Source: Pseudoalteromonas sp. GCY | GTDB taxonomy: Bacteria > Pseudomonadota > Gammaproteobacteria > Enterobacterales > Alteromonadaceae | Assembly (NCBI RefSeq): GCF_016695175.1 | Contig: NZ_CP068023.1 | Span: 546,501 to 610,500 of the forward strand | Reading direction: 5' to 3' | Length of the DNA stretch: 64,000 nt | Shown: piece after piece, positions 1-64,000 of the stretch | How positions within the stretch are numbered: position 1 is the first letter of the stretch | Layout: each line of letters begins with the position of its first letter | Position numbers and translations under genes: made by a program | The notes under the pieces: generated by a model | Database searches by the model: none | What the model saw: only the letters and a program-made list of their open reading frames with translations | Told to the model about the DNA's origin: nothing

Positions 1-699
1 ACCAATGCCCTGTAAATACATTTTGGTTTGGCATGGAAAGTTGGTGAAAATACCATCCACCCCGAAATCTAGCATCATATCTATGTCTTGTTGTTTATCG
101 ACCGTATAAGCAAATACCTTTAGCCCGCGAGATTTTGCGTCCAACACATATTCATGATTAATAAAGTTTTTGTCCATATGAATGCTGTAGGCATGGAGTG
201 CTTCGGCAAATTGCGCATAATGAATTGGAATAGAAGCGGTTAATGCGCCAATTCTTACCCAAGGTAATTTTTGCTTTAGCCACAATAGTTGATGATGGTC
301 AAAAGAGGAGATGAGTAGCTGCTCTCTGGTGATCACGCCTTGCTGGATATGTTCTTCAATATAGGTAACGAATTTATCTAGGCCAAAGGTATGCTTCAAT
401 TCTAAATTGATATCTGTCTGTTTGCCTATGGTGGCGAACACTTGCTGCAACGTGGGAATTGATTGCCCTTTACCGGCATCAAGCGTGGCAAGGTAGGCTT
501 GAGTTTGTTCATTAACTTTACCCACGCCGTTAGTGGTTCTGTCTAGCCAAGTGTCATGGATAATGGCGTAATCATCCGCGCAACTTTGCACATCCAACTC
601 AATACCATCAACGCCAATATGGAGAGCGGCTTCTATTGCAGCAAGTGTGTTCTCTGGATAGCTGCCACTGGCTCCACGGTGCGCTAAGACTTGAATCAT
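1..699 (-). CDS. Glycerophosphodiester phosphodiesterase (C-terminus beyond window)
   Basis: The 233 visible codons have no stop; the gene runs off the left edge of the window. The start reads MIQVLAHRGASGSYPENT, with the HRG and PENT signature of the GDPD TIM barrel, followed by GVDGIELDVQ (metal-binding E and D), HD in IIHDTWLDRTTNG, and LELK. Such enzymes hydrolyse glycerophosphodiesters to glycerol-3-phosphate and an alcohol. No signal peptide is visible, so a cytoplasmic UgpQ-like enzyme is more likely than periplasmic GlpQ. The ATG overlaps the stop of the upstream EamA gene in an ATGA arrangement, which points to translational coupling. The family is clear; the exact substrate is not. 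Confidence 0.9.
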   Translation of the reverse strand, partial: MIQVLAHRGASGSYPENTLAAIEAALHIGVDGIELDVQSCADDYAIIHDTWLDRTTNGVGKVNEQTQAYLATLDAGKGQSIPTLQQVFATIGKQTDINLELKHTFGLDKFVTYIEEHIQQGVITREQLLISSFDHHQLLWLKQKLPWVRIGALTASIPIHYAQFAEALHAYSIHMDKNFINHEYVLDAKSRGLKVFAYTVDKQQDIDMMLDFGVDGIFTNFPCQTKMYLQGIG

Positions 700-1559
700 G
701 CTTTTTTCCTTGTAATAGACCAAGTTTCAAAACAGGCTGCACTAACTACCAACAACCCGCCAAGTAATGTTGTAAGTGTCAACGTCTCGTGTAACAGAAT
801 ATAAGCTAATAGCGTTCCATACAATGGTTGTAAACAAGAAATTAACCCAGCAGTGGTGGCAGATAAATAACGTAGGCTAGAGGCAAACAAGGCGTGTGGA
901 ATTGCCGTAAATATTGCTCCTGCAAGCAAGATTAACCAGAGGTTTTCTGTGGATACTTGCTGAATGGGCACTTCCACAAATGCTAACAGCATGAGGCATG
1001 CAACAAGCGTTTGATAAAGCATTGTGTGTGGGCCGCTATAGTGAGAAAAGAAGCGCTTTTGGAGCAAGTTGCGTAGCGCAAAGAGTGCGCCCGAGAATAC
1101 GCCCGTAATAATCCCCAAGGTAACTTGGTTGCCAAGGTTCGCTTCTGGTACTAACAGATAGATACCAAATAATACTGCGCTCGCACTGATAAAATCTTTT
1201 AGCTGTACACGGCTGCGAGTGAAAAGTGGCTCTAAAAAAACGGTGATCACGGGGTAGGTGAAAAAGGCAATGATCCCAACTGCAATTCCCGCCATTTGCA
1301 TGCCTGCAAAGTAAGTCACCCAATGGAGTCCCACGATGACACCAAGAACTAAAGCCGTTAGATAATCTTTTTTATGTATTAATTTTATCGGCTGCTGTTG
1401 TATTTTGAGTAACAGTAGTAGCACAAAGAAAGCAACGGCGGTACGGTAAACGGTGATATCCAGTGCTGAGAGTGAAATTAATTTTGAAAATAATGCTGTT
1501 CCACCAAATAATAAAACGGCACTATGGAGCGAGAGCAAAGCGGACTGTTGTGGGCGCAT
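696..1559 (-). CDS. EamA/DMT-superfamily permease
   Basis: This 287-residue protein is almost entirely hydrophobic and fits ten membrane helices arranged as two EamA repeats. Repeat one covers roughly residues 5-135 and ends before a short polar loop; repeat two covers roughly 145-282. The usual helix-end glycines and the PLYGTLLAYILLHETL motif near the C-terminus are typical of drug/metabolite transporters. Substrate cannot be inferred. It is the first gene of a two-gene unit and overlaps the phosphodiesterase by 4 nt. The transporter might supply or export a product related to that enzyme, but this is only context. Confidence 0.88.
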   Translation of the reverse strand: MRPQQSALLSLHSAVLLFGGTALFSKLISLSALDITVYRTAVAFFVLLLLLKIQQQPIKLIHKKDYLTALVLGVIVGLHWVTYFAGMQMAGIAVGIIAFFTYPVITVFLEPLFTRSRVQLKDFISASAVLFGIYLLVPEANLGNQVTLGIITGVFSGALFALRNLLQKRFFSHYSGPHTMLYQTLVACLMLLAFVEVPIQQVSTENLWLILLAGAIFTAIPHALFASSLRYLSATTAGLISCLQPLYGTLLAYILLHETLTLTTLLGGLLVVSAACFETWSITRKKA

Positions 1560-1691
1560 ATTGAATATTAGAACTGTTTTTTAGCAGTCTATCATTTAAT
1601 CGCTTTGAGATGACAAGATTGTTGACACTTGTCACTCAACATTCTGCGCTTAAACGTAAATAATAATAAAAAGAGTGAATCAGAGAAGCTT

Positions 1692-2786
1692 GTGTCCATA
1701 ACCACAGAATTTACCCTAGTTGAGAAACGGCGCTCATTTTGGAATGCCGGACCCCTTATATTTTCAACCTTTTATTTTTTCCCATTAATATTTAACTGGG
1801 CGCAATTGAATGCAGTTAATATTGCGTTGCAAGTTGTTGTGTACCTTAGTTTTGTCCTGCTCTATTGGCAGAGTATTACAAAAACGGGCAATGCGTTGGT
1901 GATGAATTTAGTGCTGATGGCAGGGCTTTGTGTCGCAGGTAGTTGGGTGACGACCGGGACGAGTTCATTATTTGGCTTTATTGCTTTTTTCTGCGGTTTT
2001 AATTTTCTGCCTCGCTATAAAATCATAGCGATGCTGGTCATCATTGCGCTGGTATTGCTAACGGCTAAATTTATCGCGACCCAGCAAACGGTTTATTTCT
2101 TGATGCCTGCACTGTGTGTGGCATGTGGACTCTTTATTTTTGGTTGGATGTCACACCGAGAGCGAGTACATAAAGAGTTGCAGAGGCAAAGTGAAGAGGA
2201 GATTAAGCGATTAGGCGCCGTGGCTGAGCGGGAGCGTATTGCGCGCGACCTACATGATTTACTCGGCCATTCACTCAGCTCGATAGCATTAAAAGCGGAG
2301 CTGGCGAGCAAATTTGCTGCTGCAAATGCATTAGAGCAAGCACAATCAGAAGCGCAGCAGGTTGCAGACTTAGCGAGAGAAGCACTAAGCGAAGTGCGCC
2401 AAGCGGTCACCGGCTATCATCAGCTAGCGCTTGATGCTCAGCTGCACATTTTGGCATCGAGGCTAAAAGATAAGGGCATTGCCGTAACTCTAGAATTGCA
2501 GGCGGTCACTTTAGATAAAGTAAGCGAAGCCTGTTTGTGCTTTTTTGCTAAAGAAATATGCACCAACATTATTCGTCACAGCGACGCCGATAAGGTTTGC
2601 TTCACACTACGGCAATCTGACAGTAATGTCTTTGTGGAAATTAAAGATAACGGCTCTGTAAAGTCGATAAAAGAAGGAAATGGTCTAATGGGGATCCGTA
2701 CCCGATTGAAAGAATGTGGTGGCCAATTATTTTATAACACCGAACAGGGCGGATACTTTAAGGCGGTACTAGGGGAAGCAGTATGA
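1692..2786 (+). CDS. Sensor histidine kinase, NarL/DesK type
   Basis: The protein has about six N-terminal membrane helices, then a coiled linker and a HisKA_3 box RERIARDLHDLLGHSLSSIA with the phosphoacceptor His in DLHD. A HATPase_c domain follows (NIIRHSDADKV N-box, IKDNGS and GNGLMGIRTR G-boxes). This is the DesK/LiaS class that phosphorylates LuxR-type regulators. The frame is open back to a TTG at 1629. I prefer the GTG at 1692 because GAG lies six bases upstream and the extra 21 residues are low-complexity and polar. The stop overlaps the regulator gene (ATGA). The stimulus is unknown; DesK relatives sense membrane fluidity. No ABC transporter or desaturase gene lies next to it to support a role. 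Confidence 0.88.
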   Translation: MSITTEFTLVEKRRSFWNAGPLIFSTFYFFPLIFNWAQLNAVNIALQVVVYLSFVLLYWQSITKTGNALVMNLVLMAGLCVAGSWVTTGTSSLFGFIAFFCGFNFLPRYKIIAMLVIIALVLLTAKFIATQQTVYFLMPALCVACGLFIFGWMSHRERVHKELQRQSEEEIKRLGAVAERERIARDLHDLLGHSLSSIALKAELASKFAAANALEQAQSEAQQVADLAREALSEVRQAVTGYHQLALDAQLHILASRLKDKGIAVTLELQAVTLDKVSEACLCFFAKEICTNIIRHSDADKVCFTLRQSDSNVFVEIKDNGSVKSIKEGNGLMGIRTRLKECGGQLFYNTEQGGYFKAVLGEAV

Positions 2787-3385
2787 TCAAAGTTTTTATT
2801 GTTGAGGATCAAGCATTAGTAAGAGGAGCTATCGCGGCATTATTGAGCCTAGATAGAGAGATAGAGGTGGTTGGCGAGGCGGAAAATGGCCAAATTGCAA
2901 AGGAAAAGTTAGCAAAGTTAACGCCTGATATTGTGCTAACCGATATTGAGATGCCACAAGTCACCGGACTTGAGCTTGCTCAGCACTTACAACAAAAAAT
3001 GTCAGACACTAAAGTGGTGATCATGACGACCTTTTCAAAGGCGGGTTATATTCGTCGCGCGATCACTTTAGGGGTAAATGGATTTGTATTAAAAGAAGCC
3101 CCAAGTGAGTACTTGCTATCAACGCTGAAAAAGGTCATGAATGGTTATAAGGTTATTGACCCAGAGCTTGCTTTGTACGCTTTGGAAGATGCTGATCCTC
3201 TAACCGACAAGGAACGTAAAGCGTTACGTTTAGCTAGCGAAGGATTAAAAACCGCTGAAATCGCAGGACAGTTATTTTTGAGTGAGGGAACGGTAAGGAA
3301 TTATTTATCCGACGCTATCGCGAAATTACATGCGACAAACCGAGTAGATGCTGCAAGAATTGCTAAGCAAAAAGGATGGCTGTAA
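2783..3385 (+). CDS. Response regulator, NarL/DesR type (REC + LuxR HTH)
   Basis: Two domains in 200 residues. The receiver has the acidic pair at VEDQ, the phosphorylation Asp54 in VLTDIEMP, Thr in IMTTFS and Lys in VLKEAP. The C-terminal LuxR helix-turn-helix covers roughly 135-198 (LTDKERKALRLASEGLKTAE, then LFLSEGTVRNYLSDAIAKL). The family binds DNA as a phosphorylated dimer. It overlaps the kinase gene by 4 nt, so the two are almost certainly a cognate pair. Target genes cannot be identified from the sequence. The next gene is a separate hybrid kinase. Confidence 0.92.
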   Translation: MIKVFIVEDQALVRGAIAALLSLDREIEVVGEAENGQIAKEKLAKLTPDIVLTDIEMPQVTGLELAQHLQQKMSDTKVVIMTTFSKAGYIRRAITLGVNGFVLKEAPSEYLLSTLKKVMNGYKVIDPELALYALEDADPLTDKERKALRLASEGLKTAEIAGQLFLSEGTVRNYLSDAIAKLHATNRVDAARIAKQKGWL

Positions 3386-3491
3386 CTAGCTGTAATAGCA
3401 TATATCTAGTTAATACTTCAAAATAATGCTGTGCGGTAATATACTGCACTATTCGCTAAGTAATAATAATGTATTAATTTTGAGTGCAATA

Positions 3492-5678
3492 ATGGATCCT
3501 AAGTTACTTATTCAAGTTACCGCAATAACGACTGTGGTTTGTACAGTTTTTATGGCCGTAAACTGGTTTATTAATAAAGGCCTACCAGGCACTCGAGATT
3601 GGCTTATTTTCATTGCGCTTACCGCAATTGGATGTGGCTTGTTAGCTGCCTATACACTTCCTATTACGTTCTCAATTTTTATTCCCAATCTCACTATCGC
3701 ATTTGGGCTTTTTTATCTGGCTCGTGGTGTTGATGCGTTTTTTAGTGTGAAAAGCAATTACATGCCTTGGTATGTATTAGCTGCATTGGGTATTCCAAGT
3801 TTTACTTACTTTTTGTACGTGGATTTTAATTTTATAGCTCGCGTTGGGATCAACTACCTAGTCTGGGCGATAGCGATGATTTATTGTCTACGGGCTCTGA
3901 ATAAAGGACAAAAATTATTATCGAAGGAATTTAGTGCAGCACATTGGGCGTTTGGCCTATCATGCTTGAGCTTACTGGCGGTATTTACATTTAGAGTGGT
4001 CATGCTTGGCGGCTATTCAGTGACAGACAGCCTTATTTCGGCAAATTGGGTTAATCAGTTTTTCGCTGTCTCTGTGAGCACGATGCCGCTGCTGTTGTGT
4101 TTTTCTCTATGCCTGTTATGTAGCAGCCGTCGTGAAAAAGAACTATGCCTGTTAAAAACTGCTGCTGAGCAGTCAGCGCAAGTAAAAGGACAATTTTTAA
4201 CGTTATTAAGTCATGAACTGAGAACGCCACTAAACGCCATTGTTGGTCATGCAGAGTCACTTAAAAAAGTGCCGCGAGAGCCCAATCGCCATGTTCAATT
4301 ATGCGATGTTATCGTCCACGCCGCGATGTCTATGTCAGACTTAGCCAATCAAGTATTATTGCAAGCGAAAGGGGAATATGCGGCGCAAAATCGCGTGCCA
4401 GTCTCGCTTTATAGTCTTTCGCAAGAGTTAGTTCGCCTCTTACAGCCGCTGGCATTGGCTAAAGGGTTGAGTTTGAGGGTCGAGGTTAAAGGCCTGTATC
4501 CACAGGACGTTCATGTCGTCGAGCAAGATACATTGTCGTTAGTACTCAGAAATCTGCTCTCGAACGCGATTAAGTACACAGATAAAGGCATTATAACGCT
4601 GATCCTCGAAGGCACTAGTCGCGCCGAGGATAAGCAAACTATCCGTTTTGCGATTAAAGATACGGGTAAAGGGCTAACAGAAGGACAAATGGAAAAGATC
4701 TTCGAGCCCTTTGTTACATTAAATACCGAACAATCCATCTCGCAAAGTGCTGGATTTGGGTTGGCGTTATGCAAGCAACTGCTGCAAGGGCTAGACTCTG
4801 AGCTAAACGTTGACAGCAAGCTTGGCAATGGCACGGTGTTTAGCTTTGAGCTAGATTGTCAGTGTAGTGATTCACCGTTGCAGAGCACAGAGTCTACTGC
4901 AGAAAAGCTGGCACTCAATGTTCTTGTTGTTGAAGATAACGCCATGAATATTGAAGTGATCAGCACCTATTTAAACGATATGGTGAATGAGTTTTCTATT
5001 GCTAAGTGCCTTGCAGAAGCTGAAGTCGCGCTATTAGAACACAATTTTGATATTGTTCTGTTAGACATGCGACTGCCTGACGGTAATGGTCTGGAGTGGT
5101 TTAAAGAGGGTTTCAACGAAATTGGCTTTACCTCAAGCGTTAAGGTTGTAGCATTAACGGGTGATGGCGATCCTGAATTGAAAAGACAATGTCTCAGAGT
5201 AGGTATGCAAGACTGTTTAACTAAGCCTATCATGCCAAGCCGTTTATATGCGGCACTGGAATGTGCGACTGTAAAAACAACATCTCGCTTGGAATGTAAG
5301 ACTCTGATTGATCAATCAAGATTTATGGATCTCGCAAACCGTGAAAGTTCAGGCGTGTTGGCGACAAAATTGATGTATTTAGCAGATCGATTTGAGTACG
5401 AAATTGCGCAAATTAAAGGGCTCGCAGAGTTGAATGTAACTGACTTAGCCGTTGATAAACTTGCCTACATTGAAAACGAAGCGTTAGAGCTTGGCATGGT
5501 GAATTTTGCCGAGCTTGTGCAAGCTGCAACTGCGCAGCTAAGTTACTCGGAAGAGCAAGTTGATTGGGACGGTCTTGCTATGGTTGCTAGACGCTCAGTT
5601 GAGCGTTTATTAGAACTTCATGCTCAAATTGCAACACTGGAGTCGGTATCAAATTCAGTGGTTAATCTATCTGCATAA
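3492..5678 (+). CDS. Hybrid sensor histidine kinase with receiver domain
   Basis: The frame opens at 3426, but the ATG at 3492 (MDPKLLIQVTAITT) begins at the first membrane helix and gives 728 residues. Six to seven helices occupy the first ~210 residues (a 7TM-like sensor). They are followed by HisKA (LLSHELRTPLNAIVGHAESL, His near residue 241), HATPase_c (NLLSNAIKYTDKG, DTGKGL, GFGLALCKQLL) and a receiver domain (VVEDNAMNIEV, LLDMRLPDGNG, Lys in LTKP). The last ~115 residues are helical and sit where an Hpt domain is often found, but no HxxKG histidine is visible; LAYIENEALELG is at the equivalent place. The gene looks monocistronic. The signal is unknown. Confidence 0.9.
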   Translation: MDPKLLIQVTAITTVVCTVFMAVNWFINKGLPGTRDWLIFIALTAIGCGLLAAYTLPITFSIFIPNLTIAFGLFYLARGVDAFFSVKSNYMPWYVLAALGIPSFTYFLYVDFNFIARVGINYLVWAIAMIYCLRALNKGQKLLSKEFSAAHWAFGLSCLSLLAVFTFRVVMLGGYSVTDSLISANWVNQFFAVSVSTMPLLLCFSLCLLCSSRREKELCLLKTAAEQSAQVKGQFLTLLSHELRTPLNAIVGHAESLKKVPREPNRHVQLCDVIVHAAMSMSDLANQVLLQAKGEYAAQNRVPVSLYSLSQELVRLLQPLALAKGLSLRVEVKGLYPQDVHVVEQDTLSLVLRNLLSNAIKYTDKGIITLILEGTSRAEDKQTIRFAIKDTGKGLTEGQMEKIFEPFVTLNTEQSISQSAGFGLALCKQLLQGLDSELNVDSKLGNGTVFSFELDCQCSDSPLQSTESTAEKLALNVLVVEDNAMNIEVISTYLNDMVNEFSIAKCLAEAEVALLEHNFDIVLLDMRLPDGNGLEWFKEGFNEIGFTSSVKVVALTGDGDPELKRQCLRVGMQDCLTKPIMPSRLYAALECATVKTTSRLECKTLIDQSRFMDLANRESSGVLATKLMYLADRFEYEIAQIKGLAELNVTDLAVDKLAYIENEALELGMVNFAELVQAATAQLSYSEEQVDWDGLAMVARRSVERLLELHAQIATLESVSNSVVNLSA

Positions 5679-5757
5679 AAAGATTCATCGATCTTGGCCT
5701 AGGTCATTAGGCTATTTTGGGTTAAAATAACAGCATAGCTTATTTAACAAGACAGTA

Positions 5758-8247
5758 ATGCCAAAACAGGATCCCTATCTCGATAGAGAACAGCAAAAAT
5801 ACGACAATCCAGTACCTAGTCGCGAGTTTATCTTAGAACATATTAAAAGCGCGGCCAAACCACCTTCTTTCTCTCAATTGTGTAACGATTTAAAAGTGCA
5901 AGACGAAGAACGTCAAATTGCGCTTAAACGCCGCTTGCGCGCAATGGAGCGAGATGGTCAACTGCACTTCAATAAATTTAAGTGTTACACCATTCCAAGT
6001 GATGATGGTCTAGTCAAAGGTCGCGTTGTTGGACACCGTGACGGCTTTGGCTTTTTAGAAGTCGAAGGCGAACCCAAAGATTGGTTTATCACTAAGTACC
6101 AAATGGAGCGCGTGCTGCATGGCGATTGGGTGTTAGCGAAGGCTGGCAGTCGAGGCTCAGGTGGTAAGGTGGAAGCGCGCATTGTGCGGGTACTTGAAAA
6201 AGAGCGTGCGCCAGTCGTCGGTCGTTATTTTGTTGAGTTTGGCATGGCAGTCGTGGTGCCAGAAGATCCCCGCATTACTCAAGATATCATCATCGTACCT
6301 GGCCAAGAAAATGGTGCTCGCCATAATCAAATGGTGCAGGTAGAGATCACTCAAAGCCCTAGCAAACAAATGAATGCAATGGGTAAAGTACTTGAGGTGC
6401 TCGGCGATCATATGGCACCGGGTATGGAAATTGAGGTGGCACTTCGCAATCATGACATTCCTCATGAGTGGCCAAGTGAAGTAGAAGCACAAGTTGCAAA
6501 TCTTGGTGAGTTTGTTGAAGAGTCTGCCAAACAGGACCGAGTTGACCTGCGCGATTTACCGTTAGTGACCATTGATGGGGAAGATGCCCGTGACTTTGAT
6601 GACGCCGTATATTGCGAGCGTAAAAAGTCAGGAGGTTGGCGTTTATGGGTTGCTATTGCGGATGTGTCTCATTATGTAGGTAAAGGCACTGCGCTTGACA
6701 AAGAAGCGATTGAACGTGGTAACTCAGTGTATTTTCCTGAGCAAGTTGTGCCAATGCTACCTAAGGTTTTATCGAACGGTTTATGTTCATTGAATCCAAA
6801 GGTAGACCGCTTGTGTATGGTTGCGGAAATGACCGTGTCCGAAGCGGGTCGTTTGTCTGGCTACCGTTTTTACGAAGCCGTGATGAACTCTCACGCTCGT
6901 CTTACTTACACCAAAGTCCATGCGATCTTACAAGGTGACGAAAAGCTCAGAGCGGATTATCAGCCTCTTGTGCCTCATCTAACAGAGCTCCATAACATGT
7001 ATATGGCGCTGAAGGCTGCAAGGCAAGAGCGTGGTGCAATTGAGTTTGAAACCCTAGAAACGCGCTTTGTATTTAATGCCCATCGAAAAATTGACTCTAT
7101 CGTGCCTGTGGTTCGTAACGACGCCCACAAGCTGATTGAAGAGTGCATGATCTTGGCGAACGTGTCAGCAGCAAAGCTGTTGGAAAAACACGAAGCCCAT
7201 AGCTTGTACCGTGTTCATGATGAGCCAGACCCTGAAAGATTGAGCCAATTTAGACAATTCTTACAAGACTTGGGTATTGAAAGCCAATTACCTAACGATC
7301 CGTCGCCAGAGGAGTTGACTCAAGCGCTTGAGTCATTGGGAGATCGCCCTGAAAAAGAATTGATCCAAACCATGTTACTGCGCTCAATGAAGCAAGCAGT
7401 ATATCAGCCAGAAAATATTGGCCACTTTGGTTTGGCATTAAAAGCCTATGCACACTTTACCTCACCTATTCGCCGTTATCCGGATCTGGTGGTACACCGC
7501 GCAATCAAAGGCATTTTACAGCAGCAACAACAGCCAGTGAGTGGCGCTTACATCTACAATGAAGATGAAGTGAAACAACTGGGTGAGCAGTGCTCGATGA
7601 CAGAGCGTCGCGCTGATGACGCCACTCGTGAAGTTGCTGATTGGCTTAAATGTGAATTTATGCAAGATCATGTTGGCGATGAATTTACCGGTGTGATCTC
7701 ATCGGTCACCAACTTTGGATTATTTGTGAGGTTGGACGACCTACAGATTGACGGGATGATCCATGTTAGCAATTTAGGGCATGAGTACTTCCACTTTGAT
7801 GGTGCAAAGCAATGTTTGATTGGCGAGCATAGTCGTACGGTGTTTAGACTCGGCGATAAACTTACCGTTGTGGTTGCTTCAGTTAGCTTGGACGATCGTC
7901 GTATCAACTTAGCTTTAGCTGAAGAAGGTCAGCAAGACAGGTATGCAAGGCGTCGAAAATCGCCAAAAAGCACAGCAAGTAGTGTTCGTGAGCAGCTAAA
8001 AACGGGTAAAATTCCGGGACCTAAGCGCCGTGACGGTGAAACGTCTGGTCGCGACAAAGATAAAAAAGGCGATGACAAAGCCAAAAAGCGCAAAAGAACG
8101 ACCCCTAAAGGTGAGCTCAAACAGGCGAAAAAGGCAGGCACGCTGAAGTCGAAGAAGAAATCGACGAGTAAAAAAGCCAAAGCGGCAAAGGGCAAAGCAA
8201 AGCGCCCAGGTAAAAACGAAAGAAATAGTAGCAAAAAAGCGCAATAG
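5758..8247 (+). CDS. rnr: Ribonuclease R
   Basis: 3'-5' hydrolytic exoribonuclease of 829 residues, the usual length. Order: winged-helix region (~20-85), two cold-shock domains (~85-225), RNB catalytic domain (~265-590) with the Asp cluster DGEDARDFDDAVYC, S1 domain (~645-730, GDEFTGVISSVTNFGLFVRL), and a Lys-rich tail from ~735 to the end. RNase R degrades structured RNA, takes part in rRNA and tmRNA quality control and is often cold-induced; the basic tail helps with duplex unwinding. rlmB follows 22 nt downstream, a conserved enterobacterial and alteromonad pairing that suggests one transcript. Confidence 0.98.
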   Translation: MPKQDPYLDREQQKYDNPVPSREFILEHIKSAAKPPSFSQLCNDLKVQDEERQIALKRRLRAMERDGQLHFNKFKCYTIPSDDGLVKGRVVGHRDGFGFLEVEGEPKDWFITKYQMERVLHGDWVLAKAGSRGSGGKVEARIVRVLEKERAPVVGRYFVEFGMAVVVPEDPRITQDIIIVPGQENGARHNQMVQVEITQSPSKQMNAMGKVLEVLGDHMAPGMEIEVALRNHDIPHEWPSEVEAQVANLGEFVEESAKQDRVDLRDLPLVTIDGEDARDFDDAVYCERKKSGGWRLWVAIADVSHYVGKGTALDKEAIERGNSVYFPEQVVPMLPKVLSNGLCSLNPKVDRLCMVAEMTVSEAGRLSGYRFYEAVMNSHARLTYTKVHAILQGDEKLRADYQPLVPHLTELHNMYMALKAARQERGAIEFETLETRFVFNAHRKIDSIVPVVRNDAHKLIEECMILANVSAAKLLEKHEAHSLYRVHDEPDPERLSQFRQFLQDLGIESQLPNDPSPEELTQALESLGDRPEKELIQTMLLRSMKQAVYQPENIGHFGLALKAYAHFTSPIRRYPDLVVHRAIKGILQQQQQPVSGAYIYNEDEVKQLGEQCSMTERRADDATREVADWLKCEFMQDHVGDEFTGVISSVTNFGLFVRLDDLQIDGMIHVSNLGHEYFHFDGAKQCLIGEHSRTVFRLGDKLTVVVASVSLDDRRINLALAEEGQQDRYARRRKSPKSTASSVREQLKTGKIPGPKRRDGETSGRDKDKKGDDKAKKRKRTTPKGELKQAKKAGTLKSKKKSTSKKAKAAKGKAKRPGKNERNSSKKAQ

Positions 8248-8269
8248 ATTATAAAGCGGGAGCTTTAAC

Positions 8270-9010
8270 GTGAGTAACGAATTAATTTTTGGCTTTCATT
8301 CAATCGAAGCCATTTTGAATAACGCGCCGGAGCGCTTTTTAGAAATTTATGCACTTAAGGGACGTGAAGATCAGCGTTTAAATCAAGTCGTAAACGATGC
8401 CCGTAAGTTTGGTATTTCAGTGCAATTTATGCAGCGTAAAGCACTTGATAACAAAGCGAATGGTGAGCAACATCAGGGTATTATTGCCAATGTTAAAGCG
8501 GCGCGCGCATATAATGAAAAAGATCTTGATGAGATTATTCAAAGAGAAACTACACCATTTTTCTTGGTGCTTGATGGGGTAACAGATCCTCATAACTTAG
8601 GTGCGTGCCTGCGTAGTGCCGATGCAGCAGGTGTACACGGTGTTATCGTACCAAAGGATAAGTCTGCAAAGCTAAACGGCACTGCAAGAAAAGTAGCGTG
8701 TGGCGCTGCAGAAACAGTTCCGCTTATCCAAGTAACCAATCTTGCTCGCACATTGCGTGATATTAAAGAAGCCGGTGTGTGGGTTGTGGGTACTGCTGGT
8801 GAAACCGATACAGCTGTTTTTGATGCAAACCTGACTGGACCTATGGCTATTGTAATGGGCGCCGAAGGGGATGGCATGCGCCGCTTAACTCGAGAGCATT
8901 GCGATGAACTGGTTAAGATCCCGATGGTAGGTAGCGTGTCCAGCTTAAATGTGTCGGTTGCGACCGGTGTTTGTTTATTTGAAGTGTTAAGACAGCGCTC
9001 AGCGCTTTAA
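8270..9010 (+). CDS. rlmB: 23S rRNA (guanosine-2251-2'-O)-methyltransferase
   Basis: SPOUT-class methyltransferase of 246 residues. It has an N-terminal L30e-like substrate-binding domain (~1-75) and a trefoil-knot catalytic domain with the three SpoU motifs: [20 protein letters not shown] (~102-121), [14 protein letters not shown] (~195) and [14 protein letters not shown] (~226). It methylates G2251 in the peptidyl-transferase P-loop. Start is GTG, preceded by GGGAG. The gene lies 22 nt after rnr. REP array A begins about 25 nt after the stop and may protect or terminate the rnr-rlmB message. Confidence 0.97.
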
Positions 9011-9036
9011 TCTGCTTGATAAGCGCCGGTTGACGC

Positions 9037-9610
9037 GCGCATCTTCAGCAGCGTAAAGAGCTCGCAAGGTAAACTTGCTCCTACACAGGTTTATCTTTGG
9101 TAGGAGCCGATTTACTCGGCGCATCTTCAACAACTTTAAGAGCTCGCAAGGTAAACTTGCTCCCACTCAGCTCTACTTTTGGTAGGAGCCGATTTACTCG
9201 GCGAGCTTTTAATAGCTCGCAAGGTAAACTTGCTCCTACACAGGTCTACCTTTGGTAGGAGCCGATTTATTCGGCGAGCTTTTAATAGCTCGCAAGGTAA
9301 ACTTGCTCCTACACAGGTTTATCTTTGGTAGGAGCCGATTTACTCGGCGCATCTTCAACCGCTTTAAGGGATCGCAAGGTAAACTTGTTCCTACACAGGT
9401 TTACCTTTGGTAGGAGCCGATTTATTCGGCGAGCTTTTAATAGCTCGCAAGGTCAGCTTGTTCCTACACAGGTTTACCTTTGGTAGGAGCCGATTTTCTC
9501 GGCGCATATTCAAAAACTTTAAGAGCTCGCAAGGTAAACTTGCTCCTACTCAAGCCTGCCTTTGGTAGGAGCCGATTTATTCGGCGAGCTTTTAAAACCC
9601 GCAAGGCCAG
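9037..9610. repeat. REP/BIME array A (seven forward GTAGGAGCCGATT units)
   Basis: Seven forward copies of TAGGAGCCGATTTAYTCGGCG start at 9101, 9183, 9256, 9329, 9411, 9484 and 9566. Between them lie inverted partners whose complement reads GTAGGAGCAAGTTTACCTTG. Both kinds have a GTAGG head and a short imperfect stem around TTTA, the layout of REP elements mobilised by RAYT transposases. Spacings are 82, 73, 73, 82, 73 and 82 bp. The two unit lengths come from two linkers: a long one with GCGCATCTTCAAC and a short one with GCGAGCTTTTAATAGC. The array fills the gap between rlmB and yjjG. No coding function is supported. Confidence 0.9.
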
Positions 9611-9631
9611 CCCACACAATTGTACAGGGTA

Positions 9632-10309
9632 TTACCCCATTAAAATCGCTTGCAACTCTCTCAGAGACTCTACGGTATAGGTTGGCTTGATATGGTCGGG
9701 GCAGACTTTGCCATCATGCTTTAACCAACAGCTATCAATCCCAAAGCGGTTTGCGCCTAGAATGTCACTTGCTGGTGTGTCGCCAACCATTAACACTTTG
9801 GATTTGTCGGGGTTTCCCAACAGCGCTAACGTATGCGCAAAAATACTCGGATCTGGCTTTGCCTTGCCAACCGACTCAGAGATCACCACTTCAGAAAAAC
9901 GATCGACAAGGCCGGTATGTTCTAATCTTTTTTGCTGAAGCGCGGCAAATCCATTGGTAATAATAGCCAAAGTACACTGGCCTTTCAGGCTGTCGAGCAA
10001 GGCTTTAGCTCCCGGTAACGGTTGGCAAATTTCTGCCATCGCTGCCAAGAATCCTGCATTGAGTGTTTCAGGTGCGATATCGAGTTTTTCAGCCCAGCAG
10101 CTAAAACGCGTTACCTGAAGTGTTTTTGCGTCAATCTCACCATTTTGATACTGCACCCAAAGTGGCGCATTTAAGCTGTTATATTCTTCGTAGTCCTCGT
10201 CAGTGAACACAACGTCATATTGAGTAAACAGCGTTTGTAATCCAAGTTTGGCATTAAAGCTAAATAAGGTCTCGTCAGCATCAAATAAAATATGTGTGTA
10301 GTTCGACAT
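9632..10309 (-). CDS. yjjG: Pyrimidine 5'-nucleotidase (HAD family)
   Basis: HAD hydrolase of 225 residues. Motif I is FDADETLFSF (DxDxT), motif II is IITNG, the motif III Lys is in GKAKPDP, and motif IV is MVGDTPASDI. The overall fit is to YjjG, which dephosphorylates dUMP, dTMP and non-canonical pyrimidine nucleotides and limits their entry into DNA. Its ATG overlaps the stop of yjjX by one base (TAATG). The two genes therefore form an operon, and both products clean up aberrant nucleotides. REP array A lies just beyond its 3' end. Confidence 0.92.
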   Translation of the reverse strand: MSNYTHILFDADETLFSFNAKLGLQTLFTQYDVVFTDEDYEEYNSLNAPLWVQYQNGEIDAKTLQVTRFSCWAEKLDIAPETLNAGFLAAMAEICQPLPGAKALLDSLKGQCTLAIITNGFAALQQKRLEHTGLVDRFSEVVISESVGKAKPDPSIFAHTLALLGNPDKSKVLMVGDTPASDILGANRFGIDSCWLKHDGKVCPDHIKPTYTVESLRELQAILMG

Positions 10310-10842
10310 TATAAATACATCTCTGGGTGATTAAAGGGCGCCATTGCGAGCAATAAGGCTTGCGTGTAGCTACTTTCTCTAGTGGCAAGGTGGTTGGTTA
10401 GTAAACCGATAGCACCGCCTTGTTGCTTGATATTAGTGGTGTTGAACAGGTCGTCCATTACATGTCCTAGCTCTTCACCTTGTTCAAGACGTGCGTAGAC
10501 CGATGCCGGTAGAGGCAAGTTACAACTACGGCCGACACTCGTACGACGGTTATCCGCAATGACGACATAAGCGAAAGTAGCCGCACCATATTCAAATTTG
10601 GCAGCGCCTCCTTCCATGGCACAATAAAAATCGGCTTGATGATGTTGCTGTAAGTAAGTAACACGATTCTCTGCGCCTTCGCGGGTGGCTTGTTCACCTA
10701 AAGGCTGATCCGCAACGAGACTCGGCGCTGAGATACCCTGACAGTCAATTTTTGCATTGGGAAAGTACTGCGCAAAGATGGTTTTTGCAGCATTGATTTT
10801 TACTGGGTTTTTAGACCCCACTAAAATGGTAAGCACGTCCAT
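10309..10842 (-). CDS. yjjX: Inosine/xanthosine triphosphatase
   Basis: A 177-residue member of the YjjX/NTPase-1 family with the N-terminal signature LVGSKNPVKINAAKTIF and the acidic catalytic region FYCAMEGGAA. The family hydrolyses ITP and XTP to remove deaminated purines from the nucleotide pool. The length matches the family. It is the first gene of a unit with yjjG. About 100 nt separate it from prkB, which points the same way, so read-through is possible. Confidence 0.92.
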   Translation of the reverse strand: MDVLTILVGSKNPVKINAAKTIFAQYFPNAKIDCQGISAPSLVADQPLGEQATREGAENRVTYLQQHHQADFYCAMEGGAAKFEYGAATFAYVVIADNRRTSVGRSCNLPLPASVYARLEQGEELGHVMDDLFNTTNIKQQGGAIGLLTNHLATRESSYTQALLLAMAPFNHPEMYL

Positions 10843-10939
10843 ATAACAACTACTCGTGATGCCCTAAAAGGCGTCAGTGTAAAGTGTGATATGGAGCGAT
10901 GCAAGGAAGCTATTATTCCTTATCAAAACATAAGGTGGA

Positions 10940-11839
10940 TTAAATCGGTAAATCGACTGGCGCCATATTCTCAAGGGCGCGTTTCTTTACTAATAATTCT
11001 TTGATAAGTGGAGTCAGCACCAACTCCATCGCCAACCCCATTTTCCCACCCGGCACAACTAACGTGTTTACACGAGACATAAAGCTGCCTTCGATCATTT
11101 GTAAGTAGTAAGGGAAGTTAACATCTTCGATGCCACGAAAGCGAATAACCACAAAGCTTTCGTCTAATGATGGTATATCTTTAGCACTGAATGGGTTGGA
11201 GGTATCCACGGTGGGCACGCGTTGAAAGTTAATATGCGTGCGAGAAAACTGGGGAGTTATGTGATTAATGTAGTCATCCATTGAGCGCACAATTGACGTC
11301 ATGACTGCTTCTTTGGAGTGGCCGCGTTCATTGGTATCGCGAATGAGCTTTTGGATCCACTCAAGGTTGATGATAGGCACCATGCCAATCAATAAATCAA
11401 CGTTGCTGGCCACATCATATTCGGGGGTCACGACACCACCGTGCAGTCCCTCATAAAACAGCATATCGGTGTTTTGTTCTAGTTCTTGATAAGGAGTAAA
11501 AGTGCCCGGTAGCTGATTAAATGGCACGGCATCGTCAAACGTATGAAGGTAGCGACGGACTTTGCCATTACCGGTTTCGCCATAGCTTTTGAACAGACTT
11601 TCTAATGCGCCAAAATCATTAGCTTCTTCACCAAAGTAGCTAATGTGCTTACCTTCTTGTAGCGCTTCGCGACGCAACTTATCCATTTCAGGGCGAGTGT
11701 AGCGATGAAAGCTATCGCCTTCGACATAGGCGGCTTTGGTATTAAGACTGCGGAATATGTGTTTTATCGCGCTTGTCGTTGTTGTAGTGCCTGCGCCTGA
11801 ACTACCAGTGATGGCGATAATAGGGTGTTTGTCTGACAT
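10940..11839 (-). CDS. prkB: Phosphoribulokinase-like kinase
   Basis: A 299-residue P-loop kinase with GSSGAGTTTTTSA at residues 12-24 and EGDSFHRYTRPEMD at ~40, typical of the phosphoribulokinase/uridine kinase fold. The later AKDIPSLDESFVVIRFRG region is typical of the PrkB subgroup of heterotrophic gammaproteobacteria. No RuBisCO or Calvin-cycle gene is present, so ribulose-5-phosphate may not be the physiological substrate. The gene is divergent from the beta-propeller gene at 11975, with a shared 135-bp promoter region. Confidence 0.9.
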   Translation of the reverse strand: MSDKHPIIAITGSSGAGTTTTTSAIKHIFRSLNTKAAYVEGDSFHRYTRPEMDKLRREALQEGKHISYFGEEANDFGALESLFKSYGETGNGKVRRYLHTFDDAVPFNQLPGTFTPYQELEQNTDMLFYEGLHGGVVTPEYDVASNVDLLIGMVPIINLEWIQKLIRDTNERGHSKEAVMTSIVRSMDDYINHITPQFSRTHINFQRVPTVDTSNPFSAKDIPSLDESFVVIRFRGIEDVNFPYYLQMIEGSFMSRVNTLVVPGGKMGLAMELVLTPLIKELLVKKRALENMAPVDLPI

Positions 11840-11974
11840 AAATCTGCCTTAGCTTTCATCATCCGTTAATTCGATGTTACGCGAAGCAAAGTTTTTGGCA
11901 AGCTTTGCTTGAGGGCGAGTGTTGGGTATCATAGCGGGGTGATATAACTACAATGAAAAATCAAAGGAACGTCC

Positions 11975-12859
11975 ATGCCCATTTTAATGCGTGTGAAGCT
12001 CGCAGTTTGTCTATTCGCTTTCGCGTCTTGTTTACCAGCTTATTCAGCCATGCCCAAAAGCCAAATTTGGCTAGCTGAATTAGGTGAACATTTCAGTGCT
12101 AAACCAATTACCGAAAACACCGCGTATTTTAATCAGCCGCTAGTGACCGACTCTGGGGTTTACTATACCGCGGAAGTAAGCGCTGATGGTAATAGCCAAA
12201 CGGATCTGTTTTTTTACGACTTGCAAAGCCAAAACACAACAAACCTCACTCAATCCCCTGTCTCCGAATATTCGCCCACACTGCATCCCAATGGGAAAGG
12301 GTTAACGACGATTGTGGTTGAGGGATCCGGTAAGCAAAAACTGTGGTTTTATCCGTTTGATCAGGTTACAAAACCAAGTCGTGTTTTTGAGCATATCGAA
12401 CCTGTGGGGTATCATGCTTGGGGGAGCAATCAAGATCTGATCATGTTTATTTTAGGTGCGACTGAGAGTGCCCCGCATACCTTACAGTACACAGATATTA
12501 ACGGTCATTTACCACAAATTCTTGCCGAAGATATTGGTCGAACTTTGTCTTACAACCGTGCGCGTGACGTGTTTGCTTTTACTTATCAAGTCAATGGCTT
12601 GATGTGGTTCGCAACCTACCACAGAGAGAGCGATCATATTCAGCGATTTTTTGCTCTTCCCAGTCAAGTGCAAGATTATACCTGGTTGGATGATAATAAA
12701 GTGGCGTACTCATTGGATAACAAGATTTATTACCGAGATTTAAATGCGCCTAAAAAAGTTCACTTATTAAGAAACTTAAGAAGTTACTGTCAGACTTCAA
12801 TCTCTCGCTTGAGCTTTTTTGATAACAAGCTGGCATTTGTATGCCACAGCGAAGACTGA
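11975..12859 (+). CDS. Secreted TolB-like beta-propeller protein
   Basis: The protein has 294 residues and a signal peptide (VKLAVCLFAFASCLPAYSAM, cleavage near residue 25). The body has PD40/WD40-like repeats such as QTDLFFYDLQSQNTTNLT, SEYSPTLHPNGKGL and QKLWFYPFD, as in TolB. AAGGA precedes the ATG by an appropriate distance. It is shorter than TolB and lacks a TolB N-domain, so it is probably a periplasmic propeller of unknown partner. Two cysteines near the C-terminus (RSYCQTS, FVCHSED) could form a disulphide. It lies 60 nt before galE, but no functional link is evident. Confidence 0.75.
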   Translation: MPILMRVKLAVCLFAFASCLPAYSAMPKSQIWLAELGEHFSAKPITENTAYFNQPLVTDSGVYYTAEVSADGNSQTDLFFYDLQSQNTTNLTQSPVSEYSPTLHPNGKGLTTIVVEGSGKQKLWFYPFDQVTKPSRVFEHIEPVGYHAWGSNQDLIMFILGATESAPHTLQYTDINGHLPQILAEDIGRTLSYNRARDVFAFTYQVNGLMWFATYHRESDHIQRFFALPSQVQDYTWLDDNKVAYSLDNKIYYRDLNAPKKVHLLRNLRSYCQTSISRLSFFDNKLAFVCHSED

Positions 12860-12919
12860 TAGCGATACATTAAATTGCATGTTAAACGCAATGCATAGAC
12901 AACAACCATAGGAATAGAT

Positions 12920-13933
12920 ATGACGATTCTCGTAACCGGTGGCGCAGGCTATATTGGCTCTCACACTGTATTAGAGCTGCTACAGCAAGGCAAAAAGGTA
13001 GTGGTCGTAGATAATCTAAGCAATTCTCAGCAGACTTCATTACATAGGGTCGCTGAGATAGTAGGAAAGGAAGCTACATTCCATCAAGGTGATATTCTTG
13101 ATAAGGCATTTCTTGATAGTGTATTCGCGCAATATGATATTGAAGAAGTGATCCACTTTGCAGGCTTAAAAGCCGTAGGAGAGTCGGTTCAAAAGCCAAT
13201 CGAGTATTATCAAAACAACGTCCAAGGTACGTTGACGCTGCTTGAGGCAATGCGTGACGCCAATGTATTTAAGCTTGTTTTTAGCTCGTCAGCGACGGTC
13301 TATGGAGATCCTGCCAGCCTTCCTATTCGTGAAGATTTCCCTGTCGGTGGCACAACCAATCCTTATGGTACGTCAAAGCTGATGGTTGAAATGGTATTAC
13401 AGGATGTTGCTAAATCAGACCCGCGTTGGGCCTTTGCTATTTTGCGTTACTTTAATCCGGTTGGCGCACACGAGTCGGGGCTAATTGGTGAAGACCCAAA
13501 TGGTATTCCCAACAACTTACTGCCCTACATCTCACAGGTTGCTGTTGGTAAACTGGCGAGTTTAGGCGTCTTTGGCAACGACTATGACACCAAAGACGGT
13601 ACGGGCGTGAGAGATTACATTCACGTGGTTGACCTTGCTATTGGCCATTTAAAAGCACTTGAGAAAATCGCAGTAGCAGCAGGCACACATATCTATAACT
13701 TAGGTACCGGCAATGGCTACTCGGTACTAGAGATGGTTACCGCGTTTGAAAAAGCAGCGGGCAAAGCTATACCGTATGACATTAAACCGCGTCGCGATGG
13801 CGACATTGCCGCCTGTTACGCTGCGCCTGAAAAAGCCAAATCTGAATTAGGCTGGCATGCAGAGCGTGGACTGGATGCCATGATGCAAGATACATGGCGC
13901 TGGCAAAGCAATAATCCAAATGGGTATAAATAA
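12920..13933 (+). CDS. galE: UDP-glucose 4-epimerase
   Basis: A short-chain dehydrogenase/reductase-type epimerase of 337 residues. The NAD-binding motif is [17 protein letters not shown] is at ~122, and the catalytic pair is Tyr149/Lys153 in NPYGTSK. The enzyme interconverts UDP-glucose and UDP-galactose for galactose use and surface polysaccharides. Length and motifs match E. coli GalE. AGGAA precedes the ATG. It stands apart from other gal genes, so an envelope-sugar role is plausible. A 10-bp hairpin follows the stop (13957-13982). Confidence 0.97.
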
Positions 13934-13956
13934 CCTGAACATCTGTTGCTTCTCTT

Positions 13957-13982
13957 CGCCTTTGCCATTCAGGGTAAAGGCG
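13957..13982 (+). terminator. Hairpin after galE
   Basis: CGCCTTTGCC pairs with GGTAAAGGCG across a six-base loop (one G-T pair). It sits 24 nt after the galE stop. There is no T-run, so it may stabilise the 3' end or act as a weak terminator rather than a canonical intrinsic one. Confidence 0.45.
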
Positions 13983-14017
13983 AGGCTTCATTGAACATCA
14001 TTACTACATCAATCTTA

Positions 14018-14046
14018 GTTTCATAAAACTGTCATGCCGTTGTCAC
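14018..14046 (+). promoter_or_regulatory. Pho box-like repeats upstream of phnW
   Basis: Three 7-mers phased by 11 bp: GTTTCAT, four bases, CTGTCAT, four bases, TTGTCAC. The middle copy equals the PhoB half-site consensus CTGTCAT. A TTAAAT hexamer about ten bases downstream (14057-14062) is at the right distance for the -10 element of a PhoB-activated promoter. Phosphate-starvation control of phnW is therefore inferred. Confidence 0.7.
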
Positions 14047-14065
14047 CTAAACTCGGTTAAATAAT

Positions 14066-14079
14066 CTGGTATAGACCAG
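14066..14079. promoter_or_regulatory. GntR/HutC-type operator before phnW
   Basis: CTGGTATAGACCAG is an almost perfect palindrome carrying the HutC-subfamily core GTMTAKAC. It lies between the predicted -10 and the GAGG ribosome-binding site of phnW, a repressing position. Related palindromes occur before the TonB receptor and the MFS-phnX operon, so it is the likely site of the GntR regulator encoded at 19459-20151. Confidence 0.7.
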
Positions 14080-14093
14080 TTTAGAGGCAAGTT

Positions 14094-15200
14094 ATGAACA
14101 ACGATTATTTACTCCTGACGCCAGGCCCACTCAGTACCTCTCACACCGTGAAAGAAGCCATGTTGAAAGACTGGTGCACTTGGGATGATGAATATAACCA
14201 AGGTGTGGTGCAAGTTATTCGCAAGCAACTTTGTGAAATTGCGGTTGCAGATCCGCAGTATCGCAGTGACTACAGCGCAACCTTAATGCAAGGCAGTGGT
14301 ACAGCAAGTGTAGAGGCGGCTATTGGGACTTTTATTCCTAAGTCTGGCACTTTACTGGTTATCAATAATGGTGCCTATGGTGCGCGTATCATTGAGATAG
14401 CCAATTATCTAAATATTAATGTGATAGCGCTCAATTTTGTTGAAACCGAACTGCCGCAACTTGAGCAGATCTCACAAGCGCTTGAGCAACACTCTGAGAT
14501 CACCCACGTAGCAATGGTACACTGCGAAACCACAACGGGGATGCTGAATCCGGCTAAACGCGTAGCGGAGCTTGTGAAACATCACAACAAAGTAATGATC
14601 CTTGATGCCATGAGCAGTTTTGGCGGCATTGAGATGGATATGCACGAGTGGCAAATTGATATCCTCATTAGCTCAGCCAATAAGTGTATTCAAGGTGTTC
14701 CAGGTTTTGGCTTTGTGATCGCAAAAACGGCGCTGCTGGTTGCCTCTGAAGGACAAGCACGTTCACTTTCTTTGGATCTTCACGCCCAGTGGAAAACCAT
14801 GGAAAATCATCATGGTAAATGGCGTTTTACCTCGCCAACGCATGTTGTCAGGGCTTTTGCCAAAGCACTGGAAGAATTGGCGCAAGAGGGAGGCGCTTCT
14901 GCGCGATTTAAGCGTTACAGCCAAAATCAAAAACAGCTCGTTAGCGGCATGAAAGCCCTTGGTTTTGAAGCCTTGTTACCAGAAGCCATGCATTCACCTA
15001 TTATCACTTCTTTTTATTCACCAAGTGACGAAAGCTATGAGTTTAAGCGCTTTTATGAAGTATTGAAGCAAAAAGGATATGTAATATACCCCGGTAAAGT
15101 ATCAAACGCAGATTGCTTTAGGATCGGTAATATTGGCGAAGTGTATGCCGCAGACATTAGCGGACTACTCGAAGCTATCGCACAAGCAAAATACTGGTAA
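14094..15200 (+). CDS. phnW: 2-aminoethylphosphonate--pyruvate transaminase
   Basis: A fold-type I PLP enzyme of 368 residues with the family N-terminus [18 protein letters not shown] and the PLP lysine Lys197 in [16 protein letters not shown]. It converts AEP and pyruvate to phosphonoacetaldehyde and alanine, the first step before PhnX cleaves the C-P bond. GAGG precedes the ATG. The gene faces the rest of the pathway across a 4-kb island. Its last codons (AKYW-stop) are copied in the REP array that follows. Upstream lie a Pho box and a GntR-type operator, so it is probably controlled by both phosphate limitation and substrate. Confidence 0.95.
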
Positions 15201-15417
15201 ACCGTTAGGGTAGGAGACGCTTTACGCGGCGATTGCTATTGCTGAAGCAAAGTATTGGTAAACCGTTAGGGTGGGAGGCGCTTTACGCGGCGATTGCTAT
15301 TACTAAAGCAAAATACTGGTAAGCCGTTAGGGTGGGAGGCACTTTACGTGGCGATTGCTATTACTAAAGCAAAATACTGGTAAGCCGTTAGGGTAGGAGA
15401 CGCTTTACGCGGCGATG
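15185..15417. repeat. REP array B, 61-bp period, includes the phnW 3' end
   Basis: Four copies of TRGGAGRCRCTTTACGYGGCG start at 15211, 15272, 15333 and 15394, exactly 61 bp apart. Each unit also contains AAGCAAARTAYTGGTAA, and in copy one this is the end of phnW including its stop. All copies have one orientation, unlike arrays A and C. The GTAGG/GTGGG head and TTTA loop again fit REP elements. Confidence 0.9.
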
Positions 15418-15421
15418 GGTT

Positions 15422-15439
15422 AAGGGGGTTACACCCCTT
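15422..15439. terminator. Hairpin after array B, possible terminator
   Basis: AAGGGG pairs with CCCCTT around GTTACA, then T, A, G. The U-run is very short. It could end phnW transcripts that cross the REP array. The same bases form the left copy of the direct repeat that bounds the island. Confidence 0.35.
15424..15439. repeat. Left copy of island-flanking direct repeat
   Basis: GGGGGTTACACCCCTT matches 19454-19469 at 15 of 16 positions in the same orientation, 4,030 bp apart. The intervening DNA carries a tyrosine recombinase gene, so the pair may be attachment-site remnants. No excision evidence is available. Confidence 0.4.
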
Positions 15440-15554
15440 TAGCTAAATAAATGAGTAGCGAATCTTCAATTGTGTTAACGATGACCTAATCTGAGCTATC
15501 ACCTTCCCATAAAATAAGGCATGCATAATTGGAGTCTTCAGCACTCATTAAAGC

Positions 15555-15655
15555 AGGAGGTTAACTAAGAAAAATCACGTTTTACCAAATCACAAGTTAT
15601 CGCAGTGCTAACAGAAGCTGGAAAGTCTCAGGTGTATGTAATAAACACAGCGTAA
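15555..15655 (+). pseudogene. Relic of IS3-family orfA transposase
   Basis: A strong AGGAGG (15555-15560) is followed by a frame reading KSRFTKSQVIAVLTEAGKSQ and stopping at 15655. This resembles the conserved N-terminus of IS3-family OrfA (KKSRFTESQIIAILKEAEAG). The expected ATG is AAG and one A appears to be missing from the lysine run, so translation cannot start properly. After about 20 residues similarity is lost. I saw no inverted repeats that I trust. It is best read as a decayed insertion-sequence fragment at the island edge. Confidence 0.55.
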
Positions 15656-15695
15656 GCAATGGTACGTATTCCAATATTGGCTTTCACCGGTTTTT

Positions 15696-16421
15696 TTATA
15701 TGGCTGCTGATACTAGTTTGTCCAAACAATGCAAAATATTAATTACAATGTCGTTCTGCCGCTTAAACTCTTTCTCAATTAGAGGTATTGCGCTAGTTTC
15801 TGCAAATTTTTCATTTGAACCAGGTTGTGTTTCAATTTCTTCAAAGATGAACTGATAACGTTCTATGCCTTTTTCTTTAAGGTTGAAATGGGAAAGTGGC
15901 CTTACAATACTTGAATGCTTTGTTTGGTTGCTCAGCCTGCCGAGGTGTTTATAATCGGTGTTGTCGGTGAGTCGATTTAAAAGAAGTAATAGTTCCATGT
16001 ATTTGGTGTGTGTTTCAAGTTTTATTTTTACATGGTACAAGGTGATCTTAGAATTAGGTAGCTTTGTACTCTTGTTTAGGTTAAGGCCTAGCCCCAGATA
16101 AATTACAAAACTCACTATGTCTGACAACGAATGTAAAGTTCTTACGATAGCGATAATGTTGGCTCTACATCCTAATGTAAATTCAAAATTTTTGTTATTC
16201 GCCTCGGCATCTCCACTGAACCTTGATCTAAATAAACAACTTTCTGTAGGGTTATTGCGCATGTGCTCGTCAAGTAAAGCTTGCAATGTACGGTAGTGGT
16301 AGTTGCATAGCATTTGAGTTTCAACTACAGAGCTAATAGCCCTCTTCAATTTTGATATATCTTTCTCTGATTGATTATTTTGAGCGTAGTGAAGTAAAGT
16401 TTCTCGATTCCAGGTTTCCAT
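15696..16421 (-). CDS. Unknown helical protein, possibly HEPN-like
   Basis: I do not recognise a named family. The frame extends to 16436, but the second ATG at 16421 (METWNRETLLHYAQ, 241 residues) has GGGA nine bases upstream and avoids the 10-nt overlap with the preceding gene. The protein looks mostly alpha-helical and soluble. LGRLSNQTKHSSIV contains an NxxKH pattern reminiscent of some HEPN-fold proteins, which would be an RNase-type effector or a degenerate partner; this is a guess. It is the last gene of the integrase-led operon and looks AT-rich like its neighbours. Confidence 0.6.
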   Translation of the reverse strand: METWNRETLLHYAQNNQSEKDISKLKRAISSVVETQMLCNYHYRTLQALLDEHMRNNPTESCLFRSRFSGDAEANNKNFEFTLGCRANIIAIVRTLHSLSDIVSFVIYLGLGLNLNKSTKLPNSKITLYHVKIKLETHTKYMELLLLLNRLTDNTDYKHLGRLSNQTKHSSIVRPLSHFNLKEKGIERYQFIFEEIETQPGSNEKFAETSAIPLIEKEFKRQNDIVINILHCLDKLVSAAI

Positions 16422-16426
16422 TTTAG

Positions 16427-16912
16427 TTATTCCCACACCACTAATTTTGTATCATAACTAAGCGTAAGCGGGTGCTTCGGATCTTGACTGGCTGTTTTTC
16501 CAAAACAATAAACTGGTTTATCTGATTGAATTAACATCGCCATAAAATTATCTAAATTCTCCCTTAGCTCCTTTGGTAGCTTTGTTCTACTACCCCAACA
16601 AGGAACAAGAATGTCAGCTTCAGAAATTACATCAGAAATATGAGCAAAGTTTTCACTTCCAATCGGGTCTATCACTGTTGCTAGCTCTTTTACATTCGTA
16701 GCCCTGTAACCAAATACATTGCCAACGATGAAGCGTTTACCACCATTTCTTTCAGTAAACCCACGCCACTTTCTAACAGTCTGGTCATCTATAGCTTCGT
16801 CAGCGGTACTAGGATTTATTCCGAAATATGCAATCACTTTATGGCCTTGAGGCTCTACGTCTCGCTCTAGCCTATACCTATACTTTCTACATGGGCTTAA
16901 AATTGCCGACAT
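16427..16912 (-). CDS. DUF1643 family protein
   Basis: 161 residues fitting DUF1643: start LSPCRKYRYRLER, then AYFGINPSTADEAIDDQTVRKW, IVGNVFGYRATN and a C-terminal VYCFGKTASQDPKHPLTLS. The family is small, cytoplasmic and of unknown function, and is common in phages and genomic islands. The two N-terminal thirds have the conserved NPSTAD and RATxxxxL patterns. It follows the membrane coiled-coil gene by 48 nt and directly precedes the helical gene on the same strand. The location supports a mobile-element origin. Confidence 0.75.
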   Translation of the reverse strand: MSAILSPCRKYRYRLERDVEPQGHKVIAYFGINPSTADEAIDDQTVRKWRGFTERNGGKRFIVGNVFGYRATNVKELATVIDPIGSENFAHISDVISEADILVPCWGSRTKLPKELRENLDNFMAMLIQSDKPVYCFGKTASQDPKHPLTLSYDTKLVVWE

Positions 16913-16960
16913 AACAACTCCCGCATTCCAATTAGTGTTGATGACCGCATATCCGTGAAT

Positions 16961-17971
16961 CTAGTCTTCTAAATTAGCGGATATGCTCTTTACTTGATAA
17001 GGCCAGAACAGGCCTCCAAAAATATCGTAAGTACAGCCAAGTATTTCATTACGTTGTGCTAGTGAAAGTAATCCTAATTGATTCAAGAAGTCATACATAA
17101 ATACAAGGTCAGTTACGTACTTAAATTGAGTTTTTTGATCTGTGATAGATTTTTCTTTTATCAATTTTGCAAACCCAAAGTTTGCTAACGTATTGTAAAT
17201 GTCAACTAATACTCGAACTTCATATTTGAAATCCGCCATTGCATCTGGCAACAGCGGATAATTCTTAATGTACAACTTCAATTGATTCAAATAGCATTGA
17301 AAAGACCCACACGACATACCTTCCCAGCTATTAGCTTCTATTGGCCAAACAGGATCATGCGCGAGAACTCCATTGACTGGAGAGTTATTTACAAAGAAAG
17401 TTTTGTATAGCTGACGACTGTCTATTCCTAAATTATGCGGTTCGCCATGCAATCTTTCTAATCTATCTGCAATATGCTCCAATTCTGTTTCAAAAATTTT
17501 TACATGTTCGTAGTAAAGTTTTAGATTTTCTCTTGCTTGGTTTGTTTTGTTCTGCACGGTTGCTAAATTAAATTGCTTATTGGCCAACTTAAATTGATCG
17601 TTCGACAACTCAAATTGCAATTCAGTCATTATGGTTTGTTTGCTGGCTCTCAATTGCTGCAGATCTAATTGTTTAGCTCTGTGATTAAAACCTAGCATCC
17701 CTGTTAGAGCAGCAAAGATACCAAAAGAGCCAATCGTTACAGAAAAAGTATCTTTAACTGCAGCCCATAGTACGGGGTCACTATGATCAATTATTATGGA
17801 ATCACTAGTCGCGCACATTTGCCATATAAGCAGCATAACTGGAATGCCTACAGTGCAAGAGAAACTAATATCGTACTTTCGTTTTGCTTTAGCTACTTCT
17901 TGTTCTTTACTTGAAATTGAGATTGAAACTGCGTTAAGTTCATTCCTTAGATTGTTTTTTAGATCTATCAC
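16961..17971 (-). CDS. Membrane protein with two helices and long coiled coil
   Basis: 336 residues, family not recognised. A short N-terminal helix is followed by two membrane helices (around ISFSCTVGIPVMLLIWQM and TFSVTIGSFGIFAALTGML). A coiled coil of ~80 residues follows (~97-175) with a degenerate internal repeat (FELSNDQFKLANKQFNLAT), then a helical C-terminal domain of ~150 residues. This layout recalls putative abortive-infection membrane proteins of the AbiC-like kind, but I cannot confirm membership. Start is GTG with AGGA six bases upstream, located inside the 3' end of the integrase message only 2 nt after its stop, so the two are translationally linked. Confidence 0.65.
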   Translation of the reverse strand: MIDLKNNLRNELNAVSISISSKEQEVAKAKRKYDISFSCTVGIPVMLLIWQMCATSDSIIIDHSDPVLWAAVKDTFSVTIGSFGIFAALTGMLGFNHRAKQLDLQQLRASKQTIMTELQFELSNDQFKLANKQFNLATVQNKTNQARENLKLYYEHVKIFETELEHIADRLERLHGEPHNLGIDSRQLYKTFFVNNSPVNGVLAHDPVWPIEANSWEGMSCGSFQCYLNQLKLYIKNYPLLPDAMADFKYEVRVLVDIYNTLANFGFAKLIKEKSITDQKTQFKYVTDLVFMYDFLNQLGLLSLAQRNEILGCTYDIFGGLFWPYQVKSISANLED

Positions 17972-17973
17972 TA

Positions 17974-18771
17974 TTATTCCTTTTGCAACCAGTCAATTGA
18001 CATCCCTAAAGGTGGAACAGACTTGTATAAGTTATTCAGTGCGTCTGTTAATTTTTGCGGATCAGGTATTATGTATGTGTCGGTCATATCATCGCTTACA
18101 TGGCCTATAGCCATTTGTATAACGTCATACGGCACGCCTGCGTCAGACAGTAAGCTGGCTGTGCTTTTTCTCCCTGAGTGGCTTGAGCCTTGCTTGAAGC
18201 CGCAGCTCTTAAACAGGTTTCTAACGTAATTCTCCATACTGCTACAGACTAGCGTTTCTTTTTGCCCGTCTTTGGTTTGATACCTTTTTACGTTAAACGA
18301 CAGAGTTACCCAGCGCTTCCCGCTTCTAGCTAAAAATAAAGGGCTGTCGCCATTTAAACCACCATAACTACCATCACTTGATAACATGGCTTTATCCGCT
18401 ATGCGCTTGTCACGCCACGACCAAATTGCCTTACGTTGCTGTTTTAATACTAAAGCGCAATCACGACTTTGACCTGTTTTGGTGTACTTAGCTTTCATTC
18501 TGAAAATTGATTTAAGCTCCCCTGAATGAGTAAATACATCTTTAACTTTAAGATGGCAAGTCTCACCAATGCGCGTTAGCGAGCCGAACAAAAACCAAAT
18601 TAATGCAACGTTTCTCTCAGCTGTCTCACCTCGATTCGCATTAGCCAAGATGTGTTTTAGCTGCGCTTTACTCTCTATTTTACCCGCACCTTTTTTGCTT
18701 GCTTCTAATCGCTTCACAGCATCAGAAACTGGCCTTTTTCGCATTGGCTTATGACCTTTTGTAAATGGCAT
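17974..18771 (-). CDS. Tyrosine recombinase/integrase
   Basis: The catalytic domain is complete: Arg in SLTRIGETCHL, HxxR as HSGRKSTASLLSDAG, then IGHVSDDMTDTY with the second His and the Tyr nucleophile. The open frame begins at a TTG at 18792; I chose the ATG at 18771 (MPFTKGHKP, 265 residues). The N-terminal arm-binding and core-binding region is short compared with phage integrases of 350-400 residues, so the protein may be a minimal integrase or lack its arm domain. It heads the four-gene island operon. Such enzymes integrate and excise elements at att sites. Confidence 0.88.
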   Translation of the reverse strand: MPFTKGHKPMRKRPVSDAVKRLEASKKGAGKIESKAQLKHILANANRGETAERNVALIWFLFGSLTRIGETCHLKVKDVFTHSGELKSIFRMKAKYTKTGQSRDCALVLKQQRKAIWSWRDKRIADKAMLSSDGSYGGLNGDSPLFLARSGKRWVTLSFNVKRYQTKDGQKETLVCSSMENYVRNLFKSCGFKQGSSHSGRKSTASLLSDAGVPYDVIQMAIGHVSDDMTDTYIIPDPQKLTDALNNLYKSVPPLGMSIDWLQKE

Positions 18772-18873
18772 ATAACACCCGAACAGCACCAAATTCCAAT
18801 ATAGATGATATTTTAGTCTATAAAATTCACATGCGCCGTGTTTTGGGGTGATATTGGAAATGTCATTTGGAGT

Positions 18874-18896
18874 GCAAAGGCTTAATCAGCCTTTGC
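18874..18896. terminator. Strong hairpin without T-run
   Basis: GCAAAGGCT and AGCCTTTGC form a perfect 9-bp stem with loop TAATC. It sits 18 nt beyond the end of the small ORF and upstream of the integrase. It could end the Fur-controlled transcript or serve as a recombinase-related site. The lack of a U-run argues against simple intrinsic termination. Confidence 0.4.
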
Positions 18897-18913
18897 AATT
18901 TGATAGACTAAAT

Positions 18914-19040
18914 TTAATTGAAGAATGCCTCTAGCAGCTCTCGGATCAACCAAGAAGCTATTCCTTGCTTGAAACCTTTTTGAAAGTCATTTTTCGTTGT
19001 TTTGTTATCACTAGTTTTTTTGTTGCTAATTTTGGACATC
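18914..19040 (-). pseudogene. Tiny ORF interrupted at an A8 run
   Basis: AGGAG seven bases before an ATG at 19040 starts MSKISNKKN and then a stop. If the A8 run (19015-19022 on the plus strand as T8) were read as A7, translation would continue in another frame as TSDNKTTKNDFQKGFKQGIA, then SWLIRELLEAFFN and a stop at 18914, about 41 residues in all. The tail looks like an amphipathic helix. This may be a homopolymer error, a decayed gene or a product made by slippage. I do not know its function. Confidence 0.4.
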
Positions 19041-19287
19041 TTACGACTCCTATATTTATTTTTATATGATCCTAGAGCCAGCATCTACTTCAATACTTAA
19101 GCTGTGTACTAACACTAACAAAACCCATGTTGGACATAATGTTGAATTAGAATGAATATGGAATTGCACGCAGCAGAAAACCGCAATTCTTTAGTAAGAC
19201 AGCAGTAAAAATATAAACATGAGATTGGTTTTTCTAGGAGTGAATGAAACGACTTATTTATTTTAGTTTTTGTCGATTCATAATTTT

Positions 19288-19315
19288 ATTATAACATAAT
19301 GAGAATCATTTGCAA
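19288..19315 (-). promoter_or_regulatory. Sigma-70 promoter overlapped by a Fur box
   Basis: On the minus strand TTGCAA (19315-19310) and TATAAT (19293-19288) are separated by 16 bp. The spacer and -35 region coincide with 19295-19313, CATAATGAGAATCATTTGC, which matches 15 of 19 positions of the Fur consensus GATAATGATAATCATTATC. Transcription would start near 19281 and run towards the small ORF and the integrase operon. Iron-dependent repression is inferred. Confidence 0.6.
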
Positions 19316-19425
19316 TAATGCTTAATTTCTTGCATACAAGAGTATTCCACCACTAACTCGCATTTAGACGTAGAATATAGAATTAATGAAGGTGTTTTTG
19401 ACGCGGCAGTAGCTCTGGAAAGGTT

Positions 19426-19447
19426 GTCGTGCTAAAGCACGACCTAC
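19426..19447 (-). repeat. Solitary REP element with perfect stem
   Basis: On the minus strand GTAGG leads into GTCGTGC-TTTA-GCACGAC, a perfect 7-bp stem with a TTTA loop. The head and loop match the REP-type repeats in arrays A-C, but the stem sequence differs. It lies just past the 3' end of the GntR gene and may serve as its terminator. Confidence 0.7.
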
Positions 19448-19453
19448 GGGGAC

Positions 19454-19469
19454 GGGGGTTACACGCCTT
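19454..19469. repeat. Right copy of island-flanking direct repeat
   Basis: GGGGGTTACACGCCTT overlaps the last codons and stop of the GntR gene and matches 15424-15439 at 15 of 16 positions. If these are att sites, the element used the 3' end of the GntR gene as its target. Confidence 0.4.
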
Positions 19470-20151
19470 CAACAATCATTTCTATGGCGTCATGGAGCCA
19501 ATATTCAATATTGTAATCCACCAGTGCTTGCTCGGCGTCATAGCGGGCGCGCAGTACCTTTAAACAAGGCGCGCCGCTGTTCTTTTCTAATTTGTCGGCA
19601 ACGTCATCGGGTAGTACGGTGACGCTTATTACACACTGTTCAAAGCTGACGTCAACTTGGTAGTGGGTCGACATCACATCTGTGATTGAACCATCCAGCG
19701 GTTGGTTGTGCAAGTCGGCAAAACGTTCGGCTGCACAATAGATCTGTTCCATCATTATTGCGCGACTATCTAACGCGCGTACTCGGGTTAGTTCATACAC
19801 CGGCTGGCCGTCAAAATGAGAGTGGCTAAACTCAGGCTCTGTGGAAGGGGCATTAATTGCCACTACTTGAGTTGTTGGTGTAAAGCCTTGTTCAATGGCA
19901 AGGTGGTTAAAGTTCACTTTTTTAGCTGGATGCCATTTGAGTTTTTCGGGGGTGACAAACCAGCCACGACGCTTTTGGCTAAAGATAAGTCCTTCGGCTT
20001 CTAGTCGTGCTAGGGCTTCACGGACAGTGATCCGTGTTGAGCTAAATGTTTCTTGCAGCGCACGCTCTGAAGGCAATTTGGCACCGGGCGTCATGCTGCC
20101 AGCGGCTAGCAGCGCTTGGATATGGTTTCGAATACGTTGATAAAGCAGCAT
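19459..20151 (-). CDS. phnR: GntR/HutC-family regulator of phosphonate utilisation
   Basis: 230 residues: a winged-helix GntR domain (~1-70, GAKLPSERALQETFSSTRIT and REALARLEAEGLIFSQKRRGWF) and a UTRA ligand-binding domain (~88-225). HutC-subfamily members bind GTNTANAC palindromes, and three such sites occur before phnW, the TonB receptor and the MFS-phnX operon. The ligand is probably AEP or a pathway intermediate; this is inferred from context. No Shine-Dalgarno is visible before the ATG, and the predicted PhoB-dependent start is very close, so the message may be almost leaderless. It follows the HD gene by 80 nt. The symbol is assigned by context. Confidence 0.85.
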   Translation of the reverse strand: MLLYQRIRNHIQALLAAGSMTPGAKLPSERALQETFSSTRITVREALARLEAEGLIFSQKRRGWFVTPEKLKWHPAKKVNFNHLAIEQGFTPTTQVVAINAPSTEPEFSHSHFDGQPVYELTRVRALDSRAIMMEQIYCAAERFADLHNQPLDGSITDVMSTHYQVDVSFEQCVISVTVLPDDVADKLEKNSGAPCLKVLRARYDAEQALVDYNIEYWLHDAIEMIVEGV

Positions 20152-20173
20152 AATTGAGTCGATAAAACCTTTT

Positions 20174-20202
20174 GTGACAAGCTTACTATCGTTTTATGAC
20201 AG
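20174..20202 (-). promoter_or_regulatory. Pho box-like repeats before the GntR gene
   Basis: On the minus strand CTGTCAT, four bases, CGATAGT, four bases, TTGTCAC. The outer two copies fit the PhoB half-site well and the middle one weakly, all in 11-bp phase. They sit 23 nt upstream of the regulator's ATG. Confidence 0.6.
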
Positions 20203-20231
20203 GATAAATAGACTTGTAAATTCAGATTGGC

Positions 20232-20780
20232 CTAACTCGCCAAATAGGCTTCTATCTGGCTAAACCAATAACTACTAGGCAAAACGGCTAAACTCGGATC
20301 TTTCCCTAAATCATCAAAACGACGCAGCGTGATAATGGCGTCCAATTCAGGCAGCTTGGAGAATGCCGAAAGTTCTTCGGGGCTCATTTTTCCGCCTTGT
20401 CTTGTTAGTGTTAATTGGCTGGCAGGAGAGAGCGTTTGGTAATACTCCTCATCCATACTGACCAGATAGCGTTTCGCATCTACGTGTTTGCGCACCAGTA
20501 TTGTCACCGCGCGGTCAAAACCAAGTTGAGTTAAATGATCAGCCCCTAAATCGCCATGATTGCTATATCCTTGTGGGGTAAAGTCCAGGTTCTTCTGAGA
20601 CTGAGCAACAAAATGGCCAATATCATGTAAAAATGCAGCGATTTGGGTCGCTTGATCATAACCACTTTCTTTCGCGAGGGTGGCGCATTGCTCGGCATGG
20701 TAAATTTGGCTGCATGCCTCGTCATAGGTCGCGTGACCATATTGCTCGAATAGCTGTTTTATTTGTGCAATGGCATTCAC
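20232..20780 (-). CDS. Phosphonate-locus HD-domain protein
   Basis: 182 residues with an HD-type metal site: EACSQIYHAEQC supplies the first His, FLHDIGHF (His52-Asp53) the HD pair, and HGDLGADHL and VRKHVDAKRY further ligands. Proteins of this type recur in phosphonate degradation loci and are usually named phosphonate degradation-associated HDIG proteins. They are related to PhnZ-like HD oxygenases and phosphohydrolases. Whether this one is an oxygenase is not clear: the Tyr/Glu gating residues of PhnZ cannot be judged from sequence alone. It overlaps the FAD oxidoreductase gene by 4 nt. Confidence 0.8.
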   Translation of the reverse strand: MNAIAQIKQLFEQYGHATYDEACSQIYHAEQCATLAKESGYDQATQIAAFLHDIGHFVAQSQKNLDFTPQGYSNHGDLGADHLTQLGFDRAVTILVRKHVDAKRYLVSMDEEYYQTLSPASQLTLTRQGGKMSPEELSAFSKLPELDAIITLRRFDDLGKDPSLAVLPSSYWFSQIEAYLAS

Positions 20781-22195
20781 TTTATATACTCCTGCTTCAC
20801 GTTCGGATCTAATTTTGCTGCGCTGCCACTAAGCTTGCTAAGCCAAACATCGAGTTTATGCGGTGGCGTGTTGTTATCCTCTGCGCTTTCTTTACGGCGA
20901 ATGGCATTTCTCACCATTAAGGCCCCCGCGGTGCGAAATGGCTCGACGGGAAACTGTTTAAGCGTTTGGTTGACCAAGGCGCAGTGACGCCAGTCGTTAT
21001 GTTGATTAAGCAGTAGACTCGCTAAGATTTGTCCACCTAAATAGGATTGCACCACGCCGTTGCCTGAGTAACCGCTGCCATAAAACACATTAGCTTGACC
21101 ATTTAAATGACCAAAGAAAGGCATGCCAGAGACACTTCGGTCTGAGGGGCCGGTCCAGGTTCTTTCTATCTCGAGCTGGTGATGTGCAAAAAAATGGCTA
21201 AATGAGCGTTCAAGAATGGCTTGATAACGGCTAGCGCGGTGAAAGGTGTCTCTCACTTGGTTATTGAAACTAAAATAATTCCCGCCTTTGCCAAGCATTA
21301 ATCGACCGCTTGAGGTAGTGCGGTAGTAATTCACAAAAATGCGAGCATCAATCACCGGAGCGCCGTGGTTTAGCCTCATTGCCGCAAGCTTTTCAGGTGC
21401 TGGTGTGGTGATCGCCATATCGCTCGAAACCAACACCACGCTGCGAGAAAATTGCGGCAATAAGCTTGGCAGCCAAGCGTTAACCGCAAATACTAGCTGA
21501 TTGGCTCTGATCTCACCTTTGTCTGTGGTAATGGTTAGCGTGTCTTGGCCTTGGTGCTTTAGGTAGCGGGTGTGTTCAAATACCTTGACCCCAAGGGTTT
21601 TTGCCACCTTCATCAGTCCACGCACAAGCTTGGCGGGTTGAACACTACCGGCATGGGGGGAGTAAATTCCAGCAAGGTTGGCATTAGAGCCGGTTGCTTG
21701 CAACTGCGCTTTATCCAGAGTTTGCCACGCATTAAGCTGGTGTTGCTCGAGTAGGGTGGTAATGGGGCCAAAGGCATTACGCTGGCTGTGATTTGAAGCC
21801 GTATAGTAAGTACCATCAACGCGGCAATCACATTCAATCTCGTGCTTGCTGGTAAAGGCTTTAATATCATGAACGGCCTGCTCCGACTGGCGCACTAAAA
21901 AGCAGGCTTGTTCTAGGCCAAACTCTTTAATTAAGCTGGCAAACTTGGTCGACCATGTCAGCATGGCACCGCCATTACGACCCGAAGCACCTTGTCCACA
22001 GAGGTCTTTTTCAATAATGGCGATATTAAGTTCAGGTTTTTGCTTTTTCAGCGTTATGGCTGTCCAAAGGCCAGTAAAGCCACCACCTATGATACAAACT
22101 TGGGTATCTAACGCGCCATGAGGCGGCGCGCTTGCTGCGACTTCAATATCGGCTTGAGTGATTGCTTCATCAAACCAAAAAGGCTGAAAATGCAT
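20777..22195 (-). CDS. FAD-dependent oxidoreductase (DAO family)
   Basis: 472 residues. The dinucleotide-binding motif CIIGGGFTGLWTA is at ~34-46, then EKDLCGQGASGRNGGAMLTW. The C-terminal GxGYSGNGVVQSYLGGQ closes the FAD site. It belongs to the DadA/glycine-oxidase-like DAO family. Homologues are recurrent accessory enzymes of AEP clusters, and some are reported to oxidise AEP or N-methyl-AEP to phosphonoacetaldehyde. That role fits here because it lies between phnX and the HD gene, overlapping phnX by one base (TAATG). The substrate remains an inference. Confidence 0.85.
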   Translation of the reverse strand: MHFQPFWFDEAITQADIEVAASAPPHGALDTQVCIIGGGFTGLWTAITLKKQKPELNIAIIEKDLCGQGASGRNGGAMLTWSTKFASLIKEFGLEQACFLVRQSEQAVHDIKAFTSKHEIECDCRVDGTYYTASNHSQRNAFGPITTLLEQHQLNAWQTLDKAQLQATGSNANLAGIYSPHAGSVQPAKLVRGLMKVAKTLGVKVFEHTRYLKHQGQDTLTITTDKGEIRANQLVFAVNAWLPSLLPQFSRSVVLVSSDMAITTPAPEKLAAMRLNHGAPVIDARIFVNYYRTTSSGRLMLGKGGNYFSFNNQVRDTFHRASRYQAILERSFSHFFAHHQLEIERTWTGPSDRSVSGMPFFGHLNGQANVFYGSGYSGNGVVQSYLGGQILASLLLNQHNDWRHCALVNQTLKQFPVEPFRTAGALMVRNAIRRKESAEDNNTPPHKLDVWLSKLSGSAAKLDPNVKQEYIK

Positions 22196-23004
22196 TACGG
22201 GCGCTCTCCACGGGCGATACGAGCAGAAATATCCACCAAAACCATTTCGATATCAGTCAGTGAATCAATCACATAATGCGCACCTGCCTCGCCAAGCTGC
22301 TGATAAGCGCTCAGTGAGCGTGCACTTTGCTCTTCGTGACCGAGCGCAGTCCATTCTTCTTCGCTAAGCCCCACCGCATTACCCGTTAAAGCAAGTCCAA
22401 CGGTCCACATGCCGGCATTTAATCCCTCGCTTATTCCCGGCGCGGAGTCATCGACTTTTATGCATCCTGATACGCGATTAATTCCAAGTCGTTGTACATT
22501 TTCTAACGCCATCCAAGGGCCAGGGCGAGAGCCTGCCGCACATTCATCACTGGCAACCACACAATCTGGCTGATAACCATAATCGGCAGCAGCAGGCACT
22601 AATACGTCCATCACAGGCTTGGGATACCCAGAACAACTGCCAATCTTAACGCCTTGTTGTTGCAAACGTTTGATCACCGCAAGCACGCCCGGAATGGGGG
22701 CAGCTCGGTCGGCGACTTTTGCTTGTTGAAGCGGCATAAAGGTTTGATAAATATGGTCAACATCTGCCGTACTCGGTGCCTGACCAAATTGCGTTATCCA
22801 GCGGGTGCGGACGCTGTCCATTTGTAGCAAGGTATTAATGTGATCCCATTTGCCCATTCCCATCGGGCCGCGCGCTTCAGCCAAGGAAATATCAAATTGA
22901 TACGCCTGCTTAAATGCTTCAACAAAAATACTGGTGGGAGCAATCGAACCATAGTCGACTACAGTACCTGCCCAATCCAAAATTAACGCTTCAATGTGTT
23001 TCAT
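22195..23004 (-). CDS. phnX: Phosphonoacetaldehyde hydrolase (phosphonatase)
   Basis: HAD-family enzyme of 269 residues, the normal PhnX length. The nucleophile is Asp10 in LILDWAGT and the Schiff-base lysine is Lys52 in GPMGMGKWDHI, which distinguishes PhnX from other HAD proteins. Later motifs are GSCSGYP and IKVDDSAPGISEGLNAGMW. It hydrolyses phosphonoacetaldehyde to acetaldehyde and phosphate, completing AEP breakdown after PhnW. It starts 13 nt after the MFS gene and is coupled to the FAD enzyme downstream. Confidence 0.96.
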   Translation of the reverse strand: MKHIEALILDWAGTVVDYGSIAPTSIFVEAFKQAYQFDISLAEARGPMGMGKWDHINTLLQMDSVRTRWITQFGQAPSTADVDHIYQTFMPLQQAKVADRAAPIPGVLAVIKRLQQQGVKIGSCSGYPKPVMDVLVPAAADYGYQPDCVVASDECAAGSRPGPWMALENVQRLGINRVSGCIKVDDSAPGISEGLNAGMWTVGLALTGNAVGLSEEEWTALGHEEQSARSLSAYQQLGEAGAHYVIDSLTDIEMVLVDISARIARGERP

Positions 23005-23017
23005 ATTGCTAAGACTC

Positions 23018-24355
23018 CTAGCTAGGAATTGCCGTAGCGCGTACTTGCGTTGACGCCTTATGTGGTCGCTTTAATTTCACGGCAAAATAAATAATTGAGC
23101 TCACTACCAGGGCGCTTGCGATAAACGCCACCCAATAGCAAGCCATGGTAAAAAAGTGCAGCCAGCTGAGCTCAGGTGTGGCAAAAGTTTTATAGAGCAA
23201 AATGCCCACTGAGCCGATGTAGCCCGCCGAATCCGCCAGATAAATCAAAAAACCGGCGTTCGCAGTCGAGCCAACCGCTGAGATCATGCGGTCAAACAAA
23301 AAGCAGTTATAGGGGATATAACTGATATAAAGACCAGCCCCCAGCAGTACCATCCAAGTTTTAGGATCGAGACTTTGGGTTTGGTATAAATAGGTGCTGC
23401 CAGCCAGCAGTATAGCCCCCAGTAAGACAAAGCCATGATTGGCAAAAAATGCGATGCGGTTATTTTTAATTAACACCAAAGCGGCAAGCGCAATGAGTAC
23501 GATAAAGGCGATGCGGATCCCAGCATAAGCAAAAATCGCGGGTTCTTGCCCATAACCTAAGGCCTGCCAGATCTCGGCTGAGAAGTTATCTCTAAAGTCA
23601 CGAAAGCCAGTAAAGAGTAAAAAGCTAAGCACCAGTACGGTTATTCCAAACCAATACTGTTTAAAAAACGCCAGCCGGGCTTTGCCATCCATTGGCGCGC
23701 GCTTTTGTCGTAATTGTTCATCCTCTTGTGTAGGTTCAGGAATGCTATTAAGACAAGCAACGCTGAGTACAAGCAGCGGCAGAAAAATCGCTCCGGTTGC
23801 CGCTGGCATCCACAGTTCAGGCACATTGAGTTCACTCACCAGCCATTTGCCCACAGTTCTGACCAATCCTGAGGCTAGAATAAAAGTCACGCTGAGTACC
23901 GCACCTAAGATTTCGGTGGTTTTACGACCTTCTAAAAAGCTAAAAACCAGCCCCCAGATCATGCCAAGGGAGAGACCATTGGCAAATAGCCAAACCAGAT
24001 TCCAGCCCGTAGGAGTAACGGCAAATAGCACCAGTGCGAGCTCGGCGGCTAAAATCATGGCCAAAATCGCACGGCCGCGATAATGATGCTGCATTTCAGC
24101 AATCACTTTAACGCCGATAAATTTCGCGCATAGGTAGCCAAACACTTGCGATAGGATCAGGGCAATTTTAAAGCTAACAACCCAACTTGGGTCATCAAAG
24201 GCTTCATAGGTATTGACCGAAAATGGCTTACGAAAGGCGTACATACAAAAGTAAGTCATAAACGCACTGGTTGCGGCAAATAGCACAAAGCCGATACCTT
24301 GGGCGTCTTTTAGCCAGCGCGGGCGGGCGTTAAATAGTGTGATCTGCAACATCAT
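23018..24355 (-). CDS. MFS-type transporter (DUF5690-like), probable phosphonate permease
   Basis: 445 residues with about twelve membrane helices and a charged central loop (~205-230), the MFS layout. MYAFRKPFSVNTYE and YIPYNCFLFDRMI are features I associate with DUF5690-type MFS proteins. It is first in the operon MFS-phnX-FAD-HD, preceded by GAGGA and by a GntR-type palindrome. Inner-membrane import of AEP or a related phosphonate is the most economical role, because no ABC phosphonate transporter is present. Function is inferred from context. Confidence 0.75.
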   Translation of the reverse strand: MMLQITLFNARPRWLKDAQGIGFVLFAATSAFMTYFCMYAFRKPFSVNTYEAFDDPSWVVSFKIALILSQVFGYLCAKFIGVKVIAEMQHHYRGRAILAMILAAELALVLFAVTPTGWNLVWLFANGLSLGMIWGLVFSFLEGRKTTEILGAVLSVTFILASGLVRTVGKWLVSELNVPELWMPAATGAIFLPLLVLSVACLNSIPEPTQEDEQLRQKRAPMDGKARLAFFKQYWFGITVLVLSFLLFTGFRDFRDNFSAEIWQALGYGQEPAIFAYAGIRIAFIVLIALAALVLIKNNRIAFFANHGFVLLGAILLAGSTYLYQTQSLDPKTWMVLLGAGLYISYIPYNCFLFDRMISAVGSTANAGFLIYLADSAGYIGSVGILLYKTFATPELSWLHFFTMACYWVAFIASALVVSSIIYFAVKLKRPHKASTQVRATAIPS

Positions 24356-24374
24356 AGGATCCTCGGTAATTCGA

Positions 24375-24397
24375 GGGCAATCCTTTGTGGATTGCCC
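24375..24397. terminator. Intercistronic hairpin between receptor and MFS genes
   Basis: GGGCAATCC and GGATTGCCC form a perfect 9-bp stem with a five-base loop, 19 nt before the MFS ATG. There is no T-run. It may separate receptor from permease expression by attenuation or by mRNA stabilisation. Confidence 0.5.
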
Positions 24398-24402
24398 GTC
24401 AA

Positions 24403-24416
24403 CCGGTGTATACCAA
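24403..24416. promoter_or_regulatory. GntR/HutC-type operator before the MFS-phnX operon
   Basis: CCGGTGTATACCAA has the GTNTANAC core read in either direction with one deviation from GTMTAKAC. It lies about 48 nt upstream of the MFS start and resembles the sites before phnW and the receptor gene. Confidence 0.55.
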
Positions 24417-24440
24417 TCGGCTTAATCAAGTGAATTGGTA

Positions 24441-27236
24441 TTAAAATTGGTAGTTAATGCCGACCATGCCGCGGATACCATAGTATTCCACCTGTAATGG
24501 ACGACCTTGCTCACCTTGGTAGTACTGTAATGCTTCATTGGTGAGGTTACTCAGCTCTAGGTAAACTAACGTTTGTTCGTTAAGTTGGTATGACGTTGTA
24601 AAGTCGACGCTGGTATTGGCGCCATAGTAGCTATCCGATTGGCTATCGCCGCCGTGCTCTTCGATATAAGCACCTTTATGATTAAGTGCTATTCGAGCTG
24701 CAAAACGGGTGTCGTCGTAATACAGCGTAAAGTTGTAAAGCTCATTGGCCTGACGTGGAATGGCCACTTTTTCTGTGCGCTCTGGGATCTGCATTTCAGA
24801 ATCCATAAAGGTCGCATTGGTCATTACCCCAAAGTTGCTCAAACTGTCAGAAATAAAACCAAGGTCGCGGTTAAACGCCAGCTCAATGCCCGCAAGCCAA
24901 GCGCTATCGCCGTTTTCAGGACGGATGATGGTCACGCCTTGCTTGTTGTTGTAATTGCCAACGCTGGTGGCTTGGAAGATTGGGTCTTGGATATCTTTGT
25001 AGAATACCCCCGCAGAGACCAAGCCAACGCGGTCAAAATAATGTTCCACCATCAAGTCGAGATTATTTGAGTACGTAGGGTCGAGCGCTGGGTTTCCTGA
25101 GTTAAGCTGGTTGTCCTGCTCCAGGTAAGTTGCGCCTGGTGTTAACGAACCAAAGTCAGGACGGGCAAAGGTGCGAGTTAGTGCGAGGCGATAATTGGTA
25201 TCGTCATTGGCACGATAGGTAACATGTAGTGCAGGTAAAATTGACCAATAATCATTGCTGTTGGTGGTCTCAACAACTTTGTCTTCGTCGGCTAAATAGG
25301 TGTAACCAGACACTTCGGTATCGGTGCGGGTAACGCGTAAGCCGCCTAATACTTCCCAGTTGTCGCTGGCTTGGTAAGTTGCCATACCGTAGAGCGAGGT
25401 GTGGATTTCTTCAACATCAAAGTTTCTGCCCAGTGCTCCACCGTTGCTGATGAGTGCTGATTCTCCCGCATCTAGCTTGAACTTATTGCGATTTTGCGTC
25501 CAAAACTGAGCAAGAGCATCGGTGGAAGCCACTTGTGACAGCTGCGTGCGATAATCAAACTTGGCTTCGCTTAAGTAATCGCTGCGACCGGGTTGATCGC
25601 TTAAGGCAAAGTCTGCAAGCGTTGGCGCTGCGCCATATTGTTCGCTGTCCCACGCGTAAAATTCATCGGCAAAGTCAGCTTTACGGACTTTATCGCGGTA
25701 TTTTGCCCCAAACTTAACGGCTAGCTGGTTATTGTATTGCCAGTTAAAGTCAGCATTGGCCACCAGTCTGTCTTTTTCGTTGACGTAGACCTTGTATAGC
25801 TCAACCCAAGACAACCCCATTTTGCTTGGATCGAGTGTAAAGCCCGAGGGGAAGTGATTACTAATGGCATTCCAAGGATCGCTGCCGCCATCTACTTGGT
25901 TGTAGGCATAATTTTTACCGGTATCGCGGTCTTCAAGTCCAACATATCCCACCTCTTTTTGATCAAAACGGGCGACAAAATAGCTATTGTCTTCACTGTT
26001 GGGTTTGTCGCCATAGCGAAACTCATTTTCGTACGTGGCTACTTGCCAAGAGAGCGTTTTATCAAAGCCAAAGTCATGCTCACCTGCAATTTCAAAGCCT
26101 TGCATTTCGGTGATGAGTTCGTTGCGAATATGCTGCAGTTCAGCACGGTCTTTATCAAAACGCAGCCTGTGCTTATAGTGGGTTTCATCATCAATCAGTG
26201 TGCCATATAGCGCGCTGGCGCTGAGCGTGCCGTTTTCAAGTTGATATTCCAGCGAGCCATTTAAGCCATAAGTTTCACGGGTTCCCGTATAATCACGCAG
26301 CTCTAAGCGGTAAATGCCTAAGCCATCGTTACCACGGCGCGGCTCATAGTTATCGGTTGCCCAATCACGCTGCCAAGCTGTGGCGTTAATGATAAAACCC
26401 AGCTTGTCGTCGAGTAGACGGTCGCCGTACACCACATTGGCAGAATAGTTTGTGCCATCGGCCAGTTCGTTTTGGCCCACAGCAAAGTTGGTTTTGAGGA
26501 TAAAATCATCAGCGCCTTTTTTGGTCACGAAATTAACATTACCGCCAATCGCATCGCCTTCCATGTCAGGGGTGATAGCCTTAGACACTTCCACAAACTC
26601 TATCAATTCGCTTGGAAAAAAGTCGAACGCAGTGGCGCGGCTGGTGGTTTCCTCTTCTGCGGTTGGAAGGCGGTTACCGTTGATGCTGGCCGAACTCCAT
26701 TGTGACGGTAAACCGCGCACTGCAACAAAACGGCCTTCACCTTGGTCACGCTCTATCGACACACCTGGAATACGTTGCACGGCTTCAGCGGCATTTCTAT
26801 CTGGTAACTTACCAATGCCATCGGCAGAAATGATACTTTTGATATTACTGGCATTTTTTTGGTTATTTGCAGCGGCCATTTCGCCACGGAAGATTTGCCC
26901 AACCGTGACCACTTCTTCCATAGTTTGTTGATGGTTTAATAAGATTGGAGACAACGTAGTGACTTTGCCATCGGTCACTTCCACCTGTAGTTCAGTTTCC
27001 TGATAACCCATATACTTCACGACTAAGGTGTAGCGACCGGCATCCAGTTTTGGCAGTTCAAAGCGACCACGGTAATCAGATACAGTGGATATATCTTGGC
27101 CTTTTACTGAGATAACAGCGCCAGACAGATTACTTTGTGGGTCTTTTACAACACCAACAAGTTTACCTGTCGCAGCATATAAGCTGGGACTGGTGGCGAG
27201 TAACACAGCAGCAGCGATTTGGGTTAGTTTTTTCAT
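24441..27236 (-). CDS. TonB-dependent receptor, probable phosphonate uptake
   Basis: 931 residues. A signal peptide (cleavage near YAATG, residue 22) is followed by a CarboxypepD-regulatory-like domain (~25-105), a TonB box (EEVVTVG, ~107), a plug domain (GKLPDRNAAEAVQRIPGVSI; FVAVRGLPSQWSSASINGNR) and a 22-strand barrel ending in the terminal Phe of INYQF. It fits the Caulobacter/Xanthomonas-type receptor subgroup. It lies directly upstream of the AEP operon and shares its GntR-type operator, with a weak Pho box as well. Outer-membrane import of a phosphonate, possibly an esterified or glycan-linked one too large for porins, is inferred. Confidence 0.9.
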   Translation of the reverse strand: MKKLTQIAAAVLLATSPSLYAATGKLVGVVKDPQSNLSGAVISVKGQDISTVSDYRGRFELPKLDAGRYTLVVKYMGYQETELQVEVTDGKVTTLSPILLNHQQTMEEVVTVGQIFRGEMAAANNQKNASNIKSIISADGIGKLPDRNAAEAVQRIPGVSIERDQGEGRFVAVRGLPSQWSSASINGNRLPTAEEETTSRATAFDFFPSELIEFVEVSKAITPDMEGDAIGGNVNFVTKKGADDFILKTNFAVGQNELADGTNYSANVVYGDRLLDDKLGFIINATAWQRDWATDNYEPRRGNDGLGIYRLELRDYTGTRETYGLNGSLEYQLENGTLSASALYGTLIDDETHYKHRLRFDKDRAELQHIRNELITEMQGFEIAGEHDFGFDKTLSWQVATYENEFRYGDKPNSEDNSYFVARFDQKEVGYVGLEDRDTGKNYAYNQVDGGSDPWNAISNHFPSGFTLDPSKMGLSWVELYKVYVNEKDRLVANADFNWQYNNQLAVKFGAKYRDKVRKADFADEFYAWDSEQYGAAPTLADFALSDQPGRSDYLSEAKFDYRTQLSQVASTDALAQFWTQNRNKFKLDAGESALISNGGALGRNFDVEEIHTSLYGMATYQASDNWEVLGGLRVTRTDTEVSGYTYLADEDKVVETTNSNDYWSILPALHVTYRANDDTNYRLALTRTFARPDFGSLTPGATYLEQDNQLNSGNPALDPTYSNNLDLMVEHYFDRVGLVSAGVFYKDIQDPIFQATSVGNYNNKQGVTIIRPENGDSAWLAGIELAFNRDLGFISDSLSNFGVMTNATFMDSEMQIPERTEKVAIPRQANELYNFTLYYDDTRFAARIALNHKGAYIEEHGGDSQSDSYYGANTSVDFTTSYQLNEQTLVYLELSNLTNEALQYYQGEQGRPLQVEYYGIRGMVGINYQF

Positions 27237-27267
27237 TGCTCTTTTCTCAAAAGTTTGGGTTAAGTTT

Positions 27268-27281
27268 CTGGTCTAGTCCAG
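27268..27281. promoter_or_regulatory. GntR/HutC-type operator before the TonB receptor
   Basis: CTGGTCTAGTCCAG (complement CTGGACTAGACCAG) differs from the phnW site by a few central bases and keeps the CTGG...CCAG arms. It is 31 nt upstream of the receptor start. Confidence 0.6.
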
Positions 27282-27299
27282 TTTGTTGCAGATAGAGTA

Positions 27300-27327
27300 A
27301 TGACGGTTTTTTACATTCCGATGACAC
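27300..27327 (-). promoter_or_regulatory. Weak Pho box-like repeats before the TonB receptor
   Basis: On the minus strand GTGTCAT, four bases, ATGTAAA, three bases, CCGTCAT. The first and last copies match the PhoB half-site at 6 of 7 positions. The phase of the third is 10 rather than 11, so this is weaker than the phnW site. Confidence 0.4.
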
Positions 27328-27478
27328 AAAGGTGAAAAATTAACTAGCACCTACTGCTCTTTGTTGTTTAATTCTTTTTATAGGGGATAGGAGGATGTTG
27401 TTAGATGTTTGGCTTAACTGAACAAGATTTGTCATACTCGCGTTATCAGCAGCAGGTTTTCAGTAAAGGAATGGCAAC

Positions 27479-28693
27479 GTGATTTATGCTTTGATTGCGG
27501 CGATTGGACTTTCTCTTTTTATCTATAGCATTACAGCTCGACAATTAGATAGGGCAGAGCTCACTGCACCTATGTGGTTTGTGCTAACGGGCGGGGCGAT
27601 AGGCTTTGTGCTTGGTAATATTGAAGGAGGGCAACAAGCTTTAGCGGTAGATATTAATGGCCTACAGACTTGGTTGCCGATTATTGAGCTGACGCTTGCG
27701 ATTTATTTATTTTCCGATGCTGCAAAAACGCGATTACGGGTGTTATCTCACAGCTTCCAGTTACCGGTTAAATTGTTACTCGGGCTGCCATTAACTATGA
27801 TATTTGGCGCGTGGGTGGCTCATGAGCTGTTTCAGTTATCTTGGTTGGCTTGCTTTTTAATTGCGGTGATCATCACCCCAACCGATGCTACTTTATGCAA
27901 AACCTTCATTCAGGATAAGTCTGTGCCCACCAGATTACGTGAGGCAATTAATGTGGAAAGTGGCTTGAATGATGGCCTGTGTATTCCGGTATTTCTGTTT
28001 TTACTGGGAGTATTAGCTGAGCGAATGCAAGCGACGACTGAATCATTTGCTTGGATTTTTATACGCGAAGTGGGGATTGCACTCGTTGTCGCGGGGTTAC
28101 TGACTGCGGTGATCATTTGGTTACTTAAACGCGCCTATCAACATCATTACTTTGCGTCTAAAACCAGCCCTTTTCTCTTTGTTGGCATCGCTTTTTTAGT
28201 TTTTTCGGTAACCCAAGCTTTACATGGCAGCGGCTTTATTGCTGCATTTGTCAGCGGTTTGCTGTTTGATAAATATTATCGTGATGAGTTTAAAGATCAG
28301 CTTATCGAAGAAGGGGAGCACCTCGCCGAATTTGCGGCTTTTATGATCTGGATTGTGTTTGGTTTGTCGGCAAGTGTAGTGCTATTAAACGTTACCCAAT
28401 GGCAGGTTTGGGTGTACGCAGTGTTAGCAACCGCCTTGTTTAGATTGATCCCGGTATTCCTCTGTTTGTTAGGTGGTGCACTGACAACCAAAGAGCGCTT
28501 TACGTTAGCTTGGTTTGGCCCCAAGGGATTGGCTTCGGTGGTGCTCACCTTAATGCTACTCAGCGAAGAGTTGCCAAATGGTTTGCAAATTACTCAAGTG
28601 GCAATGGCAACAGTGCTGTTGAGCATTTTTGTATTTGGATTATCTAGTCGACCCATTTCTAAATTATTTACCACTGCTTCTGGTCGAGAGTGA
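27479..28693 (+). CDS. CPA1-family cation:proton antiporter
   Basis: 404 residues with about twelve membrane helices. Characteristic segments are VIITPTDATLCKTF and NVESGLNDGLCIPVFLF, the latter containing the ND pair of NhaP/CPA1 transporters that carries ions. It probably exchanges Na+ or K+ for H+ across the inner membrane, useful in a marine organism. The start is GTG with AAGGA eight bases upstream. It is divergent from the TonB receptor. The final ~10 residues are short and cytoplasmic, so there is no large regulatory C-domain. Confidence 0.88.
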   Translation: MIYALIAAIGLSLFIYSITARQLDRAELTAPMWFVLTGGAIGFVLGNIEGGQQALAVDINGLQTWLPIIELTLAIYLFSDAAKTRLRVLSHSFQLPVKLLLGLPLTMIFGAWVAHELFQLSWLACFLIAVIITPTDATLCKTFIQDKSVPTRLREAINVESGLNDGLCIPVFLFLLGVLAERMQATTESFAWIFIREVGIALVVAGLLTAVIIWLLKRAYQHHYFASKTSPFLFVGIAFLVFSVTQALHGSGFIAAFVSGLLFDKYYRDEFKDQLIEEGEHLAEFAAFMIWIVFGLSASVVLLNVTQWQVWVYAVLATALFRLIPVFLCLLGGALTTKERFTLAWFGPKGLASVVLTLMLLSEELPNGLQITQVAMATVLLSIFVFGLSSRPISKLFTTASGRE

Positions 28694-28780
28694 TTACTCT
28701 AAATCACAATTGGTGTAGCGTGTGATTTCGTATCTGAATTGTACTGTTATATTGTAACTTATTGTGAAATAAAATATTTT

Positions 28781-28809
28781 TTGTCACTTTGCTGAAATAA
28801 AAAAGTCAT
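28781..28809 (+). promoter_or_regulatory. Pho box-like repeats upstream of alkaline phosphatase
   Basis: Three 7-mers in exact 11-bp phase: TTGTCAC, CTGAAAT and AAGTCAT, separated by four bases each. A TAGACT hexamer begins at 28820, about ten bases later, as expected for a PhoB-activated -10 element. This supports induction by phosphate starvation. Confidence 0.65.
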
Positions 28810-28868
28810 GTAACGCGCCTAGACTGTGCCCGCCTTACAGACAAATATTACGTTTCAGGAACAGTACA

Positions 28869-30533
28869 ATGAATAAAAAGTTACTTACAGTTGCTATCTC
28901 TGCAATTCTACTTACCGCGTGTGATGATGATACAAAAACCGTTGAGGTGATCAAAGAAGTTGAAGTCATCAAAGAAGTACCAGTGCAAGAAGTGACACAA
29001 GTAAAAAATGTGATCCTTATGATCGGTGACGGTATGGGACCACAGCAAGTTGGCTTACTTGAAGAGTATGCTCAGCGCGCGCCAAACTCAACTTATAAAA
29101 ACAAAGGCAATCAAACTGCGCTGTCTAAACTTGCTGCGGGTGGTCATTTAGGCCTTTCCATGAACGCACCACATGGCGCAACTGGCAGTCTAGTGACTGA
29201 CTCTGCTTGTTCGGCAACACAATTAGCAACCGGCCTTGCCGCAGGCTCAGAAATGATAGGCCTTGATGCCGATGGCAATAAAGTAGCGACTATCTTAGAA
29301 AAAGCCAAAGCCGCGGGTAAAGCGACGGGTCTTGTTTCAGATACGCGTATTACGCACGCGACGCCAGCGGCATTTGCTGCGCATATGCCGCATCGTTCAT
29401 ACGAAGCTGAAATCGCTGAGCAATTAGTTCGCTCTGGCAGCGTTGACGTGATGTTATCTGGTGGTGCTCGCGTATTTGTGCCAAAGAGCACGCCTGATAA
29501 CGCTGAAGTACAAGCGCAACTTGACGCGCTTGGCATGCCTAGTAGCGTATACAAAAAATCAAAACGTGGAGATGAAACTAACCTAGTTGTTGAAGCAAAA
29601 GAGCAACACGGTTATGGCCTTGCATTTGATAAAGCACAATTAAGCAGTTTTGAAGGCGAAAAAGTACTAGGTCTATTCGCAAACTCTGGTATGAGCGACG
29701 CAATTGCTTACAAAGCTTGTCAACAAAGCAACAGCTGTACTCAGCCTTCATTAAAAGAAATGACGGTAAAAGCGCTTGATATCTTGTCGAAAGATGAAGA
29801 TGGCTTTTTCTTGATGATTGAAGGTGGTCAAATTGACTGGGCAGGTCACGCAAACGATGCAGGTTGGATGCTAAATGAGCTGCTTAAATTTGATGAAGCC
29901 GTTGAAGCTGTTCATGAATGGGTAAAAGACCGTAACGATACGCTAGTCGTTGTGACTGCAGACCATGAAACGGGGAGTTTTGGCTTTAGTTACTCAAAGC
30001 ATGAGCGTCCTGAAGCACAAACGCTGTCTGGCGATGGTATGTATGTAAATGGTGTTGCTAAAGAATATCATCCTAAATTTAACTTTGGCCCACTTGCGCA
30101 ACTAGACAAGCTTTACGCGCAAACAGGCACCTTCTTCGATATCCTTGCTGAAGCTGCGCCTGATGAAGCCTATGAAAATGTATCGGGTCCAACTTGGAAA
30201 GCGACCATTGAAGATATGACTGCTTACACGGTGACGCTAGATAATGCACAGAAGGTTGGTCAAAGTGTCTATGACGATAAAGATGCAACGATGATCCCTG
30301 CGTTTGAGGACTTTGGTGACTTCTATGTATACGCCAAAGAAGACTATACTGGAAAAATCGCTCGCGCGATTGCCTCAGAGCAAAGCGTAGTGTGGGGTAC
30401 TGGTACACATACGGCTGCGCCAGTACCGGTTTATACTTTCGGTCCCGCAGGCGTAACTAAGCAGTTCTCAACCATGCAGCACCATGTAGACGTTGCAAAC
30501 AAAATGATGACTGCGCTTGGTTTAACTGAATAA
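28869..30533 (+). CDS. Alkaline phosphatase, lipoprotein
   Basis: 554 residues. A lipoprotein signal ends in LLTAC (Cys18), followed by a flexible acidic linker with repeated VIKEVEVIKEV, then the alkaline phosphatase fold. Metal ligands are visible at MIGDGMGP (Asp54), the nucleophile Ser112 in VTDSACSATQLATG, and FLMIEGGQIDWAGHAND and VTADHETG further on. It hydrolyses phosphate monoesters outside the inner membrane. The lipid anchor and linker suggest attachment to a membrane face. A Pho box-like array precedes it. Terminator 30565-30588 follows. The family is clear; the E. coli symbol phoA is not assigned because subgroup is uncertain. Confidence 0.95.
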   Translation: MNKKLLTVAISAILLTACDDDTKTVEVIKEVEVIKEVPVQEVTQVKNVILMIGDGMGPQQVGLLEEYAQRAPNSTYKNKGNQTALSKLAAGGHLGLSMNAPHGATGSLVTDSACSATQLATGLAAGSEMIGLDADGNKVATILEKAKAAGKATGLVSDTRITHATPAAFAAHMPHRSYEAEIAEQLVRSGSVDVMLSGGARVFVPKSTPDNAEVQAQLDALGMPSSVYKKSKRGDETNLVVEAKEQHGYGLAFDKAQLSSFEGEKVLGLFANSGMSDAIAYKACQQSNSCTQPSLKEMTVKALDILSKDEDGFFLMIEGGQIDWAGHANDAGWMLNELLKFDEAVEAVHEWVKDRNDTLVVVTADHETGSFGFSYSKHERPEAQTLSGDGMYVNGVAKEYHPKFNFGPLAQLDKLYAQTGTFFDILAEAAPDEAYENVSGPTWKATIEDMTAYTVTLDNAQKVGQSVYDDKDATMIPAFEDFGDFYVYAKEDYTGKIARAIASEQSVVWGTGTHTAAPVPVYTFGPAGVTKQFSTMQHHVDVANKMMTALGLTE

Positions 30534-30562
30534 ACCAAGCTCCTAGATTTAAGTAACTTCAG

Positions 30563-33500
30563 TTAAGCCACAGCAATGTGGCTTTTTTCTGTCATTAAGG
30601 TCAGAAACTCGCGTTGTGGTAGCGGTTTTGAATAGTAATAACCCTGACCAAAATCACATCCAGCCTGTTTTAATAGCTGATGCTGAGTCGCGGTCTCAAC
30701 GCCTTCAGCGATGACTTTTAAGCCAAGGCGGTGGGCCATCAAAATAATGGTTTCACACAGGGTTAAATCGTCTGCATTGGTTGCGATGCCATCGACGAAG
30801 CGTTTATCAATTTTCACAAAGTGACAATCTAATTGTTTTAGATACGCGAGTGACGAGTAACCCGTGCCAAAGTCATCTAACGCAAATTGAAAACCTTGCT
30901 GCTTTAAGCGTTCAACCCGTTGTTTAGTGCGGCTATCATTATGCATCATCATTCCCTCCGTGACTTCTAAAACCACGTGTTCAGGGGAGATCGCAAGCGT
31001 CGTGAGTTTGTCACTCCAGCTTGCTAAGGTGCAATTTTTAGCGGCAAATTGGACCGGTGACACATTGATGCTAATTTGTGTTGTATGGCCTAAGTGCTGT
31101 AGTTGCGTCAAAGTGTCAATAGACTGCGCAAATGCTAAATCTCCAATATGATGAATGAGCTGGGTTTCTTCGGCTAACGGAATAAACTCAGCTGGACTCA
31201 CCATGCCTTGCTCTGGGTGTCGCCAGCGGATCAAGGCCTCGGCTTTGGCGACGCGATTATCGTCAAGTGATACGATTGGTTGGTAGTGCATTTCAAATTG
31301 ATTGTTATGTAGTGCGGCACGAATGCCTTTGAGCATTTGCATTCTAGATTCCGCGACTTTGCGTAAGGTGTCATCAAAAATCACGTAGCCATTGCGACCT
31401 TGTTGCTTTGCTCTATACATTGCTTGATCGGCGGCCTTTAATAGGGCTTCTGCACCATTACCATCTGTTGGTGCGGTGGCAATCCCCATACTTGCCGTGA
31501 TATGGCACTGCTCATCTTTGATCTCAAACGGTTGTTTGAGTGCAGATTGGATCTGGGAGGCCAATGTTTTGCACGTTGTTTTGTGTTCGTCATCCTCCAA
31601 CACAAAGACAAACTCATCACCTCCAATGCGGGATAAAAACGCATGCGGAGCCATACTCTTTAAACGTTGCGCGACTAACTTTAAGAGTAAGTCGCCATAA
31701 TAATGGCCTAAAGTGTCGTTAATATCTTTAAAGTTGTCGAGATCGAGTAACAACACTGCGGTTTGTTGTCCAACGGCAACCTGCTTTTTTAAGTGCTTTT
31801 TAAGTCCTACGCGGTTTTGAAGATCGGTTAATTCGTCAAAATGTGCTTGCTTCCAGATCAACGCATCTTTACGCTTTACTTCGGTAATATCGGTGAAGAT
31901 CGCGACACGGCGATAGATCTCACGGTTGCTATCGTAAACACTATCAATTGTTAGCCATTCGGTGTAAAGCTCGCCATTTTTCTTACGGTTGACAATCTCA
32001 CCTTGCCAGCGGCCATGTTCGTTAAGCTGTTGCCACATGAGTTCGTAAAAGCTACGGTCATGTTGACCCGACCCTAACATGGCCGTGGACTTACCCAGCA
32101 CCTCGGAGCGTGAGTAACCAGTTACACGCGTAAAGGCGAGGTTGACGTCCAAGATAAAACCATTGGCATCCGTGATGATCATACATTCGCTGCTGTTGTT
32201 GTACACCAATGCTGCAAGGTTTAGTGCCTCTTCTTGATGCTTACGTTGACTAATATCACGGAAAATCAGCAACGCCTGAGGATGGGATTCAATGGCGCAC
32301 AGGCGACATTCAACTACTTGGTTACTAGTTGGAGAAAACTCGAGTTGCACATAGGTTTTATCGTTTAGCAGTGCAAGTTCTGCTCGGATCCGTTTATAGA
32401 TATGTTCTGGTAGCAACTCTCTAAGCGTTTGTGCCTTATCGGTATAATCACCATAGCGAGATAAGATCTGAGCCTGTTGATCTAAGCGCACATAGCTATC
32501 GGGGAGTGCATTAATCAAGGCTTTTACAACGGCAAGTCTATGATTTGCATTGTCTTCAGCGGCTAAGCGTGTTTGTGCCATATGAGCAAAACGCTCGGCG
32601 ATATGCTCAAATTCACTGGGTACTTTGGTGGCGTCAAAACGGGAGTCTTGCTTGCCCGATTCAAGCTTTGCAATAGCATGCTTGAGTGCACTAAGCGGTT
32701 TTAAAAGTTGTTGTTTTAGTTGCCAATGGGTTTGCCAAAACAAAATGCACACAAGCACAAAGAAGATCCCTAAAAAGAGCGCAAAACGCTTATCTATGCT
32801 ACTCAACTGGGACTCAAAATCGAAACTAAAGTAGATTTGTAACGCTCGGTTGCTGTTATTGAGTGATTGCTTTACATACACCAAGCGATTGCCTTCTGGG
32901 GTGTTTAGTAGCGTCGCCTGTGTGCTTAAATTGTTTGGCCAAGAACTGCTAACAGCACGACCAAGTTCTGCATTTGCTGCTGGATATTGCGCAATTATTT
33001 GCGCTTTAGCATCGGCAATCATTACCCGAGTACCTACAGGAAGGGGCAGTTTTGCAAGGGTCTGGCTCCAATGCGTTAAGCCTTTCACCGCGACAAGCAT
33101 AAACAAAAATTGCTGTTGATCATCGTAAATTGGTAGTGCGAAGTTGACGGTTGCCCGCTGCATGCTTCGGTCAATTTGGTATTCACCAATACTAAACTGT
33201 GCGGTACGCATTGCGGCTTTAAAGTAGCCACGATCGGCAATATTGATCTCGCGTTGATCTGCTTGATGTGTAGTACACAGTACGTTCCCTTGTGCGTCAA
33301 CGATTCCAAGATTAGCAAGGTTGGGGCTGAGCAGCATCGCATGATATAGCAGCGGCGGGCATTTGCTGTGCTCTACAGTAAGATGATCAATACGGGTCGA
33401 CAGTTGCTGTAAGACTTGTTCTGTATCTGCGAGTTCTACCTGTTGGATCGTCGCAACTTGTTTGGCGTAATGTAGCGCCAGTTGTGACTGTTGTGTTAAT

Positions 33501-33673
33501 GCCTGCTGACGTTGCTCACATAATAGAAATAAAATAATGATCAGACATGGCAAGCAAAGTAGAACGAGTAAGCGATAAAATCGAAACTGTATTGAAGATT
33601 TCAGAATAATCCCACCTATGGAGCTGATCAGAGAGCGCGAATGATACCGAATCGAGTAGGGACAACCAAGCAA
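30563..33673 (-). CDS. Cache-HAMP-PAS-GGDEF-EAL cyclic-di-GMP protein
   Basis: About 1,036 residues. A membrane helix at ~31-52, a periplasmic Cache-like sensor with IVDAQGNVLCT, a second helix at ~296-318 and a HAMP-like segment are followed by two PAS modules (the second at ~487-600). GGDEF is intact (SRIGGDEFVFVLEDDE), then EAL (EALIRWRHPEQGMVSP, INVSPVQFA, LDDFGTGYSSL, KIDKRFVDG). Both cyclase and phosphodiesterase catalytic residues are present. The RxxD inhibitory site is absent (APHA stands there), so the cyclase may lack product inhibition. The longest frame begins with TTG at 33673; the true start is uncertain and may be up to 25 codons downstream. Confidence 0.93.
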   Translation of the reverse strand: MLGCPYSIRYHSRSLISSIGGIILKSSIQFRFYRLLVLLCLPCLIIILFLLCEQRQQALTQQSQLALHYAKQVATIQQVELADTEQVLQQLSTRIDHLTVEHSKCPPLLYHAMLLSPNLANLGIVDAQGNVLCTTHQADQREINIADRGYFKAAMRTAQFSIGEYQIDRSMQRATVNFALPIYDDQQQFLFMLVAVKGLTHWSQTLAKLPLPVGTRVMIADAKAQIIAQYPAANAELGRAVSSSWPNNLSTQATLLNTPEGNRLVYVKQSLNNSNRALQIYFSFDFESQLSSIDKRFALFLGIFFVLVCILFWQTHWQLKQQLLKPLSALKHAIAKLESGKQDSRFDATKVPSEFEHIAERFAHMAQTRLAAEDNANHRLAVVKALINALPDSYVRLDQQAQILSRYGDYTDKAQTLRELLPEHIYKRIRAELALLNDKTYVQLEFSPTSNQVVECRLCAIESHPQALLIFRDISQRKHQEEALNLAALVYNNSSECMIITDANGFILDVNLAFTRVTGYSRSEVLGKSTAMLGSGQHDRSFYELMWQQLNEHGRWQGEIVNRKKNGELYTEWLTIDSVYDSNREIYRRVAIFTDITEVKRKDALIWKQAHFDELTDLQNRVGLKKHLKKQVAVGQQTAVLLLDLDNFKDINDTLGHYYGDLLLKLVAQRLKSMAPHAFLSRIGGDEFVFVLEDDEHKTTCKTLASQIQSALKQPFEIKDEQCHITASMGIATAPTDGNGAEALLKAADQAMYRAKQQGRNGYVIFDDTLRKVAESRMQMLKGIRAALHNNQFEMHYQPIVSLDDNRVAKAEALIRWRHPEQGMVSPAEFIPLAEETQLIHHIGDLAFAQSIDTLTQLQHLGHTTQISINVSPVQFAAKNCTLASWSDKLTTLAISPEHVVLEVTEGMMMHNDSRTKQRVERLKQQGFQFALDDFGTGYSSLAYLKQLDCHFVKIDKRFVDGIATNADDLTLCETIILMAHRLGLKVIAEGVETATQHQLLKQAGCDFGQGYYYSKPLPQREFLTLMTEKSHIAVA
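30565..30588. terminator. Bidirectional intrinsic terminator
   Basis: AAGCCACA-GCAA-TGTGGCTT followed by TTTT on the plus strand. It serves the alkaline phosphatase gene and overlaps the stop of the convergent GGDEF-EAL gene. Confidence 0.85.
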
Positions 33674-33905
33674 ATTTGCATAAATAATTCAGCTGCAAAA
33701 GCATCCTTAAGCAAGGGTTAACAAATGGAATTTTTAATTTCTAATTTGAAAGTATGACGTGATTATCCGGCCAAAAAAAATGGCATTTTTTCATCTCTCC
33801 ACTTTTTCCACAAAATTCATGATCTTCCACAAATCCCGCGATTTTTCTGGCTTTCAAAGGCGTTAAAGGTGCCGACTGAGCTTGACAAAAGTGCTTGTCA
33901 AGCCC
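33674..33905. other. Intergenic region before mraZ with DnaA-box-like sites
   Basis: This stretch is non-coding. Two TTCCACA-containing segments (TTTTCCACA at 33804 and TCTTCCACA at 33823) differ from the DnaA box TTATCCACA by one and two bases. An A/T-rich run with imperfect symmetry around 33770-33795 precedes them. Binding is untested. Confidence 0.35.
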
Positions 33906-33911
33906 TAGACT
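33882..33911 (+). promoter_or_regulatory. mraZ promoter
   Basis: TTGACA (33882-33887) and TAGACT (33906-33911) are separated by 18 bp. The predicted start is near 33918, directly before the MraZ repeats. This would be the main dcw promoter. Confidence 0.7.
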
Positions 33912-33920
33912 GTTCTTCTG

Positions 33921-33960
33921 TGGTAAAAAGTGGGTTTTAGTGGATCAAACTGGATCAACC
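33921..33960 (+). promoter_or_regulatory. MraZ operator: four 10-bp repeats
   Basis: Four consecutive decamers begin with TGG: TGGTAAAAAG, TGGGTTTTAG, TGGATCAAAC, TGGATCAACC. MraZ is known to bind TGGG-type direct repeats with 10-bp spacing downstream of its own promoter. Autoregulation of the dcw operon follows from this. Confidence 0.8.
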
Positions 33961-33981
33961 AACTTAAAAATAGGATCACGC

Positions 33982-34440
33982 ATGTTTCGAGGTGCAAGTT
34001 CGCTAGCTTTGGACGACAAAGGGCGTTTTGCGGTACCGACTAAGTACCGTCAACCGCTGCTGTCCGAAGATCAGGGAACTGTTATTTGTACTATTGCGAT
34101 CAACGAACCGTGCTTGTGGCTTTACCCACTCTCAGAATGGCTAGAAATTGAGACCAAACTAAGTCGCATCTCTAATACCAATCCCAGAGTGAGGCGCTGG
34201 CAGCGGATGTTGCTAGGTCATGCTACAGAATACCAACTAGACAAAAATGGCCGGATTTTACTGGCGCCTTCATTGCGATCCCATGCGCAATTAGGCAAAA
34301 AGATCATGCTAGTTGGGTTACTCAATAAATTTGAAATTTGGGACGAAGAACGCTGGTATCAGCAAATGCAGGCAGATACCGAAATTGAACACTCAGGAAA
34401 CTTTGAGGAAAGCCCTGAACTGGAAAACTTTTCCTTGTAG
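33982..34440 (+). CDS. mraZ: Transcriptional regulator MraZ
   Basis: The frame is open from 33895, but the ATG at 33982 ([19 protein letters not shown]) is the conserved start and gives 152 residues, the standard length. AGGA is six bases upstream. The protein has two AbrB-like SpoVT modules, each with a DxxGR signature ([14 protein letters not shown] and [14 protein letters not shown]). It forms ring-shaped oligomers that bind DNA. It is the first gene of the dcw operon and is expected to repress its own promoter through the repeats at 33921-33960. Confidence 0.97.
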
Positions 34441-34454
34441 GGGTAAACAAATTA

Positions 34455-35387
34455 ATGAGCGAAGAGTTTAAGCATATTTCGGTATTAATGACCGAAACCC
34501 TAGATGCCCTAGCAATTAACCCTGAAGGTATATATATCGACGGGACGTTTGGTCGTGGTGGGCACTCAGGTGAAATCCTCAAAAGATTGTCGACTGGGCG
34601 TTTACAAGCCATAGATCAAGACCCTCAAGCGATTAAGGCAGCTGAAAAGTTTGCCGATGATACACGTTTCTCTATAGCGCGAAGCCGCTTCTCGCAAATT
34701 AAAGCGGTCGCTGAGCAGGCCGGTATCTTAGGTCAGGTTGATGGCATCTTGTTGGACATTGGTGTGTCTTCGCCTCAGCTTGACGACGCAGACCGTGGCT
34801 TTAGTTTTATGAAAGACGGGCCGCTGGATATGCGTATGGATCCTGACTCAGGTCGCAGTGCTGCACAGTGGTTAGCTGAAGCAGAGCTTGAAGAAATGGT
34901 GTTTGTGATAAAAAAGTATGGCGAAGAAAAGTTTGCCACTCGTATTGCTCGCAAAGTCATTGAAGTGCGCGAGCACACCGCGATTACAACGACAGCACAA
35001 CTGGCGCAATTGATTGATGAAGCTGTGCCTGTCAAAGATAAACACAAGCATCCTGCAACTCGCACTTTTCAAGCCATCCGTATTTACATTAACAGTGAGT
35101 TAGAAGAAATTCAGACTGCATTGCAAGCATCACTTGAGGTGTTAAAACCCGGTGGTCGGTTAGTGGTGATCTCGTTCCATTCTCTAGAAGATCGCATTGT
35201 AAAGCAGTTTATCAAGAAGCAGAGTAAGGGAGAGGCGATACCCAGAGGTCTGCCTTTAACGGATGAACAACTTAAACAAAATCTCACCTTAAAGGCAGTG
35301 GGTAAAGCCATTAAGCCTAGCGATGCCGAGATTGCACAAAATCCTCGCTCGCGAAGCTCAGTATTAAGAGTGGCGGAGAAGCTCTAG
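34455..35387 (+). CDS. rsmH: 16S rRNA (cytosine-1402-N4)-methyltransferase
   Basis: 310 residues, normal length for RsmH/MraW. SAM-binding signature [14 protein letters not shown] (~28-41), then [24 protein letters not shown] and MRMDPDSG, with a C-terminal [15 protein letters not shown]. It methylates N4 of C1402 in the decoding centre together with RsmI. It starts 14 nt after mraZ and shares one base with the GTG of ftsL. Confidence 0.98.
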
Positions 35388-35710
35388 TGAATGCAAGCAA
35401 GCAACGTCAACCAAACCTATTTGCAGAAATTGGCTATTACGTTATTGCCAACAAGTTGACGGCATTCTTGCTGCTTACGATTTTGATTTCTGCACTCGCC
35501 GTAGTGCAAATTACCCATTTAACTCGCCAGCAATTGATACAGCAGGATGAGTTATTGCAACAGCGCGATGAGCTAGACCTACAATGGCGCTACCTCGTTG
35601 TGGAAGAAGAGTTTTACTCGCAGCACGCAAGGATAGAAGAGATTGCGAAGATGCAGTTAGAGATGAAACGTCCAACCAGTAAAGATGAACAGGTGATTGT
35701 GCTGCCATGA
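35387..35710 (+). CDS. ftsL: Cell division protein FtsL
   Basis: A 107-residue bitopic membrane protein. It has a short cytoplasmic N-terminus, a single helix (KLTAFLLLTILISALAVVQI) and a periplasmic leucine-rich coiled coil (QQLIQQDELLQQRDELDLQW). FtsL joins FtsB and FtsQ and activates FtsW-FtsI. The GTG start overlaps the rsmH stop, and the 3' end overlaps ftsI in an ATGA, so expression is coupled on both sides. Confidence 0.95.
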   Translation: MNASKQRQPNLFAEIGYYVIANKLTAFLLLTILISALAVVQITHLTRQQLIQQDELLQQRDELDLQWRYLVVEEEFYSQHARIEEIAKMQLEMKRPTSKDEQVIVLP

Positions 35711-37521
35711 ATAAACAAAAGCAAAAAACTCAATCTATTATCACCTGGCGCTTTGCTCTAGTTTGCGGCGTGATGCTCACCGTTTTTATGACGCTTGTTG
35801 CACGCGCTGCATTTTTGCAAGTAATTGAGCCTGATAAGGCCATTGAAGAAAACGATAAGCGCACCGTACGGGTTGAGAAACTCAATGTCCAACGAGGCAT
35901 GATCTTCGACCGCAATGGCAAAGAGCTGGCTGTGAGTGTGCCAGTTGTGAGCGTTTACGCCGATCCCCTTGCTATTGATAAGGCACTTGCCAAGAAAGTG
36001 CTACGTAAAGCCCGTAAAGAAGGTGAAGATTATAAAGCGTTAGAGCAAAACGATGCTGAGCTGAAAATACGGAAACAAGCTTGGTACGATGATGAGCTCA
36101 GGTGGAAAGAGCTTGCAGATGTGCTCAGACTTAAACCAGAAAATGTCGATGAACGGCTTAGGGGAGACCCAAGCCGTCGTTTTGTCTATTTGAAGCGTCA
36201 AGTGACGGCGGTTGTTGCCAACTATATTCGTCAAATGCGCCTGCCAGGCGTGCACTTACTTGACGAGTCCAAACGTTTCTACCCAAGCGGCGAAGTGACG
36301 GCGCACATGATTGGTGTAACGGATATTGATGGTAAAGGTATCGAAGGCGTCGAGCGCATGTTTGACTCTGCATTAACAGGAACAGCTGGTAAACGTACCA
36401 TTCGTAAAGATGCGCAAGGTCGTGAAGTACAAGTGCTGTCAGAAGAGCAGCGTGTTGAGCCAGAAGATGTTTACTTGAGTATTGATTTACGGATCCAAGC
36501 CATTGCCTATCGCGCGTTAAAGTCGGCGGTACTGAGCTATAAAGCTACCTCTGGTTCGGCGATAGTTGTTGATGTACACACTGGCGAGATTTTAGCTTTG
36601 GTGAATAGCCCAAGCTTTAATCCTAACGATCTAAGTACTGCTGCACCTTATAAACGTCGTAATCGTGCCATGACTGACCTATTTGAACCCGGTTCAACAT
36701 TAAAGCCTTTAGCCGTATTGGCTGGTTTAAATTATGGTGCAGTTAAGGCAACAGACACAATAGATACTTATCCGGGCTGGATGAACTTAAGCGGTGGCTT
36801 GGTGAAAGACACTCGCAATAACGGCGAACTGAGCTTAAGAGAAATTCTTAAAATTTCCAGTAACATGGGGGTTGCGAAGATCTCGCAAATGCTACCAAAA
36901 GAGTATTTTATCAATTTATACCAAGAAGTTGGTTTTGGTGAACCTACGGGCTCAAACATGATTGGTGAAAGCGCAGGTCTATTTTATCCAAACCGCCGTT
37001 GGTCTAACTTTGAAATCGCAACACTCTCTTATGGTTACGCAGTATCAGTAAGCACCGCACAAATGGCGAGACTTTACGCCATGTTTGGAGCAGGCGGCAT
37101 CTTGCGACCACTTACAATAGTGAAGCAGGATGAAATTCCTGAAGGTAAGCGTATTTTTAGCGAGCAAGATACGCATGCAGTGGTAGAAATGATGGAGTCA
37201 GTATTTGAACGTGGTGGTACTGCCCATAACGTAAAAGTTGATGGATACCGTGCCGCTGGTAAAACAGGTACTTCAGAAAAAGCCGTGGCGGGTGGCTATG
37301 GCGACGAGTATGTTGGTTACTTTGCGGGCGTTGCACCGGTAAGCGACCCAAGGCTTGCGGTTGTGGTGATGGTCAATGAACCGGCGGGAGATGTTTACTA
37401 TGGCGGTCAAACCGCAGGGCCTGCGTTTGCTGAAATCATGTCTAATGCACTGAGAATTCTAAACGTAGCGCCTGATAAAGAGCGTGTGGCTTATATTTCT
37501 GGAGCAGATAACGATGCGTGA
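35707..37521 (+). CDS. ftsI: Septal peptidoglycan transpeptidase (PBP3)
   Basis: Class B penicillin-binding protein of 604 residues. One N-terminal membrane helix (~15-37), a pedestal domain (RGMIFDRNGKELAVS) and a transpeptidase domain with the active-site Ser330 in GSTLK, SSNMG as the SxN motif and KTGTSEK as the KTG motif. It crosslinks septal peptidoglycan together with the FtsW polymerase. It overlaps ftsL by 4 nt and murE by 8 nt. Confidence 0.98.
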   Translation: MNKQKQKTQSIITWRFALVCGVMLTVFMTLVARAAFLQVIEPDKAIEENDKRTVRVEKLNVQRGMIFDRNGKELAVSVPVVSVYADPLAIDKALAKKVLRKARKEGEDYKALEQNDAELKIRKQAWYDDELRWKELADVLRLKPENVDERLRGDPSRRFVYLKRQVTAVVANYIRQMRLPGVHLLDESKRFYPSGEVTAHMIGVTDIDGKGIEGVERMFDSALTGTAGKRTIRKDAQGREVQVLSEEQRVEPEDVYLSIDLRIQAIAYRALKSAVLSYKATSGSAIVVDVHTGEILALVNSPSFNPNDLSTAAPYKRRNRAMTDLFEPGSTLKPLAVLAGLNYGAVKATDTIDTYPGWMNLSGGLVKDTRNNGELSLREILKISSNMGVAKISQMLPKEYFINLYQEVGFGEPTGSNMIGESAGLFYPNRRWSNFEIATLSYGYAVSVSTAQMARLYAMFGAGGILRPLTIVKQDEIPEGKRIFSEQDTHAVVEMMESVFERGGTAHNVKVDGYRAAGKTGTSEKAVAGGYGDEYVGYFAGVAPVSDPRLAVVVMVNEPAGDVYYGGQTAGPAFAEIMSNALRILNVAPDKERVAYISGADNDA

Positions 37522-38977
37522 TCTGGCTCAGGTACTCAGTGATTTTGGTGTCAATATTGCCCCAGTTGAGGTTGAACATCTGCGTATAGACAGTCGAGCG
37601 ATTGAGCCGGGTGATTGTTTTGTTGCATTGCAAGGTCATGCCCAAGATGGTGCTAAATATGCCGCCAGTGCCGTTGCGCAAGGCGCTAAATGTGTGCTTG
37701 CAGAAACGGGAAGCGAGCTTAATGTTGCACCAGAACAAGCGATTTTTATCGATAATCTTGCTGATAAGTTGGCGGCAATTGCAGCACAGTTTTATGCATA
37801 TCCGAGTAAAAAGCTCAAACTCACAGGCGTTACTGGCACCAATGGTAAATCTACCACGACAGCGATGATTGCCAATTTAGCTAGCCTAACTGATAGTGCT
37901 GGGGCTGTGATAGGTACGCTTGGTTATGGTCAACCAGACAGTCTTATTCCGCTGGCAAACACCACGCCGTCAAACGTAGATTTACAACGTATTTTAGCGT
38001 TTTTACAGCAACAATATGATCAAGTCGCGATGGAAGTATCTTCCCATGGCTTGGTGCAAGGTCGAGTTGACGAATGCGACTTTGATGTGGCTGTTTTCAC
38101 CAATTTGACGCGCGATCACTTAGATTATCACGGTGATATGCAAAGCTATGCAGAAGCCAAAAAACTGCTATTTACTCGCTGTGCGCCAAATCACAAAGTC
38201 ATCAATATTGACGACGAAGTAGGTGCAAGTTGGGCCGCTGAATTCAACGACGACACTGTGGTTGTTTACGGTCGCTGGACTGAAAAAAATAGCTACCAAC
38301 AATATGTATTCTTTGATGCCGTGTCGGCACACCCAAATGGTTTGACGGCGACGTTAAAAACCAGCTGGGGTGAATGTGAAGTCAGTGTGCCACTGTATGG
38401 TGAGTTTAATCTTTATAATTTAGCTGCTGCGATTGCGACTTTACTATTGCAAGGCGCAAGTCTTGAAGCATTAAGCGAAGCTTGCAGCCAACTCGCGCCA
38501 GTTGCAGGACGCATGCAGCCATTTAGTGCCCCTGAAAAGCCTACGTGTATTGTTGATTATGCCCATACCCCAGACGCTTTGGCACTTGCACTACAAGCCT
38601 TGCGAGCACATGTACCAGGTAATCTTATCTGTGTGTTTGGTTGCGGTGGTGATAGAGATAAAGGTAAGCGTCCTGAAATGGCGCGAGCTGCTGAGAAATA
38701 TGCAGATAAACTGGTGATCACCAGCGATAATCCACGAAGTGAAGATCCCAATTTAATCATTGACGACGTTAAGGCAGGACTCATCCACCCTGAGTATGCT
38801 ATCTGCCAGCCTGATAGAGGGCTAGCCATTCAACACGCGATAGACCTAGCTGATGAAAACAGCGTGGTGCTGATAGCGGGGAAAGGGCACGAGGACTATC
38901 AAATTATAGGTACTGAGCGCATTGATTTTTGTGATAGGCAATGCGTTGCAGCGATTTTACGAGGGGAAAAGGCATGA
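37514..38977 (+). CDS. murE: UDP-MurNAc-tripeptide synthetase (meso-DAP adding)
   Basis: The conserved start is the ATG at 37514 (MRDLAQVLSDFG, 487 residues) rather than the upstream in-frame ATG; GGAG lies nine bases before it. Mur ligase motifs: TGTNGKSTTTAMIA P-loop and VFGCGGDRDKGKRPEM. DNPRSEDP is the hallmark of meso-diaminopimelate specificity. It adds DAP to UDP-MurNAc-L-Ala-D-Glu in the cytoplasm. The 5' end overlaps ftsI and the stop overlaps murF (ATGA). Confidence 0.98.
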   Translation: MRDLAQVLSDFGVNIAPVEVEHLRIDSRAIEPGDCFVALQGHAQDGAKYAASAVAQGAKCVLAETGSELNVAPEQAIFIDNLADKLAAIAAQFYAYPSKKLKLTGVTGTNGKSTTTAMIANLASLTDSAGAVIGTLGYGQPDSLIPLANTTPSNVDLQRILAFLQQQYDQVAMEVSSHGLVQGRVDECDFDVAVFTNLTRDHLDYHGDMQSYAEAKKLLFTRCAPNHKVINIDDEVGASWAAEFNDDTVVVYGRWTEKNSYQQYVFFDAVSAHPNGLTATLKTSWGECEVSVPLYGEFNLYNLAAAIATLLLQGASLEALSEACSQLAPVAGRMQPFSAPEKPTCIVDYAHTPDALALALQALRAHVPGNLICVFGCGGDRDKGKRPEMARAAEKYADKLVITSDNPRSEDPNLIIDDVKAGLIHPEYAICQPDRGLAIQHAIDLADENSVVLIAGKGHEDYQIIGTERIDFCDRQCVAAILRGEKA

Positions 38978-40368
38978 TCAAGATGGATTTTTCTTGGCTT
39001 GCAGCAGTCTTAAAAACCCCTTACGACGGGGAGAATTTGGCAGTCGCCAATATTAATACTGATACCAGAACAATTCAGTCTGGTGAGGTATTTTTAGCAC
39101 TTAAAGGGCCTAACTTTGACGGCCACCGCTTCTTGGATGTGGCCAAAGCGCAAGGTGCTATCGCGGCTATTGTTTCTGAGCACGATGAAGATATCGATTT
39201 ACCACAGTTTGTCGTTGCAGACACGCGTATTGCATTAGGCCAAATTGGCCGAGCAGTAATTGAAACCGTTGCCCCTAAAACCATTGCAATTACTGGCAGT
39301 GTCGGTAAAACCACAGTGAAAGAAATGTGTGCGGCGATTTTGGCGCAAAAAGGTAAAGTCCTTGCGACGAAAGGTAATTTTAATAACGACATCGGGGTAC
39401 CGTTGACGCTATTGCGCTTAAGTGAAGATGATGAATACGCGGTGATAGAACTTGGCGCTAACCACTTGGGTGAAATTGCTTATACCACTGCATTAGTGAG
39501 CCCAGATGTGGCGACAGTGTGTAATGTCGCACCAGCCCACATCGAAGGGTTTGGTTCAATTGATGGGGTAGGAAAAGCGAAAGGTGAGATTTTCTCAGGC
39601 CTAAAGGCTGACGGTGTCGCAGTCATCAATGCGGATAGTGATTATGCTCAGATGTGGCAGGAAAACTTAGCTGTTTCTAAAGTGAAACGTTATAGCCTAA
39701 ATGCTCAGCTTGATATTTGGGTGGAAGCGATTGAGTTGGATGAGTTAGCTCGCCCTACCTTTACGCTATGCCAAGGTGAACAGCGTACCACCATTAGTTT
39801 ACCGCTTAGTGGCCAGCACAATGTTGGCAATGCGCTGATTGCGGCAGCATTGACAACCGAACTTGGCGCAAGCTTAAGTGAGGTGGCAACGGGTCTTGGA
39901 CAAATGACTGAAGTAAAGGGCCGCGTCAACATGATCCAAGTCTCGGACACGCTGCGTGTCGTCGATGACACCTACAATGCGAATGTGAAATCTGTCAACG
40001 CGGCGATTGATTTACTGGCGTCTATGTCTGGCTATAAAGTATTGGCGTTGGGTGATATGGCAGAACTGGGTGAAGATGCCCGCGAATATCACCGTGAAGT
40101 CGGCGAATATGCTAAGCAGCAAGGCATTGATGAATTGTTTTCATTGGGAGTGCTGAGTAGTAGCGCTAGCAATGTATTTGAAAAGCCAAATCGTCATTTC
40201 TCGACTCGCGAGAATTTAATGAAGGCGTTACGGGTTGTATTGGCCGAGCAATCAGGACAATGCACCGTTATCGTTAAAGGATCACGTAGTGCGCGGATGG
40301 AACTGCTCGTTGAAGAATTAGTAAACGCTGGCCAGTCGGATAGCGAGACAGGAGAAGTATCATGTTAG
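38974..40368 (+). CDS. murF: UDP-MurNAc-pentapeptide synthetase
   Basis: The start is set at the ATGA overlap with murE ([15 protein letters not shown], 464 residues), with GAGGGGAA upstream. Mur-ligase motifs: [17 protein letters not shown]-loop, [23 protein letters not shown] and [11 protein letters not shown]. It adds D-Ala-D-Ala to the tripeptide precursor. It overlaps mraY by 7 nt. Confidence 0.98.
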
Positions 40369-41444
40369 TTTGGCTAGCCGAGTATCTTACCCAATATTAT
40401 TCTGGGTTTAACGTATTTTCTTACCTTACCCTGAGGGCGATTTTAGGCATTTTAACTGCCTTGATGATTTCGTTGTATTTTGGCCCTAAACTTATCGCTG
40501 CATTACAACGTATGCAGATTGGTCAGACCGTACGTGATGACGGTCCGGAATCGCACTTATCCAAGTCGGGTACCCCAACTATGGGTGGACTCTTAATTCT
40601 GGCTGCTATCTTTACCAGCACACTACTGTGGGGCGACCTTAGCAACAAATATGTATGGGTGACGTTATTTGTCATTGGCAGCTTAGGTATTGTTGGGTTT
40701 GTTGATGATTACCGCAAGGTGATCAGAAAAGACAGTAAAGGCCTAATTGCGCGTTGGAAGTACTTTTGGCAGTCGGTTATTGCGATATCTACGGCAGCAT
40801 TTCTGTACTTTACGTCCACCAGCGCTGCGGAAACCACGTTAGTCGTGCCATTTTTGAAAGATGTATTACCACAACTTGGTTTGTTCTATTTGGTCATGAG
40901 CTACTTCGTGATTGTGGGTACGTCAAACGCAGTTAACCTAACAGATGGCTTGGATGGCCTCGCTATTGTTCCGACCATTTTGGTTGCCTCAGCACTCGCT
41001 ATTATTGCATACGTGACTGGTAACGCGAATTTCTCAAGCTACCTTCATATTCCTCATTTACCACTCACGAGTGAACTGGTTGTGGTATGTACGGCGATTG
41101 TCGGCGCAGGTCTTGGTTTCTTATGGTTTAACACCTATCCGGCACAAGTTTTTATGGGCGATGTGGGTTCATTGGCGTTGGGTGGTGCACTGGGGATCAT
41201 TGCAATTTTAGTACGCCAAGAATTGGTACTGATTATTATGGGTGGTGTATTTGTGATGGAGGCATTATCCGTGATTTTACAGGTAGGGTCTTACAAACTC
41301 AGAGGTCAGCGGATCTTTAGAATGGCCCCTATTCACCATCATTACGAATTAAAAGGATGGCCTGAGCCGCGCGTGATAGTCCGTTTTTGGATTATCTCGA
41401 TTATTTTGGTTCTGGCAGGTCTTGCGACGTTGAAGATTAGATAA
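40362..41444 (+). CDS. mraY: Phospho-MurNAc-pentapeptide translocase
   Basis: 360 residues with ten membrane helices, the family standard. Signature segments are [21 protein letters not shown] (catalytic Asp pair) and [13 protein letters not shown], with [13 protein letters not shown] near the end (HHH motif). It transfers phospho-MurNAc-pentapeptide to undecaprenyl phosphate, making lipid I in the inner membrane. Its last base is shared with the murD start. Confidence 0.98.
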
Positions 41445-42766
41445 TGACGTATATTGAGCAATTACAGAAAAAGCATGTCACAGTACTGGGACTTGGAGTC
41501 ACAGGACAGGGGATTGTGCGTTTTCTGCTGTCGCACGGTATTAATCCAAAAGTGGTTGATAGTCGTCCAGTGCCTCCGGGCTCGGACTGGCTAAGTCACA
41601 ACGCACCTGAATGTGAAGCGGTATTTGGCAATCTTGCTGATGCCGCTTTGGCGCAAACGGATCTGATTATCATTAGCCCAGGGATCCCGTTATTTGAACA
41701 AAGCGTTGCCGCTGCCATTGCCGAAGGCGTTGAAGTCATCGGCGATATCGAGCTATTTGCACGCCTTAATACCCGTCCAGTGATTGCCGTTACGGGCTCT
41801 AATGGTAAGTCCACCGTTGTTACGCTCGCGACAGAAGTATTGAAAGCCGCTGGCTTAAAAGTTGGGCTTGGCGGCAATATTGGCACGTCTGTGCTGTCGT
41901 TGTTAGAGCAGTCGCATGATGTTTATGTGCTCGAGCTGTCTAGTTTTCAGCTTGAAACCACGCATAGCTTGGCTTGTTTGTCGGCAATGATCCTCAATAT
42001 TACTGAAGATCACATGGATCGTTATCCTGATTTTCAAGCTTACATTGAAGCGAAGCAGCGTATTTACCAGCATGTTGAGCATATTGTCTTTAATGCTGAA
42101 GATCATTATACCTTTGCGCAGCATGGGCAAGGCAGTAGTGTATCCCTCACTGAGGGGGATTATCACTTAATGAACTTTGACGGTGAGCCGCATTTCGCAC
42201 ACAAACAAACACCACTGTTACCGGTCAAAACGTTGGCGATGGTAGGGCGACATAATCAATTTAACGCCTTAGCAGTATTGGCATTATTAGCGCCGATGCA
42301 ATTGCCTATGCAGGCATTTGCCAGCGCGTTTGCGAGTTTCACGGGGTTACCTCATCGTTGTCAGTTGGTTGCCGATGTTGCAGGGGTTCGTTACTTCAAC
42401 GATTCAAAGGCAACGAATGTTGGCTCGACGGTCGCCGCTATTGATTCTTTGGCTTCAGGCCGCAAAAATATTATTTTGATCGTGGGTGGTGATGCGAAAG
42501 GGGCAGATCTTTCACCACTCAAGACGCCACTCACTGCGCATTGCAAAGCGCTATTTTGTTTCGGACAAGACGGAGCACAGTTTATGCCACTACTGCGCAA
42601 TAGCCATCAAGTCAGCAATCTGGAAGAAGCGGTGTTGGCGGCAAAAACGATAGCGACCAATGGTGATATTGTTTTATTAGCACCTGCCTGTGCCAGCATA
42701 GATATGTATCCAAACTATATGGCGCGTGGGGATGAGTTCGTCCGTTTAGTGGGGGAACATGCTTGA
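41444..42766 (+). CDS. murD: UDP-MurNAc-L-alanine:D-glutamate ligase
   Basis: 440 residues. N-terminal Rossmann-like domain (VTVLGLGVTGQGIVRFL), central P-loop AVTGSNGKSTVVTLA, ELSSFQLETT, and NDSKATNVGSTVAAI and IVGGDAKGAD in the C-terminal half. It adds D-glutamate to UDP-MurNAc-L-Ala. It overlaps mraY by one base and ftsW by four (TTGA). Confidence 0.98.
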   Translation: MTYIEQLQKKHVTVLGLGVTGQGIVRFLLSHGINPKVVDSRPVPPGSDWLSHNAPECEAVFGNLADAALAQTDLIIISPGIPLFEQSVAAAIAEGVEVIGDIELFARLNTRPVIAVTGSNGKSTVVTLATEVLKAAGLKVGLGGNIGTSVLSLLEQSHDVYVLELSSFQLETTHSLACLSAMILNITEDHMDRYPDFQAYIEAKQRIYQHVEHIVFNAEDHYTFAQHGQGSSVSLTEGDYHLMNFDGEPHFAHKQTPLLPVKTLAMVGRHNQFNALAVLALLAPMQLPMQAFASAFASFTGLPHRCQLVADVAGVRYFNDSKATNVGSTVAAIDSLASGRKNIILIVGGDAKGADLSPLKTPLTAHCKALFCFGQDGAQFMPLLRNSHQVSNLEEAVLAAKTIATNGDIVLLAPACASIDMYPNYMARGDEFVRLVGEHA

Positions 42767-43938
42767 TTAACGTCGCTGATATCAAAGAGGCGCTAACGCC
42801 TCGCCAGTCCGAAAGCTTATTTGACGTACCTTTGATGTACTGCATGCTCATGCTTATTGGAGTGGGATTTGTGATGGTGACAAGTGCTTCTATGCCAGTT
42901 GCCGAGCGACTATTTGATAATCCTTTTCACTTTACCATTCGCCACGTTATCTTTTTAGTGGGCTCGTTTATCCTCTTTTGGTTTGCGACGAGTGTGCCAA
43001 TGACTTGGTGGAAACGCAGTAATCCATATTTGCTGCTTTTTGGCTTGGTACTGTTAGTGGCGGTACTCATTATTGGTCGCGAAGTAAATGGTGCAAGACG
43101 CTGGATCCCGCTTGGTCCTTTTGGTTTGCAAGTAGCAGAGGCATCTAAGCTATTTTTCTTCAGCTATATTGCCGGCTACTTGGTACGTAAACGCGATGAA
43201 GTGCAAGAAAACATCAAAGGCTTCGCCAAGCCAATGATTGTGTTTGCGGTGTATGCGTTCTTAATTTTGATGCAACCAGATTTAGGCACTGTGGTGGTCA
43301 TGTTTGTGACGACAGTTGGCCTGTTGTTTTTAGCCGGTGCAAGGCTTTGGCAGTTTTTTACCTTAATGCTTACCGGTGTCTCTTTGGTGGTACTGCTTAT
43401 CATCATTGAGCCATATCGTATGAAGCGTGTCGTGGGCTTTTTAAATCCTTGGGAAGATCCATTTGGTGCCGGTTATCAATTGGTACAATCACTAATGGCA
43501 TACGGCCAAGGTGGATGGTTTGGTCAAGGTCTGGGTAATAGCATACAAAAGCTACAGTATTTGCCGGAAGCACATAACGACTTTATTTTTGCTGTAATAG
43601 CGGAAGAGCTGGGCTTTATTGGTGTATTTAGCATAATTATTGTACTTGGAGTATTGGTTACTCGAGCGCTTTTTATCGGGCAAAAGGCCCTTAAAGCAAG
43701 CAAGGAATACGAAGGGTATTTTGCTTTGGGCATTGGTATTTGGTTTGCCTTTCAGGCAGTCGTTAATATTGGTGCGAGCGCTGGCATTTTACCCACTAAA
43801 GGCTTAACGCTGCCGTTTGTTTCTTATGGTGGCTCTAGTCTTTGGGTGATGACAATCGCGGCAGGTATTTTACAGCGCATAGACTTTGAGACAAAAATGT
43901 CGACAAGGCAAGCAACATCCCGTGGAGGTAGACGATGA
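42763..43938 (+). CDS. ftsW: Septal peptidoglycan glycosyltransferase (SEDS family)
   Basis: 391 residues with ten membrane helices. It carries the SEDS signatures NGARRWIPLGPFGLQVAEASK, PDLGTVVV, and LPFVSYGGSSLW near the end. It polymerises lipid II at the septum together with FtsI. The start is TTG at 42763, with GGGGGA seven bases upstream and overlapping the murD stop. The first helix begins only at about residue 25, so a later start is possible but less supported. Confidence 0.97.
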   Translation: MINVADIKEALTPRQSESLFDVPLMYCMLMLIGVGFVMVTSASMPVAERLFDNPFHFTIRHVIFLVGSFILFWFATSVPMTWWKRSNPYLLLFGLVLLVAVLIIGREVNGARRWIPLGPFGLQVAEASKLFFFSYIAGYLVRKRDEVQENIKGFAKPMIVFAVYAFLILMQPDLGTVVVMFVTTVGLLFLAGARLWQFFTLMLTGVSLVVLLIIIEPYRMKRVVGFLNPWEDPFGAGYQLVQSLMAYGQGGWFGQGLGNSIQKLQYLPEAHNDFIFAVIAEELGFIGVFSIIIVLGVLVTRALFIGQKALKASKEYEGYFALGIGIWFAFQAVVNIGASAGILPTKGLTLPFVSYGGSSLWVMTIAAGILQRIDFETKMSTRQATSRGGRR

Positions 43939-45002
43939 CAAAACGTCTTCTAGTGGTCGCGGGCGGTACAGGTGGACATATTTTTCCAGGTATTGCAGTG
44001 GCACAATTTTTACAAGCGCAGGCTTGGCAAGTGAGCTGGGTTGGCACCGCAGATAGAATGGAAGCCGATGTTGTGCCGCGTTACGGTTTTGAAATTGATT
44101 TCATTGCCATGAAAGGCGTACGTGGTAACGGGGTCAAACGATTAATAACCGCACCATTTATGGTTTTAAAAGCGGTACTTGCAGCAAAGCGTATTTTACA
44201 ACAGCGTAAACCTGATGTGGTGTTAGCCATGGGCGGTTATGTAACAGGCCCGGTAGGCGTTGCTGCGAAACTGCTTGGGATCCCTTTGGTGATCCATGAG
44301 CAAAATGCGGTTGCGGGTATGAGCAATAAGTTGCTGGCGAAAATTGCAAGTCGCGTATTGGCTGGTTTTCCCGGCGCATTCAGTGAAAAGCTCGCTCAGG
44401 TTGTGGGGAATCCGGTACGTGCAAGTGTTGCTGACATTAGCGATAAACCCATTGCAGCGCCGTTAAATCTATTAATTGTAGGTGGTTCATTGGGAGCAAA
44501 AGCACTGAATGAAACCGTGCCAGAAGGACTTAAGTTACTTCAGCAACAGGTGGCCAGTATCGCATTAAATATTCGTCATCAAAGCGGTAAACATAACCAA
44601 GACGATACACAACAACGATATGAAAGTGCGGGCATTAATGCTGAGGTCAGCGAGTTCATTCATGATATGGATGCCGCATACGCTTGGGCTGATCTGGTTA
44701 TTTGCCGTGCCGGTGCGCTTACCGTGAGTGAGATAGCCGCAGCTGGGAAAACGGCGATTTTTGTGCCTTTTCCACATGCCGTTGACGATCACCAGACGGC
44801 TAACGCGCAATTTTTAGTGTCGGCTGGGGCCGCTTATATATTGCAGCAAACTACACTGACGCCAGAAACGCTAGCAACTACACTGCAGCCACTTGTTATT
44901 GAGCCGCAAAAAATTGCGACCATGGCAGCAAAAGCGAGACAATGCGGTAAGTCGGAGGCAACAGCGAAAGTTGCCCAAATTTGTACAGAATTATCGAACT
45001 AG
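43935..45002 (+). CDS. murG: Lipid II synthase (GlcNAc transferase)
   Basis: GT28 glycosyltransferase of 355 residues. Motifs: VAGGTGGHIFPGIAVA at the N-terminus, MGGYVTGPVGVAAK, IHEQNAVAGMSNKL, then the UDP-GlcNAc site CRAGALTVSEIAAAGK and FPHAVDDHQTANAQFL. It works on the inner face of the cytoplasmic membrane. It overlaps ftsW by 4 nt and is followed by murC after 8 nt. Confidence 0.98.
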   Translation: MTKRLLVVAGGTGGHIFPGIAVAQFLQAQAWQVSWVGTADRMEADVVPRYGFEIDFIAMKGVRGNGVKRLITAPFMVLKAVLAAKRILQQRKPDVVLAMGGYVTGPVGVAAKLLGIPLVIHEQNAVAGMSNKLLAKIASRVLAGFPGAFSEKLAQVVGNPVRASVADISDKPIAAPLNLLIVGGSLGAKALNETVPEGLKLLQQQVASIALNIRHQSGKHNQDDTQQRYESAGINAEVSEFIHDMDAAYAWADLVICRAGALTVSEIAAAGKTAIFVPFPHAVDDHQTANAQFLVSAGAAYILQQTTLTPETLATTLQPLVIEPQKIATMAAKARQCGKSEATAKVAQICTELSN

Positions 45003-45010
45003 GATATTAA

Positions 45011-46444
45011 ATGGAAGCTTCAAGCAGAAGAGCAATGCGACGTATCAACACCATCCACTTTATCGGGATTGGTGGTGCTGGTATGGGTGGGATTGCAGAA
45101 GTGCTGGCCTTTGAAGGTTACCGAATTACAGGCTCAGATATCGCCAAAAGTACGATGACAGAGCGATTAACAAATATGGGCGCCGAGATCTTTATCGGCC
45201 ACCAAGCTGAAAATGTAAAAATGGCCGATGTGGTTGTGGTATCGAGTGCAATCAACGACCAAAACCCAGAGATCCAAGCGGCGAAGGCAAACCGTACGCC
45301 AATCGTTCGTCGCGCCGAAATGCTCGCCGAGTTGATGCGTTTTCGTCACGGGATTGCGGTAGCAGGAACACATGGTAAGACCACAACGACGAGCCTGATT
45401 GCGAGTATTTTTGCGCGGGCTGAGCTGGATCCAACCTTTATTATCGGTGGCTTGCTCAATAGTGCTGGCAGTAATGCCAAAGTCGGCAGCAGTGAATATC
45501 TTATCGCAGAAGCGGACGAGAGCGATGCATCGTTTTTGCATTTGCAGCCGATGGTGTCGGTGGTAACAAATATCGAAGAAGACCACATGGATACTTACGA
45601 CGGTGACTTCGAAAAAATGAAAGACACCTACATCGAGTTTATCCATAACTTACCATTTTATGGTCTGGCGGTGGTGTGTATTGATTCGCCAGTCGTGAGA
45701 GAATTATTGCCACGCTTTGCAAGGCCGACAATCACGTATGGTGAGGCTAACGATGCGGATTATCAGTTACTGGACTTCAAGCAAACACAAAGTGAATCAC
45801 ACTTTAAAGTCAGAACCAAAGACGGTGAGTTACTTGAAGTGAAGCTAAATATGCCAGGTAAGCACAATGCATTGAACGCGCTGGCATCTATTGCAGTTGC
45901 AAAAGATCACAATATTGAAAACGAAGCGATTTATCAGGCGCTAGCCAATTTTGAAGGTGTAGGACGTCGCTTCCAGCATTACGGCTCATTCAATAATGAA
46001 GTGGGTGAGGTGATGTTGGTTGATGATTATGGTCACCACCCGTCTGAAGTTGCGATGACGATAAAAGCAGCTAAATCTGGTTGGCCTGATAAGCGTTTGG
46101 TTATGATTTATCAGCCACATCGCTATAGTCGAACACGCGATTTATATGAAGATTTCGTAAAAGTGCTTTGCGATGTTGATAAACTACTGCTGTTAGATGT
46201 ATATAGTGCCGGTGAAGCGCCCATCGTTGGTGCGGATAGTAAAAGTTTGTGCCGTAGTCTCCGTCAACGTGGCGTTGAGCCGATTCATATCAGTGACCAT
46301 GGTGAATTGGCGAAAGTGTTGGCAAGCACCATGGAAGATGGTGATTTAGTGTTGACGCAAGGGGCTGGCAATATAGGTCAAATCGTGAAGCAGTTAGCCG
46401 CAACCGGGCTATCGATAGCGCAGTTAAAACAGAGTGAATTATGA
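45011..46444 (+). CDS. murC: UDP-MurNAc:L-alanine ligase
   Basis: 477 residues. [16 protein letters not shown] at the N-terminus, [14 protein letters not shown]-loop at ~115, [12 protein letters not shown], and the C-terminal domain with [14 protein letters not shown] and [12 protein letters not shown]. It adds the first residue, L-alanine, to UDP-MurNAc. It overlaps ddlB by 4 nt, so the muropeptide ligases are translated as a chain. Confidence 0.98.
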
Positions 46445-47352
46445 GTAGTCAGTTTGGAAAAGTAGCCGTATTACTTGGCGGTAGTTCAGCAGAGCGTGAG
46501 GTGTCGCTAAAGTCTGGTAATGCAGTGTTAAATGCCTTTGTTAATCAAGGTGTTGATGCTATTGCATTTGATCCAGCAGAACGTAATTTATGGCAACTTA
46601 AAGACCTAGGTGTGGACCGCGTATTCATTGCACTGCATGGCCGTGGTGGCGAAGATGGTACTATTCAAGGTGCGCTTGAGTTTATGGGAATACCATATAC
46701 AGGAAGCGGTGTACTTGGTAGTGCGCTTGCGATGGATAAAGTCCGCTGTAAGCATCTTTTTCAGTCTGCCAAGTTAAGTACAGCACCTTATGCTGTCGTA
46801 AGCAAAGAGACGGGTTTTGATGCTAAGGCGCTAATAGCTGAGTTTGGCAAAGTCATGGTAAAGCCAAGTCACGAAGGCTCGAGCATAGGTATGGCTCAGG
46901 CAGACAGCGAAGAAACCCTGACTGCGGCATTAAATAATGCCTTTAAGTTTGACGATCAAGTTCTCATTGAACAATGGATCACTGGACGTGAGTTTACCGT
47001 GTCTATGCTCGGTAAAGAGGCATTACCTGTTATTGAAATGCGTACGCCTCGTGGCTTTTACGATTATGAAGCCAAATACCAAGTCAACAGTACAGAATAT
47101 TATTGTCCGGCGGATATTAGCGCTGCACACACTGAGCAATTACAAGTGATGGCAAAGCACGCTTTTGAATTGGTTGGTGCCACTGGTTGGGGACGCGTTG
47201 ACGCTATGCAAGATGAGCAGGGGCATTTCTATCTACTCGAGGTAAATACCGTACCAGGTATGACCGAAAAGTCGTTGGTGCCGATGGCAGCAAAAGCAAC
47301 GGGTGTAAGTTTTGAGCAATTAGTTGTTCGCATTTTGGAGCAAACGCTTTAA
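46441..47352 (+). CDS. ddlB: D-alanine--D-alanine ligase
   Basis: ATP-grasp ligase of 303 residues. [19 protein letters not shown] at the N-terminus, [28 protein letters not shown], and the C-terminal [14 protein letters not shown] with metal-binding Glu and Asn. It makes the D-Ala-D-Ala used by MurF. It sits between murC and ftsQ as in E. coli, supporting the symbol ddlB. Confidence 0.97.
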
Positions 47353-47353
47353 T

Positions 47354-48139
47354 ATGCGAGCATTTTTGGCAGGGTTGAAGCTGATCAGTTCAAGAGTGAA
47401 CTGGCCCCTTTTCTGGGGACTTAGCTTCTTCTTTGTGGTGATTTTTACATTGGTAAGAGGAACATACTGGGTAAGTGATTGGTTAGTTGCACATCATGAT
47501 GCGCAAATAAAAACACTCAAAGTGCTCGGTAAACCGCATTATACCAATGAAGATGACATTGTGGCGGCAATTAAAACCGCAGATTTAAATAGTTTTTTTG
47601 AGCTTGATGTAAAAGCAGTCCACAAGGCGGTAAAGTCTTTACCTTGGATTGCGACAGTGTCAGTCAGAAAACAATGGCCGGATACGCTGCAAGTCTATGT
47701 AGTGGAACATAAGCCGGTTGCGCATTGGAATAGCGATTCATTACTCAATGATGATGGCGAAGTATTCCAAGCGAGTAGTAACAAATTGCCGCAAGGGCTG
47801 CCTGAATTATACGGCCCTGAAGGGAGTGCTGAAGAAGCATGGCAAACATTTAAGCAGTTTAAAGCCTTGTTGGCGGTAAATCAGTTTACGTTGGAAAGTT
47901 TAGCGCTTTCAGAACGATTTGCTTGGCAGCTATGGCTAGACAATGGGATCCGCTTAAATTTAGGGCGTGAAGACAAAGCCAAACGAGTACAACGTTTTAT
48001 TGACGTGTATCCACGTATGGAACGCCCTGAAGGTAAAGTAATCGATGTCATTGATTTACGCTACGACACGGGACTGGCAGTGAGTTGGAAAGAACCTACT
48101 GAGCAGCAAGAACAACAAAATAACAAGAGTGAAGCATGA
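47354..48139 (+). CDS. ftsQ: Cell division protein FtsQ
   Basis: The start at ATG 47354 (MRAFLAGLKLISSRVNWP, 261 residues) lies one base after the ddlB stop; the frame is open further upstream inside ddlB. It has one membrane helix (FWGLSFFFVVIFTLVRGTYW), a POTRA domain (~50-120, IKTLKVLGKPHYTNEDDI, LPWIATVSVRKQWPDTL) and a beta domain. FtsQ links early and late divisome proteins through FtsB and FtsL. It overlaps ftsA by 4 nt. Confidence 0.95.
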   Translation: MRAFLAGLKLISSRVNWPLFWGLSFFFVVIFTLVRGTYWVSDWLVAHHDAQIKTLKVLGKPHYTNEDDIVAAIKTADLNSFFELDVKAVHKAVKSLPWIATVSVRKQWPDTLQVYVVEHKPVAHWNSDSLLNDDGEVFQASSNKLPQGLPELYGPEGSAEEAWQTFKQFKALLAVNQFTLESLALSERFAWQLWLDNGIRLNLGREDKAKRVQRFIDVYPRMERPEGKVIDVIDLRYDTGLAVSWKEPTEQQEQQNNKSEA

Positions 48140-49368
48140 CAAAGTCGGCAGAAAGAAACTTAGTGATTGGATTAGATGTTGGCACATCAAAGGTCGTCGC
48201 CACAGTTGGGGAGATCACTGTGGACAATCAACTTAGTATTGTCGGTGTCGGACGCCAAGAGTCTCACGGCATGGATAAGGGCGGGGTAAACGATTTAGAC
48301 CTCGTTTCTGAGTCTATTAAACGCGCTGTAGATGAAGCGGAGCTAATGGCTGATTGCAGAATAAGCTCGGTTTATTTGGGGATCTCAGGCAAACATATTC
48401 AGTGTCAAAACGAAAGTGGCGTGGTGGCAATAAACAATGCTGAAGTCACAGACGATGATATCGCCAATGTTATTCACATTGCACGCTCTGTACCTATGTC
48501 TGCCGAACGCAAAATGCTGCACTCATTGCCGCAAGAATATAGCATCGACATGCAAGAGGGGATCAAAAACCCTCTAGGTATGAGTGGCGTAAGGATGGAA
48601 GCGAAAGCACATATCATTACGTGTTCGAATGACATGGCAAAGAATATTGAAAAGTGTGTTGAACGCTGTGGTTTACAGGTAGACCAATTAACGTTTAACG
48701 CCTTGGCGTCATGTTACTCGGTGTTGACAGAAGATGAAAAAGAGCTTGGTGTTGCGGTATTAGATATCGGTGGTGGCACCATGGATATTGCGATTTATGT
48801 GAATGGAGCGCTGCGTCATACTGCCGTGATCCCGGTTGCGGGCAATCAGGTCACAGGCGATATAGCAAAAATATTTAGAACACCTATTTCGCATGCCGAG
48901 TCTCTGAAAGTACAATATGCTTTCGCGTCGAGCCAAATGGCATCAAGCGAAGAAACCATCGAAGTACCAAGTGTTGGTGGACGTCCTGCTCGGGTAATGT
49001 CTCGCCATACTTTGTCTGAAGTGGTAGAGCCAAGATTTAGAGAACTGTTTGAGCTTGCACAAGAAGAATTACGTCGATCAGGTTTTGAAGATCAAATTGC
49101 GGCTGGTCTTGTTATCACTGGCGGTAGTGCCAAGATGCAAGGTGCACAAGAAGTCGCAGAAGATATATTCCAAATGCCAGTAAGAATAGGGAAACCAATT
49201 GGCATTAAGGGATTAACAGATTATGTAGATGACCCTGCATATGCAACGGCGGTAGGTTTGTTACAATACGGCCGTTCACTACAATCGATGAATGCACAGA
49301 AGTCGAAAGTAGATGCAGAGGGGAGTTGGTGGAACCGTGTTACAAAATGGTTCCAAGGCGAGTTTTAA
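48136..49368 (+). CDS. ftsA: Cell division protein FtsA
   Basis: Actin-like ATPase of 410 residues. VIGLDVGTSKVVATVGEI is phosphate-1, AVLDIGGGTMDIAIY is phosphate-2 and VITGGSAKMQGAQEVAE is the adenosine motif; the 1C domain lies between them. The C-terminal WWNRVTKWFQGEF is the amphipathic membrane-targeting helix. It tethers FtsZ to the membrane. It lies 21 nt before ftsZ. Confidence 0.98.
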   Translation: MTKSAERNLVIGLDVGTSKVVATVGEITVDNQLSIVGVGRQESHGMDKGGVNDLDLVSESIKRAVDEAELMADCRISSVYLGISGKHIQCQNESGVVAINNAEVTDDDIANVIHIARSVPMSAERKMLHSLPQEYSIDMQEGIKNPLGMSGVRMEAKAHIITCSNDMAKNIEKCVERCGLQVDQLTFNALASCYSVLTEDEKELGVAVLDIGGGTMDIAIYVNGALRHTAVIPVAGNQVTGDIAKIFRTPISHAESLKVQYAFASSQMASSEETIEVPSVGGRPARVMSRHTLSEVVEPRFRELFELAQEELRRSGFEDQIAAGLVITGGSAKMQGAQEVAEDIFQMPVRIGKPIGIKGLTDYVDDPAYATAVGLLQYGRSLQSMNAQKSKVDAEGSWWNRVTKWFQGEF

Positions 49369-49389
49369 TACTCAAGTCGGAGAGTGAAG

Positions 49390-50634
49390 ATGTTTGATAT
49401 TATGGAACAGCACAGCGAAGAAGCTGTCATTAAAGTCATCGGTGTCGGTGGCGGCGGCGGTAACGCCGTAGAACACATGGTAAACCAAGAAATTGAAGGT
49501 GTACGTTTTATCGTAGCGAATACTGACGCACAAGCGTTACGCCGTTCGTCTGCGGATATTACCGTACAGCTGGGTACTCAAATTACTTCAGGTCTTGGAG
49601 CCGGTGCAAACCCAGAAGTGGGCCGCAGCGCAGCAGAAGAAGATCTAGAAACCATCAAGAGCAGCCTTGAAGGTGCAGACATGGTATTTATCGCAGCCGG
49701 TATGGGCGGCGGTACAGGTACCGGTGCCGCACCTGTTGTTGCACGCGCAGCAAAAGAACTTGGTATTTTAACTGTGGCTGTAGTAACGCGTCCTTTCGAC
49801 CTTGAAGGTAAAAAGCGCATGGCTGCGGCTGAGCAAGGCATTGCTGAGTTGTCAGAAATTGTAGATTCACTTATTACAATTCCAAACAACAAATTGCTTA
49901 AAGTTCTTGGTAAAGGGACTACACTGCTAGATGCCTTCGCAAAAGCAAATGACGTACTTTATGGTGCGGTACAAGGCATTGCAGAGTTGATCACACGTTC
50001 AGGTCTAATCAACGTTGACTTTGCGGATGTTAGAACCGTGATGTCAGCAATGGGGACTGCAATGATGGGGACGGCTTCGGCAACAGGTCCTGATCGTGCA
50101 CAAGAAGCAGCGGAAGCGGCGATCTCTAGCCCGCTTTTAGAAGATGTTGACCTAACTGGCGCGAAAGGTATTTTGGTTAATATCACCGCTGGCATGGATA
50201 TTACTATCGAAGAGTTTGAGGTCGTTGGTAACCATGTGAAAGCGTTAGCGTCAGAGAACGCAACTGTGGTAGTAGGTGCTGTTATTGACCCTGAAATGAG
50301 CGAAGAGCTAAGAGTGACAGTGGTTGCTACCGGCTTAGGTGGTGACCGTCGTCCGCAATTCGGTATTGTAGACAATGGCTTTAGACAAGCCTCAGGTTCA
50401 GATGCGGTAGGTGGCACACAAACTAGCTCACAAACGAGCATGTATGTGCCAAGCTTTACGCAACCACAAACGTCAGGGGCAGAACCTGAGCAGCCAGCTG
50501 AAGCGCCAGCACCACAAGTGCAAGAGCAGAAGCCACAACACGCTTCTAGTTCAGCAAGCGCAAAAGGTAACGACAGTAAAGAAAAAGGTGACTACTTCGA
50601 TATTCCGGCTTTTTTACGTAAGCAGTCAGACTAA
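49390..50634 (+). CDS. ftsZ: Cell division GTPase FtsZ
   Basis: Tubulin homologue of 414 residues from the ATG at 49390 ([18 protein letters not shown]), with GGAG upstream; a GTG two codons earlier is less likely. GTP-binding motif [14 protein letters not shown] and the T7 synergy loop [11 protein letters not shown] are present. A Gln/Pro/Ala-rich linker (~335-395) leads to the conserved C-terminal peptide [11 protein letters not shown] that binds FtsA and ZipA. It assembles the Z ring. Confidence 0.99.
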
Positions 50635-50659
50635 AGTTGGTATAAAAAATAAACAAAGA

Positions 50660-50688
50660 TTGGCAGTTTGGTGGAACTATGTTATACT
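50660..50688 (+). promoter_or_regulatory. lpxC promoter
   Basis: TTGGCA (50660-50665) and TATACT (50683-50688) are separated by exactly 17 bp, 34 nt before the lpxC ATG. lpxC can therefore be transcribed independently of ftsZ. Confidence 0.7.
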
Positions 50689-50722
50689 CCGCCGCCTATC
50701 TCGAATTTAAGTGGGCGAATAT

Positions 50723-51646
50723 ATGATTAAACAACGTACGATTGCACAAGTCGTTAAAGCCACAGGTGTAGGTTTACACAAAGGTGAAAAGGTCACGATC
50801 ACTCTCCGACCAGCTGGTGTGAATACAGGTGTTGTATTTCGCCGCGTTGATCTAGACCCTGTTGTTGATTTTGAAACAACACCAGAAGCTGTGGGCGACA
50901 CGCAACTGTGTACGTGTTTAACAAATAAAGACGGCGTTCGCTTGTCTACTACTGAGCATTTGATTGCGGCGGTAGCTGCGCTGGGGATTGATAACCTTAT
51001 CGTAGAGTTAGACAGCGCCGAAGTGCCTATTATGGATGGCAGTGCATTGCCATTCATCTACTTAATTCAAAAAGGCGGTATTGAAGAGCAAAACGCTGCC
51101 AAGCGCTTTATTCGCATCAAAGAAAAAGTGCGTGTTGAAGATGGCGACAAGTGGGCTGAAATTGAGCCTTACGATGGTTTCCACATCGACTTTGAAATCG
51201 ACTTCAATCACCCTGCGATCAATGCCAGCCGCCAACGTATTGGATTAGACATTACCGCTCAAAGCTTTACTGAAGAGATCAGTCGTGCTCGTACTTTTGG
51301 TTTTATGCGTGATATTGAATACATGCATGCGAACAACTTAGCCTTAGGTGGCAGCATGGATAACGCGGTTGTTTTAGACCAGTTTAAAGTATTAAACCCA
51401 GATGGCCTGCGTTATGCGGATGAGTTTGTTAAACACAAGATCTTAGACTGTGTGGGTGATATGTTTATGGCAGGTCACAACATTTTAGGTAAGATCTCAT
51501 GCTATAAATCAGGCCATGGCCTAAACAATATGTTGCTTCGTGAAATCATGGCGACTGAGTCAGCATGGGAGTGGGCAACATTCGAAGAGCCAGTCAGTAT
51601 GCCTGCGCCAGGAATGGAAGCGGGTATCAATACCGCAACGGCATAA
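50723..51646 (+). CDS. lpxC: UDP-3-O-acyl-N-acetylglucosamine deacetylase
   Basis: The ATG at 50723 ([19 protein letters not shown]) gives 307 residues, close to E. coli; an upstream in-frame GTG adds four. Zinc ligands are His in [16 protein letters not shown] and the His/Asp of [32 protein letters not shown] carries the catalytic His. It performs the committed step of lipid A synthesis. It closes the dcw cluster, has its own promoter and is followed by a strong terminator. Confidence 0.98.
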
Positions 51647-51671
51647 GGCTTTTAGGCTAATACAGTTTGAT

Positions 51672-51700
51672 AAAAAATGACGCTAAGGCGTCATTTTTTT
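51672..51700. terminator. Bidirectional terminator after lpxC
   Basis: AAAAAATGACGC-TAAG-GCGTCATTTTTTT forms a long stem with A and T flanks, so it works for lpxC and for the convergent DciA-like gene, whose TGA stop lies within it. Confidence 0.9.
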
Positions 51701-52191
51701 TGCGTTGTGTTTGCGTGTTTAGCGAGTCTTTCTAGTTTCGCCTTAAGCGATGGTGGAGCGGATTGCGCTAGCGCTAGCAAATGCTCACCAGTGGCTTGGC
51801 TCATACTTCGATTGGCTTGATAGGTCGAAGATTGGGATTCCACTTTGTTGGTAAGACGCTGTTGAGCTTCTGGATTGGTGGTAATTTTAACCAATGCACA
51901 GTCATGTAACCCAACTTTTCTAAATGCACTGAGAATATCCATTTTCAAAAAGTTTAACCGAGTAGCAAGCGTTGCTGAAGCCGCTTCTATCGTCAGTGTC
52001 CCCTCTTTGTAGTGAGCGACACGGCACTTCTTACTCAAAATAGGGCCTAGCGTGTCTTCCAAACAGCTCTGTAACTGTGCCGCTTGGGCACTTTTTTGGC
52101 CATATTGATTGAGTTTATCCGACCACCCACCCATCACTTCATCAAGCGGTTTTGGATTGTAGCGATTTTTAGCCAATGACTTACTTCCCAT
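51691..52191 (-). CDS. DUF721/DciA-like protein
   Basis: 166 residues with the DUF721 core KCRVAHYKEGTLTIEAASAT and SATLATRLNFLKMDILSAF, the KH-like fold of DciA. DciA is the ancestral loader of the replicative helicase DnaB in bacteria without DnaC. The C-terminus is polar and basic. It lies between lpxC and secA on the opposite strand, a position seen in many gammaproteobacteria. No clear ribosome-binding site precedes the ATG. Confidence 0.8.
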   Translation of the reverse strand: MGSKSLAKNRYNPKPLDEVMGGWSDKLNQYGQKSAQAAQLQSCLEDTLGPILSKKCRVAHYKEGTLTIEAASATLATRLNFLKMDILSAFRKVGLHDCALVKITTNPEAQQRLTNKVESQSSTYQANRSMSQATGEHLLALAQSAPPSLKAKLERLAKHANTTQKK

Positions 52192-52659
52192 AGGTTGAAA
52201 AATAAAAAATAACCGCCATATCGGGATAATACGGAGTCAAATTACTCCGCACTGGTGGTTTCTCAGTCTACTAAGTATATCAGAGACAAATTTTTGAGAA
52301 ATCCAAAAGTACCAACATTTGTTGTCGAAAGCGCTTAGCTCTGTGCTCGAATAACTGAGTCGAGTTAGATGCTAACTAAACTTTATCACTTGCAACGGTA
52401 CGCTTACGCCCAACAGTAAAGATTTCTTGCAATTGAACTTGGTATTATTTACCCAATAAGGTTTGCAGAAACAAAGAGTCTGGTATGATAGGGCATAATT
52501 TTAACTCGGCAAGATACAAAATGCTCACTCCTAAATTGGCAAAATGAAAACCGTAATTTAGGAAGGCTTTTGTCGCCAACAGGACAAGCGCGACCCAACC
52601 TTAACCACATTGGCTTAGAGAGATGGGTCAGCCAATACACAGAGTGAAACGGTTTAAAC
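52192..52659. other. secA upstream region with leader
   Basis: This 468-bp stretch holds a candidate secA promoter (52462-52489), two overlapping tiny ORFs (52521-52561) and an inverted repeat GACCCA/TGGGTC just before secA. I find no recognisable SecM-type secreted arrest peptide. A short hairpin CGGAGT/ACTCCG lies on the DciA side near 52230. Confidence 0.5.
52462..52489 (+). promoter_or_regulatory. Candidate secA promoter
   Basis: TTTGCA (52462-52467) and TATGAT (52484-52489) with 16-bp spacing. It leaves a 5' leader of about 160 nt before secA. Confidence 0.5.
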
Positions 52660-55368
52660 ATGTTAGCAAATATTTTTACCAAAATTTTTGGTAGTCGTAA
52701 TGATCGCACCATCAAAAACCTAAGAAAAACAGTCGCTTTAATCAATGCGTTAGAAGAACAATACGGAAAATTAAGCGATGAGGAACTAAAAGCAAAAACG
52801 GCTGAATTTAAACAGCGTATTGAGCAAGGTTCAACGCTAGATGATTTATTACCAGAGGCGTTCGCTACGGTGCGTGAAGCATCTAAGCGCGTATTTGGAA
52901 TGCGTCATTTCGATGTGCAAATGATTGGTGGTATGGTGCTTCACCAAGGTCGTATTTCAGAAATGAGAACGGGTGAAGGTAAAACACTAACAGCAACGTT
53001 GCCTGCGTATTTAAATGCAGTTTCAGGTAAGGGTGTTCACGTTATTACTGTCAACGACTACTTAGCTAAGCGTGATGCCGAGACCAACCGTCCACTCTTT
53101 GAATTCCTAGGTCTTACTGTAGGTTGTAACGTGCCAGGCATGATGCCACAGCAGAAAAAGCAAGCCTATGCTGCGGATATCACTTACGGCACCAATAACG
53201 AGTTCGGCTTCGATTACTTGCGCGATAACATGGCATTTAGTGTCGATGAACGTGTACAACGTCCACTTAACTATGCGGTTGTGGATGAAGTGGATTCAAT
53301 CCTAATCGATGAAGCGCGTACACCACTAATCATTTCTGGTCCTGCTGAAGATAGCTCTGAACTTTATGCCGAAATCAATAAAATTGTTCCTGATCTTGTG
53401 CAACAAGAAAAAGAAGATGAAGAAGGCGTGGAAGGCGATGGCGATTTCACCATTGATGAAAAAGGTAAACAAGTTCACCTTACCGAGCGTGGTCAAATCA
53501 AAGTTGAAGAATTACTGACTGAACGTGGTTTGATTGAAGAGGGTGACTCTCTTTACTCGGCAGGTAATATTTCACTACTTAGCCATGTTTACGCAGCACT
53601 TCGTGCTCACAAGCTATATCAAAAAGACGTTGATTACGTTGTAAAAGATAACGAAGTTATCATCGTTGACGAGCACACTGGCCGTACGATGGAAGGACGT
53701 CGTTGGTCTGAGGGCCTTCACCAAGCCGTTGAAGCGAAAGAAGGGGTTCGTATTCAGAACGAAAACCAAACCTTGGCTTCAATCACGTTCCAGAATTATT
53801 TCCGTTTGTATAACAAGCTTGCAGGTATGACAGGTACAGCGGACACTGAAGCGTTCGAGTTCCAGTCAATCTATGGCCTAGATACCGTAGTCATCCCAAC
53901 CAATAAACCTATGGTGCGCGATGACCGTGCAGATCTTGTATATTTGACGCAAGAAGAGAAATTTGAAGCCATTCTTGAAGACATTCGTTCTTGCCAAGAA
54001 CGTGGTCAGCCAGTGTTGGTGGGGACGGTGTCTATCGAAAGTTCTGAGTATCTTTCTCACTTCCTTCGCAAAGAAAAAATTGACCATAACGTACTGAATG
54101 CTAAATTCCACGCGCAAGAAGCAGATATTATCGCGGATGCGGGTCTACCGGGCAAAGTGACGATTGCGACGAATATGGCTGGTCGTGGTACGGATATTGT
54201 ACTGGGTGGCAGCTGGCAGTCGGATGTTGAAAAATTAGAAAACCCGTCAGAAGAGCAAGTAGCAGAAATTAAAGCCGCTTGGAAAGCGCGTCATGATGCA
54301 GTACTGGCTTCTGGTGGTTTACATATTATTGGTACAGAACGTCACGAATCGCGTCGTATCGACAACCAGCTGCGTGGTCGTGCAGGTCGTCAAGGTGATG
54401 CTGGTTCAAGCCGCTTCTACCTATCGATGGATGACGCATTGATGCGTATCTTCGCTGGTGAGCGTATGACGAATATGATGCGTAAACTAGGTATGCAACG
54501 TGGTGAAGCCATTGAGCACCCATGGGTTAACCGTGCCATTGAAAACGCACAGCGTAAAGTGGAAGCGCGTAACTTTGATATTCGTAAACAATTACTTGAA
54601 TACGATGATGTTGCGAACGATCAACGTAAAGTGGTTTACGAGCAACGTAACGAACTACTTGAAGAAGGCGATATCTCAGAGACTATCACCGCTATTCGTG
54701 AAGATGTATTGAATGCGACTATTGATCAGTATATTCCACCGCAAAGTCTGGCGGAAATGTGGGACATCCCAGCACTTGAAGAACGCTTGAAAAATGATTT
54801 CCATGTTGAGCTGCCGATTGCTAAATGGCTTGAAGAAGACAGCAAGCTATATGAAGAAATGCTACGCGATCGTATCGTAGAGGACGTGGATAAGGCGTAC
54901 AAGCAAAAAGAAGAGATGGTAGGCCCAGATGTGCTACGTCACTTCGAAAAAGCGGTTATGTTACAAAGCCTAGATCAGCATTGGAAAGATCACTTAGCGG
55001 CAATGGATCATCTTCGCCAAGGTATTCATTTACGTGGTTATGCGCAGAAGAATCCGAAGCAAGAATATAAGCGTGAGTCGTTTGAGTTATTCTCACAAAT
55101 GCTTGAAAACTTGAAGATTGACGTTGTTGGCGTACTAAGTAAAGTTCAGGTACGTGCTGAGGAAGATGTTGAGAAGGTTGAAGAACAACATCGCAAGAGC
55201 GAGCAAGCACCGCGTGAATATCAACATGAAGAAGTTGAGCGCGTGGGCGGTGAAACGCCTGAGGGGGCGGTTGTTGCTGAGCGCACGGAGCCAAAAGTTG
55301 GTCGCAATGAGCCATGTCCTTGCCAATCAGGCAAGAAGTTTAAGCAGTGTTGCGGCAAACTAAAATAA
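52660..55368 (+). CDS. secA: Preprotein translocase ATPase SecA
   Basis: 902 residues. Walker [24 protein letters not shown]-type box [18 protein letters not shown], the preprotein crosslinking domain (~225-375), motif VI region [17 protein letters not shown] and a C-terminal zinc motif [13 protein letters not shown]. It drives secreted and outer-membrane proteins through SecYEG. The ATG follows a 5' leader of ~160 nt; no strong Shine-Dalgarno is seen, so translation may be controlled. Terminator 55391-55417 follows. Confidence 0.99.
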
Positions 55369-55390
55369 TTGGCTAAATCTAAATTGGTAT

Positions 55391-55417
55391 AAAAAGCGAC
55401 GCTAAGTCGCTTTTTTT
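55391..55417 (+). terminator. Intrinsic terminator between secA and mutT
   Basis: AAAAAGCGAC-GCTAA-GTCGC followed by T7. mutT begins only 12 nt beyond, so mutT is either read through or has a promoter within secA. Confidence 0.9.
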
Positions 55418-55429
55418 ATGGAGAAAATG

Positions 55430-55828
55430 ATGCAAAAAAAACGTGTTGAAGTCGCCGTTGGTGTGATTGAAAAAAATCAGAAAATCTTTGTCTGCTTAAG
55501 AGGTGAAGAGCAACATCAAGGTGGACTTTGGGAATTCCCTGGCGGGAAAATGGAAGCGGGCGAAGATGTGTTTTCGGCATTGAAACGTGAGCTACAAGAA
55601 GAGGTTGGCATTGAGATCTATAACTCATCTGAGCTAATGCGTATTGAGCATGACTATGCTGACAAAGCCGTATGCTTATACATTCATCATGTTGAGGACT
55701 TTTCCGGTGAAGCTCATGGTGCAGAAGGGCAGCCTTCTAAATGGGTTTCAGTTGAGCAGTTGCATGAGCTCACGTTTCCTGAGGCCAACAAAACAATCGT
55801 GGAATTACTACAAGCCCGCCAAAATTAG
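55430..55828 (+). CDS. mutT: 8-oxo-dGTP diphosphatase MutT
   Basis: 132 residues. The start at 55430 (MQKKRVEVAVGVIEKNQKI) is preferred over in-frame ATGs at 55418 and 55427 because GGAG then lies six bases upstream. The Nudix box is GGKMEAGEDVFSALKRELQE-EVG, giving the metal-binding REXXEE. It hydrolyses 8-oxo-dGTP and prevents A:T to C:G mutations. The pairing with secA is as in E. coli. Confidence 0.95.
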   Translation: MQKKRVEVAVGVIEKNQKIFVCLRGEEQHQGGLWEFPGGKMEAGEDVFSALKRELQEEVGIEIYNSSELMRIEHDYADKAVCLYIHHVEDFSGEAHGAEGQPSKWVSVEQLHELTFPEANKTIVELLQARQN

Positions 55829-56141
55829 TGACAAACTTTGTTACTAAATTCAGCACTCAGAGTCATAGTCATTCACTATGTGCATAGGTAGACTAGTGAA
55901 TGACCGCTTACTTGTAAATAAACATCAGCCAACGATTCTCGTTACTCTGAGGTTTGATAGGAAACACTGTTAGAAGGAATTATTTTAAAGCCATAAAGGT
56001 TATGTCTATATTACATTCATCTATATGCAATTGACCTGCTTGATTATTTAACCTGAGGTTTGGATAAGTAATTTGAGCATTATTTTATCTAGATGAATGG
56101 AATTCGACGTTTACAAGCGAAACTCTATCAGGGGAATAAAA
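55829..56141. other. Intergenic region before the M13 peptidase
   Basis: Non-coding. Its main feature is an 11-bp perfect inverted repeat at 55868-55904. An AGGGGA ribosome-binding site for the peptidase lies at its right end. Nothing else is recognisable. Confidence 0.5.
55868..55904. repeat. Perfect 11-bp inverted repeat after mutT
   Basis: GTCATTCACTA and TAGTGAATGAC are separated by 15 nt. There is no T-run after it. It could be an operator, an RNA structure ending mutT mRNA, or a mobile-element relic. Confidence 0.6.
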
Positions 56142-58211
56142 ATGAAGAAACTATCACTGACCGCTGCGAGTGTTGCACTTGCATTGGGATTGATTGGTTG
56201 TAGCGAACAACCGCAAACGCAACAAAAACCAGCTGAACAAGCCGAAGCACAAAAAGCGGTTTTAAATTCTGGTATTGAGCTTGCGAATATTGATAAATCT
56301 GTGCGTCCACAAGATGACTTCTATTTTCATGTGAATGGCCACTGGTTAGAAAAAACAAAAATCCCGGCGGATAAGTCAAATTATGGCTCTTTCTCGCAGC
56401 TCTATGATGAGTCGCAAAAAGCATTGCGTAAAGTACTGGAAGATGCTGCAGATAATACATCTGCAAAAGCGGGTAGCGATGAGCAGAAGCTGGGTGCGTT
56501 TTATCAAAGTTATATGGATGAAGGGGCGAGAAACGAGCTGGGCTTAAACCCGGTTAAGCCTTATCTGAATGAAATTCAAGACCTGAAGAGTAAATCGGAG
56601 CTACCAGCTATCTTTGCTAGAATGCGTTTAACGGGGGCAAGTACACCGTTTGGTTGGTATGTTAATAATGATGCTAAAAACTCAAGTGAAAACGCGCTTT
56701 ATATGTTCCAATCAGGCCTTGGTTTACCTGATCGTGACTACTACTTAAAAGAGGATGAAAAATTCATTCAGATCCGCGAGCAGTACCGACTCTACATTGA
56801 GCAATTATTAGCAAAAGCGGGTCATAAAAATCCAGGCCAAGCTGCACTGAATATTGTTGCGCTAGAGAAGCAAATTGCCGAGGCGCAATGGACACGTGTT
56901 GAAAGCCGCGATGCGACTAAAACGTATAATAAGCTAAGCAATGATGCGTTTAATCAATTAATGCCAGACTTTGATACGTCAGCGTTTTTAACCGCACTTG
57001 GTATTAAAACGGATTCACTTATTGTGAGCCAACCTAGTTTCTTTGAAGCGCTATCAAAAATCATTGCAGATTCAACGCTAGAAGCTTGGCAAGACTATTT
57101 AACGTTCCACTTCACCAATGACTACGCTGAGTTACTAAGTAAAGATGTAGTTGACCTTAAGTTTGGGTTCTTTGGTAAAACATTGACGGGTGTAGAGGAA
57201 CAAGCACCAACGTGGAAAAAAGCGGTAGATGCAAGTAATTCTGTGCTAGGTGAAATGTTAGGCAAGATTTACGTAAAGTCTTATTTCCCACCAGAAGCGA
57301 AAGCGCGTATGGAAGAGTTGGTTGTCAACCTTATTAAAGGGTTTGATCAGGCAATTGATGGTCTAGAGTGGATGAGTGCTGAAACTAAGGTAGCGGCAAA
57401 AGACAAGCTCAACAAGTTTACGCCTAAGATTGGCTATCCTGACAAATGGAAAGATTACTCAGCACTTGAGATAAGTCCTGATGATCTTGTTGGTAACTAT
57501 GTACGCTATAGCCAATTTGCTAATCAGGAAATGATCGATAAATTAGGCAAACCTGTGGACCGTGGTGAGTGGTTCATGACACCGCAAACCGTGAATGCTT
57601 ACTATAACCCGGTGAATAACGAGATTGTATTCCCTGCTGCGATTTTACAGCCACCATTCTTTAACCTAGAAGCGGATGATGCAGTAAACTACGGTGCAAT
57701 CGGTGCAGTTATCGGTCACGAATTAGGTCACGGTTTTGACGACCAAGGTGCGAAGTACGATGGTGATGGTAACCTTCGTAATTGGTGGAGTGAGTCTGAC
57801 CTTTCACAATTCGAAGCGCGTAGCCAAAAGCTGGTTGAGCAGTTTAATGGTTTTAAACCATTTGAAGATGCTGGTGTAAACGGTGAACTGACACTGGGTG
57901 AAAATATTGGTGATTTAGGCGGATTAACCGTCGCTTATAAAGCGTACCAAATTTCACTAGGCGATCAAAAAGCGCCAGTTATTGACGGTTACACTGGGGA
58001 GCAGCGCTTCTTTATGGGCTGGTCACAAATTTGGCGTCGCAAATACCGCGATGAAGAGCTGCGTAATCGTCTGATGACAGATCCGCATTCACCAAGTCAT
58101 TATCGAGTGATTGGTGTGCTGCCGAATATGCCAGAGTTCTATAAGGCATTTGATGTGAAAGAAGGCGATAAGATGTATCTTAAACCAGAAGACAGAGTGA
58201 AAATCTGGTAA
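56142..58211 (+). CDS. M13-family (neprilysin/PepO-like) zinc endopeptidase, lipoprotein
   Basis: 689 residues from the ATG at 56142; the frame is open from 56097 but a signal sequence begins here. Lipobox LIGC (Cys near residue 20) follows LTAASVALALGLIGC. The zinc motif is HELGH (His526-Glu527-His530) in VIGHELGHGFDDQG, with the third ligand in ENIGDLGGL. NAYYNPVNNEIVFPAAILQPPFF is the substrate-binding region. It degrades peptides outside the inner membrane, probably anchored by lipid. It stands alone. Confidence 0.95.
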   Translation: MKKLSLTAASVALALGLIGCSEQPQTQQKPAEQAEAQKAVLNSGIELANIDKSVRPQDDFYFHVNGHWLEKTKIPADKSNYGSFSQLYDESQKALRKVLEDAADNTSAKAGSDEQKLGAFYQSYMDEGARNELGLNPVKPYLNEIQDLKSKSELPAIFARMRLTGASTPFGWYVNNDAKNSSENALYMFQSGLGLPDRDYYLKEDEKFIQIREQYRLYIEQLLAKAGHKNPGQAALNIVALEKQIAEAQWTRVESRDATKTYNKLSNDAFNQLMPDFDTSAFLTALGIKTDSLIVSQPSFFEALSKIIADSTLEAWQDYLTFHFTNDYAELLSKDVVDLKFGFFGKTLTGVEEQAPTWKKAVDASNSVLGEMLGKIYVKSYFPPEAKARMEELVVNLIKGFDQAIDGLEWMSAETKVAAKDKLNKFTPKIGYPDKWKDYSALEISPDDLVGNYVRYSQFANQEMIDKLGKPVDRGEWFMTPQTVNAYYNPVNNEIVFPAAILQPPFFNLEADDAVNYGAIGAVIGHELGHGFDDQGAKYDGDGNLRNWWSESDLSQFEARSQKLVEQFNGFKPFEDAGVNGELTLGENIGDLGGLTVAYKAYQISLGDQKAPVIDGYTGEQRFFMGWSQIWRRKYRDEELRNRLMTDPHSPSHYRVIGVLPNMPEFYKAFDVKEGDKMYLKPEDRVKIW

Positions 58212-58537
58212 TTTCACATTTTGAATTCGTGGCGGTTTTATTGTGTTCCAGCAGTAAATCCGCCGCTTTTTACGATATCCAATTACAACCCGCTGAACTT
58301 CTCACAAAATATGACATCCATTTCAGCACTTTCTGCAAGCACTCGCTATTTCCAAGGTCAAGTTCATCGCTATTTTATGGTATTTACGGCCAAATCAGAG
58401 TAGCTTCATTTTGTCTAACACAAGGATATGAAAAAATAATGATAGCGCTGTCATTTTAACTTTTATATGATGTTTAGGAACAATAAGTGATTAAATGATG
58501 TTCATTTTGAATTGAACATGAAGACTGGGAGCAAAAG
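58212..58537. other. Intergenic region with NagR-type operator
   Basis: Non-coding 326 bp. Its recognisable signal is the palindrome at 58438-58455; GGGAG near the right end is the ribosome-binding site of the hexosaminidase gene. Confidence 0.5.
58438..58455. promoter_or_regulatory. NagR-type operator before the hexosaminidase gene
   Basis: AATGATAGCGCTGTCATT is a near-perfect palindrome matching the alteromonad NagR consensus AATGACARCGYTGTCATT at all but one or two positions. It is about 83 nt upstream of the start codon. Confidence 0.8.
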
Positions 58538-61129
58538 ATGAGAATAAAAACGACTTTGCTTGGGGCGATAATTGCTGGGTGCTCGTTCTATACACAAGCA
58601 TCATTCACGCAGCAGCAGTTAGCGCAGTTTGCAAGTGACACGCATTTTGAATTTGCGGTAGAAAATAACTTCAGCAATGGTGCCGGGGGCTTTAGCGGTG
58701 CTATTACACTGACTAACAATTCAAAAGTTAATCTACCAAAAGGACAAAGCGATTGGCAAATCTATTTGCACTCAGTTCGTCATATTTCAACGGAAACCGC
58801 TGAAGGTCTGCGCTTTGAGCATATTAATGGCGACCTTCATCGTATAACCCCTACCGATTCGTTTGCTGGCTTAAAAGCCGGTGAAAAGCTCAAGTTAGCT
58901 TTTGATGGTTCGGCTTGGGTTGCTGCATACAGCGATTTTATGCCGCGTGCCTTTATTGTGTCAGGTAAAAATAAACCGGTCATTTTTGCAAATACTGATA
59001 CAGAAGACATGACACAGTTCGTTGCGCCATTTGAGCGTGAGAACCAACTGAAAAGATACAATACACCTACCGATTACACGCAGATAGCGAACGCAGCGCT
59101 GCGTTTTGAACGTAATCAAAGCAATATTTCGGTCTCAAAAGAAGATGCGCTAAGACGTATCATTCCAAAGCCTGAGCACATCGACTTCAGTCGTGGCGAA
59201 ATCACCCTTAACAAAAACTGGCAGATCCGCTTTGCCGGACGTTTGAAGTCAGAAGTCGCCGTTTTTCAAGAAGACTTATCAGAGTATGGACTGGATTTAA
59301 AAGCTGAAGCTAATCACGTGCCTGAAGGGAATATCCCGACGATCCGCCTTAAAGTTGCGAAAAGTCTAGGGCGAGATTATGACTACAGCCAAGCTGGGTC
59401 ATATACATTGGATATTGATGATGATGTGATTGAAATCACGGGTATTGATAACGCAGGTGTGTTTTACGGTATTCAAAGTTTGCTTGCGCTATTTCCAGCC
59501 GATAGTAAAAATGAAATTACCTTGTCTCACGTAGAGATCAAAGACTCTCCGCGCTTTAGCTGGCGTGGTATGCATTACGACAATGCCCGTAACTATCATG
59601 GTAAAGATGCGTTATTTAAATTAATTGAACAGATGGCGCGTTATAAGTTAAATAAGTTCCACTGGCACTTTTCAGATGATGAAGGTTGGCGCTTGGAGAT
59701 CCCAGGGCTCCCTGAGTTAACAGAAGTCGGCGCATTCCGTTGTTTTGATTTACAAGAGCGTGAGTGCTTACTGACTCAGTTGGGCACAGGTCCTTTCAAA
59801 ACGGGAAGTGGAAATGGTTACCTGTCTCGCGAGGACTTTGTCGAGTTACTTAAATTTGCCACTGCGCGTCATATCGAGATCATTCCAGAAATCGAAAGCC
59901 CTGGGCATGCTCGTGCTGCGATTAAGTCGATGGAAGCGCGTTATCACAAATTGATGGAAGCAGGTAAAGCGCAAGAGGCCAAAGCCTATCTTTTGAACGA
60001 TATTGATGACACTTCAAAGTATCTAACCGTGCAACTCTATACTGATAACTCTATTAATGTTTGCTTGGACTCAAGCTATGCCTTTATGGAGAAGGTGGTA
60101 TATGAGCTGCAGGAAATGTATCGCGATGCTGGTACTATGCTAACGACAGTCCACTTTGGTGGCGATGAGGTTGGAAAGGGCTCATGGACTGAATCACCAG
60201 CATGTAATGAGCTATTTGCGGTGGCCGACAACGGAGTGGCTGGACCCAATGATTTAAAACCATACTTTACTCAAAAAGTTGCAAAGCTGCTTGCTAAGCG
60301 TGGGATCACCCCTGCCGCTTGGGAAGATGGTTTAATGTATAACACCACGACGACCTTTAAACGTGATGAATTTCCAAATCCACAGTTTTTGGTAAATACT
60401 TGGGATAACATTTGGGAGTGGGGGGTTGCAGACAGAGCCCACCGTTTTGCAAACAACAATTACCAGGTTATTTTGTCTCACGGTACACATTTGTACTTTG
60501 ATCATCCTTACGAAGCGCACCCTGAAGAGCGCGGCTATTATTGGGCAACTCGTTACACAGATACGAAAAAAGCATTTTCGTACATGCCAGATAATATTTA
60601 TGCGAATGCGGATTTCACGCGAAATCGTGAGCCTATCGTGAACCTAGAGGCCTTAGTTGGCCGCGAGTTGCCCGCACTTAAAAGACCGCAAAATATCCTT
60701 GGTATGCAAGGGCAAATATGGAGTGAGACCATTCGCTCGGAAGACCAAGTCTTACGATTGATTTTCCCTCGTTTGCTTTCGCTTGCGGAGCGCGCTTGGC
60801 ATAAAGCGGATTGGGAAGGGCGTCGTATTAATCAAAAAGAGTTAAACAAGGACTTTTCAACCTTTGCAGCAGCATTGTCTTTAAAAGAGATTGCAAAGTT
60901 GCAAAATGATGGCATTAAGCCAAACCTTCCAGTTCCTGGTGCCAAGGTGGTGTTGGGTAAACTTGAAGCGAATAGTGCTTTCCCTTATCTTGCAATTGAA
61001 GTGAGCTTAGACGATGGAGAATCTTGGCAGCCTTATACTGATCAGATGAGTGTCTCAGATGAAAGTAAGGTATTGTTGAGAACGCGAGCCGGAGATAAAA
61101 ATACGAGCCGTGTCACAGGTTTGAAATAA
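58538..61129 (+). CDS. Beta-N-acetylhexosaminidase (GH20, chitobiase-like)
   Basis: 863 residues. Signal peptide ends near YTQASF. An N-terminal carbohydrate-binding domain of the chitobiase type (~25-180), a GH20b domain (~200-330) and the TIM-barrel catalytic domain (~345-790) with the Asp543-Glu544 pair in HFGGDEVG. FHWHFSDDEGWRLEIPGLPE, IEIIPEIESPGHARAAI and LGMQGQIWSET are GH20 signatures. A small C-terminal domain follows. It cleaves GlcNAc from chitobiose and longer oligomers in the periplasm. A NagR-type operator precedes it, and the NagP transporter follows. Confidence 0.96.
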   Translation: MRIKTTLLGAIIAGCSFYTQASFTQQQLAQFASDTHFEFAVENNFSNGAGGFSGAITLTNNSKVNLPKGQSDWQIYLHSVRHISTETAEGLRFEHINGDLHRITPTDSFAGLKAGEKLKLAFDGSAWVAAYSDFMPRAFIVSGKNKPVIFANTDTEDMTQFVAPFERENQLKRYNTPTDYTQIANAALRFERNQSNISVSKEDALRRIIPKPEHIDFSRGEITLNKNWQIRFAGRLKSEVAVFQEDLSEYGLDLKAEANHVPEGNIPTIRLKVAKSLGRDYDYSQAGSYTLDIDDDVIEITGIDNAGVFYGIQSLLALFPADSKNEITLSHVEIKDSPRFSWRGMHYDNARNYHGKDALFKLIEQMARYKLNKFHWHFSDDEGWRLEIPGLPELTEVGAFRCFDLQERECLLTQLGTGPFKTGSGNGYLSREDFVELLKFATARHIEIIPEIESPGHARAAIKSMEARYHKLMEAGKAQEAKAYLLNDIDDTSKYLTVQLYTDNSINVCLDSSYAFMEKVVYELQEMYRDAGTMLTTVHFGGDEVGKGSWTESPACNELFAVADNGVAGPNDLKPYFTQKVAKLLAKRGITPAAWEDGLMYNTTTTFKRDEFPNPQFLVNTWDNIWEWGVADRAHRFANNNYQVILSHGTHLYFDHPYEAHPEERGYYWATRYTDTKKAFSYMPDNIYANADFTRNREPIVNLEALVGRELPALKRPQNILGMQGQIWSETIRSEDQVLRLIFPRLLSLAERAWHKADWEGRRINQKELNKDFSTFAAALSLKEIAKLQNDGIKPNLPVPGAKVVLGKLEANSAFPYLAIEVSLDDGESWQPYTDQMSVSDESKVLLRTRAGDKNTSRVTGLK

Positions 61130-61151
61130 ACCCTCGTATTCAGTTTATCGC

Positions 61152-61175
61152 AAAAAAGGGCAATGGCCCTTTTTT
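61152..61175 (+). terminator. Terminator after the hexosaminidase gene
   Basis: AAAAAAGGGC-AAT-GGCCCTTTTTT, a clear intrinsic terminator 22 nt after the stop. Confidence 0.9.
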
Positions 61176-61232
61176 GGTGATAATTTTGCTCAAATTCTAA
61201 CTGGTAATGAAATAGATTTTAACGTAAAGTTA

Positions 61233-61250
61233 AATGTCAGCGCTGTCATT
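61233..61250. promoter_or_regulatory. NagR-type operator before nagP
   Basis: AATGTCAGCGCTGTCATT has the same centre AGCGCTGTCATT as the site at 58438. It is 73 nt upstream of the nagP start. Two matching sites in front of two GlcNAc genes make regulation by NagR likely. Confidence 0.8.
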
Positions 61251-61322
61251 TATGTAAAGAAAGCAGTGAGCAAAGCAAAAAATAACAAGGCAAAAAGCCA
61301 TACAAACAATAAACGATGAGTA

Positions 61323-62618
61323 ATGTTTATGGAAGCTACCGTGTCGAATACAACAAAACGAAGTAACGCGATCCCTATGGCAATTGTCGCCGCCATGTTT
61401 TTTATTCTTGGCTTTGTGACTTGGCTTAATGGGTCGCTAATGCCATATTTGGAGCAAGTATTAAAACTAACTCCTCTCCAATCTTCATTTATTCTTTTCT
61501 CTTTTTATATTGCGGTGACATTTACCGCGGTTCCTTCTGCCCTAGTTATCCGCAAGGTGGGTTATAAAAATGGTATGGCCATCGCAATTGCGATGATGAT
61601 GTGTGCGGCGTTGCTATATATTCCAGCGGCTAAAACACAAATGTTTGCATTGTTTTTGTTTGCTCAATTTACTATGGGTATTGGGCAAACATTATTACAA
61701 ACTGCTGTAAACCCTTATGTGGTACGTATTGGGCCTGAAGAGTCAGCAGCTGTACGCGTAAGTATTATGGGTATACTGAATAAAGGTGCTGGTATTGTTG
61801 CGCCGCTTGTATTTACCGCGTTGGTGCTGAGTAACTTTACTGATATGGCAGGTAAAGAGCTGACTCAAGCTGATATTGATGCAATGGCCAACGGTCTTAT
61901 CGGGCCATATTTAGGCTTGGCTGCATTTATTGGTATTTTTGCCTTGGGTATTAAGTTTGCACCACTACCTGAAATAGAAAAAGATGACGAAGAAGAGCAT
62001 GGCTCAGTGAGAGAAGCGCTATCTCATCCTAATCTAAAGCTTGGTGTGATCGCGCTGTTTTTGTATGTTGCGGTTGAAGTGATTGCTGGTGATACGATTG
62101 GTTCATTTGCATTAGCGCTGGGTGTTGAAAAATATAGTGTGATGACGTCTTATACTATGGCTTGTATGGTTACGGGCTATATTCTGGGCATTATATTGAT
62201 CCCGAGAGTAATATCGCAGGAGAGGGCGTTAACAGCATCTGCCGTGCTTGGTGTGCTTCTCACGCTCGCAATTTCATTTGGCAGCCCAGACTCATTTGTC
62301 ATTTCAAATCTATTTGGATTATCAGCGTTGCCTGATATTCTATTGATGGTCGCTATTTTAGGTTTAGCGAATGCCATTATGTGGCCAGCTATTTGGCCGC
62401 TCGCATTATCTGGACTTGGCAAGCTAACCAGTGTAGGCTCTGGTTTATTGGTTATGGGTATTGCCGGTGGTGCATTCGGTCCAGTATTCTTAGGTTTAGC
62501 TAAGGGCACATCTGGCACAGTGGAATCACAGCAAATTGCACACCTTGTAATGTTACCTTGTTATCTATTTATAATCTTCTACGCTGTGAAAGGTCATAAG
62601 ATCAAAAAGAAAGCGTAG
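61323..62618 (+). CDS. nagP: N-acetylglucosamine transporter NagP (MFS)
   Basis: 431 residues with twelve membrane helices. GFVTWLNGSLMPYLEQVLKL at helix 1, GQTLLQTAVNPYVVRIGPEE and GILNKGAGIVAPLVF are features of the FucP/GluP/NagP sugar:H+ symporter group. It moves GlcNAc through the inner membrane in alteromonads that lack the GlcNAc PTS. It is linked to the hexosaminidase and has its own NagR site and terminator. A second in-frame ATG lies at 61329. Confidence 0.9.
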   Translation: MFMEATVSNTTKRSNAIPMAIVAAMFFILGFVTWLNGSLMPYLEQVLKLTPLQSSFILFSFYIAVTFTAVPSALVIRKVGYKNGMAIAIAMMMCAALLYIPAAKTQMFALFLFAQFTMGIGQTLLQTAVNPYVVRIGPEESAAVRVSIMGILNKGAGIVAPLVFTALVLSNFTDMAGKELTQADIDAMANGLIGPYLGLAAFIGIFALGIKFAPLPEIEKDDEEEHGSVREALSHPNLKLGVIALFLYVAVEVIAGDTIGSFALALGVEKYSVMTSYTMACMVTGYILGIILIPRVISQERALTASAVLGVLLTLAISFGSPDSFVISNLFGLSALPDILLMVAILGLANAIMWPAIWPLALSGLGKLTSVGSGLLVMGIAGGAFGPVFLGLAKGTSGTVESQQIAHLVMLPCYLFIIFYAVKGHKIKKKA

Positions 62619-62666
62619 CAAGAAAATGTAAAGCATTTCTATGTATGTAGAAATAATCCCGTGTGT

Positions 62667-62695
62667 AATGCCACCTGAATAAGGTGGCATTTTTT
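62667..62695 (+). terminator. Terminator after nagP
   Basis: AATGCCACCT and AGGTGGCATT enclose a five-base loop and are followed by T-rich sequence. Clear intrinsic terminator. Confidence 0.9.
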
Positions 62696-62754
62696 ATGCC
62701 TAAATCATTCCCTTACCTACAAAACTGGCTTAATGCTAAGATCTTTTTCGTGAA

Positions 62755-63547
62755 ATAAAATCGCTGCTACGCTGATGCTTATTGTTTGTTGTTTGTTGTT
62801 TGTTGTTTGTTGTTTGTTGTTTGGTGTTGGTCGTGTAGGAGCTACTTTATGTAGCGAGGGTTTTATTCTCAGTCGCGATATAAAATCGCTGCTACGCAGA
62901 TGGTTGGTGCTTGTTATTTGGTGTTGGTCGTGTAGGAGCTACTTTATGTAGCGAGGGTTTTATTCTCAGTCGCGATATAAAATCGCTGCTACGCTGATAT
63001 CTGACGCTTGTTGTTTGGTGCTTATTGTTTGGTGTTGGTCGTGTAGGAGCTACTTTATGTAGCGAGGGTTTTATTCTCAGTCGCGATATAAAATCGCTGC
63101 TACGCAGATGTGTGGTGCTTGTTGTTTGGTGCTTATTGTTTGATGTTGGTCGTGTAGGAGCTGCTTTATGCTGCGAGGGTTTTATTCTCAGTCGCGATAT
63201 AAAATCGCTGCTACGCTGATGCTTGTTGTTTGGTGCTTATTGTTTGGTGTTGGTCGTGTAGGAGCTGCTTTATGCTGCGAGGGTTTTATTCTCAGTCGCG
63301 ATATAAAATCGCTGCTACGCTGATGCTTGTTGTTTGGTGCTTATTGTTTGGTGCTTATTGTTTGGTGTTGGTCGTGTAGGAGCTACTTTATGTAGCGAGG
63401 GTTTTATTCTCAGTCGCGATATAAAATCGCTGCTACGCAGATGTGTGGTGCTTGTTGTTTGGTGCTTATTGTTTGATGTTGGTCGTGTAGGAGCTGCTTT
63501 ATGCTGCGAGGGTTTTATTCTCAGTCGCGATATAAAATCGCTGCTAC
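62755..63547. repeat. REP/BIME array C with heptanucleotide spacers
   Basis: Seven copies of GTAGGAGCTRCTTTATG (T of TAGG at 62836, 62933, 63044, 63155, 63259, 63377, 63488). Each is followed by an inverted partner whose complement is GTAGCAGCGATTTTATATCG. Spacings are 97, 111, 111, 104, 118 and 111 bp, all 97 plus a multiple of seven. The variable part is made of heptamers of the TTGTTTG/GTGCTTA kind; the leader has six pure TTGTTTG copies at 62782-62823. The sequence reads as open frames on the plus strand only because the units keep phase. Confidence 0.92.
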
Positions 63548-63616
63548 TTGGTGTTTATTGTGTAGGGGTGCTATGTGCGTAAAAATAAAAAGTGAGGAAT
63601 ACATTTATAGAAAGAG

Positions 63617-63693
63617 TGGGGCGACTGATGGGACTTGAACCCACGACAACCGGAATCACAATCCAGGGCTCTACCAACTGAGCTACAGCCGCC
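63617..63693 (-). tRNA. tRNA-His (GTG anticodon)
   Basis: The minus strand folds into a cloverleaf: acceptor GCGGCTG pairing with CAGTCGC, an extra 5' G opposite the C discriminator (the histidine identity element), D-arm GCTCAGTTGGTAGAGC, anticodon loop TTGTGAT, T-arm with GTGGGTTCAAGTCCCAT and an encoded CCA. It closely resembles E. coli tRNA-His. Array C starts about 70 nt beyond the 3' end. Confidence 0.97.
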
Positions 63694-63893
63694 ACAAAAG
63701 AATTGAACACCTCGTTTGGTGTGGCGCGCATAATACATAAGTTTTTTCCAAATGCAAAGGGAAATATCGAAAAAACTTAATAAAAGTTTTTTTTTGGAGA
63801 TTATTTCCGCATACAGCAAATATTCATATATCCTATGTATGATCCAGCCGATCTAATGATAAATAACTGCTTAATATAAAAAGGGGGATGAGT

Positions 63894-64000
63894 ATGGAAG
63901 CTGTTTGGAAATGGGTTAATGAGAACTCAGATTTAATCTTACACTATGTGCTTCAAGGCGTTATAGCACTAATAATTTTCTTCGTTGGCTTAAAACTAGC
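63894..64000 (+). CDS. MscS-like mechanosensitive channel (N-terminal part)
   Basis: The first 35 codons are visible; the gene continues beyond the window. The sequence MEAVWKWVNENSDLILHYVL followed by QGVIALIIFFVGLKLA fits the short periplasmic N-terminus and first membrane helix of small-conductance MscS proteins. A strong GGGGG ribosome-binding site precedes the ATG. Identity rests on a short N-terminus only. Confidence 0.6.
   Translation, partial: MEAVWKWVNENSDLILHYVLQGVIALIIFFVGLKL

What the first reader, a model, noticed from the sequence alone, without database searches (positions are those of the whole stretch)
15424..19469. Small integrase-led island inserted between phnW and its regulator
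A four-gene minus-strand operon (recombinase, two-helix coiled-coil membrane protein, DUF1643 protein, unknown helical protein) lies in a gap between convergent phosphonate genes. The recombinase stop and the next GTG start are 2 nt apart, so the enzyme is expressed together with the cargo, which is unusual for an integrase. The combination of a membrane protein, DUF1643 and a possible HEPN-like protein has the look of a mobile defence or toxin cassette that I cannot match to a known system.
Basis: partly seen in the sequence, partly recalled or inferred. Interest (0 to 1): 0.7.

Follow-up and report, generated by a model that had tools for sequence, protein, structure and literature searches.

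The report
Integron-like gene cassette array, non-integron recombinase
The island is a small set of swappable gene cassettes, apparently moved by a recombinase that is not an integron integrase, and related arrays with other genes occur in other marine bacteria and on plasmids, so it may be a second, separate way for bacteria to collect genes.

Summary
The four genes are real but are not one system. They form an array of gene cassettes headed by a tyrosine recombinase. An empty site puts the ends at an 8-bp repeat, GTATTCCA (15666-15673, 19342-19349), not at 15424/19454. Many cassettes end in a short site, consensus TTGGAAT, on the coding strand: exact in 15 of 74 stop-codon windows of ten arrays against 0 of 77 outside arrays. 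Of 109 DNA breakpoints inside arrays, 51 lie within 12 nt of a site, against 9 by random placement. Relatives carry similar recombinases with other cargo (toxin-antitoxin pairs, unknown genes), and cassettes are duplicated and reordered within arrays. Upstream of the recombinase lies an inverted site pair, with a 48-nt spacer in 7 of 14 loci examined. More distant recombinases on Alteromonas, Vibrio and Shewanella plasmids head similar arrays with their own GGAA-type site. The recombinase fails the integron-integrase model and lacks the core-binding region. It works like an integron but fails integron membership. Eight literature searches found no description of it. Catalysis and any defence role are inferred, not shown.

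The parts
15666..19349 (-). Whole inserted element (leader, paired site, recombinase, three cargo genes), bounded by 8-bp repeats
   Evidence: Alignment to the empty site in G083 (L065): flank homology ends at 15673 and resumes at 19342 with 8 bp overlap
15666..15673 (.). Left copy of the terminal 8-bp repeat GTATTCCA
   Evidence: Sequence; empty-site junction
19342..19349 (.). Right copy of the terminal 8-bp repeat GTATTCCA
   Evidence: Sequence; empty-site junction
17974..18771 (-). Tyrosine recombinase (265 aa from ATG), platform integrase, first gene of the array
   Evidence: PF00589 7.1e-18; NCBIfam: XerC/XerD-like matches below their cut-offs, integron integrase not met; R67, H198, R201, H224, Y233 invariant in the 7 aligned sequences (catalytic roles assigned from recall of the family)
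18792..18802 (-). Right half of the platform site (ATATTGGAATT in reading direction), 20 nt before the recombinase ATG
18851..18861 (-). Left, inverted half of the platform site (ATTTCCAATAT in reading direction), 48 nt from the right half
   Evidence: same 48-nt spacing in 7 of 14 loci
17976..17982 (-). Degenerate cassette site at the recombinase/membrane-protein junction (AAGGAAT, two mismatches; such a match is weak)
16961..17971 (-). Cargo 1: 336-aa protein, two hydrophobic stretches then coiled coil (read by eye); diverged relatives elsewhere in the genus
16925..16931 (-). Cassette site TTGGAAT between cargo 1 and DUF1643; G165 homology breaks here
16427..16912 (-). Cargo 2: DUF1643 protein (161 aa); its last codons and stop are written in the site
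   Evidence: PF07799; 94% in G165 with another neighbour, that copy with an internal stop
16429..16435 (-). Cassette site TGGGAAT at the DUF1643/helical-protein junction; G165 homology breaks here
15696..16436 (-). Cargo 3: helical protein (246/241 aa); relatives in G165 (95%), G049 (66%, alone) and G034 (27%)
   Evidence: AlphaFold mean pLDDT 72.5, mostly helical
15668..15674 (-). Terminal cassette site TTGGAAT after cargo 3, overlapping the left end repeat
18862..19341 (-). Leader, 80% alike in G165 up to the paired site
19288..19315 (-). Promoter-like site in the leader (TTGCAA-16-TATAAT)
   Evidence: the whole scan is near chance (14 found, 11.2 expected)
18914..19039 (-). 41-codon leader ORF (ATG inside a longer open frame), with a 41-codon counterpart in G165

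Best explanation
The island is a short array of mobile gene cassettes on an integron-like platform. A 250-270-aa tyrosine recombinase without a core-binding domain recognises a short directional site with a GGAA core (TTGGAAT in this lineage). Each cassette is one gene, or one toxin-antitoxin pair, ending in one such site. The recombinase excises and inserts cassettes by site x site recombination, reorders them, and occasionally inserts a whole array at a chance site-like sequence in the chromosome (here TGGAATAC between phnW and its regulator). The recombinase gene is the first, co-directional gene of the array, with a site on each side (the downstream one weak in the window). In front of it lies an inverted pair of half-sites about 62 bp apart that I take to be the platform site, with a promoter between or before the halves that serves the array. 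Shown: site consensus, strand bias, excess of breakpoints at sites, empty site, cassette swaps, duplicated and reordered cassettes, constant pair spacing in the main set, and a separate recombinase clade. Inferred: that this recombinase does the work, the promoter and autoregulation, and excision as circles.
For: Empty site with 8-bp overlap. At the same chromosomal site G047 carries a 97%-identical recombinase with different cargo, while the inserts of G154, G071 and G076 are two genes, one gene and a toxin-antitoxin-like pair, without a recombinase. TTGGAAT at stop codons: exact 15/74 and <=1 mismatch 36/74 on the sense strand, <=1 mismatch 4/74 antisense, 0.4% and 8.2% in genic windows; outside arrays 0/77 and 8/77 (Fisher 1e-5 and 2.5e-7; outside ORFs were called at >=110 aa, array ORFs at >=38 aa). 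Breakpoints: 51 of 109 endpoint clusters within 12 nt of a site, random mean 9.0, maximum 17 in 400 placements; for homologies of >=90% identity 34 of 54, random mean 4.8, maximum 11. In G083 C33 a 300-bp cassette is present twice at 100% and a 190-bp cassette twice at 98%, with a third copy cut by the contig end, sites at the borders and different neighbours; the Microbulbifer plasmid has reordered duplicates. A 78-aa cassette is 95% alike in two arrays with different neighbours. Paired site with 48-nt spacer in 7 of 14 loci. Sister lineage: TTCC-to-GGAA distance 63, 64, 63, 63 and 63 in G065, against 62 in the main set; TAGGAAAC within one mismatch in 15/40 stop windows, 1/40 antisense, 0.6% in genes. 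Tree: 17 relatives of the recombinase separate from 7 IntI and 4 Xer at 100/100.
Against: No experiment and no excised circle seen. About half of the stop windows lack a site within one mismatch: some ORFs are spurious, some junctions lie inside toxin-antitoxin pairs, some sites lie outside the 40-nt window, and some may have decayed or never been there. Of 109 breakpoints 58 are not near a site, among them all those inside the inserts of G049 (3), G154 (2), G161 (5) and G076 (5); on the regulator side several phn-site relatives break at a repeat near the regulator's end instead (output partly cut). The recombinase/cargo 1 junction in the window has only a two-mismatch site, and sequences as close as that also occur inside genes. 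The site is one-sided and short, unusual for a tyrosine recombinase. In 7 of the 14 loci the pair is missing, decayed or differently spaced (L027, L029, L064, L030, L060, L062, L102). L028 has the pair but a site at only one of eight stops. The recombinase of G165 has no Pfam or NCBIfam match, and several arrays have broken recombinase genes. The tree program warns that long branches meet between the groups. AlphaFold failed for the recombinase (pLDDT 38).
Confidence: 0.8

Rival explanations
1. A four-gene anti-phage or toxin operon that travels with its own integrase.
For: Cargo includes a membrane protein and unknown proteins; relatives of the recombinase carry PemK/MazF, Gp49 (RelE-like) with HTH, PIN and Fic genes. 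In G065 distant relatives of the recombinase and the membrane protein are neighbours.
Against: The four genes were not found together elsewhere; each pairs with other neighbours and breakpoints lie between them. No PADLOC family apart from one weak hit. HEPN fold not confirmed.
Confidence: 0.07
2. An ordinary small genomic island with a phage-like integrase that inserts as one unit at one attachment site; the cargo changes by homologous recombination.
For: Single insertion with an 8-bp repeat at a fixed place; the recombinase is in the phage-integrase superfamily. More than half of the breakpoints are not near a site.
Against: Does not explain the sites after genes, inserts without a recombinase, duplicated and reordered units inside one array, or arrays of many single small genes.
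Confidence: 0.08
3. A fim-like invertible promoter switch: the recombinase flips the segment between the inverted half-sites and so turns the operon on and off.
For: Inverted pair flanking a segment before the operon; weak matches to tyrosine-type DNA invertases (0.0008; 4.9e-06 for L028); the recombinase lacks the core-binding region.
Against: By eye, no pair printed is in the flipped state. It explains neither the sites after genes nor the swaps.
Confidence: 0.1
4. The GGAA motif is only a ribosome-binding sequence and the arrays are ordinary operons that turn over quickly.
For: The site often lies just before a start codon and contains GGA.
Against: Exact site in 0 of 77 stop windows and 0 of 41 start windows outside arrays; it also marks the chromosomal insertion ends and many breakpoints; recombinase lineages have their own versions, in several cases inverted upstream of the recombinase.
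Confidence: 0.03

Closest known systems
Integrons (IntI, attI, attC, gene cassettes)
   Same: Tyrosine recombinase platform; single-gene or toxin-antitoxin cassettes in one orientation, each with a site at its 3' end; duplicated and reordered cassettes; cassettes also found without the integrase gene.
   Different: Recombinase is not IntI and lacks the core-binding region; sites are short GGAA motifs and the two folded here form no hairpin; the recombinase gene is co-directional and heads the array; the platform site is an inverted pair about 62 bp apart. The host genome also has a bona fide IntI gene elsewhere.
pdif modules (Xer-site modules of Acinetobacter plasmids)
   Same: Small modules, some with toxin-antitoxin genes (recall), flanked by short sites.
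   Different: Those use Xer sites (abstract starts seen in the listing) and, from recall, have no dedicated recombinase; here a dedicated recombinase heads the array and the site is a one-sided GGAA motif.
rulB integron-like elements of Pseudomonas (Rhodes 2014, PMC4542609)
   Same: Recombinase-led element with a variable cargo side.
   Different: Three recombinases (first 385 aa, second 525 aa) and no attI found by the authors (passages read).
FimB/FimE-type invertases
   Same: Short tyrosine recombinases (recall) acting on inverted sites.
   Different: No sign of inversion, and many direct sites with moving cargo.

Membership tests
Integron | Integrase of the IntI family | tested here: not met
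   TIGR02249: 12.7 bits, E 0.059, against a cut-off of 265; best relative L028 36.5 bits. The host's own IntI gives 464 bits. Separate clade, 100/100, with a long-branch warning.
Integron | Folded attC sites at cassette ends | tested here: not met
   Two cassette-end sites of the window folded as single-stranded DNA: z 0.72 and 0.33, no hairpin beyond chance. Conservation is confined to about 9 nt. Only two sites were folded; of five paired sites upstream of recombinases, two (L026, L014) fold better than shuffles (z -2.2, -3.0).
Integron | Mobile single-gene cassettes in one orientation, site at the 3' end | tested here: met
   mobility is inferred from comparison
Integron | Platform insertion site next to the integrase gene | tested here: inconclusive
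   Inverted pair with fixed spacing upstream of the recombinase; use as insertion site not shown. One recombinase-less cassette lies behind such a pair (L030).
Integron | Promoter that serves the cassettes | tested here: inconclusive
   One promoter-like site, 10 of 12 matches, in the leader; the whole scan is near chance.
pdif modules | Pairs of XerC/XerD sites flank each module | not tested
   No dif-like search was run; the site found is TTGGAAT-type.
Known anti-phage defence system | Match to a catalogued defence protein | tested here: not met
   PADLOC: no family for 3 of 4 window proteins, E=0.055 for DUF1643; none for 10 cargo proteins of relatives.
Invertible promoter switch (fim-like) | Both orientations of the segment occur | tested here: inconclusive
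   By eye only one arrangement among the intact pairs printed; no reads were available.
Tyrosine recombinase superfamily | Catalytic R...HxxR...H/W...Y | tested here: met
   R67, H198, R201, H224, Y233 invariant in 7 aligned sequences; PF00589

The most novel reading that the evidence does not exclude
Gammaproteobacteria carry a second class of gene-cassette platform that evolved apart from integrons: a clade of recombinases without a core-binding domain, each lineage with its own cognate GGAA-type site (TTGGAAT, TAGGAAAC, CGGAA and others), collecting toxin-antitoxin and unknown genes on plasmids and in chromosomal hotspots. The recombinase gene is itself the first cassette of the array, so the platform can move and insert itself.
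Probability: 0.6. Interest if true: 0.92.

Novelty: new variant of a known kind. Interest (0 to 1): 0.85.

Why it matters
Integrons are the standard example of a bacterial platform that captures genes as cassettes. A second, unrelated platform would mean that many arrays of small unknown genes, on marine plasmids for example, are cassette stores that tools built on IntI and attC would probably miss. The short, simple sites make the recombination chemistry easy to test and would show whether folded single-strand sites are needed for cassette capture. The cargo is a new place to look for toxin-antitoxin and possible defence genes.

Tried and rejected
Single defence operon: rejected by cassette turnover. 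HEPN-like fold for the helical protein: not established; model pLDDT 72.5 but no PDB match at E<=0.001; an R-x6-H motif (read by eye) is in three of four relatives, not the fourth. Recombinase fold: failed, pLDDT 38, so not used. Exact platform patterns in IMG/VR: the TTCCAATAT-type pattern gave 15 hits, none beside a convincing recombinase relative (one E=0.48 hit; a few of these hits lie near the end of the stretch held), so taken as chance; the sister pattern gave 0. In genomes, the first pattern matched 1 of 108 genus genomes (G047) and the sister pattern 1 of 394 order genomes (G331), both just upstream of the recombinase; the patterns are strict and miss the window's own pair. Search with the G142 recombinase in IMG/VR: none. 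Phage collection at E<=1e-5: none. Rfam at E<=0.1: none. Profile search of 394 order genomes gave 305 with some hit, mostly weak or partial; these were not counted as members. Plasmid search: 369 records with a match to the recombinase, 368 of them under 60% identity; of all plasmid hits I fetched only nine stretches, so how many of the rest head arrays is unknown. Solved structures: only distant Xer-type, IntI4 and integrase matches. Literature: eight searches found no description of this system; no bioRxiv preprints and few subscription journals are held, so it may be in print elsewhere. Papers: passages only of PMC4542609, PMC8138268, PMC8876359 and PMC3414803; the rest only as search listings with the start of the abstract.
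Full report
WHAT IS THERE. Between phnW (14094-15200, +) and a GntR/UTRA regulator (19459-20151, -) lie four minus-strand genes: a tyrosine recombinase, a 336-aa protein with two hydrophobic stretches and a coiled coil (by eye), a DUF1643 protein and a helical protein. The 2-nt gap between the recombinase stop and the next GTG is real. The window is part of a 5.47-Mb genome in two contigs; G034, in the same genus, is the genome of a record named Pseudoalteromonas sp. S16_S37 (same contig number, length and match positions).

ENDS. Relatives with a 97-99% identical regulator were fetched from the same place. In G083 the site is empty. Homology to the window runs to 15673 on the left and resumes at 19342 on the right with 8 bp of overlap. 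The element is therefore about 3,676 bp plus the repeat, ending in GTATTCCA; in reading direction the target is TGGAATAC.

SAME PLACE, OTHER CARGO. At this place G047 has a recombinase 97% identical, with flanks 96% identical, but different cargo (208- and 106-aa proteins). The inserts of G154 (two genes), G071 (one gene of 162 aa) and G076 (a 73-aa gene plus a 144-aa gene, 82% alike in DNA to the pair behind the recombinase of Catenovulum) hold no recombinase. G055 has a broken recombinase of another subfamily and other genes; G161 has a recombinase remnant and other genes. In G157 the 7 kb after the regulator hold unrelated, biosynthesis-like genes (names by eye) and phnW was not reached. 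On the regulator side several of these relatives lose homology at a repeat near the regulator's end rather than at the element's end.

RECOMBINASE RELATIVES. The recombinase search matched 10 of 147 genomes, own included; five of the ten are weak. Further relatives: Catenovulum (86%), a P. donghaensis plasmid (92%), a Microbulbifer plasmid (45%, in two pieces) and one IMG/VR contig (74%). Behind it lie a Gp49 (RelE-like) gene with an HTH gene, a 75-aa gene (no Pfam match, AbrB-like by eye) with a PIN gene, a MazE-like (just under its Pfam cut-off) plus PemK/MazF pair, a Fic gene, or strings of small unknown genes.

THE SITE. In reading direction many cassettes end in a short motif, consensus TTGGAAT(A). 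In 74 stop-codon windows of ten arrays it is exact in 15 and within one mismatch in 36, against 4 (within one mismatch) on the antisense strand and 0.4% (exact) and 8.2% (within one) in genic windows. The ORF calls in that test were mechanical and include spurious ORFs and toxin-antitoxin internal junctions; none was removed. Outside arrays it is exact in 0 of 77 stop windows and within one mismatch in 8; of 41 start windows, 0 and 2. That speaks against a plain ribosome-binding motif. Information is confined to about nine positions, with no second arm. In the window the sites are 15668-15674, 16429-16435 (TGGGAAT), 16925-16931, a weak one at 17976-17982, and 18793-18799 before the recombinase; near-matches also occur inside genes.

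BREAKPOINTS AND SHUFFLING. Over all homologies of 100 bp or more between 17 arrays and sites, 109 distinct endpoints fall inside arrays; 51 are within 12 nt of a site, against a mean of 9.0 and a maximum of 17 in 400 random placements. For homologies of 90% identity or more it is 34 of 54 against 4.8 (maximum 11). The misses include gradual divergence of the recombinase gene and all endpoints of G049, G154, G161 and G076. Window against G165 breaks at 15667, 16433 and 16932, and in the leader at the paired site. In G165 a 197-aa gene lies between DUF1643 and the helical protein, with sites on both sides. DUF1643 takes its stop codon from the junction (TGG GAA TAA in the window, TGG GAA TGA in G165, whose copy has an internal stop as well). 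In G083 contig C33 one 300-bp unit is present twice at 100% and one 190-bp unit twice at 98%, plus a third copy cut by the contig end, with sites at the borders and different neighbours. The Microbulbifer plasmid has three duplicated cassettes in a new order; all nine of its endpoints are at sites. A 78-aa cassette is 95% alike in G165 and S16_S37 with different neighbours.

PAIRED SITE. Upstream of the recombinase an inverted copy of the site faces the direct copy. The spacer is exactly 48 nt in the window, G047, Catenovulum, the IMG/VR contig, the P. donghaensis plasmid, G142 and S16_S37: 7 of 14 loci examined, although four of these spacers (Catenovulum, IMG/VR, P. donghaensis, G142) look unlike the window's. 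The other seven are L027 (11 nt), L029 (62), L064 (55, right half decayed), L030 (41), and L060, L062 and L102 with no real pair. I read the pair as the platform site. A -10-like TATACT/TATGCT often precedes the right half (by eye), which would fit autoregulation; this is inference.

SISTER LINEAGES. Distant recombinases show the same design with another site. G003, G331, an Alteromonas macleodii plasmid and a Vibrio chagasii plasmid have GTTTCCTAT..ATAGGAAAC with TTCC-to-GGAA distances of 63, 63, 63 and 64, and G065, with one mismatch, 63; in the main set it is 62. These four are all that were found among ten distinct loci: no such pair in L036/L072, L073, L075, L076, L103 and L123. Genome relatives of this kind are 26-32% alike to the query recombinases; the two plasmid ones were found with the G130 relative at 40-44%. 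The Alteromonas array shows 23 same-strand genes behind the recombinase, mostly small, the last cut by the stretch. TAGGAAAC within one mismatch is in 15 of 40 stop windows of three arrays, 1 of 40 antisense, 0.6% in genes; the plain hexamer GGAAAC also occurs five times inside genes of the Alteromonas array. A Shewanella plasmid shows CGGAA in 6 of 14 junctions, 0 antisense, 5.5% in genes. Stutzerimonas and Pseudomonas antarctica plasmids show GGAAA in 4 of 7 and 2 of 7 stop windows, against 0% and 5.2% in genes, suggestive only.

WHAT IT IS NOT. The recombinase matches XerC/XerD models mainly from about position 100 on, so the core-binding region is missing, and it fails the integron integrase model. 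Eight of nine tested genomes, the window's included, have IntI genes above cut-off elsewhere. In a tree of 28 proteins the 17 relatives of the recombinase, not all of them shown to head arrays, separate from IntI and Xer at 100/100, with a long-branch warning. The two cassette-end sites folded form no hairpin.

MECHANISM. Most likely the recombinase joins two GGAA-type sites, so that any stretch between two sites can leave as a circle and re-enter at another site or at a chance chromosomal match. The recombinase gene is co-directional and bounded by a site on each side, so it behaves as the first cassette. The cargo is a sample of mobile genes rather than a functional unit. A defence role for single cassettes is possible but unsupported here.

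LIMITS. All evidence is comparative. The wide protein search could not be run, only part of the known genomes and plasmid hits was examined, and the literature library lacks bioRxiv preprints.

Noticed in passing
window 15174-15416: A 61-bp tandem repeat that begins with the last codons of phnW, about four copies, apparently with variable copy number in relatives (L026, L062, L066).
   Followed up: partly
window 18914-19039: A 41-codon ORF in the leader, matched by a 41-codon ORF in G165 (L029); C-terminal half rich in hydrophobic residues, possibly a small membrane-active peptide.
   Followed up: partly
window 19288-19320: The leader promoter-like site overlaps AAATGATTCTCATTATG, which resembles a Fur box (recalled consensus); conserved in G165.
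   Followed up: no
L029 3568-4242 (reverse complement), L064: A second, 224-aa recombinase-like family with no Pfam or NCBIfam match heads arrays that use the same TTGGAAT site; perhaps decayed, perhaps a divergent partner.
   Followed up: partly
L122 7956-16681 (Alteromonas macleodii pKD01): 23 same-strand genes, nearly all annotated hypothetical, behind a recombinase annotated only as hypothetical protein.
   Followed up: partly
L061 1759-7979 (G157): Unrelated genes that look like ligase/carrier-protein biosynthesis follow the regulator where phnW would be expected; the gap may be a hotspot for more than one kind of element.
   Followed up: no
L104 (Vibrio vulnificus pC4602-2): A distant recombinase relative lies just after a CBASS-like set of genes (SAVED, ThiF, nucleotidyltransferase as annotated) and has no obvious cassette array.
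   Followed up: no
G000:C1:310730-311674: The window's genome has a bona fide integron integrase elsewhere (464 bits), so both kinds of platform may live in one cell.
   Followed up: no
L034 (G065), reverse complement 6178-7989: A distant relative of the 336-aa membrane protein lies directly in front of a sister-lineage paired site and recombinase.
   Followed up: partly
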